Source: Bacillota bacterium
GTDB lineage: Bacteria; Bacillota; Dethiobacteria; DTU022
DNA length: 64,000 bases
Direction: 5' to 3'
NCBI GenBank assembly: GCA_029782095.1
Contig: JAKOVL010000164.1
Location: forward strand, 1-64,000
Numbering within the stretch: the stretch's first letter is position 1; every line of letters begins with the position of its first letter. A model generated the notes under the pieces. It saw only the letters and a program-made list of their open reading frames with translations. It searched no databases and was not told the origin of the DNA. Shown in pieces: positions 1-64,000 of this stretch. The position numbers were made by a program, and so were the translations under genes.

Positions 1-2
1 TA

Positions 3-146
3 GGTAAAAGTATTGCTTCAAAAGTCAGCGATGACTTTTTTAAAACATGGGAGCAATTAAACAATGTGCCAATATTAGGCCATGGCAAAGTGATCCCGAT
101 GTTTAGATGTTTAAGGGATATACAGAATGGTTCATTTTATCTATAA
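3..146 (+). CDS. C-terminal fragment of an unidentified protein (truncated by the window edge)
   Basis: Frame open from base 3 to TAA at 144-146: GKSIASKVSDDFFKTWEQLNNVPILGHGKVIPMFRCLRDIQNGSFYL*. Family not recognised. Confidence 0.3.
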   Translation, partial: GKSIASKVSDDFFKTWEQLNNVPILGHGKVIPMFRCLRDIQNGSFYL

Positions 147-218
147 ACCCAATTAGGGTGGTCTTCAATTAAAGAATATCCTACAAAAAGTTGACACTAT
201 CGTCCTGCGCAATTGACC

Positions 219-247
219 TTGCAAAAAAAACACTTGATTGGTATAAT
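219..247 (+). promoter_or_regulatory. Putative sigma-A promoter for tRNA-Pro
   Basis: TTGCAA (219-224), 17-nt spacer, TATAAT (242-247), about 50 nt upstream of the tRNA. Confidence 0.4.
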
Positions 248-299
248 GAATTCCGAAGCTGGTCAACGGCTTTTGTTTACAAGAAAATAAACATTAAAT

Positions 300-376
300 C
301 GGGGCGTGGCGCAGCTTGGTAGCGCGCTTGACTGGGGGTCAAGAGGTCGCAGGTTCAAATCCTGTCGCTCCGACCA
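300..376 (+). tRNA. tRNA-Pro (anticodon GGG)
   Basis: Acceptor CGGGGCG/CGCTCCG, anticodon arm CTTGA-CTGGGGG-TCAAG, T arm with GGTTCAAATCC, encoded CCA. Confidence 0.95.
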
Positions 377-380
377 TTAA

Positions 381-420
381 AAGAAACCACGGAGCTTTTC
401 AGCCGCCGTGGTTTCTTTTT
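381..420 (+). terminator. Rho-independent terminator after tRNA-Pro
   Basis: AAACCACGG...CCGTGGTTT stem followed by a T-run. Confidence 0.8.
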
Positions 421-970
421 GATCTTGACAAACCAGCAACAAGGTTGCTCCCAAGGATGCGGCCGGCAATCTCTCCTACATGCTAAGCCATGCCGTTTTA
501 TGGTTTAACCACGGTGTTGGTGGCGGTGGGACTAGCCCACCCCTCACTCTTCGACATGCCGTCTCCCGGCGAACCGCCGGCGGCGGCAGCGGAAACGGCG
601 AAAAAGTAAACATTTTCCTGCTTCAGGCGTAGATACCCCTTATTAAAGTGAGAAATTGGGCCATTTTTTGCTGCATTCAATAACCAGATGGCGGCACATG
701 AGCAGCTTGGGGCTACCGGCCTGGGATATTGTTGCCCTGTAACATTCTTAAAGGGAGTGACATTTCCCGGTCCAGATCAAGCGTTTTGGGTTCATATTTT
801 AACTGGAGCCGATACATGAGCGAATTGGACTGCCCGAAAACAATGGAGAACCGCGGCGCCGGGGGCTTGCTTCCGCCTTTCCAGGGGAGAAGCAGCGCTC
901 AAATCCAAATCAGGGCGAAAGCGCAGCCTTCCCTAGTTCCAAAATTGCCGGACATGGGCCTCTATAGGCT

Positions 971-1049
971 ATGTTTTCTAACATTTATGTTTTCTAACAT
1001 TATAGATATAATTTGAAGTGTAAACATGATATAATTATAAAAATGTTTA
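971..1049. promoter_or_regulatory. Putative operator region upstream of the SDR operon
   Basis: Two tandem copies of ATGTTTTCTAACATT (971-985, 987-1001), each a dyad ATGTT-N4-AACAT, followed by TAAACAT (1021-1027) and ATGTTTA (1043-1049) in inverted orientation. Confidence 0.45.
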
Positions 1050-1094
1050 TAAATGGGAATCTCCGGAACACTATACAAAGAATGGAGGGAGAGC

Positions 1095-1943
1095 ATGGCC
1101 AAAGAATTTAAAGGAAAGACCGCCTATATTACCGGAGGCTCCAGCGGTATCGGGCTGGCCACGGCCAAGCAGCTGGCGGCCCTGGGGGCGAATGTCCTGG
1201 TCTTTGCCCGCAACCGGGAGCGCCTGGAAGCAGCCGTCGCCGCGATCCAAGGGAGCCGTATTTCGGAAGAGCAATGGGTGGCTTCCAGGCAAGTCGATGT
1301 TGGCGATAACGAGGATGTGCGACAGGTAATGGCGGAGGCGGTGGAGAGGTTTGGACCCCCTGATTTATTAATCAACTGTGCCGGCAAGGCATATCCGCAT
1401 TATTTTGAAGAGATTGACTACGAGCATTTTGATGATACCATGAAGACCAACCTTTACGGCGTTTGGAATACCACCTCCGCCCTGGTTCCCGCCATGAAAA
1501 GGAAAGGCGGCACTATCGTCAACGTCTCATCCATCGCCGGTTTTATCGGCGTTTTCGGTTATACCGCCTACTGCGCTTCCAAATTTGGAATTATCGGTTT
1601 TTCGGAGGCGCTGCGCAGCGAGCTCCGGAGCCACGGGATTAAAGTGGCCGTTCTTTGCCCTCCCGATACCGACACCCCGGGCTTTGCCACGGAAAACATA
1701 ACCAAGCCGGAAGAGACGAAGGAGGCTTCCAAGGGAGCCAAGCTGATGACTCCTGAGGAAGTGGCCAAAGAGCTGATTGCCGGTCTGCAAAAAGACCGCT
1801 TTATGATTATCCCCGGCTTTGACGGCAAATTAAACTGGAGACTGAAACGTTTCTTCCCGGGACTGGTTGATGCCGTGCTCCAGGCCCAGGTTGACAAAGT
1901 GCAGAGGCGCCGTCAGGCCGCAGGCACGGAGGTCAAGCCATGA
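1095..1943 (+). CDS. Short-chain dehydrogenase/reductase, 3-ketodihydrosphingosine reductase (KDSR)-like
   Basis: TGGSSGIG nucleotide-binding motif, YxxxK (YTAYCASK), and CPPDTDTPGFATENITKPEET, which resembles the KDSR signature region. ATG at 1095 preceded by GGAGGGAG. Confidence 0.85.
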   Translation: MAKEFKGKTAYITGGSSGIGLATAKQLAALGANVLVFARNRERLEAAVAAIQGSRISEEQWVASRQVDVGDNEDVRQVMAEAVERFGPPDLLINCAGKAYPHYFEEIDYEHFDDTMKTNLYGVWNTTSALVPAMKRKGGTIVNVSSIAGFIGVFGYTAYCASKFGIIGFSEALRSELRSHGIKVAVLCPPDTDTPGFATENITKPEETKEASKGAKLMTPEEVAKELIAGLQKDRFMIIPGFDGKLNWRLKRFFPGLVDAVLQAQVDKVQRRRQAAGTEVKP

Positions 1944-2794
1944 AGAGTGGAAGATTAGAAGGAAAGACGGTTATTGTTACCGGGGCGGCAGGGGGAATCG
2001 GCACGGCCATCGCCGCCTTGCTGGACGGCGAGGGAGCAAACCTGGTGCTGGCCGACATTAACCTCCCCCGGTTGGAGGAGATGGCTACCGGCTTTTCTTC
2101 GCCGGTGCTGACCGTAAAATGCGATATTACCAGGCGGGAAGAGGTTAAAGCCCTGGTCGCCAGAGCCCGGGAAAAGTTCAACACCATCGACGTTCTGGTC
2201 AACAACGCCGGCATCATTCTGCCGGCGCGGTTTGAAGAGAGCAGCTATGAGGATATCGATCGGCAGTTGAACATTAACCTGGTGGGGACCATAAATGTAA
2301 CTCGCGAAGTCCTTCCCGTGCTCATAGAAAACGGGGGCGGGAACATCGTCACCATCTCCTCCATGGCGGGTATTGTCCCCGAAACCTACAGCTCCATCTA
2401 TACGGCCACGAAGTTTGCCTTGCGCGGCTTTAACCTGACCCTGGCCTTGGAGCTGAAAGAATATGGCATCGCCGTGTCCACCATCTTTCCCGACAGTACC
2501 GATACGCCAATGCTGCGCTACGAAGCCGCTCACGGCGGGTCGCCCCTTACCTTTTTAAGTACGCCCCAGAGCCCGGAGAAGGTGGCGGAAGCGGTGCTGC
2601 GCGCCATTACCGGGAGAAAGCCGGAGCTGTACGTGCCTCATTCCACGGGGTTGGTCTCGAAAATATTAATGTGTGCGCCGGGACTGGTCCTTAAGCTATG
2701 GCCCCGCCTGGAACAAAGTGCCCAGAAGAACAAAACAGCTTACCAGCGGAAGTACAATATCATTGAAGGGAAAGGAGAGCGCAAAGATGGATAA
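1940..2794 (+). CDS. Short-chain dehydrogenase/reductase
   Basis: TGAAGGIG motif, NNAG, YxxxK (YTATK); overlaps the upstream SDR by 4 nt. Confidence 0.9.
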   Translation: MKSGRLEGKTVIVTGAAGGIGTAIAALLDGEGANLVLADINLPRLEEMATGFSSPVLTVKCDITRREEVKALVARAREKFNTIDVLVNNAGIILPARFEESSYEDIDRQLNINLVGTINVTREVLPVLIENGGGNIVTISSMAGIVPETYSSIYTATKFALRGFNLTLALELKEYGIAVSTIFPDSTDTPMLRYEAAHGGSPLTFLSTPQSPEKVAEAVLRAITGRKPELYVPHSTGLVSKILMCAPGLVLKLWPRLEQSAQKNKTAYQRKYNIIEGKGERKDG

Positions 2795-3188
2795 AAAAGG
2801 TGCACTGCCTGTCCTGGCTATCCTTACCGGAGTAGGCTTGATTCTGTTCTGGATCGGTTTTTTCACCGTAGGGCTGGCTCCTGAAAATCCGCCGCCGGGC
2901 TACTTTGAATATGAGCACTCTTTTCCTCTTCCGGATATTATTCTTGCCCTGGCCCTTATTGTGGCCGGGGTGCTGATGCTCCGGGGAAATGAAGTGGGCG
3001 GGAAGATCGCCACAGTATGCTCCGGCAGCCTTATCTTTCTTGGTTTGCTGGATTTCAGCTTCAATTACCAGAACGGGATCTATGCCCTCTCTACCGCGGA
3101 ACTGCTCCTCAACGGGTTCATCAATTTGTGGTGCGTGCTCTTTGGGCTGGTCATGGCCATTAAGGGGATTCGGGGCCGGCTGGCTTAA
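2787..3188 (+). CDS. Hypothetical four-TM membrane protein
   Basis: ATG at 2787 with GGAAAGGAG upstream; MDKKGALPVLAILTGVGLILFWIGFF... hydrophobic segments; overlaps the preceding SDR. Confidence 0.7.
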   Translation: MDKKGALPVLAILTGVGLILFWIGFFTVGLAPENPPPGYFEYEHSFPLPDIILALALIVAGVLMLRGNEVGGKIATVCSGSLIFLGLLDFSFNYQNGIYALSTAELLLNGFINLWCVLFGLVMAIKGIRGRLA

Positions 3189-3277
3189 GGTTCCGCCACC
3201 AGTCGACGCCGGGCAAGGGGGAGGCCTGGAATCCGGCGAAGCAGCCAAAAAGTTTGGCTCGCCGCAGCTAGAACAAC

Positions 3278-3310
3278 AGGGCAGGGAATCTTCTCCCTGC
3301 CCTTTATTTT
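3278..3310. terminator. Terminator between convergent genes
   Basis: AGGGCAGGGA-N-TCCCTGCCCT inverted repeat followed by TTTATTTTTT. Confidence 0.75.
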
Positions 3311-3330
3311 TTCATCTGCTGGAACCTTCC

Positions 3331-6300
3331 TTAGCCCTCAATTTCTATTTTCTTCATGGGGCGGCGGTGAAGAAGGTCATACAACACCGGGACCACAATC
3401 AGGGTCAACAGCGTGGCGTAGGTTAAACCGCCGATGCTCACCACCGCCAGCGGCTGGGTAATCTCCGCCCCCCGGCCCAGGCCCAGGGCCATGGTGCTCA
3501 TGGCCAGGATGGTGGTCAGGGCGGTCATAAGGATGGGGCGGATGCGGGCGGCGGCGGTCTCCAATAAAGCCTCCCGCTTATCCATCCCTTCCAGGCGCAG
3601 CTGGTTGACCAGGTCTACGAAGACAATGCCGTTGTTAACCACGACGCCGGCCAGAAGCAGGAAGCCCAGCAGGGCTGTTACGGAGAGCTCCATGCCCGCG
3701 ATCCAGAGCAGCAATAAACCTCCGGTGAAGGCCAGGGGAAGGGTAAACATGATGATAAAGGGCGAGAGGAGGCTTTGGAATTGAGCCACCATGATCAGGT
3801 AGATAAAGATCGAGGCCAGGATGATCATCAAAATGATATCCTCCATGGCGCTGGTAATCATTTCGTTCTCGCCGGCCACCTCCAGGCTGACCCCCGGAGG
3901 AGGGGTATAGCCCGCCAGCTTTTTCTCAAAGTCCCGGCTGACCAGGCCGATATTGTAGCCGTCGGCGATGGAGGCGGTGACGGTGACGTGACGGGACTGG
4001 TTATCCCGGAAGATGGAGGCGGGAGAGATGGAGGTGGTGATCTCGGCAACATCCCCAAGGCGCACTTCTTTTTTTGTTCCCTCCCGATCGGTGACGGTGA
4101 AGGTATAGTCGGCAAGGTTATCCCGGTTGATGTTGGCCCGTTCCGCGTTGACGATGACCACCGGGTATTCTTCGGAACCGGAGAGCAAAGTGGTGGACTT
4201 GGTTTCCGGGGAGAGGGCGGCGGATATCTCCTGGAAGATCTGGGCTACGGTTAACCCGTGGCGCATGGCGGCGTCCCGGTCCACGATAATCCGGGTTTCC
4301 GTGCCGGCTTCTTCGTTGCCGGTAAGCACCTCCGTCGTCCCCTCCGTGGCCCTGAGAATTTCGGCCACTTCTTCGGCGCAGGAGGCCAAAAGGTCCAGGT
4401 CTTGCCCCTTAATGATTACTTCAATTCCACTGCCGCCCAGGGCGGTCATATCCATGTTGGTTGAGGTGACGGAGATTTCCGCCTCCAAATCGGCGGTTTT
4501 TTCGTATATTAATCTTTCCACCTCCCGGCTGGTCAGGGAACGCTTATCTTTGAGCAGGATAAAGAAGCTGGTATCGCCGGAAGAGGAGCCTGAAAGCTCC
4601 AGCAGCCCGGTGGAGCCGGTCATGGCGCCGACGCTGTCCACGGCTTCGATCTCCAGCAAGCGCTGGATCACTTCGTCGTTCATGGCGTAAATTTCTTCTT
4701 TGGTGCTTCCCTCGGGCATGGTGAGGGTGGCGCTCAACTGGGGAGAGTCCATTTCCGGGAAGAAGCTGGTCCCCATGACGGTAACGCCGTAAACACTTAA
4801 GCCGAAAAGGAGTGAAACCAATAGCAGGACGATAAATTTGTGATCCAGGGCGAAGCGCAATAATTTCAAGTACCCCTTGCGCATGGCCTCGAACCAGGAC
4901 AGTCGCTTGGCTTCGACTTTTTGGAAAAAGGTAGAGGCCATGGTGGGGACCAGGGTCAAAGCCACGGCCAAACTGGCCAGCAGGCTGTAGGCAATGGTTA
5001 GGCCCATGTCGGTGAAGAGCTGGCGCGAAATTCCCTGGGTGAAGACAATGGGCAGGAAGACACAAACGGTGGTCAAGGTAGAAGCGGTGATGGCGCCGGT
5101 CACCTGTTGGGTTCCGTATACGGCCGCCCGGTACACGGGGACGCCCTGGAGGCGCAGCCGGTATATATTTTCAATGACCACGATGCTGTTGTCCACCAGC
5201 ATGCCGACCCCCAGCGCCAAGCCGGACAAGGAGATGACATTGAGGGTGACATTGCTGAAATACATCAGCGCCATGGCGAACATAAGGCTGATGGGGATGC
5301 TGACGGCGATCAGCAGGGTGGGCCGGACATCTTTCAAGAAAACCAAGAGAACGATAATGGCCAGGAGACCGCCCAGGAGCAGGTTTTGCAAAACGTTGTC
5401 GATGGACATGTGGATATATTCCCCCTGGTCCATGAGGGGGAGAATGTGCAGCCCCTGGTGCTCGGCAGTTAACTGGTGGATCAGGCTGTTGATCTGGTCG
5501 GCCACGGTGGAGGTGGAGGCGGTGCTCTGCTTATGAAAAGTCAGGAGCACGCCGTCATTGCCGTTGACCTTGGCGTAAGTCCGCTGGTCGCTGCCGGTCA
5601 TGGTTATATCGGCCACATCGACCAGGCGGATGTCGCCCGCCTCTTCCGTAGAAAAGAGAATCGTATCGGCAAGGTTTTCCTCCGATTCATAGCGTCCCAC
5701 CACCTTAACCAGGTGGCCGCTTTCGCCCTCCTGGATATAGCCGGCGGGCATGGTGAAGTTTTGGGCCATCAGTATGCTGCTGATCATTTCTTCCGTAATT
5801 ACATTGTTCAAGTCCGCCTGCTTCCGGGCTTCTTCCCGGGCCTCCTGCAGTTCGGAGAGGCCTTTTTCCAATTCGGCCCGGCTGTTCTCCAGTTGGATGC
5901 GGGCCCTGGCCAGCTCGATGGCGAGGGAGATTTTGCCCGATTCCACCTGCCGGTAGCCGGCGGCGGCCTCGTCCAGGGCTTTCTCCAGCTCCGGCTTCAT
6001 GGCCGACAGGGTCATCAGGCGCAGGGAAATGTTCTGCAGTTCCGTATCGATGGCGGCGATGCGGGAAGGTGCCTCCAGGGCCTTCTTTTCCAACTCCGCC
6101 ATCTCTTCCTGGGAGATGCCCCGCAGCTCTTCCGGAAGGCGGGGTTCCAGCTGGGCCATCACCAGGGCGAAGATTTCCGGGCTCAGGGAGGAGACGCCCG
6201 TGGGGAAGAGCATGCGGAAGAGGGGCTCCATCTCCGCCAATTGCTGCAGTACCTTCTTTTCCTCTTCAAAGGCGGTTTTCTGTGCATTGAGCAAAGTTTC

Positions 6301-7077
6301 TTCGGACAGCAGGGCGTTCAGGTTGGCGATGGCGCCGTCCAGCTGGACCCCGGCCTCGGCCAGCTGGGTCTGCCGGTCGGCCGTCTCCTTTTCCAGCTTC
6401 CGGATGGCCTCATCCAGCTGGGCCTGTGCCTCTTTAAGCTGGGAGTGGGTCTTCTCCAGAGAGCGGTCCAGGTTTTGCATGACCTTCCCGTTTAAGCGGT
6501 CGATCTTCTCCTGGTTGAGGGATACCTGCAGCTCTTTTTCCAGGAGACCGGTGGCCGTAACGGAAGCTACCCCGTCGATGCGTTCAAAGGCGGGCAGCAG
6601 CTTATCCGAGACCAGCTTGGAAAGCTCATCGATATCGGCGCCTTCCATGTCCACCGTGGCCACCATGACGGGGATCATGTCGGGGTTGATGCGCAGCATC
6701 ATGGGCTTCCCCACGGAATCGTCCAATTGAGAAGAGACCAGGTCCAGGTTGTTGGCCAGCTCGATCATTATGCTGTCCATGTTTACCCGCTGGACAAATT
6801 CCAGGATGATCACGCTGGCATTCTCCCGGGATATGGAATTTATGTTCTTCAAGCCGCTGGTGGTCCCCAGCACCGCTTCCAGGGGGGCGGTTACCGTTCG
6901 CTCCACCTGTTCGGGGCTGGCTCCCGGGTAGCTGGTGATAACTACTACATAGGGGAGTTCAATTTCCGGCAGAAGGTCGGTGGTCATTCCCATAAAGGAG
7001 ATGACTCCCAGGACGATGATCAACACAGCGGCCACCAGGACAGTGTACGGTCTCTGAACGCTAAATCGGGCGAGCAT
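3331..7077 (-). CDS. RND-family efflux permease (AcrB/HAE1/SwrC-like) with a large coiled-coil insertion
   Basis: Duplicated RND architecture (N-terminal MLARFSVQRPYTVLVAAVLIIVLG; GVGMLVDNSIVVIENIYR; GVVVNNGIVFVDLVNQLR); 1248 aa with about 190 aa of heptad-rich Glu/Gln/Leu sequence in the first periplasmic-type loop. Confidence 0.92.
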   Translation of the reverse strand: MLARFSVQRPYTVLVAAVLIIVLGVISFMGMTTDLLPEIELPYVVVITSYPGASPEQVERTVTAPLEAVLGTTSGLKNINSISRENASVIILEFVQRVNMDSIMIELANNLDLVSSQLDDSVGKPMMLRINPDMIPVMVATVDMEGADIDELSKLVSDKLLPAFERIDGVASVTATGLLEKELQVSLNQEKIDRLNGKVMQNLDRSLEKTHSQLKEAQAQLDEAIRKLEKETADRQTQLAEAGVQLDGAIANLNALLSEETLLNAQKTAFEEEKKVLQQLAEMEPLFRMLFPTGVSSLSPEIFALVMAQLEPRLPEELRGISQEEMAELEKKALEAPSRIAAIDTELQNISLRLMTLSAMKPELEKALDEAAAGYRQVESGKISLAIELARARIQLENSRAELEKGLSELQEAREEARKQADLNNVITEEMISSILMAQNFTMPAGYIQEGESGHLVKVVGRYESEENLADTILFSTEEAGDIRLVDVADITMTGSDQRTYAKVNGNDGVLLTFHKQSTASTSTVADQINSLIHQLTAEHQGLHILPLMDQGEYIHMSIDNVLQNLLLGGLLAIIVLLVFLKDVRPTLLIAVSIPISLMFAMALMYFSNVTLNVISLSGLALGVGMLVDNSIVVIENIYRLRLQGVPVYRAAVYGTQQVTGAITASTLTTVCVFLPIVFTQGISRQLFTDMGLTIAYSLLASLAVALTLVPTMASTFFQKVEAKRLSWFEAMRKGYLKLLRFALDHKFIVLLLVSLLFGLSVYGVTVMGTSFFPEMDSPQLSATLTMPEGSTKEEIYAMNDEVIQRLLEIEAVDSVGAMTGSTGLLELSGSSSGDTSFFILLKDKRSLTSREVERLIYEKTADLEAEISVTSTNMDMTALGGSGIEVIIKGQDLDLLASCAEEVAEILRATEGTTEVLTGNEEAGTETRIIVDRDAAMRHGLTVAQIFQEISAALSPETKSTTLLSGSEEYPVVIVNAERANINRDNLADYTFTVTDREGTKKEVRLGDVAEITTSISPASIFRDNQSRHVTVTASIADGYNIGLVSRDFEKKLAGYTPPPGVSLEVAGENEMITSAMEDIILMIILASIFIYLIMVAQFQSLLSPFIIMFTLPLAFTGGLLLLWIAGMELSVTALLGFLLLAGVVVNNGIVFVDLVNQLRLEGMDKREALLETAAARIRPILMTALTTILAMSTMALGLGRGAEITQPLAVVSIGGLTYATLLTLIVVPVLYDLLHRRPMKKIEIEG

Positions 7078-7334
7078 TGCTTCCCCCTTGCTTCAACCAT
7101 TGGCTGTTTTTTGGAAGAAAAACTTTTTGATGGAATGTCAAAGTTCCTCTATAAATTGTAGTATGAAGCATTTTAGAGTTAATTACAAGGGGCAATTTGG
7201 CTGGAGGGGAGGCTAGATATTTTTTTGGCGAAAGCTTGCGCAAATGCTAAACAAGGCGGCGGCCTGGTTGTTCATACCAGCGGCGGTTGGCGGCGACCCG
7301 GAAGCGGTGAAGAGTTGAACCAGGCCGGAAGACA

Positions 7335-7365
7335 ATAAAGGCGGGCCGGCGGGCCCGCCTTTTGC
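7335..7365. terminator. Terminator-like GC-rich hairpin
   Basis: AAAGGCGGGCCGGCGGGCCCGCCTTTT, downstream of the minus-strand gene ending at 7401. Confidence 0.65.
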
Positions 7366-7400
7366 CCGGAGGCCGCCGCTGCGCAAGGGCCGGCTGCGCT

Positions 7401-8141
7401 TCAGCTTTTAAGCAGGGAGTTGGCAATGATGATGCGGCGGTAGTACTGAAATACCTTGTCCCCGGGGGGGCATTGGGGCATGGTATTTACTTCGAAGATC
7501 CATGGCTTTAAATCTTGATCCAGGCCCACGTCCAGCCCCAGCTCCCGCAAGCCCGGGTACTTTCTGCTAAGCACGGCGGCGGTGGCTTCCCCCAGGCGTT
7601 TCAAGCGCCCCAATATTATCTGGGACTGCAGCCTGTTCAATCCCGCTTTTTCCAGGGCCTCAGCGGTTCTTAAAACGGTCCCCCCCTGGGCATAATTGGT
7701 CACCACTTTGCCCGGGGCCCTCATCCTGGCCGAACTAGTGGTGGCTATCCACTTGCTGTACGGTTTCTGGACATTGATCCGGAGGTCGAAGGGGACGTTG
7801 TCAATCTGCAGCAGCCGGATGGCCTGCTGGATGAGATAGCGCTGGGAGGTGATCAGCCGGTTGACCATGTGGACCGCATCGGGCAGGGGGACGCCCTTTT
7901 GAACCCGGGTATCATAGTGAATGAGGCAGCGCCGTTTTTTGTCCATGGCGACGTAGATAATCTTGTTTCCCTTCCGGCCCACATCCGGCTTAATGAAGAC
8001 TCCGGAGTGTTTGGCCAGCATCTTTGCCAGGTTGTCGGGGGAATAGGCCACCGTTTCCGGAATATGCCGGCCAATTTCCGGGTCTCTTTGTAAAACCCTG
8101 GTTTTATCCAGCTTGCTGCGCACTACTTGGTAAGGAGTCAT
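7401..8141 (-). CDS. YheC/YheD family (ATP-grasp) protein
   Basis: PDVGRKGNKIIYVAMDKK..., DLRINVQKPYSKW..., LGLDVGLDQDLKPWIFEVNTMPQCPPG: ATP-grasp motifs typical of YheC/D. Confidence 0.85.
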   Translation of the reverse strand: MTPYQVVRSKLDKTRVLQRDPEIGRHIPETVAYSPDNLAKMLAKHSGVFIKPDVGRKGNKIIYVAMDKKRRCLIHYDTRVQKGVPLPDAVHMVNRLITSQRYLIQQAIRLLQIDNVPFDLRINVQKPYSKWIATTSSARMRAPGKVVTNYAQGGTVLRTAEALEKAGLNRLQSQIILGRLKRLGEATAAVLSRKYPGLRELGLDVGLDQDLKPWIFEVNTMPQCPPGDKVFQYYRRIIIANSLLKS

Positions 8142-8153
8142 AAAATCAATCCC

Positions 8154-9293
8154 TCAACGGTTATGGTATTTATTAATATTTTCCCGGTGCCGGTAGAGGT
8201 ACTTGGCGTAAAGCATCGGGTTTAAAAAAGCTCTTTGAATTACCTGCTGGTCTGCCCCGTTGATCAAGGAGACCTTCATCGATTTGGCGTTGCATTCAAA
8301 GAACCAGATCCTGCCCTTGTTGTCCAGGCCGAAATCGATGGCGATCTCGCCAAAGGGGCCGTAGGCCTCTTCCATGCACTGGTAGACCTGGAACAGGAAG
8401 TCCTCGATTTTCTTCTCCAGGGAGGCTACGGCCTCCCGGGAATAGCCCAAATACTTGTAAAAAAAGTCTTTGGCCATGAGGCTGGTTCCGTGGGTGGCCA
8501 CGGGGGAGTCCTTCGCCCCCAGGCGGGCCAGGACGGCCACAAGTTCCAGCTTGCCTTGACCGTTTCGCTGCATTTCGCCGCGGAAATCGACGATGCGGTC
8601 GTCTATTTGAATCAAGTCCACGGCCTGCTGGACGATAACCGGTCTATCGCCGACGACCGAGGCGATTAGGGCCGGCAGCCTGTATAGACCTTTAATTTTC
8701 CCGGAGTGCAGTTGATTGACGAAGTAGCTGTAGGCGTATTCATCATTGGGCAGCCTGGTTACCCGGATCACCTGCTGGCCTCGCCTGCCGGTGGCGGCCT
8801 TGAGATAGATGCTTTTATTAAAGCGGAAAAGATGACTGATATCGGCAAGGCTATCCAGGCGCCGGGTATAGGGAAGGTGATGGGCCAGCTGCGGGTGGCG
8901 GGAGAGTATTTGATATAGTTCCATTTTATCAAAGTAGTGGCGGGAATTAATCTTTAACACTCCCCGCCGGTGAAATTGCCGGCGGATGAAGTCGGCCCGC
9001 TTCTCCTGGGCCGGGCTGCGGCCCACAAAGCGGTCGTAAAGAATGTCAGGCCTGCTTATGGCAATAGGCTCCCAGCGCTGCCGCGGCCGGTTATAGATAA
9101 TTCCTTCCACCCGGTCCGGGTTGAAGGAGACGCCGTCGATGCTAAAGAGGAAGAGGGTAACCCCGGCTCTTTCCGCCGCCCGGAAAAAAAGATCCAGGCG
9201 AAAAAAGATGCCGTATCTCTGTTTTTTTAAAGAGTTTACCACCCAGCTGTCTAAAAACAAGCCGACGATGGGTCTGTCAAAGGCTTTTCGCAT
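8154..9293 (-). CDS. YheC/YheD family (ATP-grasp) protein
   Basis: LKAATGRRGQQVIRV, VDFRGEMQRNGQGKLELVA, FGEIAIDFGLDNKGRIWFFECNAKSMK. Confidence 0.88.
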   Translation of the reverse strand: MRKAFDRPIVGLFLDSWVVNSLKKQRYGIFFRLDLFFRAAERAGVTLFLFSIDGVSFNPDRVEGIIYNRPRQRWEPIAISRPDILYDRFVGRSPAQEKRADFIRRQFHRRGVLKINSRHYFDKMELYQILSRHPQLAHHLPYTRRLDSLADISHLFRFNKSIYLKAATGRRGQQVIRVTRLPNDEYAYSYFVNQLHSGKIKGLYRLPALIASVVGDRPVIVQQAVDLIQIDDRIVDFRGEMQRNGQGKLELVAVLARLGAKDSPVATHGTSLMAKDFFYKYLGYSREAVASLEKKIEDFLFQVYQCMEEAYGPFGEIAIDFGLDNKGRIWFFECNAKSMKVSLINGADQQVIQRAFLNPMLYAKYLYRHRENINKYHNR

Positions 9294-9532
9294 AGGACAC
9301 GTCCTCTGGCAAAAATCTCACACCTCCAATATATGCTTCAACAAGAGAACTAGTAACTTAACCGTATGGCACCGGAGACATAAATAATGATGTAACAGGA
9401 AGAAGCAAGTTTCTTTTGGCCGGAACTCTTGTCGCGGAAATCAAGAAAGAACCGAAGAACATTATGCATCTTCCGGAATATATTAAATTGTAGACCTTGA
9501 TAAGGTGGAGATTTGGAAAGGGGCGAGAAAAG

Positions 9533-10000
9533 GTGTCCAAGGAAAAATCGTCCGCCCGGGACTGGAAAAAAATATATCCAAAGGTTGCCTTCGTAAAGGC
9601 CGGAAAAGAAGACGAAGGCTATATGCTCAGGCTGGCGGCCAAGGAAATTGGCATTGTTCCCCAGAGGCTGCGCAGCCATACCAACCTGCTCATTCACCTG
9701 GGAGGCCAAAGGATTGGCTTTATATCATATCGGCGCCTGCCGGACAATATTATTTATATCTATCTTTTTGTCTTGGAGGAGCAGTGTCAAAACCGAGGCT
9801 ATGCTCAGCCGGTGATCCTTAAGTTGATCATGATGGAGAGAGAAAAGCAGCCCCTGGAGGGAATTAATTTTCGCATCCACAAGACCAACCAGCAAGCGCT
9901 GCATGTGGCCTTGGAGAAATATGGCTACAAGGTCATAAAAGAGATGCCCAAGCACCTGGTCTTGTTTAAGCCGTATCCGCCGGATTATAAGCCGGTATAA
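9533..10000 (+). CDS. GNAT-like acetyltransferase-fold protein
   Basis: GTG start inside the listed 9497-10000 ORF; pattern GGQRIGFISYRRLPDNIIYIYLFVLEEQCQNRGYAQPVILKLIMMERE...NFRIHKTNQQALHVALEKYGYKVIKEM resembles GNAT motifs A/B. Confidence 0.6.
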   Translation: MSKEKSSARDWKKIYPKVAFVKAGKEDEGYMLRLAAKEIGIVPQRLRSHTNLLIHLGGQRIGFISYRRLPDNIIYIYLFVLEEQCQNRGYAQPVILKLIMMEREKQPLEGINFRIHKTNQQALHVALEKYGYKVIKEMPKHLVLFKPYPPDYKPV

Positions 10001-10007
10001 GGGCGGG

Positions 10008-11117
10008 GTGAAGATGGCACGACCTGTTGTCGGGGTTTTGGTGCGCAAAAATTTTTTTCGAAACCCAAAGGGGCTGCTCTTTGCCCAGAAACTGCTCCAG
10101 GCCAACCGGGAAGATCCTTGCCTGATCTATTTTTTTCCCGTGGAGAACATTGACTGGATCAATAAAAAAATAGAGGGATATGTTCCCGGTCCCCGGGGAG
10201 GGTGGCGGAGAGGCTGCTACCCCTTCCCGGATGTCTTGTACGATCGGGGTGCCGGCTTTGGCCAAAATGAAATGGCGGCTGTGGAGCAAATCCGCCGCCG
10301 CTTGAAAAACATGCCGGGGATCCAGCTAATCAATGCGTGCCGGCTGGAGAAATGGCCGGTTTATGAGCGTCTCTCCCGGCATAAAGAGATGGGCCGGCAC
10401 CTTCCGAAAACGATAGTGTTTAACGGCTTGCCCAGCGTCAAGCTCATGCTGGACCGCTACGGGCTTGTTTTTATAAAGTCTTCGGAAGGGAGCGGGGGCC
10501 TTGGTGTGATCTGCCTGGAGAAGAAGAAGCAGGGGTACTGTTGCTCGTTGTATAAAAGAGGCGCCCACAAGCGGCTCCTGGTGAAGAACTTGCTGGAGCT
10601 CAAGAAGATTCTGGACCCGGCTGTGGGCCGGGAAAGGAAGGCCATCGTCCAGCAGGGAATCCGCCTGGTCAAGTATAAGGGGCGCCGCCTGGATTTGCGC
10701 GTCTTGATGGTTAAGGATGCAAAGGGAGAATGGAAGTCCGTTTACAACCAGGCGCGGCTGGCCCCGGAGAAGGCCATGATCACCAACCTGGCCCTGGGGG
10801 GAGAAGTCATGAACTACGCCGATATCTTGCCGGAGTTGAGAGAAAGCTACGGCGATCTGCCCTCCGATTCCGAAATCCGGAACATAAGCAGCCGCATTGT
10901 CCACTATATTGAAAAAGAATTCGGTCCCTTCGGCGAGATAGGCCTGGACCTGGCCGTGGATGAAAGCGGCAGGGTCTGGCTGCTGGAAGCCAATTCAAAG
11001 CCCAGCAAGCTGCCGGAAGCAGGTCTTGAGGATACCGTGGGGATCTCTCCCCAGTTCAAGATGACCCTGGATTATACTCGCTTTCTCTTTTCCGGGGGGA
11101 AAAAAGGCCCCCCTTAA
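10008..11117 (+). CDS. YheC/YheD family (ATP-grasp) protein
   Basis: FIKSSEGSGGLGVICLEKK, DLRVLMVKDAKGEWKSV, FGEIGLDLAVDESGRVWLLEANSKPSK. Confidence 0.88.
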   Translation: MKMARPVVGVLVRKNFFRNPKGLLFAQKLLQANREDPCLIYFFPVENIDWINKKIEGYVPGPRGGWRRGCYPFPDVLYDRGAGFGQNEMAAVEQIRRRLKNMPGIQLINACRLEKWPVYERLSRHKEMGRHLPKTIVFNGLPSVKLMLDRYGLVFIKSSEGSGGLGVICLEKKKQGYCCSLYKRGAHKRLLVKNLLELKKILDPAVGRERKAIVQQGIRLVKYKGRRLDLRVLMVKDAKGEWKSVYNQARLAPEKAMITNLALGGEVMNYADILPELRESYGDLPSDSEIRNISSRIVHYIEKEFGPFGEIGLDLAVDESGRVWLLEANSKPSKLPEAGLEDTVGISPQFKMTLDYTRFLFSGGKKGPP

Positions 11118-11159
11118 GGGGCCATACATATAGGCAAAAAACAACACAAAGGACAAAGG

Positions 11160-12308
11160 GTGCCGATGGTGGCTGCCGTGGACTTTTTAGCAGATCGCTT
11201 TCTCTTAATCGGGGTATTGCTGAACGATGGTTCCCATTGGAGAAGGATAAACCTGGAGCGGATCGTCAACGAACTTTTTGGCTCTCCCAGGGAGGCTGTG
11301 CTGAAGCAGCTTTGTTTCTTTTCTCCGCCGGATATCGATTACCGGCATCTTACCGTCCGGGCAACCGTTTATGACCGCCGGCGGGGGGCGTGGACCCCAA
11401 AAATAGTCCCCTTCCCGAAAATCGTTTACCTGAGGGAGGGGCTGGCCGGCCTGGGGCCGGAGGAAGTTGAAAAATTTGCCGGGGCGGTTCTGGCTACCAG
11501 GTCGCTGCTGGCCAATAACCGGATTGAATTTAACAAGTGGGAGATTTACCGGATCCTGGCCCATAACCCGGAGCTCAAATTTTACTTGCCGGAAACCCGG
11601 CTCTCCGGTAGGGGCTTCAGCCTGCTGGACCCGATGCTTCGAAAATACGGGGAGCTTTACCTTAAGGGCTGCCGGGGGAGGAGAGGAGAGCAGGTGATGC
11701 AGGTTATACTGCACTCCCCGGGCCACTACGAGTGCCGCTACCACCACGGCCGGACCGTTTCCCGGCAGGCCCGTTCCTATGGCGAAGTGCTGGCTCTGAT
11801 CAACGGCTTTTTCCGCCGGCAGGAATTCATTCTGCAGCAGCCCATCGACCTGCTGACTTTCAACGGCAGGAAGATAGACATGCGCGCGGAGATGCAGCGC
11901 AACGGCCGGGGAGAGTTGAAGCTGGTTGCCACGCCGGTCCGGGTGGGGAGGGGCCAGTCTCCCATCACCACCCATGCCTCCAGCTATCCCTTTGAAAAAT
12001 ATTTCAAGGAAGTGCTGGCCTATAACAAAGCCCGCTTGCAGGAGCTAAAGTCCCGGATGGAGAGATTGCTATACAAGACCTATCGAACGGTGGAGGGTCA
12101 CTACGGCTCCTTAGGGGAGATCGGCATCGATATCGGGCTGGATAAGTCCGGCAAGCTCTGGATTATTGAATGCAACCCCTTATCGGCCAAGGTTTCTTTA
12201 ATGAAGGCCTACGGGGAGAAAACCATGCGCACGGCCCTGCTGAATCCTCTGGATTATGCGCTCTATAAAGCAGGGAAGGGTCGGAGCAGCCTGCTGGCGG
12301 AGAAGTAA
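11160..12308 (+). CDS. YheC/YheD family (ATP-grasp) protein
   Basis: LKGCRGRRGEQVMQV, DMRAEMQRNGRGELKLVA, LGEIGIDIGLDKSGKLWIIECNPLSAKVS; closely resembles the 8154-9293 product. Confidence 0.88.
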   Translation: MPMVAAVDFLADRFLLIGVLLNDGSHWRRINLERIVNELFGSPREAVLKQLCFFSPPDIDYRHLTVRATVYDRRRGAWTPKIVPFPKIVYLREGLAGLGPEEVEKFAGAVLATRSLLANNRIEFNKWEIYRILAHNPELKFYLPETRLSGRGFSLLDPMLRKYGELYLKGCRGRRGEQVMQVILHSPGHYECRYHHGRTVSRQARSYGEVLALINGFFRRQEFILQQPIDLLTFNGRKIDMRAEMQRNGRGELKLVATPVRVGRGQSPITTHASSYPFEKYFKEVLAYNKARLQELKSRMERLLYKTYRTVEGHYGSLGEIGIDIGLDKSGKLWIIECNPLSAKVSLMKAYGEKTMRTALLNPLDYALYKAGKGRSSLLAEK

Positions 12309-12448
12309 GGCCCGGCAGTCTACTGTCAAGTATACGGCCCGAGGCGCTTAAAGAAGAGGCACGAAAAGCGTTCCCGGGGTGTAACTTTTAATCAGCCGGA
12401 AGCATATAAGTAGCAATATATAACCTGGTAATTAAAGGAGGTGCAAAG

Positions 12449-12610
12449 GTGGCCGACGGTAGAAAAAAGGCGCAGGCGTTGAGGGCCAAGTACCGCCAGT
12501 ATGCCAAGAAGCTGGCGCAGGCCAGAAAGGCGGGCTTTCGGGCAACCCCCGCCCAAAAAGCAAAGCTCATGAAGCTTAAGAGCCGCCTAAAGAAAAAAAG
12601 AGCCGGCTAA
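12449..12610 (+). CDS. Small, highly basic protein (53 aa), not in the supplied ORF track
   Basis: AAAGGAGGTG SD then GTG: (M)ADGRKKAQALRAKYRQYAKKLAQARKAGFRATPAQKAKLMKLKSRLKKKRAG*. Confidence 0.65.
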   Translation: MADGRKKAQALRAKYRQYAKKLAQARKAGFRATPAQKAKLMKLKSRLKKKRAG

Positions 12611-12646
12611 TTAATTAAAAATTCCTATTAACGACCAGTGCCCCGC

Positions 12647-12680
12647 AACCCTCTCCCCGCCCCGCCCCGGGGAGAGGGTT
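12647..12680. repeat. Strong intergenic hairpin
   Basis: AACCCTCTCCCC (12647-12658) / GGGGAGAGGGTT (12669-12680), perfect 12-bp stem; no adjacent T-run. Confidence 0.7.
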
Positions 12681-13124
12681 GGCAAGAAAACCTTAAGTCT
12701 AGCGCCGTGGCCGCCGGGAAACTGGTTTTACTTTTCATATTGGAAAGCGCATCCAGGGAATTGCCGCTATGGGCGGGAGACGGGATTTCCGGTCCTACAG
12801 GCTGGAGAGAGAAACTGGGAACGCGGCGCCACGGGCTGCCGGATAGCCAGTTGCTCGACCTGGGGGGAGGTGGGGAAAAGGCCTTTCTCGCATAAGATAA
12901 TCTTTGGGGGTCGCAACATCTAACCGGCACGATCTGGCCGGCAAAAGGGCCCCTATGATAACGGTTGAAATGGATGAAAGGGAATGCCCGGTGCATGGCA
13001 GTAAAAGTATTTTAGCATGTATTTTTATAAACACTAGTTTAGCAAAGTGATGAGAAAAGAGGAGCCGGATCTGTGCCCGGGAACTTGTTATTATGTTAAC
13101 TAATTTGGAGGGGTGATGGAAACG

Positions 13125-13157
13125 GAAGCCCGTGCCGTGGTCCGGGCTTCTTTTTTT
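13125..13157 (+). terminator. Terminator/attenuator upstream of the M23 peptidase gene
   Basis: GAAGCCCG (13125-13132) / CGGGCTTC (13143-13150) followed by seven T. Confidence 0.7.
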
Positions 13158-13303
13158 ATGCATATTTTTATATACCTTTGTTGGGCAAAGATGCCAATGC
13201 TGTATATTATTACAACATTATGTAAAGCAGGAACGGGAAAGGGGGCATCGAAATTATTAATAAAACTTAACAAATAATACTTTACCAAAGGAGAAATCAG
13301 CTC

Positions 13304-14599
13304 GTGAACCCAGAACTGTACAAGCCAAGACTTGCCGCCGTAGTTGTTTTAGTGCTGCTGATCTTTGGCCTGGCCTTCGTTCAGGCTGACCCGGCTCAGG
13401 CTTATGAAACGGCCACCGGATTCGAATACCCCTTAAAAGGAGGCGGCTGGTTTTTGGGCCAGGACTTCGGCGTGTGGAACACCACCCGGAACGAGTATCA
13501 CTTGGCCGAAGACCTGCTGCCGTACGACATGAGGTCAGAACTTCCCGTTTACGCCCCCGCCAACGGCGTGGTAAGGAGCAGCGGCTACCAGAGCGGTTAC
13601 GGGTACGTGCTGGTCATCGAGCACCGGCTTCCCAATAATACATATGTCTGCTCCGTCCTGGGCCACCTGAAATCCAACCTGGTCCCCCGGGGAACGGAGG
13701 TAAAGAAAGGGCAATGGGTGGGGCAAATTGCCTTAAGCCCCCGGGAAAACGGCGGCTACAGCTTTAGCCACCTGCATTTTGGGATCCGCAGCGGGGCGTA
13801 CAGCACAGTGCGGGATCCCGATGGGGGCTGGAGATATCGCGGCTATGCTCCCAGCACTTCCATCAGGGCCCTTTGGTATAAACCCTCGGAATTTGTAAGA
13901 GAGCACGCCGCCATTCCCGGGGACAGTTCGCAGGCCTCCCTGGCGGCAAGCCCTGCTTCCCTAACTTTTGGACAGGTTGAGGTAAACAGCTATTCGGATC
14001 TGAGAAGCTATCGCGTTACCGGTTCCCATTTGACCGGCGCTGTTACCATAGAAGCTCCGGCAGGATTTTGGATCTCCCTTAGTCCCAACAGCGGCTACCA
14101 GCGCACCCTGACCTTGCCGCCCGAAAATGGTGCCGTTGAGCGCACCATCTATGTCCGCTTTGTGCCTAGCAGTGCGCGGCAGTACAGCGGCAGTATCCTC
14201 CACCGGACGGCGGGAGCGGCGGAACGGAGGGTGCAGGTAAGCGGAGAGGGGATCGCCGGCCACAGGGTGCCCGCCCCCCTGCGCCCCTATGGCCCCAGCA
14301 GCGGCGTTGCCGGCGGCAGCTATACCTATTACACCATTGCTGACCCCTGTTCCGCCGGCCACCCGGTCCAGTACCGCTTTGACTGGGGAGACGGGACCTA
14401 CTCGGCCTGGAGCAGTTCATACAGCGCCGCCAAGAAGTGGAGTACTCCCGGAACCTATAACATCAGGGCGCAGGCGCGCTGTGCCGTTACCCATTCCATT
14501 GTCTCGCCGTGGTCTTCAGTGCGCACGGTAACCATTGAACCCAACAGCCAGCAGCGGCTCCTTTACCTGTATTACCGGTATTTGCAGTCAAGAAGATAG
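13304..14599 (+). CDS. Secreted M23-family (LytM-type) peptidase with PKD-like C-terminal domain
   Basis: GTG start with GGAG upstream; signal peptide; HLAEDLLP...YAPANGVV...GYVLVIEHR...GHLKSN...HLHFGIR; PKD-like YRFDWGDGTYSAWSSSYSAAKKW. Confidence 0.85.
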   Translation: MNPELYKPRLAAVVVLVLLIFGLAFVQADPAQAYETATGFEYPLKGGGWFLGQDFGVWNTTRNEYHLAEDLLPYDMRSELPVYAPANGVVRSSGYQSGYGYVLVIEHRLPNNTYVCSVLGHLKSNLVPRGTEVKKGQWVGQIALSPRENGGYSFSHLHFGIRSGAYSTVRDPDGGWRYRGYAPSTSIRALWYKPSEFVREHAAIPGDSSQASLAASPASLTFGQVEVNSYSDLRSYRVTGSHLTGAVTIEAPAGFWISLSPNSGYQRTLTLPPENGAVERTIYVRFVPSSARQYSGSILHRTAGAAERRVQVSGEGIAGHRVPAPLRPYGPSSGVAGGSYTYYTIADPCSAGHPVQYRFDWGDGTYSAWSSSYSAAKKWSTPGTYNIRAQARCAVTHSIVSPWSSVRTVTIEPNSQQRLLYLYYRYLQSRR

Positions 14600-14640
14600 C
14601 TGGAGGTCCCGGGGCTGGGAAGGCCGGGATATGGATATGC

Positions 14641-14677
14641 GGCGGTCCCCTGCTTGGAGAGGGGACCGCCTTTATTT
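14641..14677 (+). terminator. Rho-independent terminator
   Basis: GGCGGTCCCC...GGGGACCGCC TTTATTT. Confidence 0.85.
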
Positions 14678-14900
14678 GTGCCCCGGTTCGGGTGCCAGGC
14701 CGCCGGTGAAAAGGGCTCGCCCGCGGAAAGGGAAGCCGCCGCTTAAAGAGAAGAGAGCGCTGCAAAGGGCGGGCCGACGGTATTGCTGGAACTATGGGAA
14801 GGCGCCGCCAAGGAAGAGATGAGGAGACGAAAAGGGACGCCGATGAGGGAGCGATTGTTGAAACGGAACTGTTGAACCGCCCAGGGACTCTTGGAGACAG

Positions 14901-16655
14901 TTAACGGCGAAAGCGCTTTAGCTCCTCTTCCCTTAATTTCCGCTTAAATATTTTTTGCGTGGGCGTAAGAGGCAGCTGGTCTCGAAATTCTACGGCGTAG
15001 GGAACGGCGTAGGGGGGGCATTTTTCCTTGCAGTAATTGATAATGTCGGCCTGGGTTACCCGCCCCTTAAAGGGCTCCTTTAGCTTGATGAACACTTTAA
15101 TTCGTTCGCTGCCGGGGCGCAAAGGATCCGGCAGGCCCACGGCGGCAGCCTGGGATACGGCGGGGTGCTTGAACAGTATATCGTCGATGAGCCCGGTGTA
15201 TACTTTAAAACCGGAGATGTTGGCCATCTCTTTAATCCGGTCCACGATGTAGAAGTAGCCGTCTCTGTCCATGCGGGCGATATCGCCGGTGGGCAGCCAC
15301 CCCTTTCTCAGGCCGCTGCCCGGGTGGGGCCAGTAGCCGAGCATTACCTGGGGGCCTTTTATATACATGTGTCCTTCTTCGCCGGGGGAACAGATCCTGC
15401 CTGTATCTTCGTTGATCAGGACCACGTCGGTATCCGGCACGGGAACGCCGATACTGTGCTTGGCCCGCCCCAGCATCTTGGCAGGCCGGGAGAAGCTGCT
15501 GAGATTTATGTGGGTTACCGGACTGCATTCCGTCAGCCCGTAGCCTTCGGAAACGGGCATTTTTTTGTGCCGGGCAAAGGAGCGATGCAGGGCCGCCGGA
15601 AGGTGGGCGGCTCCCGTCATTATGTGCATCGGTACCCTGGGGATATCTTTTTCCGCCAGCTGCATCAACTGAGTGGGCACCATGCTCACCAGGAAGGGGC
15701 GGCTTTCGGAGATCAGCTCCAGGATGGAATCTGTATCCCGGGGATCCTGGACCAGGATGATTTTCAGGCCCCAGTTGATGGCGGAGAGCATAACCCAATC
15801 GCCGTACATGTGAAAGAGGGGAATGGGAATCATTACCGAACCCCGCCCGCAAATCCGGGACTCCGAGGCGGCCATCATCCAGGGGAAGCCTTGCAGGACA
15901 TTGGCCAGGCGGTTGAAGTGGGAGAGCATCACGCCCTTGGGCTGTCCCGTTGCTCCCCCGGTAAAGGCCAGGTAGGCCAGGTCTTCCCGGGGTTTGACAT
16001 GGACTTGGGGGGGGTGGGGCTTATACCGGGCGACCAGGTCCCTGAAGCGGTGGGTTCCCTTGACGGCAAACAGCAGCGGCGGAAAGCCGGGCGCAAAATC
16101 CCGCTCCGAGGTGACAATAACGACTTGGACCTCCAGGGCCGGTATCGATTTTCTAAAAAGAGCGTAAAATTCGGCCGGGCAGATCACCCCTTTTGCTCCT
16201 GACTCCCGGATTTGGGCAGCCAGCTCTTGAGGGGGATGCAGAAAGCTGCAGGGAACGTGGACCGCTCCCGCCTTCAAAATGGCGAAGGTGCTTATAATGT
16301 ACTGGGGGCAGTTGGGCAAAATGGTGGCCACTCGATCTCCCTTTTTTATGCCCAAGTCGGCCAGGGCGGCGGCCAAGCTGTTGGAGAGCAGCAGCAGCTT
16401 TCGGTAATTGATGCTATATCCGCGATACTCGATGGCTGTGGACAGCGGGTATTTGGAGGCGGAGCGGTCCAGGATTTTAAACAAGGGCAGTTGAGGGTAG
16501 GGAGCCAGGCTGGTTTTCAAGCGGTGGGCTCCCAGCTGGTAGCTGTCGTGCCATGGTCTTTTTTTCAACGCTATGCCTCCCGCTCTTAAGACTAGGGCCT
16601 TATGGACAGGCCCTCCCCGGTAAATAACGGGGTGGATACCGACTTTCCATAACAT
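14901..16655 (-). CDS. AMP-binding acyl-CoA synthetase/ligase
   Basis: LAYLAFTGGATGQPKGVMLSHFN (P-loop-like A3), EGYGLTECSPVTH (A5), GWLPTGDIARMDRDGYFYIVDRIKEM (A7/A8), PTQKIFKRKLR (A10). Start chosen at ATG 16655; the listed ORF extends to 16862. Confidence 0.9.
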   Translation of the reverse strand: MLWKVGIHPVIYRGGPVHKALVLRAGGIALKKRPWHDSYQLGAHRLKTSLAPYPQLPLFKILDRSASKYPLSTAIEYRGYSINYRKLLLLSNSLAAALADLGIKKGDRVATILPNCPQYIISTFAILKAGAVHVPCSFLHPPQELAAQIRESGAKGVICPAEFYALFRKSIPALEVQVVIVTSERDFAPGFPPLLFAVKGTHRFRDLVARYKPHPPQVHVKPREDLAYLAFTGGATGQPKGVMLSHFNRLANVLQGFPWMMAASESRICGRGSVMIPIPLFHMYGDWVMLSAINWGLKIILVQDPRDTDSILELISESRPFLVSMVPTQLMQLAEKDIPRVPMHIMTGAAHLPAALHRSFARHKKMPVSEGYGLTECSPVTHINLSSFSRPAKMLGRAKHSIGVPVPDTDVVLINEDTGRICSPGEEGHMYIKGPQVMLGYWPHPGSGLRKGWLPTGDIARMDRDGYFYIVDRIKEMANISGFKVYTGLIDDILFKHPAVSQAAAVGLPDPLRPGSERIKVFIKLKEPFKGRVTQADIINYCKEKCPPYAVPYAVEFRDQLPLTPTQKIFKRKLREEELKRFRR

Positions 16656-16766
16656 AGTACACAAAATCCGGAAATAGGTGCCGGATCGGGGGAATAAAAG
16701 AAGGGGTATTTGACAAGAAGTTGGTCGTGTCGTAAACTTAAGGGCGGCGGAGGGGAGGTTTTTGGA

Positions 16767-17480
16767 TTGCCGACAGCCTATGTCTTGGATTTTGACGGCA
16801 CGATAACCACGGCGGATCTTACCACGGAGTTGGCCCGCCAATTTGGCGGCCGGGAATTCCATCAGATCGAAGACCTTTACCGCCGCCGGAAGCTGGGCAT
16901 GCGGGAGTGGCTGAAACGCATGTCCGCTTTCTTGCCGGCGGACTGGGAGCTTCTGAAATCAATGGCCCTGGAATGGGCCTCTCTCAGGCCCGGCTTTAAA
17001 AAATTTGCCCGGCACTGCCGGGAGCAAGGCTCTCCCCTCTATATTGTCAGCGACGGCTTCGGCTTCTACATTGAACCGGTCCTGGAGAAGCTTGGCTGCC
17101 GCGAAGAGATCACCGCCATCTTTTGCAATAAGGCGGTGGTCAGCGGGGAGAACAAGATTGAAATCCTGAGTCCTTACGCCCACCCCATATGCACCAACTG
17201 CGGTAATTGCAAGGCGGCCCTGGTCCAGCGTTTTAGACGGGAAGGCTGGAAGGTGGCCTATGCGGGGGACGGGAACAACGATCGCTTCGGTGCCGCCTGG
17301 TCCCACTATATCTATGCCCGGGATGAACTGGCGGAACACTGCCGGAATCACGGTCTTCCCCACCTGATCTGGAACGACTTTGAAGATATTTTGGCCGCTG
17401 AGCCGCGGCGAGAGTCCTTTGCCCACAACCCCAAGGATTCCCCTTTCTGCCGTCCCCAGGATAGAGGGTACTTGTTCTAG
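16767..17480 (+). CDS. HAD-superfamily phosphatase (MtnX/SerB-like)
   Basis: TTG start; VLDFDGTITTADLT motif I, YIVSDGFGFYIEPVL motif II, VAYAGDGNNDRFGA motif IV. Confidence 0.82.
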   Translation: MPTAYVLDFDGTITTADLTTELARQFGGREFHQIEDLYRRRKLGMREWLKRMSAFLPADWELLKSMALEWASLRPGFKKFARHCREQGSPLYIVSDGFGFYIEPVLEKLGCREEITAIFCNKAVVSGENKIEILSPYAHPICTNCGNCKAALVQRFRREGWKVAYAGDGNNDRFGAAWSHYIYARDELAEHCRNHGLPHLIWNDFEDILAAEPRRESFAHNPKDSPFCRPQDRGYLF

Positions 17481-17500
17481 CTTCGTTCCAGTTCAGCGGT

Positions 17501-18886
17501 TTATTTATCCCGCATAATCTGGATCCAGGTTTGCCCCGAAAGCAGCTGGATTTCCGTCCCATCCTGGTAGTAGAAGCGGGTGGGGGCCTCAATGCTGTCC
17601 TTCCTCCAACTGCCCAGGAAACGCTGCCCCTGGGCATAGTAGTCGATGGCTCCCGAACCGATCAAATTGGGCGTGGGCCTGTTTAGGGAATCGCGGCTGT
17701 GGGGGGCGTACTGGACAATAATATTCCTGGCGATGATGTTGTTGCCCGCTTCGTCCTTGTAAATTTTGCCGTTAAGATAGCGCTGGTAAGCCTGCAGCTC
17801 GGGATTGTAGCGGTACTCGATCTTATGATAGGAGTAGTACTGCAGGTTGACATAGGTCCCGGGGGATCCCTTCCGGTCCAGGTAAGCGGGCCTGATGATT
17901 ACCTGGCTGGATTTCTTTTCCAGGCCCAGGGTGGCCAGGTTGACGTACAGGTTGTGGGGAGCCCAGCGGGAGTTGTCCCGGTAGATGCTGGAGCTGCCGG
18001 CGAAAAGGGCATTGGTGTGCCTTAAGGGCAGGCTCTTGATAAAATTCAGCACGTCGTTGCTGGCGCTGGCATAAATTAAGCGCACGTCGTTTTCCAGGGC
18101 CAGGATGGTGCTGTGGGTCCTGGCGCTGCGGATGGGCCCTACCCGGCTGGGGAAGGTGGAGAAAAGAGCCAGGTAGCGGGTAATCCCTTCCACCTCGTAT
18201 TCGTAGACCACGCTGGCCTCGGCCAGTCCGGCTTGAGGCCTGGCCTGGGGGTGGTTGTCGATGGTAATGCCGTAAACGGGCTTAAACCTGCTGGAAATAA
18301 TCCGGGAGCTTTGCAGGATCTCCTCTTTTTCCTTGAGTTGGGCCAGGAGGTTCTGGTGCTCCGCCTCCAGCTTGTAGAGCATGGCTTGCAGCAGCTCCTG
18401 CTTCTCCTCAAGGCCGCTTTTTTTCTGCTGGAGCAGGGTTTGCTCATTTCTTAAATCGGCAACCAGCCGCGAGTCGTGGGAGAGGATCCGCTTTAAATAA
18501 GCGGCCCGGATGATGAGATCGCCAAAATTGTCCGCTTCCAGAAGGATTTCCAGGTAGGACATGCCGCCTTTTATGTAGATGCTGCGCACCCGGCTGCCGA
18601 ACAGGCGAACTTTTTCATTGAACCGGGCCGTGATGGTCGACAGCTCTTTCTCGGCCCGGGCGATCTCCAGTTCCGTCTGCTGAATATCCGCCTTCAGGCC
18701 GGAAATCTCCTGTTCCTTCTTTTTTATCGCTTCATCCAGCGCCCTGATTACTTCCTCCAGCTCCCGGGGGTCGGCTTCCTGGGCCAGGACCGAACCTTGA
18801 TGATCCTGCCGGTCGCCGGAGAAAGCCGTAAAAAGGGCGGCGGCAAAGGCGAATATAACCAAGGTCCACAGGCAGAGACGGCGCAA
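17501..18886 (-). CDS. Secreted coiled-coil protein fused to a DUF3048 (YerB-like) domain
   Basis: N-terminal signal anchor, PcsB/CwlO-like coiled coil (ELEEVIRALDEAIKKKEQEISGLKADIQQTELEIARAEKELSTI...), then DUF3048-like ITIDNHPQARPQAGLAEASVVYEYEVEGITRYLALFSTFPSRVGPIRSARTH. Confidence 0.85.
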   Translation of the reverse strand: MRRLCLWTLVIFAFAAALFTAFSGDRQDHQGSVLAQEADPRELEEVIRALDEAIKKKEQEISGLKADIQQTELEIARAEKELSTITARFNEKVRLFGSRVRSIYIKGGMSYLEILLEADNFGDLIIRAAYLKRILSHDSRLVADLRNEQTLLQQKKSGLEEKQELLQAMLYKLEAEHQNLLAQLKEKEEILQSSRIISSRFKPVYGITIDNHPQARPQAGLAEASVVYEYEVEGITRYLALFSTFPSRVGPIRSARTHSTILALENDVRLIYASASNDVLNFIKSLPLRHTNALFAGSSSIYRDNSRWAPHNLYVNLATLGLEKKSSQVIIRPAYLDRKGSPGTYVNLQYYSYHKIEYRYNPELQAYQRYLNGKIYKDEAGNNIIARNIIVQYAPHSRDSLNRPTPNLIGSGAIDYYAQGQRFLGSWRKDSIEAPTRFYYQDGTEIQLLSGQTWIQIMRDK

Positions 18887-18907
18887 CGGGCATTCCCCCT
18901 TGTCAAG

Positions 18908-19792
18908 CTAGACCTTGAGAAAACGGCGAATGGAGAGGGTGCTGCCAATTCCTCCCATTAATGTTCCCAGGATCAGCAGCCCTAAAAATATGGGCACCAG
19001 TTGTTCCGCTGCTGTTACCGGCTGCAGGAAGAAAAGCTGGGCTTCCTTGATAAAGATGGCGGCCAGCCTGAAGTAGCCCGCTCCCAAAACCAGGATGGCG
19101 ACCAGGGTTCCCAGCCAGCCGATCAGCATACCTTCCAGGAGAAAAGGAAGGCGGACGAACCAGTCGCTGGCGCCCAGGTATTTCATAATGCTGACCTCTT
19201 CCTGGCGGGCCAGGACGGAGAGGCGAATGGTAGTTACGATCAGGAAGATGGCGCCGGCGGCCAGCAGTATGCTGACGGTCAGGGAAGCGCGGTTTACCCA
19301 GCGGCTAACCCGCACCAGCATGTCCACCAGCTCCTCTCCGTATTCCACGCTTTCCACCCCGGCCAGCCCTTCAATTTTTTGGGCCAGCTCCGGGACCAGT
19401 TCTGCTTCGGCAGCCCGGACCCGGAACATGTCGGGAAGGGGATTGTTCTCTCCCTCCAACTCTTTAAAAAGGGACTGGGCATTCAAGCTGCGGGCAAATT
19501 CCCGCAGGCCGTCATCCCTGGATACAAACCGGTAGTCGGTAATTCCCGGCAGGCCGTCCAGCTGAGCTTCAATAGCCTCCTGGTCGGCGTCTTCGACGAG
19601 GAAAACGGCCATCTCCAGGTTGGACTGAATGTTGATCATAATCTGGTTGGTATTGACCGCCGCCAGGAGCGAGCCGCCCAGGATCCCCAGGGAGATGGCG
19701 ATCATGCTGGCGGAGACCAATGCCAGCCACTTGTTCCTGGAAAAAGACCGGGAGGTCTGCCTGAGACAATAGCGCAAGGAATTAATGTTCAT
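18908..19792 (-). CDS. ftsX: Cell division ABC transporter permease FtsX
   Basis: Four-TM FtsX architecture; MNINSLRYCLRQTSRSFSRNKWLALVSASMIAISLGILGG; adjacent to FtsE. Confidence 0.93.
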   Translation of the reverse strand: MNINSLRYCLRQTSRSFSRNKWLALVSASMIAISLGILGGSLLAAVNTNQIMINIQSNLEMAVFLVEDADQEAIEAQLDGLPGITDYRFVSRDDGLREFARSLNAQSLFKELEGENNPLPDMFRVRAAEAELVPELAQKIEGLAGVESVEYGEELVDMLVRVSRWVNRASLTVSILLAAGAIFLIVTTIRLSVLARQEEVSIMKYLGASDWFVRLPFLLEGMLIGWLGTLVAILVLGAGYFRLAAIFIKEAQLFFLQPVTAAEQLVPIFLGLLILGTLMGGIGSTLSIRRFLKV

Positions 19793-20471
19793 TCCGGTAA
19801 TACCCCCGCTGTTCGTCGCGAATGATGCGGCCGCCCTCCAGGGCGATGACGCGTTTTTGCATCTGATCTACCAGATCCCAGGCGTGGGTGGCGATGATCA
19901 CCGTGGTCCCGTTCCGGTTGATCTGGTCAAAGAGCTCCATCAGCTGCCGGGAGATGTCCGGATCCAGGTTGCCGGTAGGTTCGTCGGCCAGCAGGACCAG
20001 GGGCTCTCTTACCAGGGCCCGGGCGATGCCGACCCGCTGCTGCTCGCCCCCGGAGAGCTCGCCGGGAAAAGCGTTCTCCTTGCCGGAGAGGCCCACCTGC
20101 TCCAGGGCCAGGGGCACCCTTTTCTGGATCTCTTTTGGCGAACGTCCCACCACTTCCAGGGCGAAAGCCACGTTTTCAAAAACGGTCTTGCTTTTTAGCA
20201 GGCGGAAATCCTGGAAAACCATCCCCATGCGTCGGCGGTGCTGCAGCAGTTCCCCGGGCTTGTAGGTGGAAGTATCCCGTCCCAAAAAGGAGATCCGACC
20301 GGAAGTGGGGGCCTGTTCGCAAAAAATAAGCCGGATCAAGGTGGTCTTGCCCGCCCCGCTGGGTCCTACCAGGAACACAAACTCGCCGCCGTCGATCTTT
20401 AGATTGATATCCTGAAGGGCGGGCTTCGCCCCGGTGTGGTAGACTTTGGAAACCCCTTTCATTTCAATCAA
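19782..20471 (-). CDS. ftsE: Cell division ATP-binding protein FtsE
   Basis: MIEMKGVSKVYHTG..., Walker A GPSGAGKTTL, signature LSGGEQQRVGIARALV, Walker B LLADEPTGNLDP. Confidence 0.95.
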   Translation of the reverse strand: MIEMKGVSKVYHTGAKPALQDINLKIDGGEFVFLVGPSGAGKTTLIRLIFCEQAPTSGRISFLGRDTSTYKPGELLQHRRRMGMVFQDFRLLKSKTVFENVAFALEVVGRSPKEIQKRVPLALEQVGLSGKENAFPGELSGGEQQRVGIARALVREPLVLLADEPTGNLDPDISRQLMELFDQINRNGTTVIIATHAWDLVDQMQKRVIALEGGRIIRDEQRGYYRNEH

Positions 20472-20929
20472 CGGTCAGCACCCCTTTATCTGAACGGCTG
20501 AGACATCACTAAAACAAAATTCGTCTTCCTTTGACGTTCTCCTTTTTTTAGGATTAACTTTTGTGGCTGCCGCTTCATCCCGCTTTCCGGCCGCAAAACC
20601 GTCCCAGAGCGCATTTGCCGGATCCCCTTTGTCAATGAACAACAGCTTGAGAGCATGCCCAACCGCCGCCGGGCTGTATACCCAAGAGCTTGCCGGGGCC
20701 GGAGAGGCCGGCAGGTTTTTAGTGGGGAAATGGAAGGAGGCCGGTTCCGGCCCTGCTTTTATGGGGATCGCTAAACTCTGGAAAAGCAGGAGTGGGAAGC
20801 GCCTTTTGCCCCGGGGAAAATGGGGGAGGGGAAGGCAGGATGGCAGTATAGTAATCCCGGGAACGGCAAATGATAAATGGTGAAAGCGCGGGCTCAAGAG
20901 CGGCCTTAAATTTAAGGGGGTGCACCGGG

Positions 20930-21172
20930 ATGATCAGTGCTGAAGTCTCCGTCTATCCCTTCAAAACCAACGATGCCAGTACCACCATCAACAACTCCAT
21001 CCAATCTTTGAACCGCTACCAGCTGGAATACTCCGTGGGCTCCATCAGCACTTACCTGCAGGGCAGCGAAGACGAAGTCTGGAACGGGCTGCGGGAGATG
21101 TTTCAGCAGGCCTGCCAGGCGGGAGAGGTCTCCATGGTCATAACCTTGACCAACGCCGCCTCCGGGCAATAG
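20930..21172 (+). CDS. Thiamine-binding/DUF77 (MTH1187/YqgV-like) family protein
   Basis: MISAEVSVYPFKTNDASTTINNSIQSLNRYQLEYSVGSISTYLQGSEDEVWNGLREMFQQACQAGEVSMVITLTNA. ATG at 20930 inside the listed ORF. Confidence 0.75.
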   Translation: MISAEVSVYPFKTNDASTTINNSIQSLNRYQLEYSVGSISTYLQGSEDEVWNGLREMFQQACQAGEVSMVITLTNAASGQ

Positions 21173-21218
21173 AGAGCATTCCAGGTACCGGATTTCTGCT
21201 GCCCGGAAGAAGGGCCTC

Positions 21219-21341
21219 TTAGCGGTCGGTGATCCACGCGCGCAAAGCGATCATTCCCAACAGGAGATAGGCGCCGACCAGAAACAGGATTATAGAGAGC
21301 ACCGCTGCGGCGTTTAAAATATACATCACCGGGAGGAGCAT
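21219..21341 (-). CDS. Possible 40-aa single-TM micropeptide
   Basis: MLLPVMYILNAAAVLSIILFLVGAYLLLGMIALRAWITDR* on the minus strand; GGGGA upstream of ATG. Confidence 0.35.
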   Translation of the reverse strand: MLLPVMYILNAAAVLSIILFLVGAYLLLGMIALRAWITDR

Positions 21342-21437
21342 GCAGCATTCCCCGCTTCCAGGATTAGGATATTAGTTATTATGGACGGAAGCGGAAATTA
21401 TTACTCCTCCCGGCTGTGAAGCGGTAAAAATGCTGCC

Positions 21438-22256
21438 TTATTCGGGGCTGCTGTACTCCATGGCCCAAATCTCCGTAGTGCGGGGGAGGCTGTCGCTGCT
21501 CAGGGTTACGGTGCTTTTCTTGACTTTGAACGGGTAGGGAGGATTGGTCTTCTGGAAATCTTCCAGGGAACCGATCAAGTTTTCCCGGTTGTGATCCGTA
21601 CGGTAATGCATGGGGATGACCACCTTAGGTTTCAGCCGGTTGATCAGCCCGGGGATCTCTTCCAGGGGCAGGGTGTAGTAGCCGCCCACGGGAACCAGCA
21701 GGAGATCAATCTTTCCCAACCGGGCGGCCTGTTCGTCGCTTAAAGGGTGCCCCAGGTCTCCCAGGTGGGCCAGGCGCAAGCCGGGAAACTGGAATACAAA
21801 AATACTGTTTTTCCCCAGCCAGTCGCCATTACGGTTGTCATGATAGGTTCCCACAGAATAGATGTTCACGCTTCCCGCTTTAAAGTTTTCTTCCTTCCAG
21901 TCACCGTCTACCGTCAAGCCCTTTAAGACCCGGGCGGAAGAACCGGCCCCCTGGATGTAATTGTGATCAAAATGGTCATGGCTGACGGTCACCAGGTCCG
22001 TCTCCAGGTCCAGGCTTCCGTAACCCAGGCGGGGGCTGTAGGGATCGATGAGTATTTGAAGACCGCAGTCGATGAGAAAGGTGGAATGGCCCAGGTAGGT
22101 CAATGTCACTTCCGTCCCCGTTTCCTCAAGTTCGGGCAGATCCTCCTGCCGGCCGCCCTCCGGCTCGGCGTCGGGGGATTCTTCGGGCCTGCAGCCGGGG
22201 ATCAGGCAGGCCAGGAGCACCAGGAGCAATAGAACGCCTTTGCGAAACCGGAACAT
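21438..22256 (-). CDS. MBL-fold (UlaG-like) metal-dependent hydrolase, predicted lipoprotein
   Basis: Lipobox LIPGC after a hydrophobic signal; TYLGHSTFLIDCGLQILIDPY, VSHDHFDHNY, LAHLGDLGHP, PMHYRTDHN. Confidence 0.88.
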   Translation of the reverse strand: MFRFRKGVLLLLVLLACLIPGCRPEESPDAEPEGGRQEDLPELEETGTEVTLTYLGHSTFLIDCGLQILIDPYSPRLGYGSLDLETDLVTVSHDHFDHNYIQGAGSSARVLKGLTVDGDWKEENFKAGSVNIYSVGTYHDNRNGDWLGKNSIFVFQFPGLRLAHLGDLGHPLSDEQAARLGKIDLLLVPVGGYYTLPLEEIPGLINRLKPKVVIPMHYRTDHNRENLIGSLEDFQKTNPPYPFKVKKSTVTLSSDSLPRTTEIWAMEYSSPE

Positions 22257-22342
22257 GCCTTTGGCCTCCTTGTTATCTTGTGCAGTACATCCTGTACATT
22301 TATATGTATGACCCCGGCTGCCCCAATATTTGTATGGGCAAT

Positions 22343-22566
22343 GGGGTCAGGTCTTGAAATGTGAATTTCCTGTAAGGGGGTCAGGTCTTGAATTTTGAAT
22401 TCTGCGAAGCAACGAAGTCAGGGGATAAAGGGGTCAGGTCTTGAATTTTGAATTCTGCGAAGCAACGAAGTCAAGTCTTGAAATGTAAATTTGGGCCAGT
22501 AAAGGGGTCAGGTCTTGAAATTTGAATTCTGTTCCTGTAAGGGAGTTAGGTCTTGAAATGTAATTT
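22343..22566. repeat. Array of six diverged copies of GGGGTCAGGTCTTGAAATTTGAATT
   Basis: Copies begin at 22343, 22377, 22430, 22468, 22504 and 22542; two also share AATTCTGCGAAGCAACGAAGTCA. Confidence 0.9.
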
Positions 22567-22754
22567 TTAGCCGCCGGACGGTGATTTTGGCTCGCTGTGC
22601 GGCCCCGGCGGCATCTGCCGGACGCCCGTTAAAAGCGGCCGGCGGGCTGCCGGAGGAAAAGGAGGCGCTTCCGCTTCCCGGAAAAAGAGGGGGCGGCCTT
22701 TTCTTGGAGGAGAGGAAGCCGGGGCTCAAAATATAACTGCCGCGGGTTTTTCCT

Positions 22755-24488
22755 TTAAGGCGACGCCTTGCCCAGGACATTCTCAATGAGTTCCCAGATC
22801 TCCGGTTTTTCCAGTCCGCGCCTCCACCCGGCCACCCCGGCCAGCCGGTAGGAGTTGACCAGTTGAAGGCGCCGCTCCATGGAGTTGCTCTCTTCCAGCC
22901 AGGCCATGAAGGTGCACTCTCCTTCCCTGTACTCGACCAGGTACTGGCCGTTGCTTTCATCCCAGCCGATTTCCAGGTCCTTGCCGGCCAGGATTTCTTC
23001 GATGCGCTTCATACCGTAATCCCTGGAAGATATGCTCCGGTCGCCCCCCTCTTCATCGATGCGCCAGAGGCGGGTATAGAAGGGGACGCCCAGGATCAGC
23101 TTTTCCGCCGGAACCTCTTTAAGGACTGCTGACAGGTTCTTCTCCACCCAGGGGAGGGAGGATACGGAGCCGGCCACGGGGCTGCTGCTCCAGTGCTCGT
23201 CGTAGGCCATCAGGACGATATAGTCGGCCTCCCGCGCCAGGGAGGCGCGGTCGTAGCAGAGGCTCCAGTAGGGCTCGCCTTCGGGCACGGTAACGTTTAC
23301 CGAGAGGACTAGGCCGGCTTCCCGGCACATGACCGCCAGCTCCCGCACGAATTGGGTGTACAGCTCCCGGTACCGGTGGTGAAAGTTCTCAAAATCCAGA
23401 TTAAAGCCCTCCAGCCGGTAGAGGCGGGCAAAGAGCAGCAGCTGGTTGATGGCCGCCTTGCGGGCAGAGGAGCTGCTCAGGAACTCCGCAGTAAGTTCCG
23501 GGTCAAAGGAATTGCTTACCAGGGCCCATACAGAGTAGCCTCTCTCCCGGGCCCAGTGGACATAGGCGGGATCGGCCAGGTTGCGCAGGCTGCCCCGGGA
23601 ATCGTTAAGGTGAAACCAGGTAGGAATGACGATATCCAGGGAGGGCATCTCGCCGATCTCCTTGGTGTCGGGGTTTGGGTATGTAAATTCCCAAGTTAGC
23701 ACCAGGGGTTGAGCTGGATTTTCTTTGGGCGGCGCACCACCGGGAGGGGAGGAAGGGCGCTCCCCGGAGACGGAGGATAATATCACCACCTCCTTGGAGG
23801 GGAGGAAGCCTGCTATCCCCTGTTCTGTGCGCACCGTCAGCCAGCCGCTTTCCGAGCCCGCTTTTTCCACCAGGACTCGGTCGCCTTTCCGGAGACGGAG
23901 ATAATAGGGATGGTGCAGGCCCGGCCCCGAGCGCAGCTTGAGGGAAGGCGACCTGACCTCTCCCCACAGGTAGGAGGCGCCGGCGGGATCCACGGTTAAA
24001 GTGTTTGTTTCGGGATAATAGTTAATCGCCAGCTCCAGGAACTCTTCCAGGAAAAGTGCCGGCAGGTAAAGCCTGTTTCCTTCCTTCCGGAGGGGGAACT
24101 GCAGTTCAACAGGGGAAAGGTTAATCTCGGTGGCAATCTTTTCCATATCCAGGTGAATCAGGCGGTGGGCGGTGGTAATCACGGCGATCTTCTCTTCCTC
24201 ATCCCAGAAAAAATGGGGGTCCAGGTAATCCTGGAATATCTCCACGGGAAGATAGATTTCTCCTTCCTGGATGAGGACGGGAGCGTTTTCCACGACTTCA
24301 AAGCCGATGACCAGGGCGGTATCTGCGCCCCAGGAGACGGCGTAAAAGCCGGGAAGGAAGTAGGCGGCGGAGAAAGCCAGGGCTATTATGGCCGCAGATG
24401 CCAGGAGCAGGGAAGCCATGCGCTTTTTAAAGGCCGGAAAAATGCGGCCTCGGACGGGGAATCGATTCACGGTTGTCCTCCGGGGCAA
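22755..24488 (-). CDS. Glycoside hydrolase family 18 protein with copper-amine-oxidase-N-like and SH3 domains (spore/cortex hydrolase type)
   Basis: GH18 signature GFNLDFENFHH; SH3-like LKLRSGPGLHHPYYLRLRKGDRVLVEKAGSESGWLTVRTEQGIAGFLPSKEV. Confidence 0.85.
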   Translation of the reverse strand: MPRRTTVNRFPVRGRIFPAFKKRMASLLLASAAIIALAFSAAYFLPGFYAVSWGADTALVIGFEVVENAPVLIQEGEIYLPVEIFQDYLDPHFFWDEEEKIAVITTAHRLIHLDMEKIATEINLSPVELQFPLRKEGNRLYLPALFLEEFLELAINYYPETNTLTVDPAGASYLWGEVRSPSLKLRSGPGLHHPYYLRLRKGDRVLVEKAGSESGWLTVRTEQGIAGFLPSKEVVILSSVSGERPSSPPGGAPPKENPAQPLVLTWEFTYPNPDTKEIGEMPSLDIVIPTWFHLNDSRGSLRNLADPAYVHWARERGYSVWALVSNSFDPELTAEFLSSSSARKAAINQLLLFARLYRLEGFNLDFENFHHRYRELYTQFVRELAVMCREAGLVLSVNVTVPEGEPYWSLCYDRASLAREADYIVLMAYDEHWSSSPVAGSVSSLPWVEKNLSAVLKEVPAEKLILGVPFYTRLWRIDEEGGDRSISSRDYGMKRIEEILAGKDLEIGWDESNGQYLVEYREGECTFMAWLEESNSMERRLQLVNSYRLAGVAGWRRGLEKPEIWELIENVLGKASP

Positions 24489-24795
24489 TATAAAATCGAT
24501 GTTTTAATATTTCGGTAGAAAAAGGACAATTCCTTGACTTGGCTTTATTTCATGGGAATTATTTCTAGTATTCTAATGAATGTTGCAGCCGGGGGTGTTT
24601 TATTTGACGGGATATTGTATAATATAGATAAAAATAATAATTTATACGGTTTACATGAGTAAGACTCTTTGCTATAATGATCTCATATTTGCGGCTCCAT
24701 ACTTGTTGCTTCTTGTTTCACATATGTAGCTTCTTAAGGAATCCTGATCATGCTGCCCTGGGCCGGTGTTCTTGTTAATCCTGGGGAAAGGGTGA

Positions 24796-25857
24796 GCAGT
24801 CACGGCTAAGACAGCGGTTTTACCAGCAAGCGAATTTAAAAAAGCCGGGCATTACAGCTACCAGGTTTATGAAGCGAAACGGCAAATCGAGCTGAGCCGC
24901 TTCTTCAAGTACCTGCGGATCTGGTATATCTTTTTCTGCATTGCCCTGGTTATCCTGGCTCAGCCGTACATGCACAGTTCAACGGAAGCGATTATCGGTT
25001 TTATTGCCCTGGTCATCGGCTACATGATCTACCTGCTCCTAATTCCGGTAAACATCTACCTGAATACTTCCGTGTCCCGGGTCCTGGATGCCCTCGATTA
25101 CCTGTTCATCGCCGCCCTGGTATATTTAAGCGGGGGGCTGAATAGCTTTTTCCATTTTGGTTACCTGATTCCCATCCTGGCGGCCACGGTCCGTTATGGC
25201 TTCAAGACCGGCATCTGGTATACCATATTCGCCGCGGCCATAACAGGCTTGATGTACTTTGCCGGTACCAGCGTTGCGTTTCCCATGGCCTTTTACGTCG
25301 TCACCGGCTTTGGAACCCTGGTTTTCGTAATCTGGATGGTCAGCGTGCTGGTATACGAGGAACTGCACCTGCGGAAAGAGATGTATGCCACCTCGGTAAC
25401 GGATCCCCTTACCGGACTCTACCACAGCGGCTACCTGCGGGAAAGGGTTAACGAGGAGATCAAAGCCTGCCGGCGGGAAAACGGGCAGTTTGCCATCGCG
25501 TTCCTGGATTTGAACAACTTTAAAAAGGTAAATGACCACTACGGACACCTGGTAGGGGACCGGGTCTTGAAGCATATGGCCAACATCCTGAGCGGAAGCG
25601 TTCGCGGCGGAGAGACCCTGGCCCGATACGGGGGAGACGAATTCCTACTGCTGCTGCCGGGAGCAGACCGGGAGCAGGCGGAACGCGCCTTGAAAAGGCT
25701 CCAGAATGTGATTGAGCTGAACCCCTTCGTTTTTGACAACAAGCCTCTGGACGTGAAAATAAGCGGGGGGATTGCGGTATTTCCTACGGATGGTCAAAAC
25801 CTGGAGAAACTCCTCCTGGTGGCCGATCAGCGGATGTATGCGGCCAAGAAAAAGTAA
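24796..25857 (+). CDS. Membrane-anchored GGDEF diguanylate cyclase
   Basis: GGDEF motif RYGGDEFLLLLPGA and DPLTGLYHSGYLRERV. Coding-like frame is open from 24796, upstream of the first ATG at 24970, and adds an extra TM (YLRIWYIFFCIALVILAQPYM). Exact start unresolved. Confidence 0.85.
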   Translation, partial: AVTAKTAVLPASEFKKAGHYSYQVYEAKRQIELSRFFKYLRIWYIFFCIALVILAQPYMHSSTEAIIGFIALVIGYMIYLLLIPVNIYLNTSVSRVLDALDYLFIAALVYLSGGLNSFFHFGYLIPILAATVRYGFKTGIWYTIFAAAITGLMYFAGTSVAFPMAFYVVTGFGTLVFVIWMVSVLVYEELHLRKEMYATSVTDPLTGLYHSGYLRERVNEEIKACRRENGQFAIAFLDLNNFKKVNDHYGHLVGDRVLKHMANILSGSVRGGETLARYGGDEFLLLLPGADREQAERALKRLQNVIELNPFVFDNKPLDVKISGGIAVFPTDGQNLEKLLLVADQRMYAAKKK

Positions 25858-25871
25858 TTGCCGGCAATTAC
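25854..25871. other. Perfect 18-bp palindrome spanning two convergent stop codons
   Basis: GTAATTGCCGGCAATTAC. Confidence 0.85.
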
Positions 25872-26941
25872 GAAGTTGCGAATTCATAGATCTTTCCCCA
25901 GTCGACATGCTCGTTAATATTGGATTTGATTAAATTTACCGCCTCGCCGTTGTGGGGGTGAATACGGCGGTAAACCCTGTGTAAGCTCTCCACGGTGCTG
26001 TAGGTGTCCTGTTGCACCAGAATAACGGGAACACCTTTCTCCTCGGCCTTGGAAAGGACCCTGACATCGGGGTAGAGCCCCCCGGTAAGGATGATTACCG
26101 AAGTGCTGGTTTCCAGGGCCGTCAAGGCCAGATCGCTGCGATCGCCGCCGGTAATAAGGGCCTTGTTGGGTGCCCGCCTCAGGTAGCCCAGGGCGCTTTC
26201 CATGGTCATGGTGCCAATCACTATCTCCTCCACCAGCCGGTGCATCTGTTCCGGAGCCGCCAGAACTTCCCCCTCCAACACCCCTTGCAGTTCGCCCACG
26301 GTGGGAGAAGCGATCTCCGGCCGGCAGGGGATTATCCCCAGCACATCAATCTTTCGGCGTTCCACCAGGGGCTTGTAAATTCCCCGGGTCTTATCCAGCT
26401 GCGGCCGGCTGATTTTATTGAAGACACAGCCCAGGATATTGGCGCCAAGGCTGTCCCAGGTTCTTTGGAAGAGCAGGAGCTGGTCCAGGTAGTAGTCTTT
26501 GTCGGGACTGGCGATGAGGAGGACGGAAGCCTTCCACCTGGCGGCCAGGCTGAAATCATCCAGTTCCTGGACTGCACCGGCGAAGGGGTGCACGGCGCCC
26601 TCGATGAGGAGGAAATCGTATTCCTGCCGGCCAAAGCTTTCCAAGGCCTTATCCAACCGGTTAAGCAGGCGGGCATCTTCCTTTAAAAATGCGGGCGTCA
26701 GGTAATAGGGATTGATCTTGACCGGGGAGATGGTTTCGCTGGAAAAGGGAATTTTAAAGATCTCCCGCATCAAGGCGACGTCGTTGTCGTCTCTCCGGGT
26801 GGGGCTTCTCTCCAAACCCAGGGGCTTGAAGAAGCCAATTTTTAAACCTTTTTCCTGCAGCAGCAGCCCGACCCCCAGGGCAATGGCGGTCTTCCCGGCT
26901 CCGGCGGTCCCGGAAAAATAGAGCAGCTTCAAGGGTATCAC
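25868..26941 (-). CDS. BioD-like ATPase/DRTGG-domain phosphotransacetylase-family protein
   Basis: P-loop FSGTAGAGKTAIALGVGLLLQEKGLKIGFFKPLG; DRTGG-like C-terminal half (ALITGGDRSDLALTALET). Confidence 0.75.
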   Translation of the reverse strand: MIPLKLLYFSGTAGAGKTAIALGVGLLLQEKGLKIGFFKPLGLERSPTRRDDNDVALMREIFKIPFSSETISPVKINPYYLTPAFLKEDARLLNRLDKALESFGRQEYDFLLIEGAVHPFAGAVQELDDFSLAARWKASVLLIASPDKDYYLDQLLLFQRTWDSLGANILGCVFNKISRPQLDKTRGIYKPLVERRKIDVLGIIPCRPEIASPTVGELQGVLEGEVLAAPEQMHRLVEEIVIGTMTMESALGYLRRAPNKALITGGDRSDLALTALETSTSVIILTGGLYPDVRVLSKAEEKGVPVILVQQDTYSTVESLHRVYRRIHPHNGEAVNLIKSNINEHVDWGKIYEFATS

Positions 26942-26957
26942 CTCTTCACGATTAAAA

Positions 26958-29090
26958 TTATTTTTCCCTATTGATGGTGATCTTTATATCCAGGGCGGAC
27001 AATCCCCGGGGAAAAACCCGCACGGGGTTTAAATCCATCTCCGTTATCTCTTCAAAATCCAGGGCCAGGCGGGCCACCCGGGCCACGGCGTCTATCAGGG
27101 CGGGAATATCTCCTTTTTTCTTCCCCCGGTAGCCCCTGAGGATGGTGTGGGCCTTGGTTTCAGAGATCATCTCTTCGATGGCCTCCCGGGTATTCAAGCG
27201 GGAGGCAAAGCGGAAGGAGACGTCTTCCAGCAAATTCACGTAGATGCCGCCCAGCCCGAAGACGATTAGCGGCCCAAACTGGACATCCCGGGACATCCCG
27301 ATGATTACCTCCGTCCCGCTGTCCACCATCTTCTGCACCTCGACGCCGTAAATGGGCACTTCCGGGAGAAGGCGCCGCACCCGGTCCACCATGCTTTGAA
27401 AAGTGCGCTCCACTTGGCTGCGATTCTGAAGGCCGACGGCCACACCGCCTACATCGGATTTATGGGAGATGCGCGGCGATGAGATCTTTAGGACAACGGG
27501 GAAGCCGATCTGCTCGCTGATCTCTCCCGCCTCTTCCGCCGATTCGGCCAGGATGATGGGGCTGACGGGTATGCCATAGGCTTGGGCCACGGCGCTGCAC
27601 TCATGACCCAGCAGGACCAGCCGCCGGTCGGCGGCCGCCTGCTCCAGGATCTCCTCTACGGCGCCCCGGTCCAGGGGACCCGGGTCCACGGGGGTCTCTT
27701 GGCGGCGGGAAGACTCCACGTGGCGGACAAAGTGAACCATGCCGCGCACCGCCCTGGCTGCCGGTTCAGGGTAGGAGAAGGTGGGGATCCCGCTCCCGGT
27801 GAGGATTTTCTTGCCGGCCTCCAGGGTGCGCCCGCCCATGTAGACGGCAAAAAGGGTCTTCTCGGCATATTTTTCCTTTATTTTAAGCAGGGTCCGGGCG
27901 GTCTCCTCGGGCTCCGTTACCGCCGTGGGGCAGAGCAGGACCAGGACGTTGTCCACGTTGGGATCGCTGAAAACGGTTTCCAGGGCCAGGCGGTATCTCT
28001 CTTCGGGGGCATCCCCCAGGACATCCACCGGGTTGTAGAAATTTGATTCCGGGGGCAGGTTTTGCCGAAGCTTTTCGATGGTCTCCTTCTCAAAGCGGGA
28101 GATGGTCAGCCCGTACCTCTCCACGGCATCGGTGGCGATAATGGCCGGGCCGCCGGCGTTGGTTATGATGGCCACCCGTTCGCTTTGGGGAAGCGGCTGG
28201 TGAGCGAAAGCCACGGCCAGCTCAAAAAGCTCGTTCATTTCCGCAGCCCGCATGATGCCGCACTGCCGGAAGGCGGTGTCGTAGGCGCGGTTGCTTCCCG
28301 CCAGGGCCCCGGTGTGGGAACTGGCGGCCCTGGCCCCGGCGCTGCTGGTGCCTGCTTTGAAAACGATAATCGGCTTCTTCCTTCCGGCCTCGGAGCAGAT
28401 TTCCAGGAAGCGCTTGCCGTCGGTGACATCTTCCAGGTAGCAGATAATGGCCCTGGTGTAGGGATCCTCGATGCAGCTTTGGATAAAATCGATCTCGTTC
28501 AAGTCGGCTTTATTGCCCAGGCTGATAAATCGGGAAAAGCCCAGATCCAGGTCGAAGCTCCAATCCAGGATGGATAAGACCATGGCGCCGCTCTGGGAGA
28601 TGAAGGAGATGTTTCCCTCCTTCGGGAACCCCCTGGCGAAGGAGGCATTCAAAGGGGTGTGCGTATCCATGAGGCCGACGCAATTGGGACCCAGCATGCG
28701 CATGTTGTATTTCCGGCAGATGGACACCAGGTCGCGTTCCCGCCTTAAGCCTTCGCTTCCCGTTTCTTTGAAGCCGGCGGTGATTACGATGAGGGCCTTG
28801 CATCCCGCCTTGCCGCAATCCTCGGCAACGGAGAGCACCGCTTTTTCCGGGACGACGATGATCCCCAGGTCCACGGGAAAGGGGACCTCCGTCATGCTGG
28901 GATAGCATTTTATACCGGCGATTTCTTCCTCCCGCGGGTTAACGGGAATAATTTTCCCGGGGAACCGACTCCGGATTAAATTATGCAAGATGGCGTTTCC
29001 GATTTTTTTAGGGGAGCGGGAGGCCCCAATAACCGCCACTTTTTCCGGGTTAAAAAGTGCGTTTAGTCCGTGCATTTTAATCCGCTCCAA
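26958..29090 (-). CDS. ADP-forming acetate/acyl-CoA ligase (fused alpha-beta)
   Basis: NPEKVAVIGASRSPKKIGNAILHNL CoA-binding domain, FISQSGAM, SSHTGALAGS catalytic-His region, C-terminal ATP-grasp (FPVVLKISSPRISHKSDVGGV). Confidence 0.9.
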   Translation of the reverse strand: MERIKMHGLNALFNPEKVAVIGASRSPKKIGNAILHNLIRSRFPGKIIPVNPREEEIAGIKCYPSMTEVPFPVDLGIIVVPEKAVLSVAEDCGKAGCKALIVITAGFKETGSEGLRRERDLVSICRKYNMRMLGPNCVGLMDTHTPLNASFARGFPKEGNISFISQSGAMVLSILDWSFDLDLGFSRFISLGNKADLNEIDFIQSCIEDPYTRAIICYLEDVTDGKRFLEICSEAGRKKPIIVFKAGTSSAGARAASSHTGALAGSNRAYDTAFRQCGIMRAAEMNELFELAVAFAHQPLPQSERVAIITNAGGPAIIATDAVERYGLTISRFEKETIEKLRQNLPPESNFYNPVDVLGDAPEERYRLALETVFSDPNVDNVLVLLCPTAVTEPEETARTLLKIKEKYAEKTLFAVYMGGRTLEAGKKILTGSGIPTFSYPEPAARAVRGMVHFVRHVESSRRQETPVDPGPLDRGAVEEILEQAAADRRLVLLGHECSAVAQAYGIPVSPIILAESAEEAGEISEQIGFPVVLKISSPRISHKSDVGGVAVGLQNRSQVERTFQSMVDRVRRLLPEVPIYGVEVQKMVDSGTEVIIGMSRDVQFGPLIVFGLGGIYVNLLEDVSFRFASRLNTREAIEEMISETKAHTILRGYRGKKKGDIPALIDAVARVARLALDFEEITEMDLNPVRVFPRGLSALDIKITINREK

Positions 29091-29196
29091 CAGTAACGAT
29101 CTGAGTTTATATGAGTAGTATGCTCAAAGAGGAAATGTTGAATTAAACAAAAAATGCGCCCCCGAGTCAGCATTGAGCGGGGGGGATGGTGACAAG

Positions 29197-29246
29197 GGAA
29201 TTTGACTTTGGCTCCTCCGTTGAGTCAAAGGAATTTGACTTTGGCT
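29197..29246. repeat. Short direct repeat
   Basis: GGAATTTGACTTTGGCT at 29197-29213 and 29230-29246. Confidence 0.7.
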
Positions 29247-29571
29247 TATCCTTAAATTGGGAAACGGCGACGAAATAGGCGGGGAGACGGCAATTTTGGC
29301 TTACCAGAGTGCGAGCCTGAGGACGGTGACCTTGGGTTTTACTTGACCTGCCAAAAAAAATGGCAGATATGGTTTGTGATTTTATGTCTGCATTTTGGAA
29401 TGAACCCAAAGTGCAGCGTCCCTTGAGTCAAAAAGCAAATAGCTTCGATATACTTGGTATAGGGGCCGATAACATATATCTTTTTTTACATTGACTTTTT
29501 GATGAAGTTTGTTAAAATGTATCTTGATGCTTTTTGCCTTCCATAAATTTGGATACAAGGAGGTATTAAGA

Positions 29572-29955
29572 ATGAGCGCTTTGGGCCGTCATGTTTTGGC
29601 TGAGTTTTACGGTTGTCCCGACACAATTCTGAACGATCTGGCGCAAATTCGGCAGGAAATGGTGACAGCGGCTCTTATTGCCGGAGCAGAAGTAAGGGAA
29701 ACCGTATTTCATCAGTTCTCCCCCCAGGGTGTAAGCGGCGTAGTCGTGATCTCCGAATCACACCTGGCCATTCATACCTGGCCGGAGTTTGGCTACGCGG
29801 CGGTGGATATCTTTACCTGCGGTCAAACTGTTGACCCCTGGGTATCCTGTAATTACCTTAAACAGAAATTTGCCGCGCAAAACATGACTGCCCGGGAAAT
29901 AAAGCGCGGTATATTCGATGTACCTCTGGAGCATAAGCCGGCGGTCAATTACTAA
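29572..29955 (+). CDS. speH: S-adenosylmethionine decarboxylase proenzyme
   Basis: [24 protein letters not shown]..., self-cleavage [24 protein letters not shown]. Confidence 0.95.
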
Positions 29956-29969
29956 AGGAGGTCGGGTAG

Positions 29970-30881
29970 TTGGCGAAAGAAAATAAATGGCACGTGGATT
30001 TTACGGGACCGCACATGGCTTCCATGTATGCCATCGAGACCTACTATGTAAACCTTGTTTCCCCTTTTCAACGAGTGGAAGTAGCCAAGTCCAGCCTTTT
30101 CGGAAAGTGCCTCATCCTGGATGGTAAAATCCAATCTTCCGAATTTGACGAGTATATCTACCACGAAGCGCTGGTCCATCCGGCCATGCTGGCCCATCCC
30201 CGGCCTCGCACCGTCATGGTTATAGGGGGAGGGGAAGGCGCCACCCTGAGGGAGGTTTTCAAACACCCCTCCGTGGAAAAAGTAGTCATGGTGGATATCG
30301 ATAAAGATGTTGTTGACCTCTGCAAGGAATATCTTCCCGAGTGGCACCAGGGGAGCTTTGAGGATGCGCGGCTGGAACTAATCCACGCCGATGCCCGACA
30401 GTACCTGGAAGATAACGAGGTCGCTTTCGACGTAATGATTATTGACCTGCCCGAGCCGGTGGAGGAAGGTCCCTCGCGCCGCCTGTTTACCAGGCAATTT
30501 TACCAGATCGTCAAGAAGCGCTTAAATGAAAACGGCATTATGGTCCTGCAATCCGGCGATTTCAGCCTGACCTTTATGGAGGCCCATAGTGCCATATACA
30601 AAACCGTTGCCTCGGTTATGCCGGCGGCGTACTCGTACCATGTATTCATCCCTTCCTTCAACACGGACTGGAGCTTTGTAATTACTGCCCGGGAAGGAGA
30701 CCCCTTTAAGGAGCTGGACAGCCGGGAGCTGGACCGGCGCATAGCCGAACGCGACCTGCAATTGAAATCGTATGATGGAGTGACTCACCAGGGCATGTTT
30801 TCCATCCCCAAAAACATTCGTGCCGAGCGCGATTCAGGGACAATGATCATAGATGATGACAACTTGTTGACTATCGATTAA
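29970..30881 (+). CDS. speE: Spermidine synthase (polyamine aminopropyltransferase)
   Basis: TTG start with [58 protein letters not shown]. Confidence 0.95.
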
Positions 30882-30897
30882 AAAAGGGGAGCTGCCC

Positions 30898-31362
30898 ATG
30901 AAAACCAGGGAACGAACTTTTATAATGATCAAGCCCGACGGCGTGCAGCGCGGGCTGGTGGGGGAAGTTATCTCCCGCTTGGAAAGAAAAGGCCTTAAGC
31001 TAACGGCCATGAAGATGATGGTGATCTCCGAGGAGCTGGCGGCGCAGCACTACGGGGAACATAAGGGCAAGGATTTCTACGACAGCCTGGTTTCCTATAT
31101 CACCTCGGGACCGGTAGTCGCCATGGTTTGGGAGGGGGACCGCGCTGTCACCTTGTCCCGGATTATTATTGGCGCTACCGACCCGGCCAAGGCGGCACCG
31201 GGCACCATCCGGGGCGACCTGGCCATTTCCGTTGGAAACAACCTGGTGCACGGCTCCGATTCCCTGGCCAGCGCCGAACGGGAGATCAAGCTTTTCTTTA
31301 GCCAAGAGGAACTGATTGACTACCGGCTTTCTTCGGAAAGCTGGATTTACGGGGAAGAGTAG
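30898..31362 (+). CDS. ndk: Nucleoside diphosphate kinase
   Basis: [27 protein letters not shown]; active-site [16 protein letters not shown]. Confidence 0.95.
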
Positions 31363-31411
31363 GCCGGAAAGAGAAAGCCGGAACTGACAATCAAAATGGC
31401 AAAATGGGATG

Positions 31412-31441
31412 AAAAAGCGGAACCAGTTTCCGCTTTTTCTA
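31412..31441. terminator. Terminator after ndk
   Basis: AAAAAGCGGAA-CCAG-TTTCCGCTTTTTCT. Confidence 0.75.
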
Positions 31442-31486
31442 TTGCCTTCCGGGGAGCAGCGTGGTATAATATAACTAACCTAATAA
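31442..31486 (+). promoter_or_regulatory. Promoter plus putative Rrf2 operator
   Basis: TTGCCT (31442-31447), 17-nt spacer, TATAAT (31465-31470); TAACTAACCTAATAA (31472-31486) begins 1 nt after the -10. Confidence 0.6.
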
Positions 31487-31508
31487 GTAATATATAGGGG
31501 GTGAGAGA

Positions 31509-32081
31509 ATGTTCAACACCAAGTGTCCGGGTCAGGATACCCGCTACTGGACGGCGGATGATATTTTCGAAGAACAGTGCCCCCATTGCGGCGGAACGGT
31601 GGAGTTCTGGAAGACCGATGTTCGCCTGCGCTGCCCCCATTGCCGGAAAAAGGTGGTTAATCCCCGTTTTAATCTCGGCTGCGCCCAGTGGTGTGCCTAT
31701 GCCGAGCAGTGCCTGGGCAGTGTGAAGAAGGGGGTGGCTCCCCGATCCTTGCGCCAGGTCCTGGAGAGTGAGCTTAATCGTCTTATGCACGGCTTAACCC
31801 TGCCTTTGGAAAAGATCAAGTCCGCTTTCAATGAGGTGGAGCATCGCTGCCGGGAAAAGGAAAGAGATCCTTTGGCCTTGCTGGCCGCTCTGGTAGTCGT
31901 CGGGGCCAAAAAGTACGGAAGGCTGCCGCAGCATGGAGAATTTCTGCAGCGGCTGGAAGGGGAGCATCATTTTCCCGATGAGGCCGTGAAAGAAACAGGA
32001 AGATTAGTGGAGAATATTCTAGCCCGGCAGGTTGAGGGGGATCCGGAGAAATTGATCCTGGAAATAATGGAGCATATTTAA
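31509..32081 (+). CDS. Zinc-ribbon/cysteine-rich protein of unknown function
   Basis: GVR ATG context; CPHCGGTVEFWKTDVRLRCPHCRKK and CAQWCAYAEQC in the N-terminus, helical C-terminus. Confidence 0.75.
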   Translation: MFNTKCPGQDTRYWTADDIFEEQCPHCGGTVEFWKTDVRLRCPHCRKKVVNPRFNLGCAQWCAYAEQCLGSVKKGVAPRSLRQVLESELNRLMHGLTLPLEKIKSAFNEVEHRCREKERDPLALLAALVVVGAKKYGRLPQHGEFLQRLEGEHHFPDEAVKETGRLVENILARQVEGDPEKLILEIMEHI

Positions 32082-32098
32082 GAAGGGGGAGAGGGTGG

Positions 32099-32836
32099 AT
32101 GAGTAAAACGGTCCGGAAAATTATAAGAATCAATGAAGAAAAGTGTGACGGGTGCGGGTTGTGTATCCCGGCCTGCGCCGAGGGAGCCCTGCAAATCGTG
32201 GACGGGAAAGCCAAACTAATTGACGATCGTTTTTGTGACGGCCTGGGAAACTGCCTGGGGGAATGCCCCCGGGGCGCCATTGAGATTATTGAACGGGAGG
32301 CTGATCCTTTCGACGAAAAAGCGGTGGAAGAGCACCTGAAGTCGGAAAAGTCGAGGGAGGAGAAGGAGGAAAAGACCCTGCCCTGCGGCTGCCCCGGTTC
32401 CATGGAGCGCAGCGATATAAAGAAGACGCCCGGGCAATATGCGCCGGAAAGCGACTCCAATGTCCTGGAACCGGAGCTGAGCCACTGGCCGGTGCAGCTG
32501 CAACTGGTTTCGCCGCGGGCGCGTTTTCTGCAGGAAGCGGATCTGCTCATTTCCGCCGATTGTGTTCCCTTCGCCTACCCGGACTTCCACCGCAAGTTTC
32601 TAAGGGAGAGATCTTTGCTGGTGGGCTGCCCCAAGCTGGACGACGTGGAAGCCTACCATGAAAAACTGGTGGAAATCTTCAAAAACAACGTTATCTACAG
32701 CATTACCGTGGTCCGGATGGAGGTGCCCTGCTGTTCCGGCTTAAGCCGGCTGGTCAGATCGGCTTTGCAGGAAGCGGGCAAGGATATGCCCGTCAAGGAG
32801 ATAATTATCGGAATCGACGGCACCATTAAGAAATAA
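32099..32836 (+). CDS. 4Fe-4S ferredoxin-domain protein
   Basis: CDGCGLCIPACAEGAL and CDGLGNCLGECPRGAI; C-terminal cysteine residues CVP, CPKLD, CCSG. Confidence 0.85.
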   Translation: MSKTVRKIIRINEEKCDGCGLCIPACAEGALQIVDGKAKLIDDRFCDGLGNCLGECPRGAIEIIEREADPFDEKAVEEHLKSEKSREEKEEKTLPCGCPGSMERSDIKKTPGQYAPESDSNVLEPELSHWPVQLQLVSPRARFLQEADLLISADCVPFAYPDFHRKFLRERSLLVGCPKLDDVEAYHEKLVEIFKNNVIYSITVVRMEVPCCSGLSRLVRSALQEAGKDMPVKEIIIGIDGTIKK

Positions 32837-32884
32837 GAATTAAAGAATTGCTCTCAAAAGAATTTTATTCAAATCTAGATCCAA

Positions 32885-32924
32885 CCCGGGGCGCCGGATA
32901 TTGAAGGCCGGCGCCCCGGGTTTA
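32885..32924 (+). terminator. Rho-independent terminator
   Basis: CCCGGGGCGCCGG / CCGGCGCCCCGGG followed by TTTAT. Confidence 0.75.
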
Positions 32925-33002
32925 TAATTCATTATTTGTAAAGATAGAAAAAGCCGGATACCCAGGCCATTAATCGAATCGATTACCAGGAGGAGAGAAG
33001 GG

Positions 33003-33545
33003 TCAAATAACGGGAACCGGTTCCCGTTTGCCTTCCAGCCCGTTATCGATATATCCCCCTTGGAAAGGAGAGGGAATCTGTCCTGAGGCTTCCGGGAAGA
33101 GGCGATCATCCCCCAGCATGGCGGTAACGGGACCGCAAAAGGCCCCGAAGATGACATGGTTCAACAGGGAAAGGAAGGGAGACGTGGCTCTCCTGCTGGG
33201 CAAGGCCAGACCCAGGCGCCGGGTAAGTCCTTCCAGAAGCATCCAGTAAGTCAAGCTCACGCCCACCCCCTTTACCAGGGCGGAATCCCGTCCCGTGGCC
33301 GAGAGCAAATAAGCGGTGACTACCCCCAGCGATGCAGCCAGGAACTGGTTGGTCACATAACCGACTATTTTGCTGGGAGCAGTGTCCAGTTGGTTTCTAT
33401 GCACAAAAATGCTGGCGGCTTGCTGTTCGTAGGTAAGGTCGGTCAACCCCAGGATGCGCTGCATTTTATTAAAAAGCCTTCCCGGGATGGAGCAGAGCAG
33501 GCCGGAGGCTATGCCCAGCACGATGCGATCCTTAATTTTCACCAT
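33003..33545 (-). CDS. Hypothetical membrane-associated protein
   Basis: MVKIKDRIVLGIASGLLCSIPGRLFNKMQRILGL...; hydrophobic segments; start chosen at 33545. Confidence 0.6.
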   Translation of the reverse strand: MVKIKDRIVLGIASGLLCSIPGRLFNKMQRILGLTDLTYEQQAASIFVHRNQLDTAPSKIVGYVTNQFLAASLGVVTAYLLSATGRDSALVKGVGVSLTYWMLLEGLTRRLGLALPSRRATSPFLSLLNHVIFGAFCGPVTAMLGDDRLFPEASGQIPSPFQGGYIDNGLEGKREPVPVI

Positions 33546-33739
33546 TTTAATCACCCTCAAGGAATAGCTTATCCCGAGGGGTGGCAAGGATGAGTGAGAA
33601 ATTCTGGAGCGGTTAGATAATATAAGTAAGCGAAACCGCCCTGAAACGGCCCGGTACTGGTTTATGGACGGCGAATTGCGGCTCTGCCATTAGGCTTCTC
33701 GCGGCCGGGGCGCAGGGTGAGCAAAAGGGTGAAGGAAGG

Positions 33740-34192
33740 CTAGTTGAGGCTTTGGGATTGAACCGCCCCTGGCTCCTGCTTCGAAACGGCATTAAACCTT
33801 TCCGCCAGCTGCTTAATGGTGACCTGTTCCAGGACGGAGAGCATCTTCTCCTGGGCCTCGCTCCAGACCTGTCTCAGAGGGCACTCCTCTTTATTTTGGC
33901 AAGGCTTGTTCTCCATCAGGCAGCGAGTGATGGTCACCGGCCCGTCGATAAGCTCGATAACATCCCGCAGGGTAATATCCTCGGGGCTGCGCGACAACTC
34001 GACTCCACCCGCGGGTCCCCGCGAGCTGGTGATCCAGCCGGCTTGGCGCAGGATGCCCATCAACTGCACAACCAGATTTCCGGGTATGTTTTGCTCCCGG
34101 GCGATGGCGGCGGTAGTGGTTTTGCTGCCTTTTTCCTGGCGAGCCAGCTCTACCAGGGCGGCGATGGCATACTCGGCTTTGCGCGTGATCAA
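33740..34192 (-). CDS. Rrf2-family transcriptional regulator, probable Fe-S sensor
   Basis: MITRKAEYAIAALVELARQE..., wHTH; three-Cys motif CLMENKPCQNKEEC. Confidence 0.92.
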   Translation of the reverse strand: MITRKAEYAIAALVELARQEKGSKTTTAAIAREQNIPGNLVVQLMGILRQAGWITSSRGPAGGVELSRSPEDITLRDVIELIDGPVTITRCLMENKPCQNKEECPLRQVWSEAQEKMLSVLEQVTIKQLAERFNAVSKQEPGAVQSQSLN

Positions 34193-34214
34193 CTTCCATC
34201 CCTCATATTATATA

Positions 34215-34260
34215 TAACTAAGATAGTAATATTATATCTCGTTACGACAAAGCCTGTCAA
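34215..34260 (-). promoter_or_regulatory. Rrf2 gene promoter with putative autoregulatory operator
   Basis: Minus strand TTGACA (34255-34260), 18-nt spacer, TATAAT (34231-34236); plus-strand TAACTAAGATAGTAA at 34215-34229. Confidence 0.65.
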
Positions 34261-34633
34261 GGGGAGCAAGCCAGGGGGGAAGGTGACTTTGGCACACCGA
34301 CAGAACTGGTAAGTATGGCCTCGTAATGCTTGCCAAGCTCCGCTGAATCAAAAGGTACACTTCCTTGAATATACTAATTAATATATATCGCAACAACCGT
34401 CCCCTGATTTAAATCCCCCCAAATCGGTAGACGGAACCATAAATCTTGCCTAATGGCAGCAGTTTAATACCTTTTCGAGAAACAATATAAAAACGGTTAT
34501 TTTCCAAAAAACGCATGAAAAAGAAGGACAAAGGCCCAGCCGCCGGCATTGCTTTAAAAATGGTTCTGTTTGTAGTAAAATTAGGTTAACAGAAAAACAG
34601 CTCGCTTAAATTAAAGTAAAAGGAAAGGCGGCG

Positions 34634-35971
34634 GTGACAGTTATTAAAGCCATGAAGCGCATGCCTGGGCTCTGGTGGCCGGTAGTAATCCTGCTAGTGC
34701 TCCTGGTACTAAATGCTGCTCCGGTCGCTGCGGAGAACCAGGTTTTTGTTCTAAAAATAGAAGGCACTATAACTGCCGGCCAGCTCAACTTTATTAAAAG
34801 GCAAATCCAGGCGGCCGAAGAAGTTGGGGCCGATCTCCTGGTAATTGTGCTGAATACCCCCGGGGGAATAGTTGACGCTACCCTGGAGATCAATGAAGCC
34901 TTTTTAAATGCCAGGGTTCCGGTAGCGGTCTTTGTGGCACCCGCCGGTGCCATTGCCGGTTCCGCGGGGGCCTTTATAGTGGTATCCTCCGACATAGCCG
35001 CCATGGCACCCGGGACCACCATCGGCGCTGCCCATCCCGTGGCCCTCACTCCCGAAGGGACTACTGCCGCCGACGAGAAGACAACTAAATTTTTGGCCGG
35101 GCATATTAAGTCCCTGGCCAGGGAAAAGGGGCGGCCCACCGATGTAGCGGAGAAATTTGTGACGGAGAATCTGAGCATCAGTTCCCGGGAGGCCTTGGAA
35201 AAGGGGTTAATTGAATACCTGGTCCACGACCTGGATGAACTCCTGGATGTCCTGGACGGGGTGGAGATCGAAAAGAAGGGCCGTACTTACACCTTGAATA
35301 CCGCCGGGGCCACGGTGGTCCACGTGGAGATGAATGCGCAGGAACGCTTCCAGAACTGGCTCAGCGATCCCCAGATTGCATTTATTTTGCTTATGCTAGG
35401 GATCCTGGGCATTTATTTCGGGTTAAATATGCCGGGCACCATTGTGCCGGAAGTAGGTGGTGTAATCATGCTGATAATGGGAATTTACGGAATCGGTCTT
35501 TTTGATACCGGTACTACCGGAATAATCCTTTTGATTCTGGGAATAGGATTAATAATCGCCGAGATATTTACAGCCGGCTTCGGTGTCCTGGGCATTGGAG
35601 GAGCAGTCTGCTTAGTATCCGGCGCCATCTTACTGCCCCAGGAGCCCTTGATGGCTGCCGAGTGGTACGGTACCTTCCGCAGTACAGCTTTCGGGGCCGT
35701 AATCGGGGTTTCCATAATTGTTTTGCTTATTATTTACAGCGTGGTGAGGAGTCGGAAAAAATGGACCGAAGGCAGCGCCTTCTTCCTGCCCCCCAAGAAG
35801 GCGACGGTTACCGTTGAGCTGAATCCCGTAGGGATGGTTACGGCCAGGGGCGAGCTTTGGAAAGCACGGAGCGAGGGAGGCAAAACCATACCCGTGGGCA
35901 CTGAGGTGGAAGTGGTCCGGGCGGAAGATCTGACTTTGTGGGTCCGTCCCCTCCAAGAAAAATCGGATTAA
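34634..35971 (+). CDS. NfeD-family membrane-bound ClpP-class serine protease
   Basis: VIVLNTPGGIVDATLEI, PAGAIAGSAGAFI, C-terminal NfeD TM region and OB-like domain; GTG start. Confidence 0.92.
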   Translation: MTVIKAMKRMPGLWWPVVILLVLLVLNAAPVAAENQVFVLKIEGTITAGQLNFIKRQIQAAEEVGADLLVIVLNTPGGIVDATLEINEAFLNARVPVAVFVAPAGAIAGSAGAFIVVSSDIAAMAPGTTIGAAHPVALTPEGTTAADEKTTKFLAGHIKSLAREKGRPTDVAEKFVTENLSISSREALEKGLIEYLVHDLDELLDVLDGVEIEKKGRTYTLNTAGATVVHVEMNAQERFQNWLSDPQIAFILLMLGILGIYFGLNMPGTIVPEVGGVIMLIMGIYGIGLFDTGTTGIILLILGIGLIIAEIFTAGFGVLGIGGAVCLVSGAILLPQEPLMAAEWYGTFRSTAFGAVIGVSIIVLLIIYSVVRSRKKWTEGSAFFLPPKKATVTVELNPVGMVTARGELWKARSEGGKTIPVGTEVEVVRAEDLTLWVRPLQEKSD

Positions 35972-35984
35972 AGGAGGTTTTAAG

Positions 35985-36749
35985 TTGGAAACTATTTTTT
36001 ATCCCGTTGTCGTTTTACTTGTTCTCTTCCTGATTTCCGCTATCAAGGTGGTCAAGGAGTACGAGCGGATGGTAGTCTTCCGGCTGGGGCGCCTGATCGG
36101 AGCGAAAGGTCCGGGCCTGGTTTTTGTCATCCCCCTGGTTGACCGGACGACCCGCATCTCTATGCGCATCGTTACCCTGGACGTGCCCACTCAAGATGTG
36201 ATTACCAGGGATAACGTCACCACCAGCGTGAACGCCGTGGTCTACTACCGGGTTGTGGATCCCAACAAGGCCATGGTCAACGTGGAAGATTACCGCTTTG
36301 CCACCGCCCAGCTGGCGCAGACGACCTTGCGCAGCGTGGCGGGCCAGGCTGAGCTGGACGAGCTCTTGGCGGAGCGGGAGAAGCTAAACCAGTTGATCCA
36401 GAAGATCCTCGACGAGGCCACGGATCCCTGGGGCATCAAGGTGACCGCCGTGGAGATCAAAGACGTGAACATTCCCGAAGGGCTGCAGAAGGCCATCTCC
36501 CGCCAGGCCACGGCGGAGAGGGAGCGCCGCGCCATTATTGTCCAGGCCGAGGGGGAGAAGCAGGCCGCCGAGAAACTGGCCGAGGCGGCTGCCATCCTCA
36601 ACAGCCAGGAAGGCGCCATGTATATCCGTCTCCTGCGCACTCTGCCGGAGATTGCCTCCCAGCAGGGATCTATGATTGCCTTCCCCTTGCCCGTGGAGCT
36701 GCGCCACCTCTTCCCCATGAAGCAGGAGGTAAGCAAGGCCAAGGAATAA
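35985..36749 (+). CDS. Stomatin/slipin SPFH-domain protein
   Basis: IKVVKEYERMVVFRLGRLIGAKGPGLVFVIPLVD; DVPTQDVITRDNVTTSVNAVVYYRV. Confidence 0.93.
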   Translation: METIFYPVVVLLVLFLISAIKVVKEYERMVVFRLGRLIGAKGPGLVFVIPLVDRTTRISMRIVTLDVPTQDVITRDNVTTSVNAVVYYRVVDPNKAMVNVEDYRFATAQLAQTTLRSVAGQAELDELLAEREKLNQLIQKILDEATDPWGIKVTAVEIKDVNIPEGLQKAISRQATAERERRAIIVQAEGEKQAAEKLAEAAAILNSQEGAMYIRLLRTLPEIASQQGSMIAFPLPVELRHLFPMKQEVSKAKE

Positions 36750-36877
36750 AGAAGGTCATAAAAGGGCTAAAGATTGGGGGAGGCGCGGACCTTCCGCCGA
36801 TTCGTCCAGGCGAAATTTGCGGAAACGGTCTTGATATCTGCCGTTGAATTTTATATAATACCTAATGTAGCTTTCAA

Positions 36878-36964
36878 GCGAGCGTGGCGGAAAGGCAGAC
36901 GCGCTAGATTCAGGATCTAGTGGGAAAAACTCCCGTGGAGGTTCAAATCCTCTCGCTCGCACCA
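36878..36964 (+). tRNA. tRNA-Leu (anticodon CAG)
   Basis: GCGAGCG/CGCTCGC acceptor, CTAGA-TTCAGGA-TCTAG anticodon arm, long variable arm, encoded CCA. Confidence 0.95.
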
Positions 36965-36973
36965 CGAAAAAAC

Positions 36974-37013
36974 GGTAACCGCAGGGCTTACAAGCATCCT
37001 GCGGTTACTTGCT
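36974..37013 (+). terminator. Hairpin/terminator after tRNA-Leu
   Basis: GTAACCGCAGG / CCTGCGGTTAC inverted repeat; weak T-run. Confidence 0.5.
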
Positions 37014-37088
37014 TTTGCCGGCACCTGAACTGCACCTGCACAGGTGCTTTTTTTTATGCCTTGTTTGTGCCATTTTAGGGCCATGCCG

Positions 37089-37712
37089 TTACCTTTTTTT
37101 TCGCCCCAGGAGACGATCCAGCAGGTAAATCGGCAGGCTTGCTACCAATAAAAAGAAAACTACCAGGGCCAGCAGCCAGAGAAGGGCACCACCGTAGCCA
37201 ATTTTAGAAACATCCATGAAAAAGTAGGGGTAGAAGCCGGTAAAGACGCCCTGGATAATGGTGACGGCCCAGTACAACAGCGGATAAATGGTCCAGAAAG
37301 GAATATCGGACAACCGGATCAGGCCCTTGCGATCAAAAAGCAGGTAATCCAGCAGAAATCCAAGGGGGGCCACAGTATGGGTCAAATGGTTGACCAGGTC
37401 CACCCCGCTGCCAAAATATTCCGGCATCCGCGGAACCAGGAAAAGATGAAAAACCACCCCGGTGACGAGAATGCTTATCAGCACGGCGCCCCGAACAATC
37501 ATTCGGAAACGGGTGAAGCGGGGGAAGAACAAGAAATAGGCGGTCGCCAGGGCCACCAGGATATTGCTCTGGATGGTGAAATAGCGCAGCAAAGGAAGCC
37601 CTCCCGGGAATAGGGAAGCGTACAGCCCGTACACCACGGCCCCTAGTAAAAGGAGCTTGTAAATTATCGAAATTGGACGGCTCTCGACATGCACAGGCAG
37701 ATCTCCTCTCAT
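37089..37712 (-). CDS. Pr6Pr-like multi-TM membrane protein
   Basis: Six hydrophobic segments: YTVFTIQSN-like YFTIQSNILVALATAYFLF, GVDLVNHLTHTVAPLGFLLDYLLFD. Confidence 0.7.
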   Translation of the reverse strand: MRGDLPVHVESRPISIIYKLLLLGAVVYGLYASLFPGGLPLLRYFTIQSNILVALATAYFLFFPRFTRFRMIVRGAVLISILVTGVVFHLFLVPRMPEYFGSGVDLVNHLTHTVAPLGFLLDYLLFDRKGLIRLSDIPFWTIYPLLYWAVTIIQGVFTGFYPYFFMDVSKIGYGGALLWLLALVVFFLLVASLPIYLLDRLLGRKKR

Positions 37713-38145
37713 GTAATTGTAAATAGTTACATTTATAGGTATTCAAAGAAAAAGTACGAATTTCCTTTTTAAAAGAAATCGCCGCCGGAAGCAGCTAGCA
37801 AGCGTGGCAGACAACGCACTGCGGCAACACCCCTGGAAAATTTTTTTAGGAACACAGGCAAAAATTCTAGAAGAGGTGCTAAAAATCGGCAGCGGCGAGA
37901 TAGGCGCTGAGGGGAAAAATTTTTGGCGTATAAGTCTTGAAAATGCCTGACGTCCGGGGCAAGATTTTTGCCTTCCGCCCGATGTATCCTGGGCAGGGAA
38001 TGGCGCAACAGTGGGCGAAATATTAAAGAACTTAAAAGTTATCACTACTTTTGTTTAATTACTTTTGTCCAATTGATGTGGCCTCGACTTGGAGTTCCGG
38101 CTGAGCTTTTTGCCTGCATTTAATAATCCGGAAGGAGGTTTTCCG

Positions 38146-40521
38146 ATGACCGTGAAAATGTGGGAAGCCGGCAACCTGAGCCCCCGCGTTAAAAGGCTGA
38201 GGGATGAGTACTGGTCTTTTTATGAGCGGGAGTACTACCGCAACGAATGCCTGGCTTACACCACCGGCGATCCCTGGGATGAGGTGTACGCCCCGTACAA
38301 CTGGGGGGTGGTGCCGGAAGTGTTCCTTTTTACGCAAATTACACGGCACACCATGAAAGCCATGGCCGAGAAGGTGGAGGTTCCCCCTGATTTTTACCGG
38401 CTCTCCATCGCGGAGCGGCGGGCACTGTTTTTTAACCTGGTCCTGGAGAAGCATCTGCCTGCCCAGGTGCTGGAGGGGGAGCTCATTGTCGGCTCCCATT
38501 TCAATACGGCCCTTTCCAAGAACCTGGACCCGAAAGAGACGGCCCAATGGGTCAAGGCCACCTACCGCTGGTTCAAGCGCATGAACGAGGCTCATAACCT
38601 GGGCCTGGGCAACACCGGCGCCATACCCGGTCACCTCATACCGAATTATCGCAAGGTGTTGAAAATCGGTTTCCGGGGAATTGCGGAACAGGTGGCGGAA
38701 CGGATGGCCAGGGAGAAATCGCCGGAGAAGCTGGCCTATCTAAACGCCTTGAAAATTTCTACCGAGGCCCCCTTGATCATCTCCAGGCGCTACGCAAAGG
38801 TTATCTTGGGACTCCTGGAGAAGGAAATGGATCCGGAAAGGCGGGATGAGTTGAGCCGGATGCTGGAGATAGTATCCCGGGTTCCCTACGAGAAGCCGCG
38901 GAGCTTCTGGGAGGCCCTCCAGGCTCTCTGGTTTACCCACATGCTGGTCATGGCCGCCGAATCCTACCCCGGTGCGGGACTTTCCTACGGCCGGATCGAC
39001 CAGTATCTCTATCCCTTTTACAAGGAAGACCTGGAGAAAGGCGTTCTGACCCGGGAGTTTGCCAAGGAGCTGCTGCACTGCTTCTGGATTAAGCACAATT
39101 ACGCCTACGATTACCAGGGACGGGTGGCCCGGAACCAGGGCATCAATTCAGGCTTTGGGCAGTTGATTACCCTGAGCGGGTGCGGCCCTCAAGGTGAGGA
39201 CCTGACCAACGACTTGACCATGCTCATGCTGGAGGTCATCGAGGAGATAAACCTCTTGGAGCCGAAACCCAACATCCGGGTGCACCGCAACTCCTCCCCG
39301 GAGTTGCTGAAAAAAATGGCTTCCATGATTAAAAAGGCACAGGGCGCCCCTTTCCTGATCAACTTTGACGAAATCTCCATGAAGGCCATGGAATTCCAGG
39401 GGGTTCCCCGGCAGGAAGTCTGGGACTATGCTCCCGTGGGCTGCCTGGAAAATACCATGCAAGGCAATGACCGCTCGGGCACCGTGGATTGCAATGTCAA
39501 CCTGGCCAAGGCGGTGGAACTGTCCCTCAATGACGGGAAGGACATGGCCACCGGGAAGCAGGTGGGGCCCCGGACCGGAGATCCCCGGCAGTTTTCCACA
39601 AAGGAAGATTTCCTAAAGGCCTTTTATCGCCAGCTGGATTTCGTCGTGGATCATTTAATGGACCTGGCCGCAGAAGCGGATGGGATTCGCTGCCGTTACG
39701 ATCCCATACCCTACCTCTCCCTGATGGTGGACGACTGCATCGAGAAGGCCCTGGATGTTAACCGGGGCGGAGCGGTCTACAAATTTATTACCGTGGAGGG
39801 GGTCGGGCTGGCCACCGCGGCCGATTCGGTAACCGCCATTTGCAAGCTGGTGTTCGACGACCAGGTCATTACCATGGAGCAGCTGCTAAAGGCTCTCCAG
39901 GAGGATTTTAAAGGCCATGAGGTTCTGCAGCAGATCCTGATCAACCGGGCTCCCAAGTACGGCAACAACGATCCTTATGCGGACGGTATTGCCCGGGATA
40001 TAAACAGCCACTGGTCCAAGAGGGTCATCCAGCGGACTTCTCCCGCCACCGGGAGGCGCTTCCGGGCGGGCTACCTTTCCTGGAACTATTGGATCTCCTA
40101 CGCTCCCCTGACGGCGTCCATGCCCGACGGACGTCCCCGGGGCCAGGCTTTGTCCAATGGAGTCTGCTGTGTTAACGGGGTGGATCGCAAAGGTGCAACG
40201 GCCGTGGTGGCTTCGGTGGGCAGACTGGGTCTGGAGACCGTCCCCAACGGAGCCTCCCACACCATGAGTTTCAACCCTTCCTTTTTGCGGGATGAAGAGC
40301 ACATCGAAAAATTCATCGCTTTCCTGAAGACCTACAATGAGATCGGCGGGTCGGCCCTGCAGATTAACATGATCGATCCCGAGACGCTGCGCAAGGCCTT
40401 GGAGAACCCGGCCGATTATACCAACCTGCTGGTCCGGGTAACGGGGTACAATGCCTACTTTGTGCACCTGGGGCCGGAGGTCCAGCAAGAAATCATCCGA
40501 AGGGAAGCCCATGCCATATAA
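38146..40521 (+). CDS. Glycyl radical enzyme (PFL-like superfamily), C-X-E type, substrate unknown
   Basis: GAAGGAGG SD and ATG at 38146; thiyl Cys region YAPVGCLENTMQGNDRSGTVDCNVNLAKAVEL; C-terminal glycyl loop VRVTGYNAYFVHL. Confidence 0.93.
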   Translation: MTVKMWEAGNLSPRVKRLRDEYWSFYEREYYRNECLAYTTGDPWDEVYAPYNWGVVPEVFLFTQITRHTMKAMAEKVEVPPDFYRLSIAERRALFFNLVLEKHLPAQVLEGELIVGSHFNTALSKNLDPKETAQWVKATYRWFKRMNEAHNLGLGNTGAIPGHLIPNYRKVLKIGFRGIAEQVAERMAREKSPEKLAYLNALKISTEAPLIISRRYAKVILGLLEKEMDPERRDELSRMLEIVSRVPYEKPRSFWEALQALWFTHMLVMAAESYPGAGLSYGRIDQYLYPFYKEDLEKGVLTREFAKELLHCFWIKHNYAYDYQGRVARNQGINSGFGQLITLSGCGPQGEDLTNDLTMLMLEVIEEINLLEPKPNIRVHRNSSPELLKKMASMIKKAQGAPFLINFDEISMKAMEFQGVPRQEVWDYAPVGCLENTMQGNDRSGTVDCNVNLAKAVELSLNDGKDMATGKQVGPRTGDPRQFSTKEDFLKAFYRQLDFVVDHLMDLAAEADGIRCRYDPIPYLSLMVDDCIEKALDVNRGGAVYKFITVEGVGLATAADSVTAICKLVFDDQVITMEQLLKALQEDFKGHEVLQQILINRAPKYGNNDPYADGIARDINSHWSKRVIQRTSPATGRRFRAGYLSWNYWISYAPLTASMPDGRPRGQALSNGVCCVNGVDRKGATAVVASVGRLGLETVPNGASHTMSFNPSFLRDEEHIEKFIAFLKTYNEIGGSALQINMIDPETLRKALENPADYTNLLVRVTGYNAYFVHLGPEVQQEIIRREAHAI

Positions 40522-40536
40522 AGGAGCACTCCGTCC

Positions 40537-41466
40537 ATGAACCGCGTCACAGCAAAGATTTTTAACATCCAAACCATGTCCACGGAAGACGGTCCGGGGA
40601 TTCGCACCACGGTGTTCATGAAGGGGTGCCCCCTGGCTTGCCTTTGGTGCCAGAATCCCGAAGGCTTAAGCATGAAGATCCATCTTGTCCATCACCGGCT
40701 GCGCTGCATCGGCTGCGGCACCTGCCGGGAGAACTGCCCCCGGGGAGCCCTGATTTTTACCGAGCAGGGGATTGTCTTTTCTTCCGATTGCCGGACCTGC
40801 CTGACCTGTGCCAAGGCCTGCCCCGCCAACGCCATCCGGGTGATCGGCGAGGAGATTACTGTTGATGATCTACTGGCCAGGCTGCTCCAAGACCTGCCCT
40901 TTTACCGGAATTCCGGGGGCGGGGTCACTTTTTCCGGGGGAGAGTGCCTGCTGCAGCAGCAATTTCTTCTGGACATCCTGCCCCGCCTGAAGGAGAAAGA
41001 TGTTCATGTTTGCCTGGATACCTGCGGCTACATTAGCCCGGAGATATTCCGGGAAGTGGTGCCCCTGGCCCAGCTGGTGCTCTATGATCTGAAGCTTTTT
41101 GACGATGAGAAGCACCGCCTTTATACCGGCGTCTCCAACAAGCTCATCCTGGAAAACGCCTGCTGGCTGGGCCGCAGCGGCATCCCCGTCTGGATCCGGG
41201 TGCCGATAATACCCGGCTATACCGACGATGAAGAGAACATCGAGGCCCTGGCCCTCTTCATTAAAAAAAATCTGCCGGCGGCGCAGCGGATCGACCTTCT
41301 GGGCTACAACGACATCTGCGCTGGCGATTACGAAAAGCTGCGGATGGATTATCCCCTTAAGGATACGCCGCGGGTAAAAGAGAGTACCATGATGAATTTG
41401 CGCCGGATCATGGAGCAATCCGGGGTCAAGGAGATTACCGTTTCCAATTTTGAAAAGGGAGTGTAG
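40537..41466 (+). CDS. Glycyl-radical enzyme activating enzyme (radical SAM)
   Basis: KGCPLACLWCQNPEG (CxxxCxxC) plus two ferredoxin clusters CIGCGTCRENCPRGA and CRTCLTCAKACPANA; GGGVTFSGGECLLQ. Confidence 0.95.
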   Translation: MNRVTAKIFNIQTMSTEDGPGIRTTVFMKGCPLACLWCQNPEGLSMKIHLVHHRLRCIGCGTCRENCPRGALIFTEQGIVFSSDCRTCLTCAKACPANAIRVIGEEITVDDLLARLLQDLPFYRNSGGGVTFSGGECLLQQQFLLDILPRLKEKDVHVCLDTCGYISPEIFREVVPLAQLVLYDLKLFDDEKHRLYTGVSNKLILENACWLGRSGIPVWIRVPIIPGYTDDEENIEALALFIKKNLPAAQRIDLLGYNDICAGDYEKLRMDYPLKDTPRVKESTMMNLRRIMEQSGVKEITVSNFEKGV

Positions 41467-41468
41467 CC

Positions 41469-42218
41469 ATGCTTAGCGAGAAGCAGGCGGAGATGTTGAA
41501 TCACATGTTCAACCCCAAATTCTTTGCCACCATGGACAAGCAGGGCAATCCCAACCTGGTGGTGATCACATGCGCCGAGTTTTACGGGGGAGACATTATT
41601 TTCGGGAACCTGTTTCTATGGAAAACGGCCCGCAACTTAAAAGAGAATCCACAAGTAGCCATGCTGGTCATGGATCAGAAATTAAACTATTTTTTGGTGG
41701 AGGGGGTCTTTGACCGTTTTGAAGAGTCGGGCCCCCTGTTGGACCGGCTTAATCGCAGCGACATGGTCCGCTATAATGCTTACACGGGCCTTCGGAATGC
41801 CGGGGTCATAAAAATAAAATCGGTCGCCCCCTTGAAAAAATACCCCCTGGCCAAGGTATTTGGCGGCTTTATGAAGGCCAGCCTGCTTTTCCGGGGAAAG
41901 CCCAACTTCCCCGCCAATGTGGGGCAGACCTTCTCCCAACTGATGAGCTTGAAAGCGGTGGCCTATAATGCCGGCGGCAGGCTCCAAGTGGAAATCCTGC
42001 CGGGAGTGGGGGTTAATGGCGACTACCTGGTGCCGGCCCTCAAATTGCCCGAGGGAGTCCGGTATGCCGCCAACGTGATTACCACCGACGTGGTCTCCTT
42101 CCAGGTTAAAGGGGTCATCGAGCGCCGGGGCTTAAGGGTGGAGGAGGTCTATGCCGCCGGCCCGCCGGTGGTGGGAAAGCGGATCTACCGAATTGCCGAT
42201 TCAAAAGTTGCCGGATGA
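41469..42218 (+). CDS. Pyridoxamine 5'-phosphate oxidase-fold (flavin-binding-type) protein
   Basis: FNPKFFATMDKQGNPNLVVITCAEFYGGDIIFGNLFLWKTARNLKENPQVAMLVMD. Confidence 0.8.
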   Translation: MLSEKQAEMLNHMFNPKFFATMDKQGNPNLVVITCAEFYGGDIIFGNLFLWKTARNLKENPQVAMLVMDQKLNYFLVEGVFDRFEESGPLLDRLNRSDMVRYNAYTGLRNAGVIKIKSVAPLKKYPLAKVFGGFMKASLLFRGKPNFPANVGQTFSQLMSLKAVAYNAGGRLQVEILPGVGVNGDYLVPALKLPEGVRYAANVITTDVVSFQVKGVIERRGLRVEEVYAAGPPVVGKRIYRIADSKVAG

Positions 42219-42266
42219 TGAATAATAAAGATGGCCGGGATCTGCTTTCCCCAAGGAGGGAGCGGC

Positions 42267-42656
42267 TTGTGCAAGCTGGTGCTGCTTTTTTTGCTGGTCC
42301 CCCTGCTGGAACTGTGGCTGCTTATCGAAGTTGGCCGGGCCCTGGGTACTTGGCCGACCATAATTTTAGTATTCTTAACCGGGTTTATCGGCGTCCTGCT
42401 GGCCCGGCTGCAAGGGCTGGCGGTGCTGCGGGATATACATCACCAGCTGGCGAAGGGCCTGGTGCCCACGGCGCAAATGTTTGACGGGCTCCTCATTTTA
42501 ATTGGCGGCCTGCTGCTGATAAGCCCCGGCCTGGCAACGGATACCGCGGGCTTTTTGCTCCTTTTCCCCGTTACCCGGAACCTCCTGAAGGAGCGGCTGC
42601 GAAAATGGGTGGAGCGCAAGCTAAAGGAGGGGGCCCTGTACCTGTGGTACCGCTAG
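42267..42656 (+). CDS. fxsA: FxsA family membrane protein
   Basis: TTG start after AAGGAGGG; LLVPLLELWLLIEVGRALGTWPTIILVFLTGFIGVLLARLQG. Confidence 0.85.
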   Translation: MCKLVLLFLLVPLLELWLLIEVGRALGTWPTIILVFLTGFIGVLLARLQGLAVLRDIHHQLAKGLVPTAQMFDGLLILIGGLLLISPGLATDTAGFLLLFPVTRNLLKERLRKWVERKLKEGALYLWYR

Positions 42657-42666
42657 AGCGCCCTTT

Positions 42667-43005
42667 TTAGTCCAGTTCCAGGGCGATGACCAGGCCGGCG
42701 GGGATGGTTACCGGCCCCTGTTCCGTCTTTAAACGGAGACGGGGAGGATGGGACAGGGGCGGCAGGGCCGGTCCCCTCCGGGTGATGCAGCCAGTTCCGT
42801 TTAAATAGGTGACCCGCAGCGGCCTGTTTTCCCGCCAGGAGCGTTCCAGCAGCTGCTGCCACTCCTCCTGCTGCTGCTGGTCGAAATCGGGGAGGCGGAT
42901 CTCTTCCTGCCGCCGGCTCTCCCGCTGGAGGCGGTTTAGCAGCTCCCGGTGCTCCGGCAGGAGCATGCTGCTGCAGGCGAACTGGTGGTACATTTTGCTG
43001 CTCAA
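42667..43005 (-). CDS. YolD-like family protein
   Basis: SSMLLPEHRELLNRL...VTYLNGTGCITRRG; overlaps the Y-family polymerase gene by 4 nt. Confidence 0.78.
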   Translation of the reverse strand: MSSKMYHQFACSSMLLPEHRELLNRLQRESRRQEEIRLPDFDQQQQEEWQQLLERSWRENRPLRVTYLNGTGCITRRGPALPPLSHPPRLRLKTEQGPVTIPAGLVIALELD

Positions 43006-44249
43006 GCCTCATGTCCCCCAATCTTGTTGGCCCGGTCGAAGAGCTGTGCCCCCGCCGTTAAGGAAGAAGCCCGGAAAAGGGAGGTTCTCCCGAATTTGGC
43101 GCGGACCAGGTCCATGGCCCGGTACAAAGCCTCGGTCTTTTCCCGGTTGTCAAAGAGGGAGAGCTGGACCTCCCGGCAGTCGGTCAGGGAAGAAAGCCGG
43201 ATGCCCAGGGCGCGCAGCGGCTTCCGGTCCCAGTGGCGGAAAAAAAGATCCAGAACCCAGGGGTAGACCTGGTGGGCCGCCGCCGTGGGTTCGGGGAGGC
43301 GCTGCTGGCGGAGGAAGCCCGAGGAGTGCCGGAAGTCCGCCCCCCGGCAGTATACGCTTACCGTTCTCCCCATCTTTCCCAAAGCCCGGGCCCGGAAGCA
43401 GACCTCCTCGCACAGTTCCAGCAGGACCACTTTAATCTCCGATTCTTTGACATAGTCCCGGGGCAGGGTCATGTTGTGGCTCACCCCTTTTTGCTCCTCG
43501 GAGGCGGTGGCGGGAGAGATGGTGGAGTAGTCGATGCCGTGGGCGTTCAGCCACAGGATCTCCCCGTTGACTCCCCAGCGCCGGCGCAGGCTTTCCCGGG
43601 GCAAGCGGGCCAGGTGGCCGATGGTCCGTATCGCCATGCGCTGAAAATGGCTCTCCATGCGGGAGCCGACCCCGAAAAGGGAGGAGACGGGGAGGGGCCA
43701 GGTGTAGAAGGCGTAGTTTTCGTGGTTCAGGGCAAAGATGCCCTCGGAGGATTTCTTGGCGAAACAGTCGCAGGCCATCTTGGCCTGAAGGGGATTTTCC
43801 CCGATCCCGATGCGGCAGCGGATGCCTGTTTCCTCCCAGACCCGCCTGATCATCTCCCGGGCCATCTCCTGGGGAGGGCCGAAGAGCTTTTCGCAGCCGG
43901 TCATATCCAGGAAGAGTTCGTCGATGGAGTAGGGGAGAACCCGGTCGCTGAACTGGCGGAAGATCTCCATGATCCGGAGGGAGAACTGGAGATAGGTATG
44001 CATGCGGGGTTTGACCAGGATGACCTCGGGACAGAGGCGGCGGTACTCCCCGGCCAGAAAGCCCGTTTTGATGCCGTAAGCCTTGGCCTCTTTGCTGGCG
44101 GCCAGGACGATGCCGCGCCGGCGCTCCGGGTCGCCGCAGACCACCACCGGCTTTCCCCGCCAGGCGGGGTTGAGGGAGGTCTCCACGCTGGCGTAGAAGG
44201 ATTCCATGTCGGCCAGGAAAATTAACTTGCTGCGGTCCGGCACCATCAC
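43002..44249 (-). CDS. Y-family DNA polymerase (DinB/UvrX-like)
   Basis: FLADMESFYASVETSLNPAWRGKPVVVCGDPERRRGIVLAASKEAKAYGIKTG; YSIDELFLDMTG. Confidence 0.93.
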   Translation of the reverse strand: MMVPDRSKLIFLADMESFYASVETSLNPAWRGKPVVVCGDPERRRGIVLAASKEAKAYGIKTGFLAGEYRRLCPEVILVKPRMHTYLQFSLRIMEIFRQFSDRVLPYSIDELFLDMTGCEKLFGPPQEMAREMIRRVWEETGIRCRIGIGENPLQAKMACDCFAKKSSEGIFALNHENYAFYTWPLPVSSLFGVGSRMESHFQRMAIRTIGHLARLPRESLRRRWGVNGEILWLNAHGIDYSTISPATASEEQKGVSHNMTLPRDYVKESEIKVVLLELCEEVCFRARALGKMGRTVSVYCRGADFRHSSGFLRQQRLPEPTAAAHQVYPWVLDLFFRHWDRKPLRALGIRLSSLTDCREVQLSLFDNREKTEALYRAMDLVRAKFGRTSLFRASSLTAGAQLFDRANKIGGHEA

Positions 44250-44267
44250 AACCGCCCCCCCAATATC

Positions 44268-44279
44268 GAACTTATGTTC
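44268..44279. promoter_or_regulatory. LexA/SOS box
   Basis: CGAACTTATGTTCT contains the perfect GAAC-N4-GTTC core, upstream of the Y-polymerase and just downstream of a minus-strand TATAAT. Confidence 0.75.
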
Positions 44280-44504
44280 TATATATTATAATACAACAAA
44301 ATGGCGGTCAAGAACAGGAGGATCATCATCCCGTATAAGCAAAAAAGCACGAAAACAAACAAATTCTTGGCCGGCAGCGCAATATTTGTATACTTATAGA
44401 AGGAACTCGGGCTGTAAAGACAAAGACTAAAGAATAGGAGGCAGCCTGAGAGCAGCGGTCGTGCAGTCAACTGCACAATGAAAAAAATTGCACGGGGGAT
44501 TAAA

Positions 44505-45557
44505 ATGAACCACCAACTGGAAAGTGTAAAGCTAAGCGAAGACAAGAAAAGTGTTGTCATCATCGACCAGACCAGGCTCCCCAATGACCTGGTCTACTTG
44601 ACGATTTCCACCGCCCGGGAATTATACGAGGCCATATTTGAACTTAAGGTAAGGGGCGCCCCCGCCATCGGGATCTGTGCCGCTTACGGCATTTACTGCC
44701 TTGCCCGGCAGATTAAGGCCTCCAGTTATGATGAATTTTACCGGGAATTTCGCCGGCTGGTGGAGTACATCGAATCTTCCAGGCCGACGGCGGTAAATTT
44801 AAGCTGGGCTTTGAGGAGAATGGAGGGCGTTGTGCTCCGCAATAGGGAAAAAGAGATCCCGGAAATTCTGGAATTGCTGGAAGAGGAAAGCCGCCTCATT
44901 CACCAGGAGGATATCGCCATGTGCCGCTCCATCTCGGAATACGGGCTGACGCTGATTAAAGAAGGGGACGGCGTGCTTACTCACTGCAACGCTGGACCCC
45001 TGGCCACTTCTCGCTACGGGACGGCCCTGGGGCCCATCATCCTGGGGAAGGAGCGGGGCCTGGAATTCCGGGTGTTTGTCGACGAGACCCGCCCCCTCTT
45101 GCAGGGAAGCCGCTTGACCGCTTTCGAACTTAACCGGGCCGGCGTAGATGTTACCCTTATCTGCGATAACATGGCCAGCATGGTTATGAAAAACGGCTGG
45201 ATCCAGGCTTGTTTCGTAGGCTGCGATAGAGTCGCCGCCAACGGCGATGTGGCCAATAAAATCGGCACCAGCGGCCTGGCGATCCTGGCCTGGTACTACA
45301 ACATTCCCTTTTATGTTCTCGGGCCCACCTCCAGCATCGACCTCGACTGCAAAACGGGGAGCGACATAAAAATTGAGCTGCGGGCGCCGGAAGAGATAAA
45401 GGAGAAGTATTTCAGCCGGCCGGTGGCCCCTCGGGAGGTTAAATGCTACAATCCGGCTTTCGATGTAACGGATCATTCCCTGATCACGGCCATTGTAACG
45501 GAAAAGGGGATTTGCCGCCCTCCCTATACGGAGAGCCTGGCGGCCCTGTTTAAATAG
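44505..45557 (+). CDS. mtnA: S-methyl-5-thioribose-1-phosphate isomerase
   Basis: GGGGGATTAAAATG start; [52 protein letters not shown]. Confidence 0.93.
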
Positions 45558-45638
45558 CAAGAGAAGCTATATCATGCTGAGCAGGATAGATTTACGCGGA
45601 AGGTTTGTTTCTTGAGAGAAGAGGCAAGCGGGAAGAGC

Positions 45639-46037
45639 TTAGCTGCGCTTGATCAGGCGGTTAATGGTCTCCACTACCAGGCCCAATAGGAATCCGGCAA
45701 AGGTGATTGCCAGCATGTAGATGATACCCGTGTAGAGAACAAAAATCTGCCCCACCGTGGAAACGGTGCCGGCAATTAGAATCAATACCAGGGAGCCGAT
45801 GAACATGGACGCGGTGCTAAATATGAGCATCGCCTTGAGGTTGTAGTGCCCCAGCAAAGCGATCAACTCTCCGCAAAGCAGGAATAAAGCCAGCAGCAAT
45901 ATAGTCGTTTTAAAATTTAAAGCTATGGGCAGCGAAAAGAGGAATTTGGCCAGAACAACCAGGCTGAAATTGGCCAGGCCGAGGACCGCCCCGAACAGGG
46001 GCCACTTGTTTTGCACAAATCTTCTTAAAGGCTCCAT
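45639..46037 (-). CDS. Hypothetical four-TM membrane protein
   Basis: MEPLRRFVQNKWPLFGAVLGLANFSLVVLAKFLF...; four hydrophobic stretches. Confidence 0.65.
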   Translation of the reverse strand: MEPLRRFVQNKWPLFGAVLGLANFSLVVLAKFLFSLPIALNFKTTILLLALFLLCGELIALLGHYNLKAMLIFSTASMFIGSLVLILIAGTVSTVGQIFVLYTGIIYMLAITFAGFLLGLVVETINRLIKRS

Positions 46038-46270
46038 GCTTATGCTTCCTGTTGCTTTGTCGAATTACAATCTACTTCGATAGCATGTTAATTTAATCCT
46101 CTCATTATAAAGAAGAAAACAGTTGCAAATACAGGTGTTATCCGTCGAACGGCCAAACAAGCAGGCTGCAAATACCTGGCAAAACCTTACCTGGTCAATT
46201 ATATAAATGATGGAAATAAAGAAATAGAACCAAGCGGATTTCTGCATTGAAAGAGGAGCAGAAAGAAAAA

Positions 46271-46300
46271 ACCCCGGAAGCCTTAATCTTCCGGGGTTTC
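46271..46300 (-). terminator. Terminator of the tRNA operon
   Basis: ACCCCGGAAG...CTTCCGGGGT, followed by a T-run on the minus strand. Confidence 0.8.
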
Positions 46301-46376
46301 TGGTGAGCCATCCAGGATTCGAACCTGGGACACCCTGATTAAAAGTCAGGTGCTCTGCCAACTGAGCTAATGGCCC
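46301..46376 (-). tRNA. tRNA-Lys (anticodon TTT)
   Basis: Minus strand GGGCCATTAGCTCAGTTGGCAGAGCACCTGACTTTTAATCAGG...GGTTCGAATCC...CCA. Confidence 0.95.
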
Positions 46377-46381
46377 GTGAA

Positions 46382-46467
46382 TGGTGGAGAGGACTGGATT
46401 CGAACCAGTGAAGGCAACGCCAGCAGATTTACAGTCTGCCCCCTTTGGCCAGCTTGGGTACCTCTCC
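46382..46467 (-). tRNA. tRNA-Tyr (anticodon GTA)
   Basis: Minus strand GGAGAGGTACCCAAGCTGGCC...CAGACTGTAAATCTG...long variable arm...GGTTCGAATCC...CCA. Confidence 0.95.
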
Positions 46468-46478
46468 TTGTCTTCATT

Positions 46479-46553
46479 TGGAGCCGACGAAGGGACTCGA
46501 ACCCCCAACCGGCTGATTACAAATCAGCTGCTCTACCGTTGAGCTACGTCGGC
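46479..46553 (-). tRNA. tRNA-Thr (anticodon TGT)
   Basis: Minus strand GCCGACGTAGCTCAACGGTAGAGCAGCTGATTTGTAATCAGC...GGTTCGAGTCC...CCA. Confidence 0.94.
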
Positions 46554-46704
46554 CTCCTAACTCAAGCTTGGTAAAGCAATTTATAGTATAGCGTATTTGT
46601 TTTTCTGCGTCAACACACCTTGGGTAAATTGCATCTTTCTCCGGACCGGAGGGAAAATAGGGATGCAGGGGGCAGCAAGAATCCAACGCAAAGGAGATTA
46701 CAAA

Positions 46705-47172
46705 GTGACCTATAATGAAGCGGATAAAAAAACAATTGAGGCGCTTAACCAGCTTTTGCAGGGAGAATACATGGCCGTGGAGAGTTTCAATAACTTTATC
46801 GCCAAGCTGGAGGATGAAAAGGTAAAGCAAGTTTTTAAAGAAGTGCAGAAGCAGCATCGCGATAATATCGGCAAACTGGCCTCCTATATTCAAGAAATAG
46901 GCGGTCGGCCAAGAGAGAATCTCGGCATGAAAGGAACCATGGCGGAATTTAAAATTAATATGGATTTGGGTTCTGATGCCGATACTGCTGAAATTATAAG
47001 AAAAGCTGTAGAGGGGGAAACCCAGGGCGTTAACATGGCTGAAAAAGTGTTGAGGGGCGACCTGGATGATAAATCCAGGGATATAGCAGGCGAAATCCTG
47101 CACAGGGATAGGGGTTCCATTGATAAGCTTAACGGCTTGCTCGAGACAATGAAAATAAAATCAACGAGTTGA
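46705..47172 (+). CDS. Ferritin-like four-helix (DUF2383-type) protein
   Basis: AAAGGAG SD, GTG start; EALNQLLQGEYMAVESFNNFIAKLEDEKVKQVFKEVQKQHRDNIGKLASYIQEIGGRP. Confidence 0.75.
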   Translation: MTYNEADKKTIEALNQLLQGEYMAVESFNNFIAKLEDEKVKQVFKEVQKQHRDNIGKLASYIQEIGGRPRENLGMKGTMAEFKINMDLGSDADTAEIIRKAVEGETQGVNMAEKVLRGDLDDKSRDIAGEILHRDRGSIDKLNGLLETMKIKSTS

Positions 47173-47308
47173 CATGGAAGCACAATAGCCGTCTCCACGA
47201 GACTATGAGCCCAGGGGGCCAGGGTAGATGACCCTGGCTGAAGCCAAAAAATTAACTGGATAGGCCATAGAGTAATTGAAAAATCAATAATCCTTTTGAA
47301 TGGACCTA

Positions 47309-47345
47309 TGCACTTGCCAAAAGGTGAGTGCATTTCTATTTATTA
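47309..47345 (+). terminator. Rho-independent terminator
   Basis: TGCACTTGCC-AAAA-GGTGAGTGCA 10-bp stem followed by TTTCTATTTATT. Confidence 0.8.
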
Positions 47346-47579
47346 AGCCAAAAACAATAGGGGTGAACATAAAAATGACTTCGACGATAGTCTCTCTGGG
47401 GGTCCCGAAGGAATTAACTTTACTGCTTCCTAATCCAAGGCCGCCGCTCATGGAATAACAAAAGCTTAGGAAGGCAATTAATAGTACAGCGCATTAATCA
47501 TCGCACCAAAATAGTTTGCGCCTTGGATAAGGGCACCCCAGAACAATCAACTGATGCCGGAAGCAGGAGGTAAAAAACC

Positions 47580-48542
47580 ATGTTTTCCACCTTTACCGCC
47601 ATCTTTGAAGCCCTGGACGATATAGAAAAAGAGCTCTCCGGGGAGAAGAGCGAAGCCGAGAAAGAAGAACTAATCAATACCCTTTTAAGTCTCCGGAAAA
47701 CCATGGACAAATGCGTGCAGTACTGGCTCCGCTTCGAAGAGAGAGTGAACGAAATTCAGGAGCGCTACGGGCTGTCCCTGCCGGATACGCTGCCGGAAGG
47801 ATTTATGGGCACGCCGGAATACTGGGAGGAAATGGTGACCGGGGAGAAGCCGCAGGAGAAGGGGGAGGAGCCCCAGAAAGAAGAATCCCGGCCCGAAGAG
47901 ATAAAAAGCGAGGTGGCCATAAGCTCTTTTCGGCGCGGTCTGGGCTTCTGGGAACTGGCCATGCTGAAAGAAGCCGTGGGGGAATTTAAAAAGGTGGTGG
48001 AAGAGGAACCGGATCTCATCCTGGGACATTTCTGCCTGGGGCTCTCCAGTGCCCAACTGGGGCAGGTCGAGGAGGCCTTTAGAGAGTTGAAACTGGTGCT
48101 GGCCCTGGACAAGAACCGCTTCGTGCAGGCGCTGGCGCTTAATACCCTGGGCATACTGATGGTGAAGAAAGAGCAGCCGGAACAGGCCCTGCAATATTTC
48201 ATCAAGGCCAACGAGGCCGATCCCAATCTGCGGGAGGCCTGGTTCAACCGGGCCTCCACCCTTTATAATTTAAAAAGATACCAGGAGTGCGTGGAGGCCT
48301 TCAAAAAGGCGGAGGAGCTCTTTCCCGGGGACTGGGAAGTGGAGCTGTACCTGGGGCGGGCGCTGGGATACCTGGGCCGCTACAAGGAGGCGGCCCAGGC
48401 TCTGGAGCGGGCTTACCGGCACAACCCCCGGGAACCGATTATTACCTTTGAGCTGGGTTTTGTATACCGGCTTCTGGGAGAAACGGAGAGGGCCAACGAA
48501 TACTTCAATACAACCCGCCAGTTGCTGGATGTAAAGGGATGA
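47580..48542 (+). CDS. TPR-repeat protein
   Basis: AEQALQYFIKANEADPNLREAWFNRASTLYNLKRYQECVEAFKKAEELFPGDWEVELYLGRALGYLGRYKEAAQALERAYRHNP. Confidence 0.88.
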   Translation: MFSTFTAIFEALDDIEKELSGEKSEAEKEELINTLLSLRKTMDKCVQYWLRFEERVNEIQERYGLSLPDTLPEGFMGTPEYWEEMVTGEKPQEKGEEPQKEESRPEEIKSEVAISSFRRGLGFWELAMLKEAVGEFKKVVEEEPDLILGHFCLGLSSAQLGQVEEAFRELKLVLALDKNRFVQALALNTLGILMVKKEQPEQALQYFIKANEADPNLREAWFNRASTLYNLKRYQECVEAFKKAEELFPGDWEVELYLGRALGYLGRYKEAAQALERAYRHNPREPIITFELGFVYRLLGETERANEYFNTTRQLLDVKG

Positions 48543-48625
48543 CCAGGACGGCCCGGGGAAGGAATTTATCCCCGCATTAACGAAGTTTTAGGAAAATGCC
48601 TTGCCCAGAAGAAGGAGGAGGAGCG

Positions 48626-49423
48626 GTGCCTGATCTGAAAATTGCGTTAATCGGCGGCAGCGGAATTTACACCTATTCCATCGCCGGCGAGACCGAAGAA
48701 CTGGTGGTGGAAACAAGATACGGCAAAGCCCAGCTGCAGCGCGGCAAAACCGGTGACCGCGAGATATACTTTCTGGCCCGGCACGGCACGGGGCATACCA
48801 AGCCGCCCCACCTGGTCAATTACCGGGCCAATATCGCTGCGTTAAAGAAACTGGGCGTGGAGGCGGTCCTGTCTACGGCGGCCGTAGGCTCACTGCACCG
48901 GCACATCCTCCCCGGCAGCTGGGTAGTCATCGATCAGTTTATCGATTTTACGAAAAGCCGGCCCGTCACCTTCTATGACGGCAGCGACGGCCGGGTGGTC
49001 CACGTGGACTTCACCGAACCGTACTGTCCCGAGCTGCGCAGGGCGCTGCTGCGGGCCGGAGAGCAAATCCGGCGCCCGCTGCTGGACGGCGGCTGCTATG
49101 TTTGCACGGAAGGTCCTCGCTTTGAAACCCCGGCGGAGATCAAGGCTTTTAACCGCCTGGGTGGAGACGTGGTGGGGATGACCAACGTCCCGGAAGTGGT
49201 CCTGGCCCGGGAGGCGGGGCTTTGCTATGCCGCCCTGGCCCTGGTGACCAATTACGGAGCCGGAATTTCCGAAAAGATGTTGACGCATGAGGAAGTTCTG
49301 GAGATGATGGAAGAGAGTAGGGAAGAACTGAACCGGCTTCTAATGGCCGCCGTGGAGGAGATCTCCGCCGTGCGCTCCTGCCGCTGCTCCTTGCCGGGGC
49401 GCTACTGGCCGGAAGCTGAATAA
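48626..49423 (+). CDS. mtnP: S-methyl-5'-thioadenosine/purine nucleoside phosphorylase
   Basis: LIGGSGIY, FLARHGTGHTKPPHLVNYRANI, EGPRFETPAEIKAFNRLGGDVVGMTNVPEVVLAREAGLCYA; GTG after GAAGGAGGAGG. Confidence 0.88.
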   Translation: MPDLKIALIGGSGIYTYSIAGETEELVVETRYGKAQLQRGKTGDREIYFLARHGTGHTKPPHLVNYRANIAALKKLGVEAVLSTAAVGSLHRHILPGSWVVIDQFIDFTKSRPVTFYDGSDGRVVHVDFTEPYCPELRRALLRAGEQIRRPLLDGGCYVCTEGPRFETPAEIKAFNRLGGDVVGMTNVPEVVLAREAGLCYAALALVTNYGAGISEKMLTHEEVLEMMEESREELNRLLMAAVEEISAVRSCRCSLPGRYWPEAE

Positions 49424-49727
49424 GAAAGAATAAGGTAAAGGGCAGCCCGCTTCTTGCTGAAAGGATCGTTCAGTGAGCATAAAATAGATGGTGGAATAAA
49501 TTGTTGTGGAGAGAAATGCCGCCCTGGCCCCCCGTATCTTGGGGAAACGGGTGATTGCGACAATCTCAACTTAAAAGACTTAAGGTTAAAGACCTTAAAA
49601 CATTAAAGCCGGCTCCTATGGCCGCATCGGCCGGGCAACCGGCGCAAATTTTTCGCTTTGGGACAATCTGTACCACCCATGCCGAGAAAATAAAAAAGAG
49701 TATCTGCCATGTTGGGAGGCGCTGGAG

Positions 49728-51041
49728 ATGGATAAAACGCTGATCCGGGGGGCGATCCTGGTCACCATGGATGACCGCAGGCCCGACTACTTTGCCGGGG
49801 ACCTGCTGATCCGGGGGGACCGGATCGAAGAAGTTTGCGATGAGCCCGGGAAACTGGATCCGGGGGAGTGCCGGCGGGTTATTGATGGCCGCAGCCTGGT
49901 TGTCTTACCCGGGCTGATTAATACCCACGGGCATGCCGCCATGTCCCTTTTCCGCGGCTATGCCGATGATCTCCCGCTGAAAGAGTGGCTGGAGGGAAAG
50001 ATCTGGCCGCTGGAAGCGCGGCTTCAGGCGGAAGATGTCTACTGGGGCACTTTGCTCAGCATTGTCGAGATGATCCGGGGCGGTACCACCACCTTTACCG
50101 ATATGTACTTCTTCATGGACAAGGCTGCCGAAGCGGCGGCCGAGGCCGGGATCCGGGCAGTGCTGTCCCGGGGCTTGATCGGCCTGGGTGAAGGCGCCGG
50201 CGACGCCCTCAAAGAAGGGGAAAAATTGATTGAGGACTGGCACGGCAGGGAAAACGGGAGAATTAACGTTAACCTGGGCCCTCATGCGCCCTACACCTGC
50301 CCCCCGGAATTTTTGAAGAAGGTTATCGAAGCGGCGGAGCGCACCGGCAGGCCTTTGCAGATTCACCTGGCCGAGACCGCCGGGGAGGTGGAGGAGTGCC
50401 GGGCCCGGTATGCCCTGACGCCCGTCCAGCTCATGGAGAGGGAGGGCCTCTTCCGGCACCGGGTGGTGGCCGCCCATTGCGTCCACCTGGAGGCGGAGGA
50501 TATCAGGATCCTGGCGGAGAGGAAGGTGGGGGTAGCCCACAATCCGGGCAGCAATCTAAAGCTGGGCAGCGGGGTGGCGCCCCTGAAGCATCTCCTGGAA
50601 GCCGGGGTGAAGGTGGGGCTGGGCACCGACGGGGCCGCCAGCAACAATAACCTGGACCTCTGGGAGGAGATGCGCCTGGCCGCCCTGCTGGCCAAGGGGC
50701 TGGAGATGGACCCCACCCTGGTTCCCGCCATGACGGCTTTGAAAATGGCCACCGTCTACGGGGCGGAGGTTCTCTCCCTGGAGCAGGTGGGGCAGCTGCG
50801 CCCCGGTTACAAGGCGGACCTGGTGGGCATTCGCAAAGTGGCGCCGCACCTGAGCCCCCTCCATGATCCTGTGGCCCATCTGGTTTACTCCGCTTCCGCC
50901 GCCGATGTGCAACTGGTGATGGTGGACGGTGAAATTTTGCTGGAAGGCGGGGAGTTGACCCGCCTTGACGAAGAGAGAATCATTTACGAGGCTTCCCGCT
51001 GTGCTGCCAGGCTGACGGGGGGAAGCCCGCAGGGGGTTTGA
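49728..51041 (+). CDS. mtaD: 5-methylthioadenosine/S-adenosylhomocysteine deaminase
   Basis: PGLINTHGHAAMSLFRGYADDLPLKEWLE, HAPYTCPPEFL, HCVHLEAEDIRILAERKVGVAHNPGSNLKLGSG, GLGTDGAASNNNLDLWEEM. Confidence 0.93.
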   Translation: MDKTLIRGAILVTMDDRRPDYFAGDLLIRGDRIEEVCDEPGKLDPGECRRVIDGRSLVVLPGLINTHGHAAMSLFRGYADDLPLKEWLEGKIWPLEARLQAEDVYWGTLLSIVEMIRGGTTTFTDMYFFMDKAAEAAAEAGIRAVLSRGLIGLGEGAGDALKEGEKLIEDWHGRENGRINVNLGPHAPYTCPPEFLKKVIEAAERTGRPLQIHLAETAGEVEECRARYALTPVQLMEREGLFRHRVVAAHCVHLEAEDIRILAERKVGVAHNPGSNLKLGSGVAPLKHLLEAGVKVGLGTDGAASNNNLDLWEEMRLAALLAKGLEMDPTLVPAMTALKMATVYGAEVLSLEQVGQLRPGYKADLVGIRKVAPHLSPLHDPVAHLVYSASAADVQLVMVDGEILLEGGELTRLDEERIIYEASRCAARLTGGSPQGV

Positions 51042-51043
51042 AC

Positions 51044-51832
51044 ATGCCCATCGACCTGCTGGTAACCAACGACGACGGAATCCATGCCGAAGGGATCCAG
51101 ATTCTCTGCCAGGTCCTTTTTCAAAACCGGGAGTACAGATTGACCATCGTGGCCCCCGACCACGAGCGGAGCGCCGTGGGCCATGCCATTACCATGCACC
51201 GCCCCTTAATGGTGGAAAAGCAGCGTTTTCTGCATAACCCGGAACTGCAGGGATGGGCCGTGAACGGCACCCCTTCCGATTGCGTCAAGCTGGCTATTGA
51301 GGCTCTCCTGCCCCGTCCGCCCCGCATGGTGATTGCGGGAATCAACCGGGGCAGCAACCTGGGTAACGATGTTATTTACTCGGGAACAGTTTCCGCCGCC
51401 GTGGAAGGCATCATTTTGGGCGTGCCGGCCATCGCCGTTTCCCTCACCGAAGGATGCACGGAGGATTTCTTCTACGCGGCCGAGGTGGTGAAGCAGTTGC
51501 TCCCCCAGTTCCTGGACTACTCCTTCCCCCCCCATACCCTGCTGAATATCAATATCCCCCCCCGCAGCAAGGGAGAGCCCCGGGGGGTGCGGGTGACCCG
51601 CCTGGGCCGGCGGCGCTACCGGAATACATTTGAAGAGCGAGTGGATCCCCGGGGGAGGCGCTACTACTGGCTGGCCGGGGAGTTGGAAGACGAAAAGGAA
51701 CATGAGGAATCGGATGTCAGAGCCATCCAGGAACACCATATCTCCATCACCCCCGTTAAATATGATTTAACCAGCTACGAACTGATCCCGGAACTGGAAA
51801 AGCTATGGTCAGGAATGACCATCAAAGGATAG
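51044..51832 (+). CDS. surE: 5'/3'-nucleotidase SurE
   Basis: LLVTNDDGIHAEGIQIL, APDHERSAVGHAIT, GTPSDCVKLAIEAL, INRGSNLGNDVIYSGTVSAAVEG. Confidence 0.95.
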   Translation: MPIDLLVTNDDGIHAEGIQILCQVLFQNREYRLTIVAPDHERSAVGHAITMHRPLMVEKQRFLHNPELQGWAVNGTPSDCVKLAIEALLPRPPRMVIAGINRGSNLGNDVIYSGTVSAAVEGIILGVPAIAVSLTEGCTEDFFYAAEVVKQLLPQFLDYSFPPHTLLNINIPPRSKGEPRGVRVTRLGRRRYRNTFEERVDPRGRRYYWLAGELEDEKEHEESDVRAIQEHHISITPVKYDLTSYELIPELEKLWSGMTIKG

Positions 51833-51842
51833 GGAGAAGAAG

Positions 51843-53279
51843 ATGAGCAGCCTGGAAAGAGTGGGACAGAACTGCTATCGCCTTCCCAAGCGAGGAAGCA
51901 TGCTGGTGGAGGCGCGGGTATATCTAAACGATGAACTCTACCGCCATTTCAAGGTGGAGGAGGATGCCCTGAAGCAGCTAATGGATGCCGCTTCTTTGCG
52001 CGGGGTATACGGGCCGGTGGTTGGGATGCCCGATATCCATGCCGGCTTTGGACTGCCCATCGGGGGTGTTATGGCCATGGAGGCCGGAGAGGGGCTGATC
52101 TCCGCCGGGGCTGTAGGCATGGATATCAACTGCGGCGTGCGCCTCTTAAAGACCAACCTGGACTGCCGGAACTTGGATGAGGCCCGCCTGAAAGAGCTGG
52201 CCACGGAGATCCTGCGCACGATCCCCGCCGGGGTGGGCCAGAAGAGCAGGCATGGCAAGCTGGTGCGCCAACATTTTCGCCAGTTTGTGGAGCGAGGCGT
52301 CCCCTTTCTCCTGGAACTGGGCTTTGGGAGGCCCGAGGACCTGGATTATATTGAAGAGGGCGGCTTTATGCCCGGAGCCGATTTGGAGGCGGCGAGCCAG
52401 ACCGCCGTCAGCCGGGGCGACCAGCTCTCCACTATCGGAGGCGGGAATCATTTTATCGAAATCGACTACGTGGAAGAGGTCTTCGACAGCGGCCTGGCCT
52501 CCGCCTTCGGCCTGGAGAAGGACCTGCTGACGGTACTGATCCATACCGGCAGCCGGGGTTTCGGACATCAGATCTGCACCGACTACTCCGCGGTGATGCT
52601 AAAGGAGGCGGCCAGGCTCAAGCTCTCCATCCCCGCTCCCGGTCTGGCGGCGGTGCCCATCGACTCCGAAACAGGGCGCCGCTACCACGCGGCCATGGCC
52701 TGCGCGGTAAATTTTGCCTTCTGCAATCGCCAGTGGATCACCGACGACTTGCGCAAAGCTTTCGCCCGAGTCCTGGGCGGCGGCGACCGGGATTACGATC
52801 TCTCTCTCCTCTACGATATGACCCACAATGTGGCCCGCTGGGAGACGGTTTACGGGAAAAGGCTGCTGGTGCACCGGAAGGGGGCCACCAGGGCCCTGCC
52901 GAAAGGCCATCCCGGCAACCCCTTAGTCTTTCGCGACACGGGGCACCCGATTTTAATTCCCGGCACCATGGGAACCGCCTCGTACGTGCTGGTGGCGGGG
53001 GAGAAGCTGGAGCAGACCTTCTACTCCGTCAACCATGGCGCCGGGAGGGTCATGTCCAGGAGGGCAGCCCGGCGGGAAATTGAAACCCGAGAGTTGAAAG
53101 AAGCCCTTTCCGGGATCTTTCTGCCGGGGGGCGATTACAAGTCGCTCCTGGATGAGGCCCCCCAGGCCTACAAGGATATCGAGGCCGTGGTGGACACCTT
53201 TGCGGAGATCGGCATAACCCGCAAGGTGGCTCGCCTCCTGCCCCTGGCGGTAATCAAGGGACAGGGGCGGGAAGGCTAG
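51843..53279 (+). CDS. rtcB: RNA-splicing ligase RtcB
   Basis: MPDIHAGFGLPIGGVMAM, GAVGMDINCGVRLL, GGGNHFIEIDYV, HTGSRGFGHQI, HNVARWETVYGKRLLVHRKGATRALPKGHPG, NHGAGRVMSRRAA. Confidence 0.95.
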   Translation: MSSLERVGQNCYRLPKRGSMLVEARVYLNDELYRHFKVEEDALKQLMDAASLRGVYGPVVGMPDIHAGFGLPIGGVMAMEAGEGLISAGAVGMDINCGVRLLKTNLDCRNLDEARLKELATEILRTIPAGVGQKSRHGKLVRQHFRQFVERGVPFLLELGFGRPEDLDYIEEGGFMPGADLEAASQTAVSRGDQLSTIGGGNHFIEIDYVEEVFDSGLASAFGLEKDLLTVLIHTGSRGFGHQICTDYSAVMLKEAARLKLSIPAPGLAAVPIDSETGRRYHAAMACAVNFAFCNRQWITDDLRKAFARVLGGGDRDYDLSLLYDMTHNVARWETVYGKRLLVHRKGATRALPKGHPGNPLVFRDTGHPILIPGTMGTASYVLVAGEKLEQTFYSVNHGAGRVMSRRAARREIETRELKEALSGIFLPGGDYKSLLDEAPQAYKDIEAVVDTFAEIGITRKVARLLPLAVIKGQGREG

Positions 53280-53454
53280 GCCGCCGGGCCGGAGGCATAG
53301 GAGCGGATTTTCCCCTTCTCCCGGCACCGGGATCTGTATCTACCGAGTTCTATATTCCCCTCAGTCTGCTGAAGACAGAAAAGACATATATTATCCCTTC
53401 TCCCCATATATATTTAATTGCCGGTGGCATAAACCAGAAGGGGAGATTTTTTTC

Positions 53455-54126
53455 GTGCGCAGGGTTTACCGGTACCGGTATCAGCCGGCGCTGCCTTTAT
53501 TGGTTATGGGAGGGGCGGCCCTTCTGCTGACGGCGGCCATGCTGACTTTCTTTTACCTGGAGCCGGGACCTCCTTCCCTGGCTCAGGAGCTTCTTGAGCA
53601 GGCCTTAGCCGGCCTGGAAGAAGCGGACAGAGAGTATGATTTGATCATTGAGGAAAAAGGTTCGGGCTACTGCCTTCAATTCCAGGGAAAGTGGGAGGGG
53701 GGCTCCCGGCTGACGGGTCTGCTTCCCGAGTATGAACTGGAGGCCTATCTAAAGGGCGAAACGCTTTTTTTGCGGAAGAGCGGTTCCGAGGATTGGAAGA
53801 CGGCGGAAGCCCTTAAGCTGCAGGGACTGGAAAGCTTCCTGGTGGACCCGGTGCGCCTGTTGAAAAAAGAAGAAGAACGATTCTCCCAGGCCCTCCTGGG
53901 AGAGGAAGTGGATATCGGGGGCACCCTCTGCCAAACCGCTTACCTTAAGCTGGAGGAAAAGGAACTGCTCCGCATGCTCTTTCCGGAGGTCAGCCTTGAG
54001 GCCGTGGAGGAGGCCACCCTGGGGGTGGCCCTGGCAACCCCGGCGATGACTTTTAAGCAGTTGCGCATCCAGCTGCTATTCAGCGGCGGAGGGGGAAAGC
54101 TGGAGCGGGTTTACTATTTCAACTGA
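53455..54126 (+). CDS. Hypothetical membrane-anchored protein
   Basis: GTG start; TM LLVMGGAALLLTAAMLTFFYL followed by an extracytoplasmic-type domain. Confidence 0.6.
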   Translation: MRRVYRYRYQPALPLLVMGGAALLLTAAMLTFFYLEPGPPSLAQELLEQALAGLEEADREYDLIIEEKGSGYCLQFQGKWEGGSRLTGLLPEYELEAYLKGETLFLRKSGSEDWKTAEALKLQGLESFLVDPVRLLKKEEERFSQALLGEEVDIGGTLCQTAYLKLEEKELLRMLFPEVSLEAVEEATLGVALATPAMTFKQLRIQLLFSGGGGKLERVYYFN

Positions 54127-54189
54127 CGAAAATATTTTTGGCGACGAGCTAGGCGTGCAAATATAGACTACATTGATAGAGAGCATCAA

Positions 54190-54408
54190 TTATTCCCTCC
54201 GGGTTGGAAGATAGCCCCATAAATGAATATTCTTCGGCAAAATAGAGGCTTTTTCCTGATCCATGTCGTATACTTTATCCAGTATCAGCTCCCCTCCCCG
54301 GAACAGTCCATCCTGGTCTTCCTGTATGGAGAGCAGTCATAAAGCATGCTCGCGAGCCGCCAGGCCGGCGACGATAAAGTCGATACGCAAAGAATTCAAA
54401 AGGATTCA
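54190..54408 (-). pseudogene. Decayed coding fragment with internal TGA
   Basis: Minus-strand frame ILLNSLRIDFIVAGLAAREHAL*LLSIQEDQDGLFRGGELILDKVYDMDQEKASILPKNIHLWGYLPTRRE*; internal stop at 54337-54339. Confidence 0.4.
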
Positions 54409-54706
54409 CTTCTTCAAAGCAGCGCGTAGTTGATCGCATTTAGTTGACTGCTTCGCGTTCTAAACTATTTGCCTTTATTTAATATATATGTCAAGAATGG
54501 CGTTCCCTGGCTTAACATGAAAAAATTACTTTAAGCTTTATGAAAAAGATGGTATAATACAAAACGCGAGCAATCCTCATTAAGTACTGAAAATGCAGAA
54601 TAGTAATTCATTAAAGAAAATTTAATAGGGAGGAGGGTATTTCGTCCGCACAAACTTTGTCCTGCAGTTTAGTTGTTAACAGTATACCCAGCAAGGAGGA
54701 ATGAGT

Positions 54707-55126
54707 ATGGGGTTAGTCAACCTGGCGCCGGGAGCCGAAGAAGCTGCCCTGGCCATGATGCTTTCGGAGATTATTGAAAGCAACTTGCGGGATAAGCCTC
54801 AAAAGCTGAAAGACTTCAACAAGCTTAAAACCAGGGTCTACATAAATGCTTATGATGCCGACCTTGAACTGACCCTGGTCTTCAACAAAGGCGAACTCAC
54901 CGTTCACAACGGGAAAGTTGGCAAACCGAACATCTCCATCATCACAGACTCCGGCACTCTACTCGATCTCACCAACCTGAAAATTAAAGCAGGCATACCC
55001 TGGTTTTTTGATGAGAACGGACGGGAAGTAACCAAAAAGATGCTGTCCGGCAAACTAAAAATTCACGGACTGGTAACCAGGCTTCTACCCATTATCCGGC
55101 TGACCAAGGTTATGTCTGTCCAGTAG
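54707..55126 (+). CDS. SCP2 (sterol carrier protein 2)-like domain protein
   Basis: AGCAAGGAGG SD; ADLELTLVFNKGELTVHNGKVGKPNISIITDSGTLLDLTNLKIKAGIP...MLSGKLKIHGLVTRLLPIIRLTKVMSV matches the SCP2 pattern. Confidence 0.75.
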   Translation: MGLVNLAPGAEEAALAMMLSEIIESNLRDKPQKLKDFNKLKTRVYINAYDADLELTLVFNKGELTVHNGKVGKPNISIITDSGTLLDLTNLKIKAGIPWFFDENGREVTKKMLSGKLKIHGLVTRLLPIIRLTKVMSVQ

Positions 55127-55188
55127 AATTCCGTTAAGGTAGCGATATACAAAAAAGACAAAGATTAAAGAGAGTGAGGGGGATTGCA

Positions 55189-57048
55189 ATGTACGGCAAT
55201 ACAGGAAAGATTGCGGAGCTAAATCTTTCTACTGGCGAGCTTTCAGTGTTGCAGCTAGACGAAGATGTGTACAAACAGTATATCGGAGGCGCCGGATTGG
55301 CCGCCAAATTGCTTTTTGACCGTGGCAACCTGGAAGCGGAACCGTTGTCCGAGGAAGCCATGTTGATTATTGCCGCCGGTCCCCTTACCGGTACTGGACT
55401 GGCCGGAGCCAGTCGCTTTACCGTTGCCGGGCGCTCCCCCCAGACTGGAATCTGGGGTCAGGCCAGCTGCGGAGGGTACTTCGGGCACGAAATGAAGTGC
55501 TGCGGCTTCGATGCCCTTATTTTAACCGGCAAGGCCAAGGAGCCCGTCTACCTGCTGCTGGGAGACGAAAAAATCGATATACTCCCCGCTGCTGACCTTT
55601 GGGGGAAGGATACCTACGAAACTACCGATATTTTGAAGGAGAGATACGACAAAAGGCACCGGGTTCTGGCTGTGGGGCCGGCAGCCGAAAACGGTGTCGT
55701 CTATGCCTGCATCATGAACGACAAGGCCCACAGTGCCGGCAGGACCGGCATGGGTACGGTTCTGGCCTCCAAAAATGTAAAAGCCCTGGTAGCCAGGGGA
55801 AGCGGCAAAATCCAGATCAAGGACCCGGAAGCCTTTAAGGCCCTGGCCCAGAGCTACCGTGAGCAGGTAAAGGAGAGCATCCTCTGCCAGGCCCTGGGCT
55901 CCATGGGGACGGCGGCCAATATGGAAGCCAAAATGTTTGAAGGAGACGTCCCCAGCAGAAACTGGGGCCTGGGCGTGTGGGAAGAAGGCGCGGAAAAGTT
56001 AAGCGGGATCGCCATGATGGATACCATTCTCACCGGCAGCCACACCTGCTATGGATGTCCCGTGGGCTGCAAGCGAGTGGTCAAAGTGGAGGAGGGGCCC
56101 TACCAGATGGAGGAAGGCCCGGGACCGGAATATGAAACCCTGGCCGGTTTTGGGACCCTGATCATGAATTCCAGCATTGAAGCCGCCAGCAAGGCCAATG
56201 AAATCTGCAACCGCCTGGGAATGGATACCATCAGCTGTGCCGCCACTATTGCCTGGGCCATGGACTGCTTCGAACAGGGGATTCTAAAAGCCGAAGACTT
56301 TGACGGCCTGGAGCTAAAATGGGGAGATATTGATAAGGTTATCAAGCTTCTCTACGATATTGCCGCCAACCGGGGAAAACTGGGCCAACTCCTGGCCAAG
56401 GGGTCCCGGGCCGCCGCCCGGGAAGTCGGCGGGGGCAGCGAAAAATACCTGACCGACACCAAGGGCCTGGAAGCGCCCATGCACGATCCCCGCTGCTATT
56501 TCGGTTTGGGACTGAACTATGCCGTTTCCGTGCGCGGCGCCTGCCATGTATCGAACCTGGCCTTGTGGGTCGAATGGGGCGCCTGCGAGTATCCCGAAAT
56601 CGGGGTGGACAAGAATTACGTGGGGCAATCGGTGGAGTACAAGTCGGATATGTGCGTCAAGTCCACGGACCTGGGCTGCATCACCAACTCCGCCTGCTGG
56701 TGCCAGTTCCCCGGCTCAGCCTTGACGATAACCCAGTGGGTGGAGCTTTTTAATGCCGTGGCGGGGTACGATTACGATATCGAATCCCTTATGGCCGCCG
56801 GGGCGCGCATTTTTTACCTGCAGCGCTGCCTCAACCATATCTGGGGCGCCACCGCCCAGGACGACCGCCTGGGAGAAAGAATCATGACCCCCGTGGACGA
56901 GGGGATGATTGCCGGCGTGGTTCCCGACATGGATACCTTGTTGAAAGAGTTTTATGAAATGCGCGGCCTTGGCGAGGACGGGCGTCCTTCCAGGGCCGTT
57001 TTGGAACAGTACGGTCTGGCGGAAGTAGCCGACAGACTGGGAGTGTAG
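55189..57048 (+). CDS. Aldehyde:ferredoxin oxidoreductase (tungstopterin AOR family)
   Basis: MYGNTGKIAELNLSTGEL, ASRFTVAGRSPQTGIWGQASCGGYFGHEMK, HTCYGCPVGCKR, EGPGPEYETLAGFG, EAPMHDPR. Confidence 0.95.
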   Translation: MYGNTGKIAELNLSTGELSVLQLDEDVYKQYIGGAGLAAKLLFDRGNLEAEPLSEEAMLIIAAGPLTGTGLAGASRFTVAGRSPQTGIWGQASCGGYFGHEMKCCGFDALILTGKAKEPVYLLLGDEKIDILPAADLWGKDTYETTDILKERYDKRHRVLAVGPAAENGVVYACIMNDKAHSAGRTGMGTVLASKNVKALVARGSGKIQIKDPEAFKALAQSYREQVKESILCQALGSMGTAANMEAKMFEGDVPSRNWGLGVWEEGAEKLSGIAMMDTILTGSHTCYGCPVGCKRVVKVEEGPYQMEEGPGPEYETLAGFGTLIMNSSIEAASKANEICNRLGMDTISCAATIAWAMDCFEQGILKAEDFDGLELKWGDIDKVIKLLYDIAANRGKLGQLLAKGSRAAAREVGGGSEKYLTDTKGLEAPMHDPRCYFGLGLNYAVSVRGACHVSNLALWVEWGACEYPEIGVDKNYVGQSVEYKSDMCVKSTDLGCITNSACWCQFPGSALTITQWVELFNAVAGYDYDIESLMAAGARIFYLQRCLNHIWGATAQDDRLGERIMTPVDEGMIAGVVPDMDTLLKEFYEMRGLGEDGRPSRAVLEQYGLAEVADRLGV

Positions 57049-57150
57049 CACTGTTTAGTTTATTTAAAGGGGGTATGCCTTGGAACTGGGTTGCATCGGT
57101 TGTTGGTTGGGTGGTCACAAAATAACACACATACCATTAAAGGAGGATGA

Positions 57151-57717
57151 ATGATGGCTTACACCTACGGAACCCCTGAATGGGACAATGCCTATGCGGA
57201 GCTGGTAAAGGAAAGATTGGCAACCAGGCAAAAACCTTATTGGCTGGGAACCCCCGAGTGGATTGCCACCTATGAAAAGCTGGTCCAGGAAGACGCCCCC
57301 TATAAGGAAGCGGCCAAAAACTGGGAAGGTTCGGTGGTAATTCATATCCTGGCCAATCCTGCCGCGGGGATTGACAAAGATTATTACCTGTTCTTGGATC
57401 TCTGGCACGGCGACTGCCGCTTTATCCGACCCGTTCCCGAGGAAGTAGGAAAATCCGCAGACTTTGTAATTACGGGAGAGCTGGAGCGCTGGCAAGCGGT
57501 CATGAAGAAGGAGTTGGATACCATCAAGGGGATGATGCAGGGCAAGCTGAAGCTCAAGGGCGACCTTCCCACCATTGTGCGCGCCGTAAAAGCGGCCAGC
57601 CGCCTGGTGGAGCTCTCCACAATGATTGATACCATCTTCCCGACGGAAATGAACCCCCAAGAGCTGGAAGAGCTCCGGAGCTGGTTTAATGGTTTCCGGG
57701 AAGAGTTTGGCATTTAA
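57151..57717 (+). CDS. SCP2-like domain protein with duplicated N-terminal GTPEW motif
   Basis: GTPEWxxxYxxLV occurs twice 26 residues apart; downstream DYYLFLDLWHGDCRFIRPVP...ADFVITGELERWQAVMKKELDTIKGMMQGKLKLKGDLPTIVRAVKAASRLVE. Confidence 0.78.
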   Translation: MMAYTYGTPEWDNAYAELVKERLATRQKPYWLGTPEWIATYEKLVQEDAPYKEAAKNWEGSVVIHILANPAAGIDKDYYLFLDLWHGDCRFIRPVPEEVGKSADFVITGELERWQAVMKKELDTIKGMMQGKLKLKGDLPTIVRAVKAASRLVELSTMIDTIFPTEMNPQELEELRSWFNGFREEFGI

Positions 57718-57744
57718 GTAAAAAACCCTGGGAGGAGGTCGAAC

Positions 57745-58908
57745 ATGGGCTACGACAGGGATCTTTCTTTTCAATACTACAATCCAACGAAAATAGTCTT
57801 CGGAGAAAACTCTGTTAACGATGTCGGAATGGAAGTAGAAGCCCTGGGCGGGAGCAAGGCCCTGGTGGTTACCGACAAATCCATCAAGGAACTGGGCCTG
57901 GCTGAACGGGTGGAAAAGGCCCTGGGCAAGCGCTATGCCGGCACCTACGACGGCTGCATCGTTGACTCCGGGGTTCATACGGTCAACGAAGGCGCCGCCT
58001 ATGCCCGGGAGCTGGGTGCTGATGCCGTGGTCAGCGTCGGCGGAGGAAGTGTTATCGATACCGCCAAAGGGATAGCCATCCTGATCAGGGAAGGCGGCCA
58101 ACTCCTGGATTATTGCGGCCTGCAAATGCTCCGCCGTCCCGTGGCTCCCCACGTCGCCATTCCCACCACTTCGGGAACGGGTAGCGAAGTAACCTATGCC
58201 GCCGTAATCAAGGACTGGGATCGGAATGTCAAGCTGCTTTTCGGGGACTATTTCATTATCCCCAATACCGCCATCCTGGATCCGACCATGACCCAGGGGA
58301 TGCCCCCGGGACTTACCGCCACCACGGGAATGGACGCTTTTACCCATGCCGTGGAGGCCATCCACGCGCTCCAGCGGGAACCCATTTCCGATGGCATGGC
58401 CCTTCATGCCATCAGGCTGCTGGTAGAATACCTGCCTAGATGCGTGGAAAATGGCAGCGACCTGGTAGCCCGCGGTCAGGTAATGATTGCCGCCACCATG
58501 GCCGGTGTAGCCTTTTCCAATGCCCAGATCGGCCTGGTCCATGCCATGGCCCACTCCGTGGGCGCCCTCTTCAAGGTGCCTCACGGCCTGGCCAACAGCA
58601 TCCTGCTGCCCCACGTAATGCTCTACAACATGGATGAGTGCCCCGATCGTTACGCCCTGGTAGCCCAGGCCATGGGGCTCAACACCCAGGGTATGAGCGA
58701 TCTGGAGGCTTCGGAAGCGGCCATCAATGCCATCTGGGAGCTTACCAAGAAGATGAATGTGCCTCAGAGGCTGAGGGAGGCCGGGGTTCCGGAAGACGGC
58801 CTGTTGGAAGCGGCCAACCTGTCGCTCTCCGACGGGTGCATCGTCTACAACCCCAAGCCGGTCTTCGATGCCGAAGAGGTGCTGGAAGTCTACAAGAAAG
58901 CCTGGTAA
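57745..58908 (+). CDS. Iron-containing alcohol dehydrogenase
   Basis: FQYYNPTKIVFGENSV, VVSVGGGSVIDTAKGIAIL, IPTTSGTGSEVTYAAVI, HAMAHSVGALFKVPHGLANSILLPHVM. Confidence 0.95.
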   Translation: MGYDRDLSFQYYNPTKIVFGENSVNDVGMEVEALGGSKALVVTDKSIKELGLAERVEKALGKRYAGTYDGCIVDSGVHTVNEGAAYARELGADAVVSVGGGSVIDTAKGIAILIREGGQLLDYCGLQMLRRPVAPHVAIPTTSGTGSEVTYAAVIKDWDRNVKLLFGDYFIIPNTAILDPTMTQGMPPGLTATTGMDAFTHAVEAIHALQREPISDGMALHAIRLLVEYLPRCVENGSDLVARGQVMIAATMAGVAFSNAQIGLVHAMAHSVGALFKVPHGLANSILLPHVMLYNMDECPDRYALVAQAMGLNTQGMSDLEASEAAINAIWELTKKMNVPQRLREAGVPEDGLLEAANLSLSDGCIVYNPKPVFDAEEVLEVYKKAW

Positions 58909-58939
58909 GCCAGGAAATACCTCCGGGGTTGAGCTAAAG

Positions 58940-59233
58940 ATGCGCGGGGAAGACAGGGTTTCGGTAAATGTAAAATTTCTCTCCCTGCTGGGAAGGCTGT
59001 GCGGGGAGAGGGAGGTGGTCCTGGAACTGGAACGGGGCGCCACCCTGGGGATGCTGCTGGCTGTGCTGGCGGAAAGATATCCCCTGGGGGATTACCTTCA
59101 TGCGGACAGTTCTTCCCGAAGCCTCCTCCAGGCCGTTATTAACGGCAAGCCAAGCCACAATACAGGTGGCCCCGAGACGGTACTTGAAGACGGAGATCAA
59201 ATTGTTCTCTACTTGACCGTAGGAGGAGGTTAA
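58940..59233 (+). CDS. MoaD/ThiS-family sulfur-carrier protein
   Basis: Ubiquitin-like pattern ending ...AVINGKPSHNTGGPETVLEDGDQIVLYLTVGGG with terminal Gly-Gly; ATG at 58940. Confidence 0.85.
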   Translation: MRGEDRVSVNVKFLSLLGRLCGEREVVLELERGATLGMLLAVLAERYPLGDYLHADSSSRSLLQAVINGKPSHNTGGPETVLEDGDQIVLYLTVGGG

Positions 59234-59246
59234 GCGCATAGAAAAA

Positions 59247-59287
59247 GAGAAAATAATATGCCGGGCCGGCAGGGTCCGGCATATTAT
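59247..59287 (+). terminator. Terminator after the moaD-like gene
   Basis: AAAATAATATGCCGG...CCGGCATATTATTTTT. Confidence 0.85.
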
Positions 59288-59307
59288 TTTTGGAGGAGGA
59301 ATGAACG

Positions 59308-60291
59308 GTGTTATGGGAAGCCGAGGCGGGCATATACCTGGTGAGGCAGCCCCTGCCCTTTGCCCTGGATCATGTCAACTGCTACATCGTGACCGGGAGC
59401 GGCTGCTGGGATGTGATCGACGCCGGGCTAAACACGGAAGCAACATGGAAGGGATGGGAGAGGGCCGTCCGGGAGCTGGGCCTGGACTGGAGCTCCCTGC
59501 GGGCCATTTTTGTTACCCACTATCATCCGGATCATTACGGGGCGGCGGGCTGGCTGCAGGAGAAATCGGGGGCGCCGGTTTACATGCTCCCCCGGGGGAA
59601 AGAAGATGCCTACAAAGTATGGGTAGAAGGCTATAACTTTGTAGACGATCTCAAGACGCTTTTTTTAAGCCACGGCGTTCCCGAAGAACTCCTGGAAAAG
59701 ATTATCCGGACCTCGGAAGCTTCGTTGTTCCTTGTCCACCCGGCTCCCCAGGTAAAAGTGGTGGAAGAAGGGGCCCGGGTACTCCTGGGCAGCGGGAGCT
59801 ATACCGCTCTCTGGACGCCGGGCCATGCCGACGGGCATCTCTGCCTCTATGGCCCCCATAACGGCGTGCTCTTTGCCGGAGATCACCTGCTGCCTACCAT
59901 CACCTCAAATATAAGCTACTGGCCGGGAGCTTATCCCAACCCCCTGGGGGATTTCCTGCAATCCCTGGGCAAAATCAAGGATCTGGCGGTGAAAAAGGTT
60001 TTGCCGGCTCACGGAAAGCCTTTTGAAGGCGCCAAAGAACGCATTGAAGAGTTGTTCCAGCATCACCGGAGGCGCCTGCAGTTGATGGCCGACCTGGCGT
60101 CGGGAAAAAGCGCTTTTGAAATTAGCAAGGAAGTTTTCGGCACCGACCTAAGCCTTCATGAGATCAGGTTTGCCATTTCCGAGACCCTGGCGCACTTGAT
60201 TTTCCTGGAGGAGAAGGGCGCGGTCCGCTCCGAAAGCAGGGAGGGGATAATAAGGTATCAAAAAACGGGGGATTTGCCGCTCTCTTTTTGA
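59308..60291 (+). CDS. MBL-fold metallo-hydrolase (LACTB2-like)
   Basis: GTG start; VTHYHPDHYGAAGWLQ, TPGHADGHLCLY, VLFAGDHLLPTI. Confidence 0.92.
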   Translation: MLWEAEAGIYLVRQPLPFALDHVNCYIVTGSGCWDVIDAGLNTEATWKGWERAVRELGLDWSSLRAIFVTHYHPDHYGAAGWLQEKSGAPVYMLPRGKEDAYKVWVEGYNFVDDLKTLFLSHGVPEELLEKIIRTSEASLFLVHPAPQVKVVEEGARVLLGSGSYTALWTPGHADGHLCLYGPHNGVLFAGDHLLPTITSNISYWPGAYPNPLGDFLQSLGKIKDLAVKKVLPAHGKPFEGAKERIEELFQHHRRRLQLMADLASGKSAFEISKEVFGTDLSLHEIRFAISETLAHLIFLEEKGAVRSESREGIIRYQKTGDLPLSF

Positions 60292-60322
60292 TGGAAACCC
60301 CCTCTTCGGCGAGGGAGAGCTT

Positions 60323-60724
60323 CTACTTTTGGGGAGGCTCCGCTCCCTCCCGGGCATACTTAAACACGTTTTCCACATATTGCTCCGTTTCCCGAAAGGG
60401 AGGTATTCCACCGTACTTCTCCACCTGGTGGGGGCCGGCATTATAGGCCGCCAGGGCCAATCTCCAGCTGGCAAACTTTTTGTACAGTTCCCCCAGGTAG
60501 TAGGCTCCCACTTCCATCTGCAATTCCGGATCCCTTTTTAGGGCCTCGGGGGAGATGCCCAGGGAAAGGGCCGTTGAAGGCATGACTTGCGTCAGCCCGA
60601 TGGCGCCCACGGGGCTGACGGCCCCTGGATCCCAGCTTGATTCCGCCTTAATGAGCCCGCAGAAGAGTTCCGGGGGGATGCCGTATTTTTGAGCGATAAT
60701 CTTGGCCTTTCCCAGCAGGTCCAT
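60323..60724 (-). CDS. Lytic transglycosylase (SLT domain)
   Basis: GLIKAESSWDPGAVSPVGAIGLTQVMPSTA, LALAAYNAGPHQVEKYGGIPPFRETEQYV. Confidence 0.93.
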   Translation of the reverse strand: MDLLGKAKIIAQKYGIPPELFCGLIKAESSWDPGAVSPVGAIGLTQVMPSTALSLGISPEALKRDPELQMEVGAYYLGELYKKFASWRLALAAYNAGPHQVEKYGGIPPFRETEQYVENVFKYAREGAEPPQK

Positions 60725-60866
60725 GCTCTTGCCTCGTCGCAGAAATTTTTTTATTAGAATATGCCGTTCCTGTACTTTTGGACACGAGCTGGGGCAGGAG
60801 TTAAATATCCGGCCGTCAGGTCAGGAGGAGTGGAAGGGGAGGCCGACATGAGAGGGAGCAGGAACA

Positions 60867-61478
60867 TTAGTCTTTCCGGTACAGGCCATGCATAAATATT
60901 GCCGGCACATTTGAGCATACTTTATCAAAATCGATCTCTCTGCCCAGGACCACGTTCCAGAAAAATTCCTTTATGGTAAAGACGATGCAGCTGCTAACGA
61001 TGGAGATATCATATTCGGGCCTGATCAGGCCCATGTTCTGGGCTTCTCGCAAATAATTTTCCGCTATTTTAAGGTAGCGGCCAAATAGTTCGTCCCAGTA
61101 ATTTTGGATCAATTCCGAATGCCCGTAAGCTTGAAAGGCCACCTTTAATATGGGGCGGTTTTTTAAGGCTACGTTTAAAATATGCCGGAGGTCTTTTTCG
61201 TGCTTCTCCTTAATCTGGTCTCTGCCCGAGGGAACAAAAGGAGTAACCAGCTTTTCCAGATCTTCCATTATTTCGTCAATAAGGTGCCTGAGAATATCAT
61301 CCTTGCCCCTAAAGTGGGTGTAGATGGTGCCGTAGCCCACTCCTGCGCGCTGGCTTATTTCCAGCATGCTGTTGTTAACAAACCCTTTCTCTAAAAATAT
61401 TTCTCGGGCGGCGTCCAATATTGCTTTTCGGTTCTTCATGGCTCGCAGCTTGCGGCCGTCGGTAATTGGAACGGTCAT
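60867..61478 (-). CDS. TetR/AcrR-family transcriptional regulator
   Basis: RKAILDAAREIFLEKGFVNNSMLEISQRAGVGYGTIYTHFRGKDDILRHLIDEI. Confidence 0.92.
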   Translation of the reverse strand: MTVPITDGRKLRAMKNRKAILDAAREIFLEKGFVNNSMLEISQRAGVGYGTIYTHFRGKDDILRHLIDEIMEDLEKLVTPFVPSGRDQIKEKHEKDLRHILNVALKNRPILKVAFQAYGHSELIQNYWDELFGRYLKIAENYLREAQNMGLIRPEYDISIVSSCIVFTIKEFFWNVVLGREIDFDKVCSNVPAIFMHGLYRKD

Positions 61479-61684
61479 GGCTTACTCCTCGTATTGAATT
61501 GAGTATTTCCATTAGTATATTATAAATGAATTTTTTAATAAAGTCACCAGCCCGAAGCAGTTCGTCTGAAAATTACTGGAAATAGATAATATTGAGATTT
61601 TACCCGTAAAACCCTTGACAGGCACTCTTTTTACTGACACAGTTAAAGGAGGGGAGGTTGCCAGGTTAGGAGGTAGGTAAAGCC

Positions 61685-62233
61685 TTGCTCGAAAAAAGAG
61701 AGATTGCCGTAGAAGAAAGAGAGACCGCTGCCGAAGAAAGAGAGATGGTCCTAGTTGACGAGCTGCTGGGCAGCGAGAAGAGGAGCCGGGAAGAAATCAT
61801 CCCCCTGCTGCAAAAGGTCCAGGAGAAACTGGGCTATCTGCCCGGCCGGGCGCTCCGAAAAATAGCGGAAGCTGCCGGCGTTCCCGCCGTGGATGTCTAC
61901 GGGATGGCCACCTTTTACAATCAGTTTCGGCTGCATCCTCCGGGGAAGCACCAGATTAAGGTCTGCATGGGCACGGCCTGCTACATGGTGGGCGGAAAGA
62001 TCGCCCTGGAGTCTTTTGAGCGCCGCCTGCAAATAAAGGAAGGGGAAACCACCAGGGACCGCAAATTCAGCTTGGAACGCGTGGCCTGCGTGGGCTGCTG
62101 CTCCATGGCCCCGGTAGTGGTGGTAGATGAAAAAATTGAGCAGCGGGTGACGCCCACGCGGGTGGACGGCATTATGCTTGCCTTGGCGGAAGAAAGCGAT
62201 GCGGAAAAACGGGAAGAGGAAAAAGAAGCATGA
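61685..62233 (+). CDS. NuoE/HydA-gamma-like NAD(P)H dehydrogenase subunit ([2Fe-2S] thioredoxin-like)
   Basis: LLQKVQEKLGYLPGRALRKIAEAAGVPAVDVYGMATFYNQFRL, CMGTACYMVGG, CVGCCSMAPVVVV. Confidence 0.93.
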   Translation: MLEKREIAVEERETAAEEREMVLVDELLGSEKRSREEIIPLLQKVQEKLGYLPGRALRKIAEAAGVPAVDVYGMATFYNQFRLHPPGKHQIKVCMGTACYMVGGKIALESFERRLQIKEGETTRDRKFSLERVACVGCCSMAPVVVVDEKIEQRVTPTRVDGIMLALAEESDAEKREEEKEA

Positions 62234-64000
62234 GCGATACTGTGAAAGACCGTTTTAACCGCCTCCGGGAACAGGCGCTTAAAAAGGAAGAGAAGCTGAA
62301 AGAGCAGCCGGTAATCCGCATCGGGACCGCCAGTTGCGGCGTCGCCGCCGGGGCGTTAAAAACCAGGGAAGCCTTCCAGAAATTGCTCCAGGAAAGGGGC
62401 CTCCCGGCGAGAGTGATGGAAGTGGGCTGCCTGGGGCACTGCTACGCCGAGCCCCTGGTCATTATTTCGAAGCCCGGATTTCCTTCCTTTTGCTACGGCA
62501 GCGTGGATGAGGGGCTGGCGGAACGCCTGGTGGAAGATTTCCTGCTGAAAGATGACCCTTGCTACGAGTATGCCCTGGCGGCCTTGGACCGCAACGAGAT
62601 CTTTCCCACCTTCGAGGATTTTCCGCGGGGGGTTTATGAACAAAAGATTATCCTGGAGCATTGCGGCCTTATCGACCCCCTGGATATAGACCATTATATC
62701 GCCCGGGACGGTTATGCCGCCCTGGCCTCCGCCCTGGAGATGGGGGCGGAAAAGATTTTGCAGGAGGTAAGGGAATCCGGCCTGCGGGGCCGGGGAGGCG
62801 CCGGTTTTCCCGCGGCCGTTAAATGGGAGGCCTGCCGGAGGGCAGGCCGGGGAGAGAAGTATGTCATCTGCAACGGCGATGAAGGCGATCCGGGAGCTTT
62901 CATGGATCGCAATGTGCTGGAATCGAACCCCCACCAGGTGATCGAAGGGATGATTATCGCCGCCCTGGCGATTGGAGCCGCGGCCGGCTACCTGTATATC
63001 CGGGCCGAGTACCCTCAGGCAGTGGCAGTGGTCAGGGAGGCCCTTCGACAAGCCCGGGAGAAGAACCTGCTGGGCAAATCCATCCTGGGAAGCGGATTCG
63101 ACTTTGACCTGGAAATATTTCAAGGTTCCGGGGCCTTTGTCTGCGGTGAAGCCACCGCCCTGGTAAAATCCATGGAGGGCTTTATGGGCGAGCCGGAGAG
63201 CCGGCCGCCTCGGCTGTCCGAATCGGGCTTCCGGGGGAAGCCCACGCTGCTGAACAATGTAAAAACCTTTGCTTATGTTCCTCCCATTATCCGGAGGGGT
63301 GCCTCCTGGTTCCGGGGGATCGGAACGGAAGGCAGCCCCGGCACCGCGGTATTCTCCCTGGTAGGAAAGGTGGCCCATACGGGGCTGGTGGAGGTGCCCA
63401 TGGGCACAACGCTGCGCCAGTTGATTTTTGATGTGGGGGAAGGGGTGCCCGGCGGGAAAAAATTTAAGGCGGTTCAAATCGGCGGGCCCTCGGGAGGCTG
63501 CCTGCCGGAAGAAGCCCTGGATATACCCATCGATTTCGATTCCCTTAACGAGGCCGGCGCCATCATGGGTTCCGGCGGGCTGGTGGTCCTGGACGAGGAA
63601 GATTGCATGGTTGGCGTAGCCCGTTATTTCCTGGAGTTTACCCAGCAGGAATCTTGCGGGAAGTGTACCTTTTGCCGGCTGGGGACCAAGCAGATGCTGG
63701 AGTTGCTGACGGCCATTACCCGGGGGGAGGGCCGGATGGAGGACCTGGAGATCCTGCAGGAACTGGGGGAAGAGATCCAGATGGGCTCCCTCTGCAACCT
63801 GGGGAAAACGGCCCCCAACCCGGTTTTAACCACCCTGCGCTACTTCCGGGAGGAATACGAAGCCCATATCTTGGAGCGCTGCTGCCCCGCCCGGAGCTGT
63901 TCCGAGCTAATTGTTTACTATATCGAACCCTCCCGCTGCACCAAGCTGTGCAACGTCTGCGTGGGCAGCTGCCCCACGGAAGCCATTTATACCCGGGAGG
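62230..64000 (+). CDS. NuoF/HydB-like flavin and Fe-S subunit (truncated at the window end)
   Basis: ATG overlapping the nuoE-like stop; GLRGRGGAGFPAAVKWEA, CNGDEGDPGAFMDRN, ESCGKCTFCRLGTKQML, C-terminal ferredoxin-like CTKLCNVCVGSCPTEAIYT; no stop before 64000. Confidence 0.93.
   Translation, partial: MSDTVKDRFNRLREQALKKEEKLKEQPVIRIGTASCGVAAGALKTREAFQKLLQERGLPARVMEVGCLGHCYAEPLVIISKPGFPSFCYGSVDEGLAERLVEDFLLKDDPCYEYALAALDRNEIFPTFEDFPRGVYEQKIILEHCGLIDPLDIDHYIARDGYAALASALEMGAEKILQEVRESGLRGRGGAGFPAAVKWEACRRAGRGEKYVICNGDEGDPGAFMDRNVLESNPHQVIEGMIIAALAIGAAAGYLYIRAEYPQAVAVVREALRQAREKNLLGKSILGSGFDFDLEIFQGSGAFVCGEATALVKSMEGFMGEPESRPPRLSESGFRGKPTLLNNVKTFAYVPPIIRRGASWFRGIGTEGSPGTAVFSLVGKVAHTGLVEVPMGTTLRQLIFDVGEGVPGGKKFKAVQIGGPSGGCLPEEALDIPIDFDSLNEAGAIMGSGGLVVLDEEDCMVGVARYFLEFTQQESCGKCTFCRLGTKQMLELLTAITRGEGRMEDLEILQELGEEIQMGSLCNLGKTAPNPVLTTLRYFREEYEAHILERCCPARSCSELIVYYIEPSRCTKLCNVCVGSCPTEAIYTRE

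Follow-up and report, generated by a model that had tools for sequence, protein, structure and literature searches.

A Divergent Cluster of YheC/YheD ATP-Grasp Genes with Sigma-K-Like Promoter Elements: A Candidate Spore-Envelope Module in Bacillota

Genes at the Locus

The window, a stretch of 64,000 nucleotides from a Bacillota contig, harbors at positions 7401–12610 four genes of the YheC/YheD (YheC/D) ATP-grasp family (PF14398) in two divergent arms, an arrangement read from the letters in an earlier note and confirmed by the list of open reading frames and a Pfam search. The minus arm is led by A2 (8154–9293, minus strand; 379 aa; PF14398 6e-66), which ends 12 nt before A1 (7401–8141, minus strand; PF14398 6e-51), a short family member of 246 aa without the N-terminal domain. 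At the head of the plus arm is, as also noted earlier, the gene of a GNAT-family acetyltransferase (9533–10000, plus strand), coupled via a gap of 7 nt to A3 (10008–11117, plus strand; 369 aa; PF14398 7e-68), which is followed by A4 (11160–12308, plus strand; 382 aa; PF14398 2e-65). The gene of a tiny polycationic protein of 53 aa (12449–12610, plus strand) lies 140 bp behind A4, with the ribosome-binding site AAAGGAGGTG (12434–12443, plus strand) and a promoter-like element of its own. Two syntenic neighbors, an M23 peptidase-like secreted protein (13304–14599, plus strand; Pfam M23 3e-15) and an AMP-forming acyl-CoA ligase-like protein (14901–16862, minus strand; Pfam AMP-binding 6e-81), are both kept beside the clusters of contig C49, of the same-genus genome G001 and of G002 and G017. 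Known RNA families were not found in 7000–15000.

The GNAT reading frame is open from a TTG at 9497, the GTG at 9533 being the most likely start. The match of the protein to Acetyltransf_1 (2e-5) is above the Pfam cut-off and its acetyl-CoA motif, QNRGYA, fits Q/R-x-x-G-x-G/A; Q86 and G89 do not vary among seven homologues. Homologues with 33–47% identity are present in six other YheC/D loci.

The ATP-Grasp Proteins

A1–A4 reach 173–229 bits with PF14398 (cut-off 26.8); in A1 only, Pfam TTL is also above its cut-off (2.9e-6, over 40 residues). The four had been described as paralogues, of which their membership in one family stands, but not a local expansion: in the tree each falls into a separate group of orthologues, all four groups being old and represented in other genera, which rules out a recent tandem duplication as their origin. 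The group of A1 (support 100/99) has members from C49, G001, G002, G017, G072 and G079, orthologues of A2 with 49–55% identity are found in four other loci, and A4 has a starred tree group of its own with C49, G001 and G017.

Residues K115, K157, Q215, D229, R231, D314, D318 and E327 are identical in 55 of 55 aligned family members, and N329 is conserved in 53. The ATP-grasp nucleotide/Mg2+ residues among them (K115, K157, D314, E327 and N329) are present in all of A1–A4. The earlier note had named degenerate catalytic residues in all four proteins as an argument against its idea; the core residues are intact in each, and by this measure the four are apparently working enzymes.

The AlphaFold2 model of A3 (pLDDT 77.7) finds with Foldseek as best PDB match the RiPP ATP-grasp ligase 7mgv (1.5e-12), and further RimK (4iwx, 8e-12), ArgX with LysW (3vpb, 1e-11) and GshB (1gsa, TM 0.62); a profile search yielded tubulin-tyrosine ligase (TTL) (3e-5). 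Structure and profile searches thereby put the predicted fold among those of amino-acid and peptide ligases (RimK, the LysW ligase ArgX, Ddl, RiPP ligases and TTL), in agreement with the proposed ligase chemistry. With 16 bits A3 did not reach the NCBIfam cut-off of 143 for the RimK family. The relationship of YheC/D to RimK, LysX and TTL is that of a common fold, not of a common family.

Promoter Elements

In the orthologous loci a conserved element, (A/T)AC-N16/17-(C/A)ATATANTA, precedes each of the two arms and the tiny gene. Sigma-E promoters have ATA at −35 and sigma-K promoters AC (PMC3789822); the element resembles the published sigma-K type. The suggestion to look for sigma-E or sigma-K promoters in 9294–9532 led to two sigma-K-like elements, at 9327–9355 (minus strand) and at 9458–9485 (plus strand). 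The first, before A2, is GTTAC-N17-CATATATTG (TAC 9355–9353, −10 9335–9327), with the last base off consensus; it has the same position and spacing in C49 and G001 (GTTAC-N17-CATATAATA) and in G002 (GCTAC-N17-CATATAGTA). The second, GAAC-N16-AATATATTA (AAC 9458–9460, −10 9477–9485), is conserved and also found before GNAT or A3 in C49, G001, G002 and G017. Before the tiny gene, GTGTAAC-N17-CATATAAGT (12383–12411, plus strand) emerged as such an element from the alignment with C49 and G001, which has invariant blocks of 8 and 7 nt across all three; the C49 and G001 copies fit AC-N17-CATATANTA exactly. When AC at −35 and CATANNNTA at −10, about 16–17 bp apart, are taken as the definition of a sigma-K promoter, the agreement is exact for A2 in C49, G001 and G002 and for the tiny gene in C49 and G001. 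In the window the elements of A2 and the tiny gene are at least one base off this −10 sequence and the plus arm carries AATATATTA. Sigma-G and sigma-A promoters had no conserved match at the arms. The promoter of spoIVA in this lineage is of the ATA type, not AC.

The promoter pattern was found at 13 sites in the 394 kb scanned versus 0.2 expected, the sites not being independent since the C49 and G001 promoters are homologous; 10 of the 13 immediately precede A2, GNAT/A3 or the tiny gene. Across the whole assembly there are five copies of the exact form AC-N17-CATATANTA, of which two belong to the C49 cluster and one stands before dpaAB, which is under sigma-K control (PMC3789822). A genome-wide enrichment of the exact pattern was not found (nine matches with the reversed control versus five) and a regulon defined by it is unsupported, the control pattern being the commoner one. 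The case for the promoters therefore rests on their conserved position.

The Tiny Polycationic Protein

The 53-aa open reading frame has a ribosome-binding site, the conserved upstream element and homologues in C49 and G001, by which it is, on sequence grounds, a genuine gene co-regulated with the cluster. The protein of the window contains 13 Lys and 7 Arg but only 1 Asp and no Glu (net charge about +19) and is predicted to form a helical hairpin; searches of Pfam and NCBIfam gave nothing above cut-off. The gene is at the same place in C49 and G001 (homologues at L014:2736–2873, minus strand, and L046:14193–14327, plus strand), and between the two close copies dN/dS is ~0.24, estimated from few sites. 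The C49 and G001 proteins have neither Asp nor Glu. The three homologues contain 13K/7R, 7K/12R and 10K/8R, with three lysines invariant. Lys and Arg otherwise swap freely, which speaks for conservation of the charge and against conserved sites of lysine modification.

A search of 98 genomes of the class and 398 of the phylum found the tiny gene nowhere but in the window, C49 and G001; the orthologous clusters of G002 and G017 lack it. A match in G008 (4.6e-4) was discarded because it covers only 20 residues and contains a stop codon. The co-occurrence with YheC/D proposed in the earlier note is confined to three clusters and the tiny gene is no general companion; as a universal partner it is ruled out by its absence from most YheC/D loci scanned. 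Because it is present in three clusters only and missing from two orthologous ones, we take its product to be an accessory, not an obligate substrate.

Link to Sporulation and Proposed Function

YheC/D proteins have been classed as spore-coat proteins since the 2000s. For the present cluster the sigma-K-like promoters and the co-occurrence of SpoIVA with YheC/D (11/11 versus 16/34 among genomes with a completeness of 90% or more; p = 0.0014, kinship ignored) are in keeping with this link. Four YheC/D-bearing assemblies in which SpoIVA was not found (G001, G034, G070 and G074) are all at most 86% complete. The literature searched gave no substrate or reaction for any YheC/D protein.

We consider it rather probable that this cluster of YheC/D ligases is a spore-envelope module expressed by the mother cell late in sporulation. 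Two divergent transcripts, A2-A1 and GNAT-A3-A4, and a third one for the tiny gene would start from the sigma-K-like promoters. The ATP-grasp proteins would be four distinct, catalytically complete amide-bond ligases, which by their fold most likely convert a carboxylate to an acyl phosphate that is then joined to an amine, and which may in this way assemble or attach amino-acid or peptide groups on a protein or a polymer of the coat. The GNAT protein could acylate an amine on the product or on an intermediate. The tiny polycation would be expressed together with the enzymes as an accessory, in the simplest case a coat protein binding an acidic coat component. Of the modification system suggested in the earlier note, acting on the tiny protein or a coat polymer, the ligase part is backed by the fold and the intact active sites, but not the tiny protein as partner. 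The cluster turns the vague coat label of YheC/D into a testable ligase pathway, because it combines four old, non-redundant members having complete active sites with a GNAT gene and late-sporulation-type promoters. The tiny polycation would represent a new family of small spore proteins, and if coat material is indeed what the enzymes modify, endospores would have a new kind of post-translational or polymer chemistry.

Related Systems and Alternative Functions

Among the closest known systems, yheC-yheD of B. subtilis belongs to the same PF14398 family over the full length and has the mother-cell sporulation association that is proposed here. It is a pair under sigma-E/SpoIIID control, not sigma-K, which counts against the sigma-K reading; the present cluster, by comparison, has four distinct groups of orthologues split over two divergent arms, a GNAT gene, the additional tiny gene and promoters resembling the sigma-K type. 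RimK, the LysW-dependent LysX-ArgX and TTL, which ligate amino acids onto proteins or carrier proteins, have the fold and the catalytic residue pattern in common with the cluster, but identity over the fold match is just 13–18% and the cluster is without RimK or LysW signature. Graspetide (microviridin-type) RiPP systems likewise have ATP-grasp ligases beside a small protein gene, and the best PDB match is a RiPP ligase; the tiny protein, however, is without leader or core repeats, has almost no acidic residues and is missing from orthologous clusters. A graspetide precursor has conserved Asp/Glu donors and Ser/Thr/Lys acceptors within a repeated core; the composition of the tiny protein, together with the lack of visible repeats, rules it out as one. 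In operons of R2K-family ATP-grasp proteins with GNAT, for which ligation and capping was proposed, a peptide ligase adjoins an acyltransferase as it does here (PMC4431377), but the ATP-grasp family is another one and the promoters here are of sporulation type.

An alternative that we regard as possible, if doubtful, is that the four ligases and GNAT act in sequence to form a free acylated peptide or poly-amino-acid of the spore envelope, without a dedicated protein acceptor. Four non-redundant ligases beside an acyl transferase, folds near Ddl and glutathione synthetase, the syntenic retention of the acyl-CoA-ligase-like neighbor and the published proposal of successive ligations by linked ATP-grasp enzymes, with a linked GNAT supplying the acyl cap (PMC4431377), would fit, but the conserved block contains no transporter, amino-acid-supplying or racemase genes, and YheD of B. 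subtilis, with its rings, its shell on the forespore and its strong self-association, rather resembles a coat-bound protein (PMC7911427). The same rings, shell and self-interaction could indicate that YheC/D are mainly coat building blocks with a retained ATP-grasp fold; such a purely structural role is very unlikely, because the catalytic residues are invariant in 53–55 of 55 diverse members.

That the tiny basic protein is the dedicated acceptor onto which the ligases load amino acids or peptides is unlikely. The synteny of its gene in three clusters with the same promoter type, its three invariant lysines and the fact that several of the best-matching folds (RimK, ArgX-LysW, RiPP ligases) act on peptides or small proteins are in favor, but the gene is missing in the G002 and G017 clusters and in all other YheC/D loci scanned, Lys and Arg are freely exchanged, and two of the three homologues, without acidic residues, offer no side-chain acid donor of the graspetide type. 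About as unlikely is that the product of the ligases is an acidic polymer of amino acids or peptides on the coat, e.g., poly-glutamate tails, with the sigma-K-type polycation as its counter-ion or cross-linked partner; if true, late maturation of the spore coat would involve a chemistry not described before.

The FtsX of the window is no proof of a foreign contig, because the class has two FtsX types and that of the window matches G012 at 61%. The contig nevertheless probably derives from another genus and was mis-binned.

The probable ligase cluster and its active site

The six genes within window 7401-12610 are best read as a spore-envelope ligase cluster expressed late in the mother cell. 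The minus arm consists of the YheC/D genes A2 (8154-9293) and, 12 nt from it as second gene, A1 (7401-8141); the plus arm begins with a GNAT gene (9533-10000), followed by the YheC/D genes A3 (10008-11117, 7-nt gap) and A4 (11160-12308, 42-nt gap). Behind A4, after 140 nt, comes a gene with its own strong ribosome binding site for a 53-aa basic protein (12449-12610), here called tiny. A1 to A4 far exceed the PF14398 cut-off and the GNAT protein passes that of Pfam, which confirms the earlier observation of divergent arms with four ATP-grasp YheC/D genes, a GNAT gene and a small basic ORF. A possible 11-codon leader peptide (9314-9279, minus strand; GGAGGTG directly behind the A2 -10, then TTG) would overlap the A2 start. 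At 3331-7077 (minus strand) lies the gene of an RND-type exporter (1248 aa), in which a long coiled-coil-like insertion follows about residue 200.

In the ATP-grasp fold Lys, Asp, Glu and Asn bind ATP and Mg2+, and the conserved YheC/D positions include these residues. K115, K157, Q215, D229, R231, D314, D318, W324 and E327 (numbered as in A3) do not vary among the 55 aligned YheC/D proteins, and N329 is shared by 53/55; the four paralogues are thus not degenerate at these positions, contrary to the refuting condition of the earlier note. The AlphaFold2 model of A3 (pLDDT 77.7, pTM 0.78, only four sequences as input) matches the RiPP-associated ATP-grasp ligase 7mgv (1.5e-12), DdlA, RimK (4iwx), ArgX with LysW (3vpb) and glutathione synthetase (1gsa; TM 0.62 over the query), and the four window proteins, combined in a profile, matched the metal-binding segment of tubulin-tyrosine ligase (3e-5). 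Each of these enzymes joins an amino acid or peptide through an amide bond.

Synteny and origin of the contig

The gene order in the window is A1 A2 / GNAT A3 A4 tiny M23 AMP-ligase (slash, divergence point; M23, M23 peptidase-like secreted protein; AMP-ligase, AMP-forming acyl-CoA ligase-like). A second, syntenic cluster on contig C49 of the same assembly (G000) and that of the same-genus genome G001 read A5 A1 A2 / A3 A4 GNAT tiny M23 AMP-ligase, the related genome G002 has A2 / GNAT A3 A4-like M23 AMP-ligase without tiny, and in G017 the genes are spread over three contigs, as A4-M23-AMP-ligase, A3-GNAT and A2-A1. In 7/7 loci having it, GNAT is at most one gene away from a YheC/D gene. A5, a fifth YheC/D gene (L014:7847-9097(+) in C49, where the listed frame overlaps the A1 end; L046:7940-9091(-) in G001), is missing from the window cluster.

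A maximum-likelihood tree built from 55 YheC/D proteins separated A1 (100/99), A2 (100/99), A3 (100/99) and A4 (99/94) into four supported groups, each with members from other genera; the G002 gene at the A4 place fell in another YheC/D group. Some members of this class have a strongly expanded set of YheC/D genes. G073 (a single contig of 3.56 Mb) has 13 of them and G079 has 10, and in both a different GNAT is paired with a divergent YheC/D protein.

The G000 assembly (2.97 Mb, 227 contigs, contamination 6.26%) has 13 PF14398 genes, 4 of them in the window, the remaining 9 comparing with 8 in G001. The window contig was probably mis-binned into G000 from another genus, because the C49 proteins are 82-94% identical to those of G001, whereas the window proteins show only 45-75% identity to either (ATP-grasp proteins about 50%), and because the methylthioribose-1-phosphate isomerase-like (mtnA-like) gene is doubled in G000 with the window copy as outlier. 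FtsX is also encoded twice; since the window FtsX has 57-61% identity to that of several members of the class, that genus most likely belongs to the same class. Mis-binning has its useful side: window and C49 serve as two independent lineages to compare.

Sporulation link and promoter-like elements

Among 80 relatives SpoIVA was found in 15/19 genomes with PF14398 vs 24/61 without (p = 0.0035, kinship ignored), and among genomes at least 90% complete in 11/11 vs 16/34 (p = 0.0014, kinship ignored); the four PF14398-bearing genomes without detected SpoIVA are all incomplete assemblies. In B. subtilis yheC and yheD belong to the sigma-E genes and SpoIIID raises their expression (PMC517825), and YheD self-associates and forms rings, then a shell round the forespore (PMC7911427).

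One element type, (A/T)AC-N16/17-(C/A)ATATANTA, lies upstream of A2, the plus arm and tiny. In 394 kb of loci (both strands) 13 sites were observed where a first-order random model predicts 0.2, and 10/13 are directly upstream of A2, GNAT/A3 or tiny (window, C49, G001, G002, G017). The window elements of A2 (GTTAC-N17-CATATATTG) and tiny (GTGTAAC-N17-CATATAAGT) are outside the strict pattern and were recognised by alignment and position.

The sigma-E and sigma-K promoters of C. difficile have the -10 in common and differ in the -35 (ATA vs AC); its dpaAB, like that of B. subtilis, depends on sigma-K for transcription (PMC3789822). Strict AC-N17-CATATANTA occurs at five sites in the whole G000 assembly, namely at C49 tiny, C49 A2, the dpaAB operon (identity confirmed), a glycosyltransferase gene and a place within an ORF or at its start; by itself the pattern is not enriched there, since a reversed control had nine matches vs five. 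Upstream of spoIVA, which B. subtilis transcribes with sigma-E, seven of the genomes have the ATA type. The AC-type site at dpaAB and the cluster and the ATA type at spoIVA would thus favour sigma-K over sigma-E for the cluster. At L105 (G000:C74:14326) the exact sigma-K-like pattern precedes a glycosyltransferase gene with another glycosyltransferase-like frame behind it; the two are a candidate operon for late spore-surface sugars.

The tiny protein

The tiny homologues of window (53 aa), C49 (45 aa) and G001 (44 aa) have the core (S/T)PAQ(K/R)A(K/R)L in common and net charges of +19, +19 and +18 with at most one acidic residue each. Between C49 and G001 6 synonymous and 7 non-synonymous codons differ (dN/dS about 0.24). 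No further homologue was found among 98 genomes of the class or 398 of the phylum, a count that is a lower bound since short, biased sequences are easily overlooked. These findings mark tiny as a real, co-regulated accessory gene.

The earlier interpretation is supported in part, by the conserved ATP-grasp residues and the sporulation link. The idea that the tiny protein is the dedicated substrate of the ligases is possible and not favoured; tiny does not generally accompany YheC/D genes, being seen in the genomes covered only in window, C49 and G001 and lacking in the G002 cluster. The tiny protein may be a coat protein, a partner of an acidic polymer, or a substrate. Prediction of the tiny protein by itself (single sequence) gives a helical hairpin with helices at 4-27 and 34-52 (pLDDT 82.7). 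Just 3' of tiny, at window 12646-12681, a perfect 14-nt inverted repeat (CAACCCTCTCCCCG / CGGGGAGAGGGTTG, 8-nt loop) is possibly a terminator-like or REP-like element.
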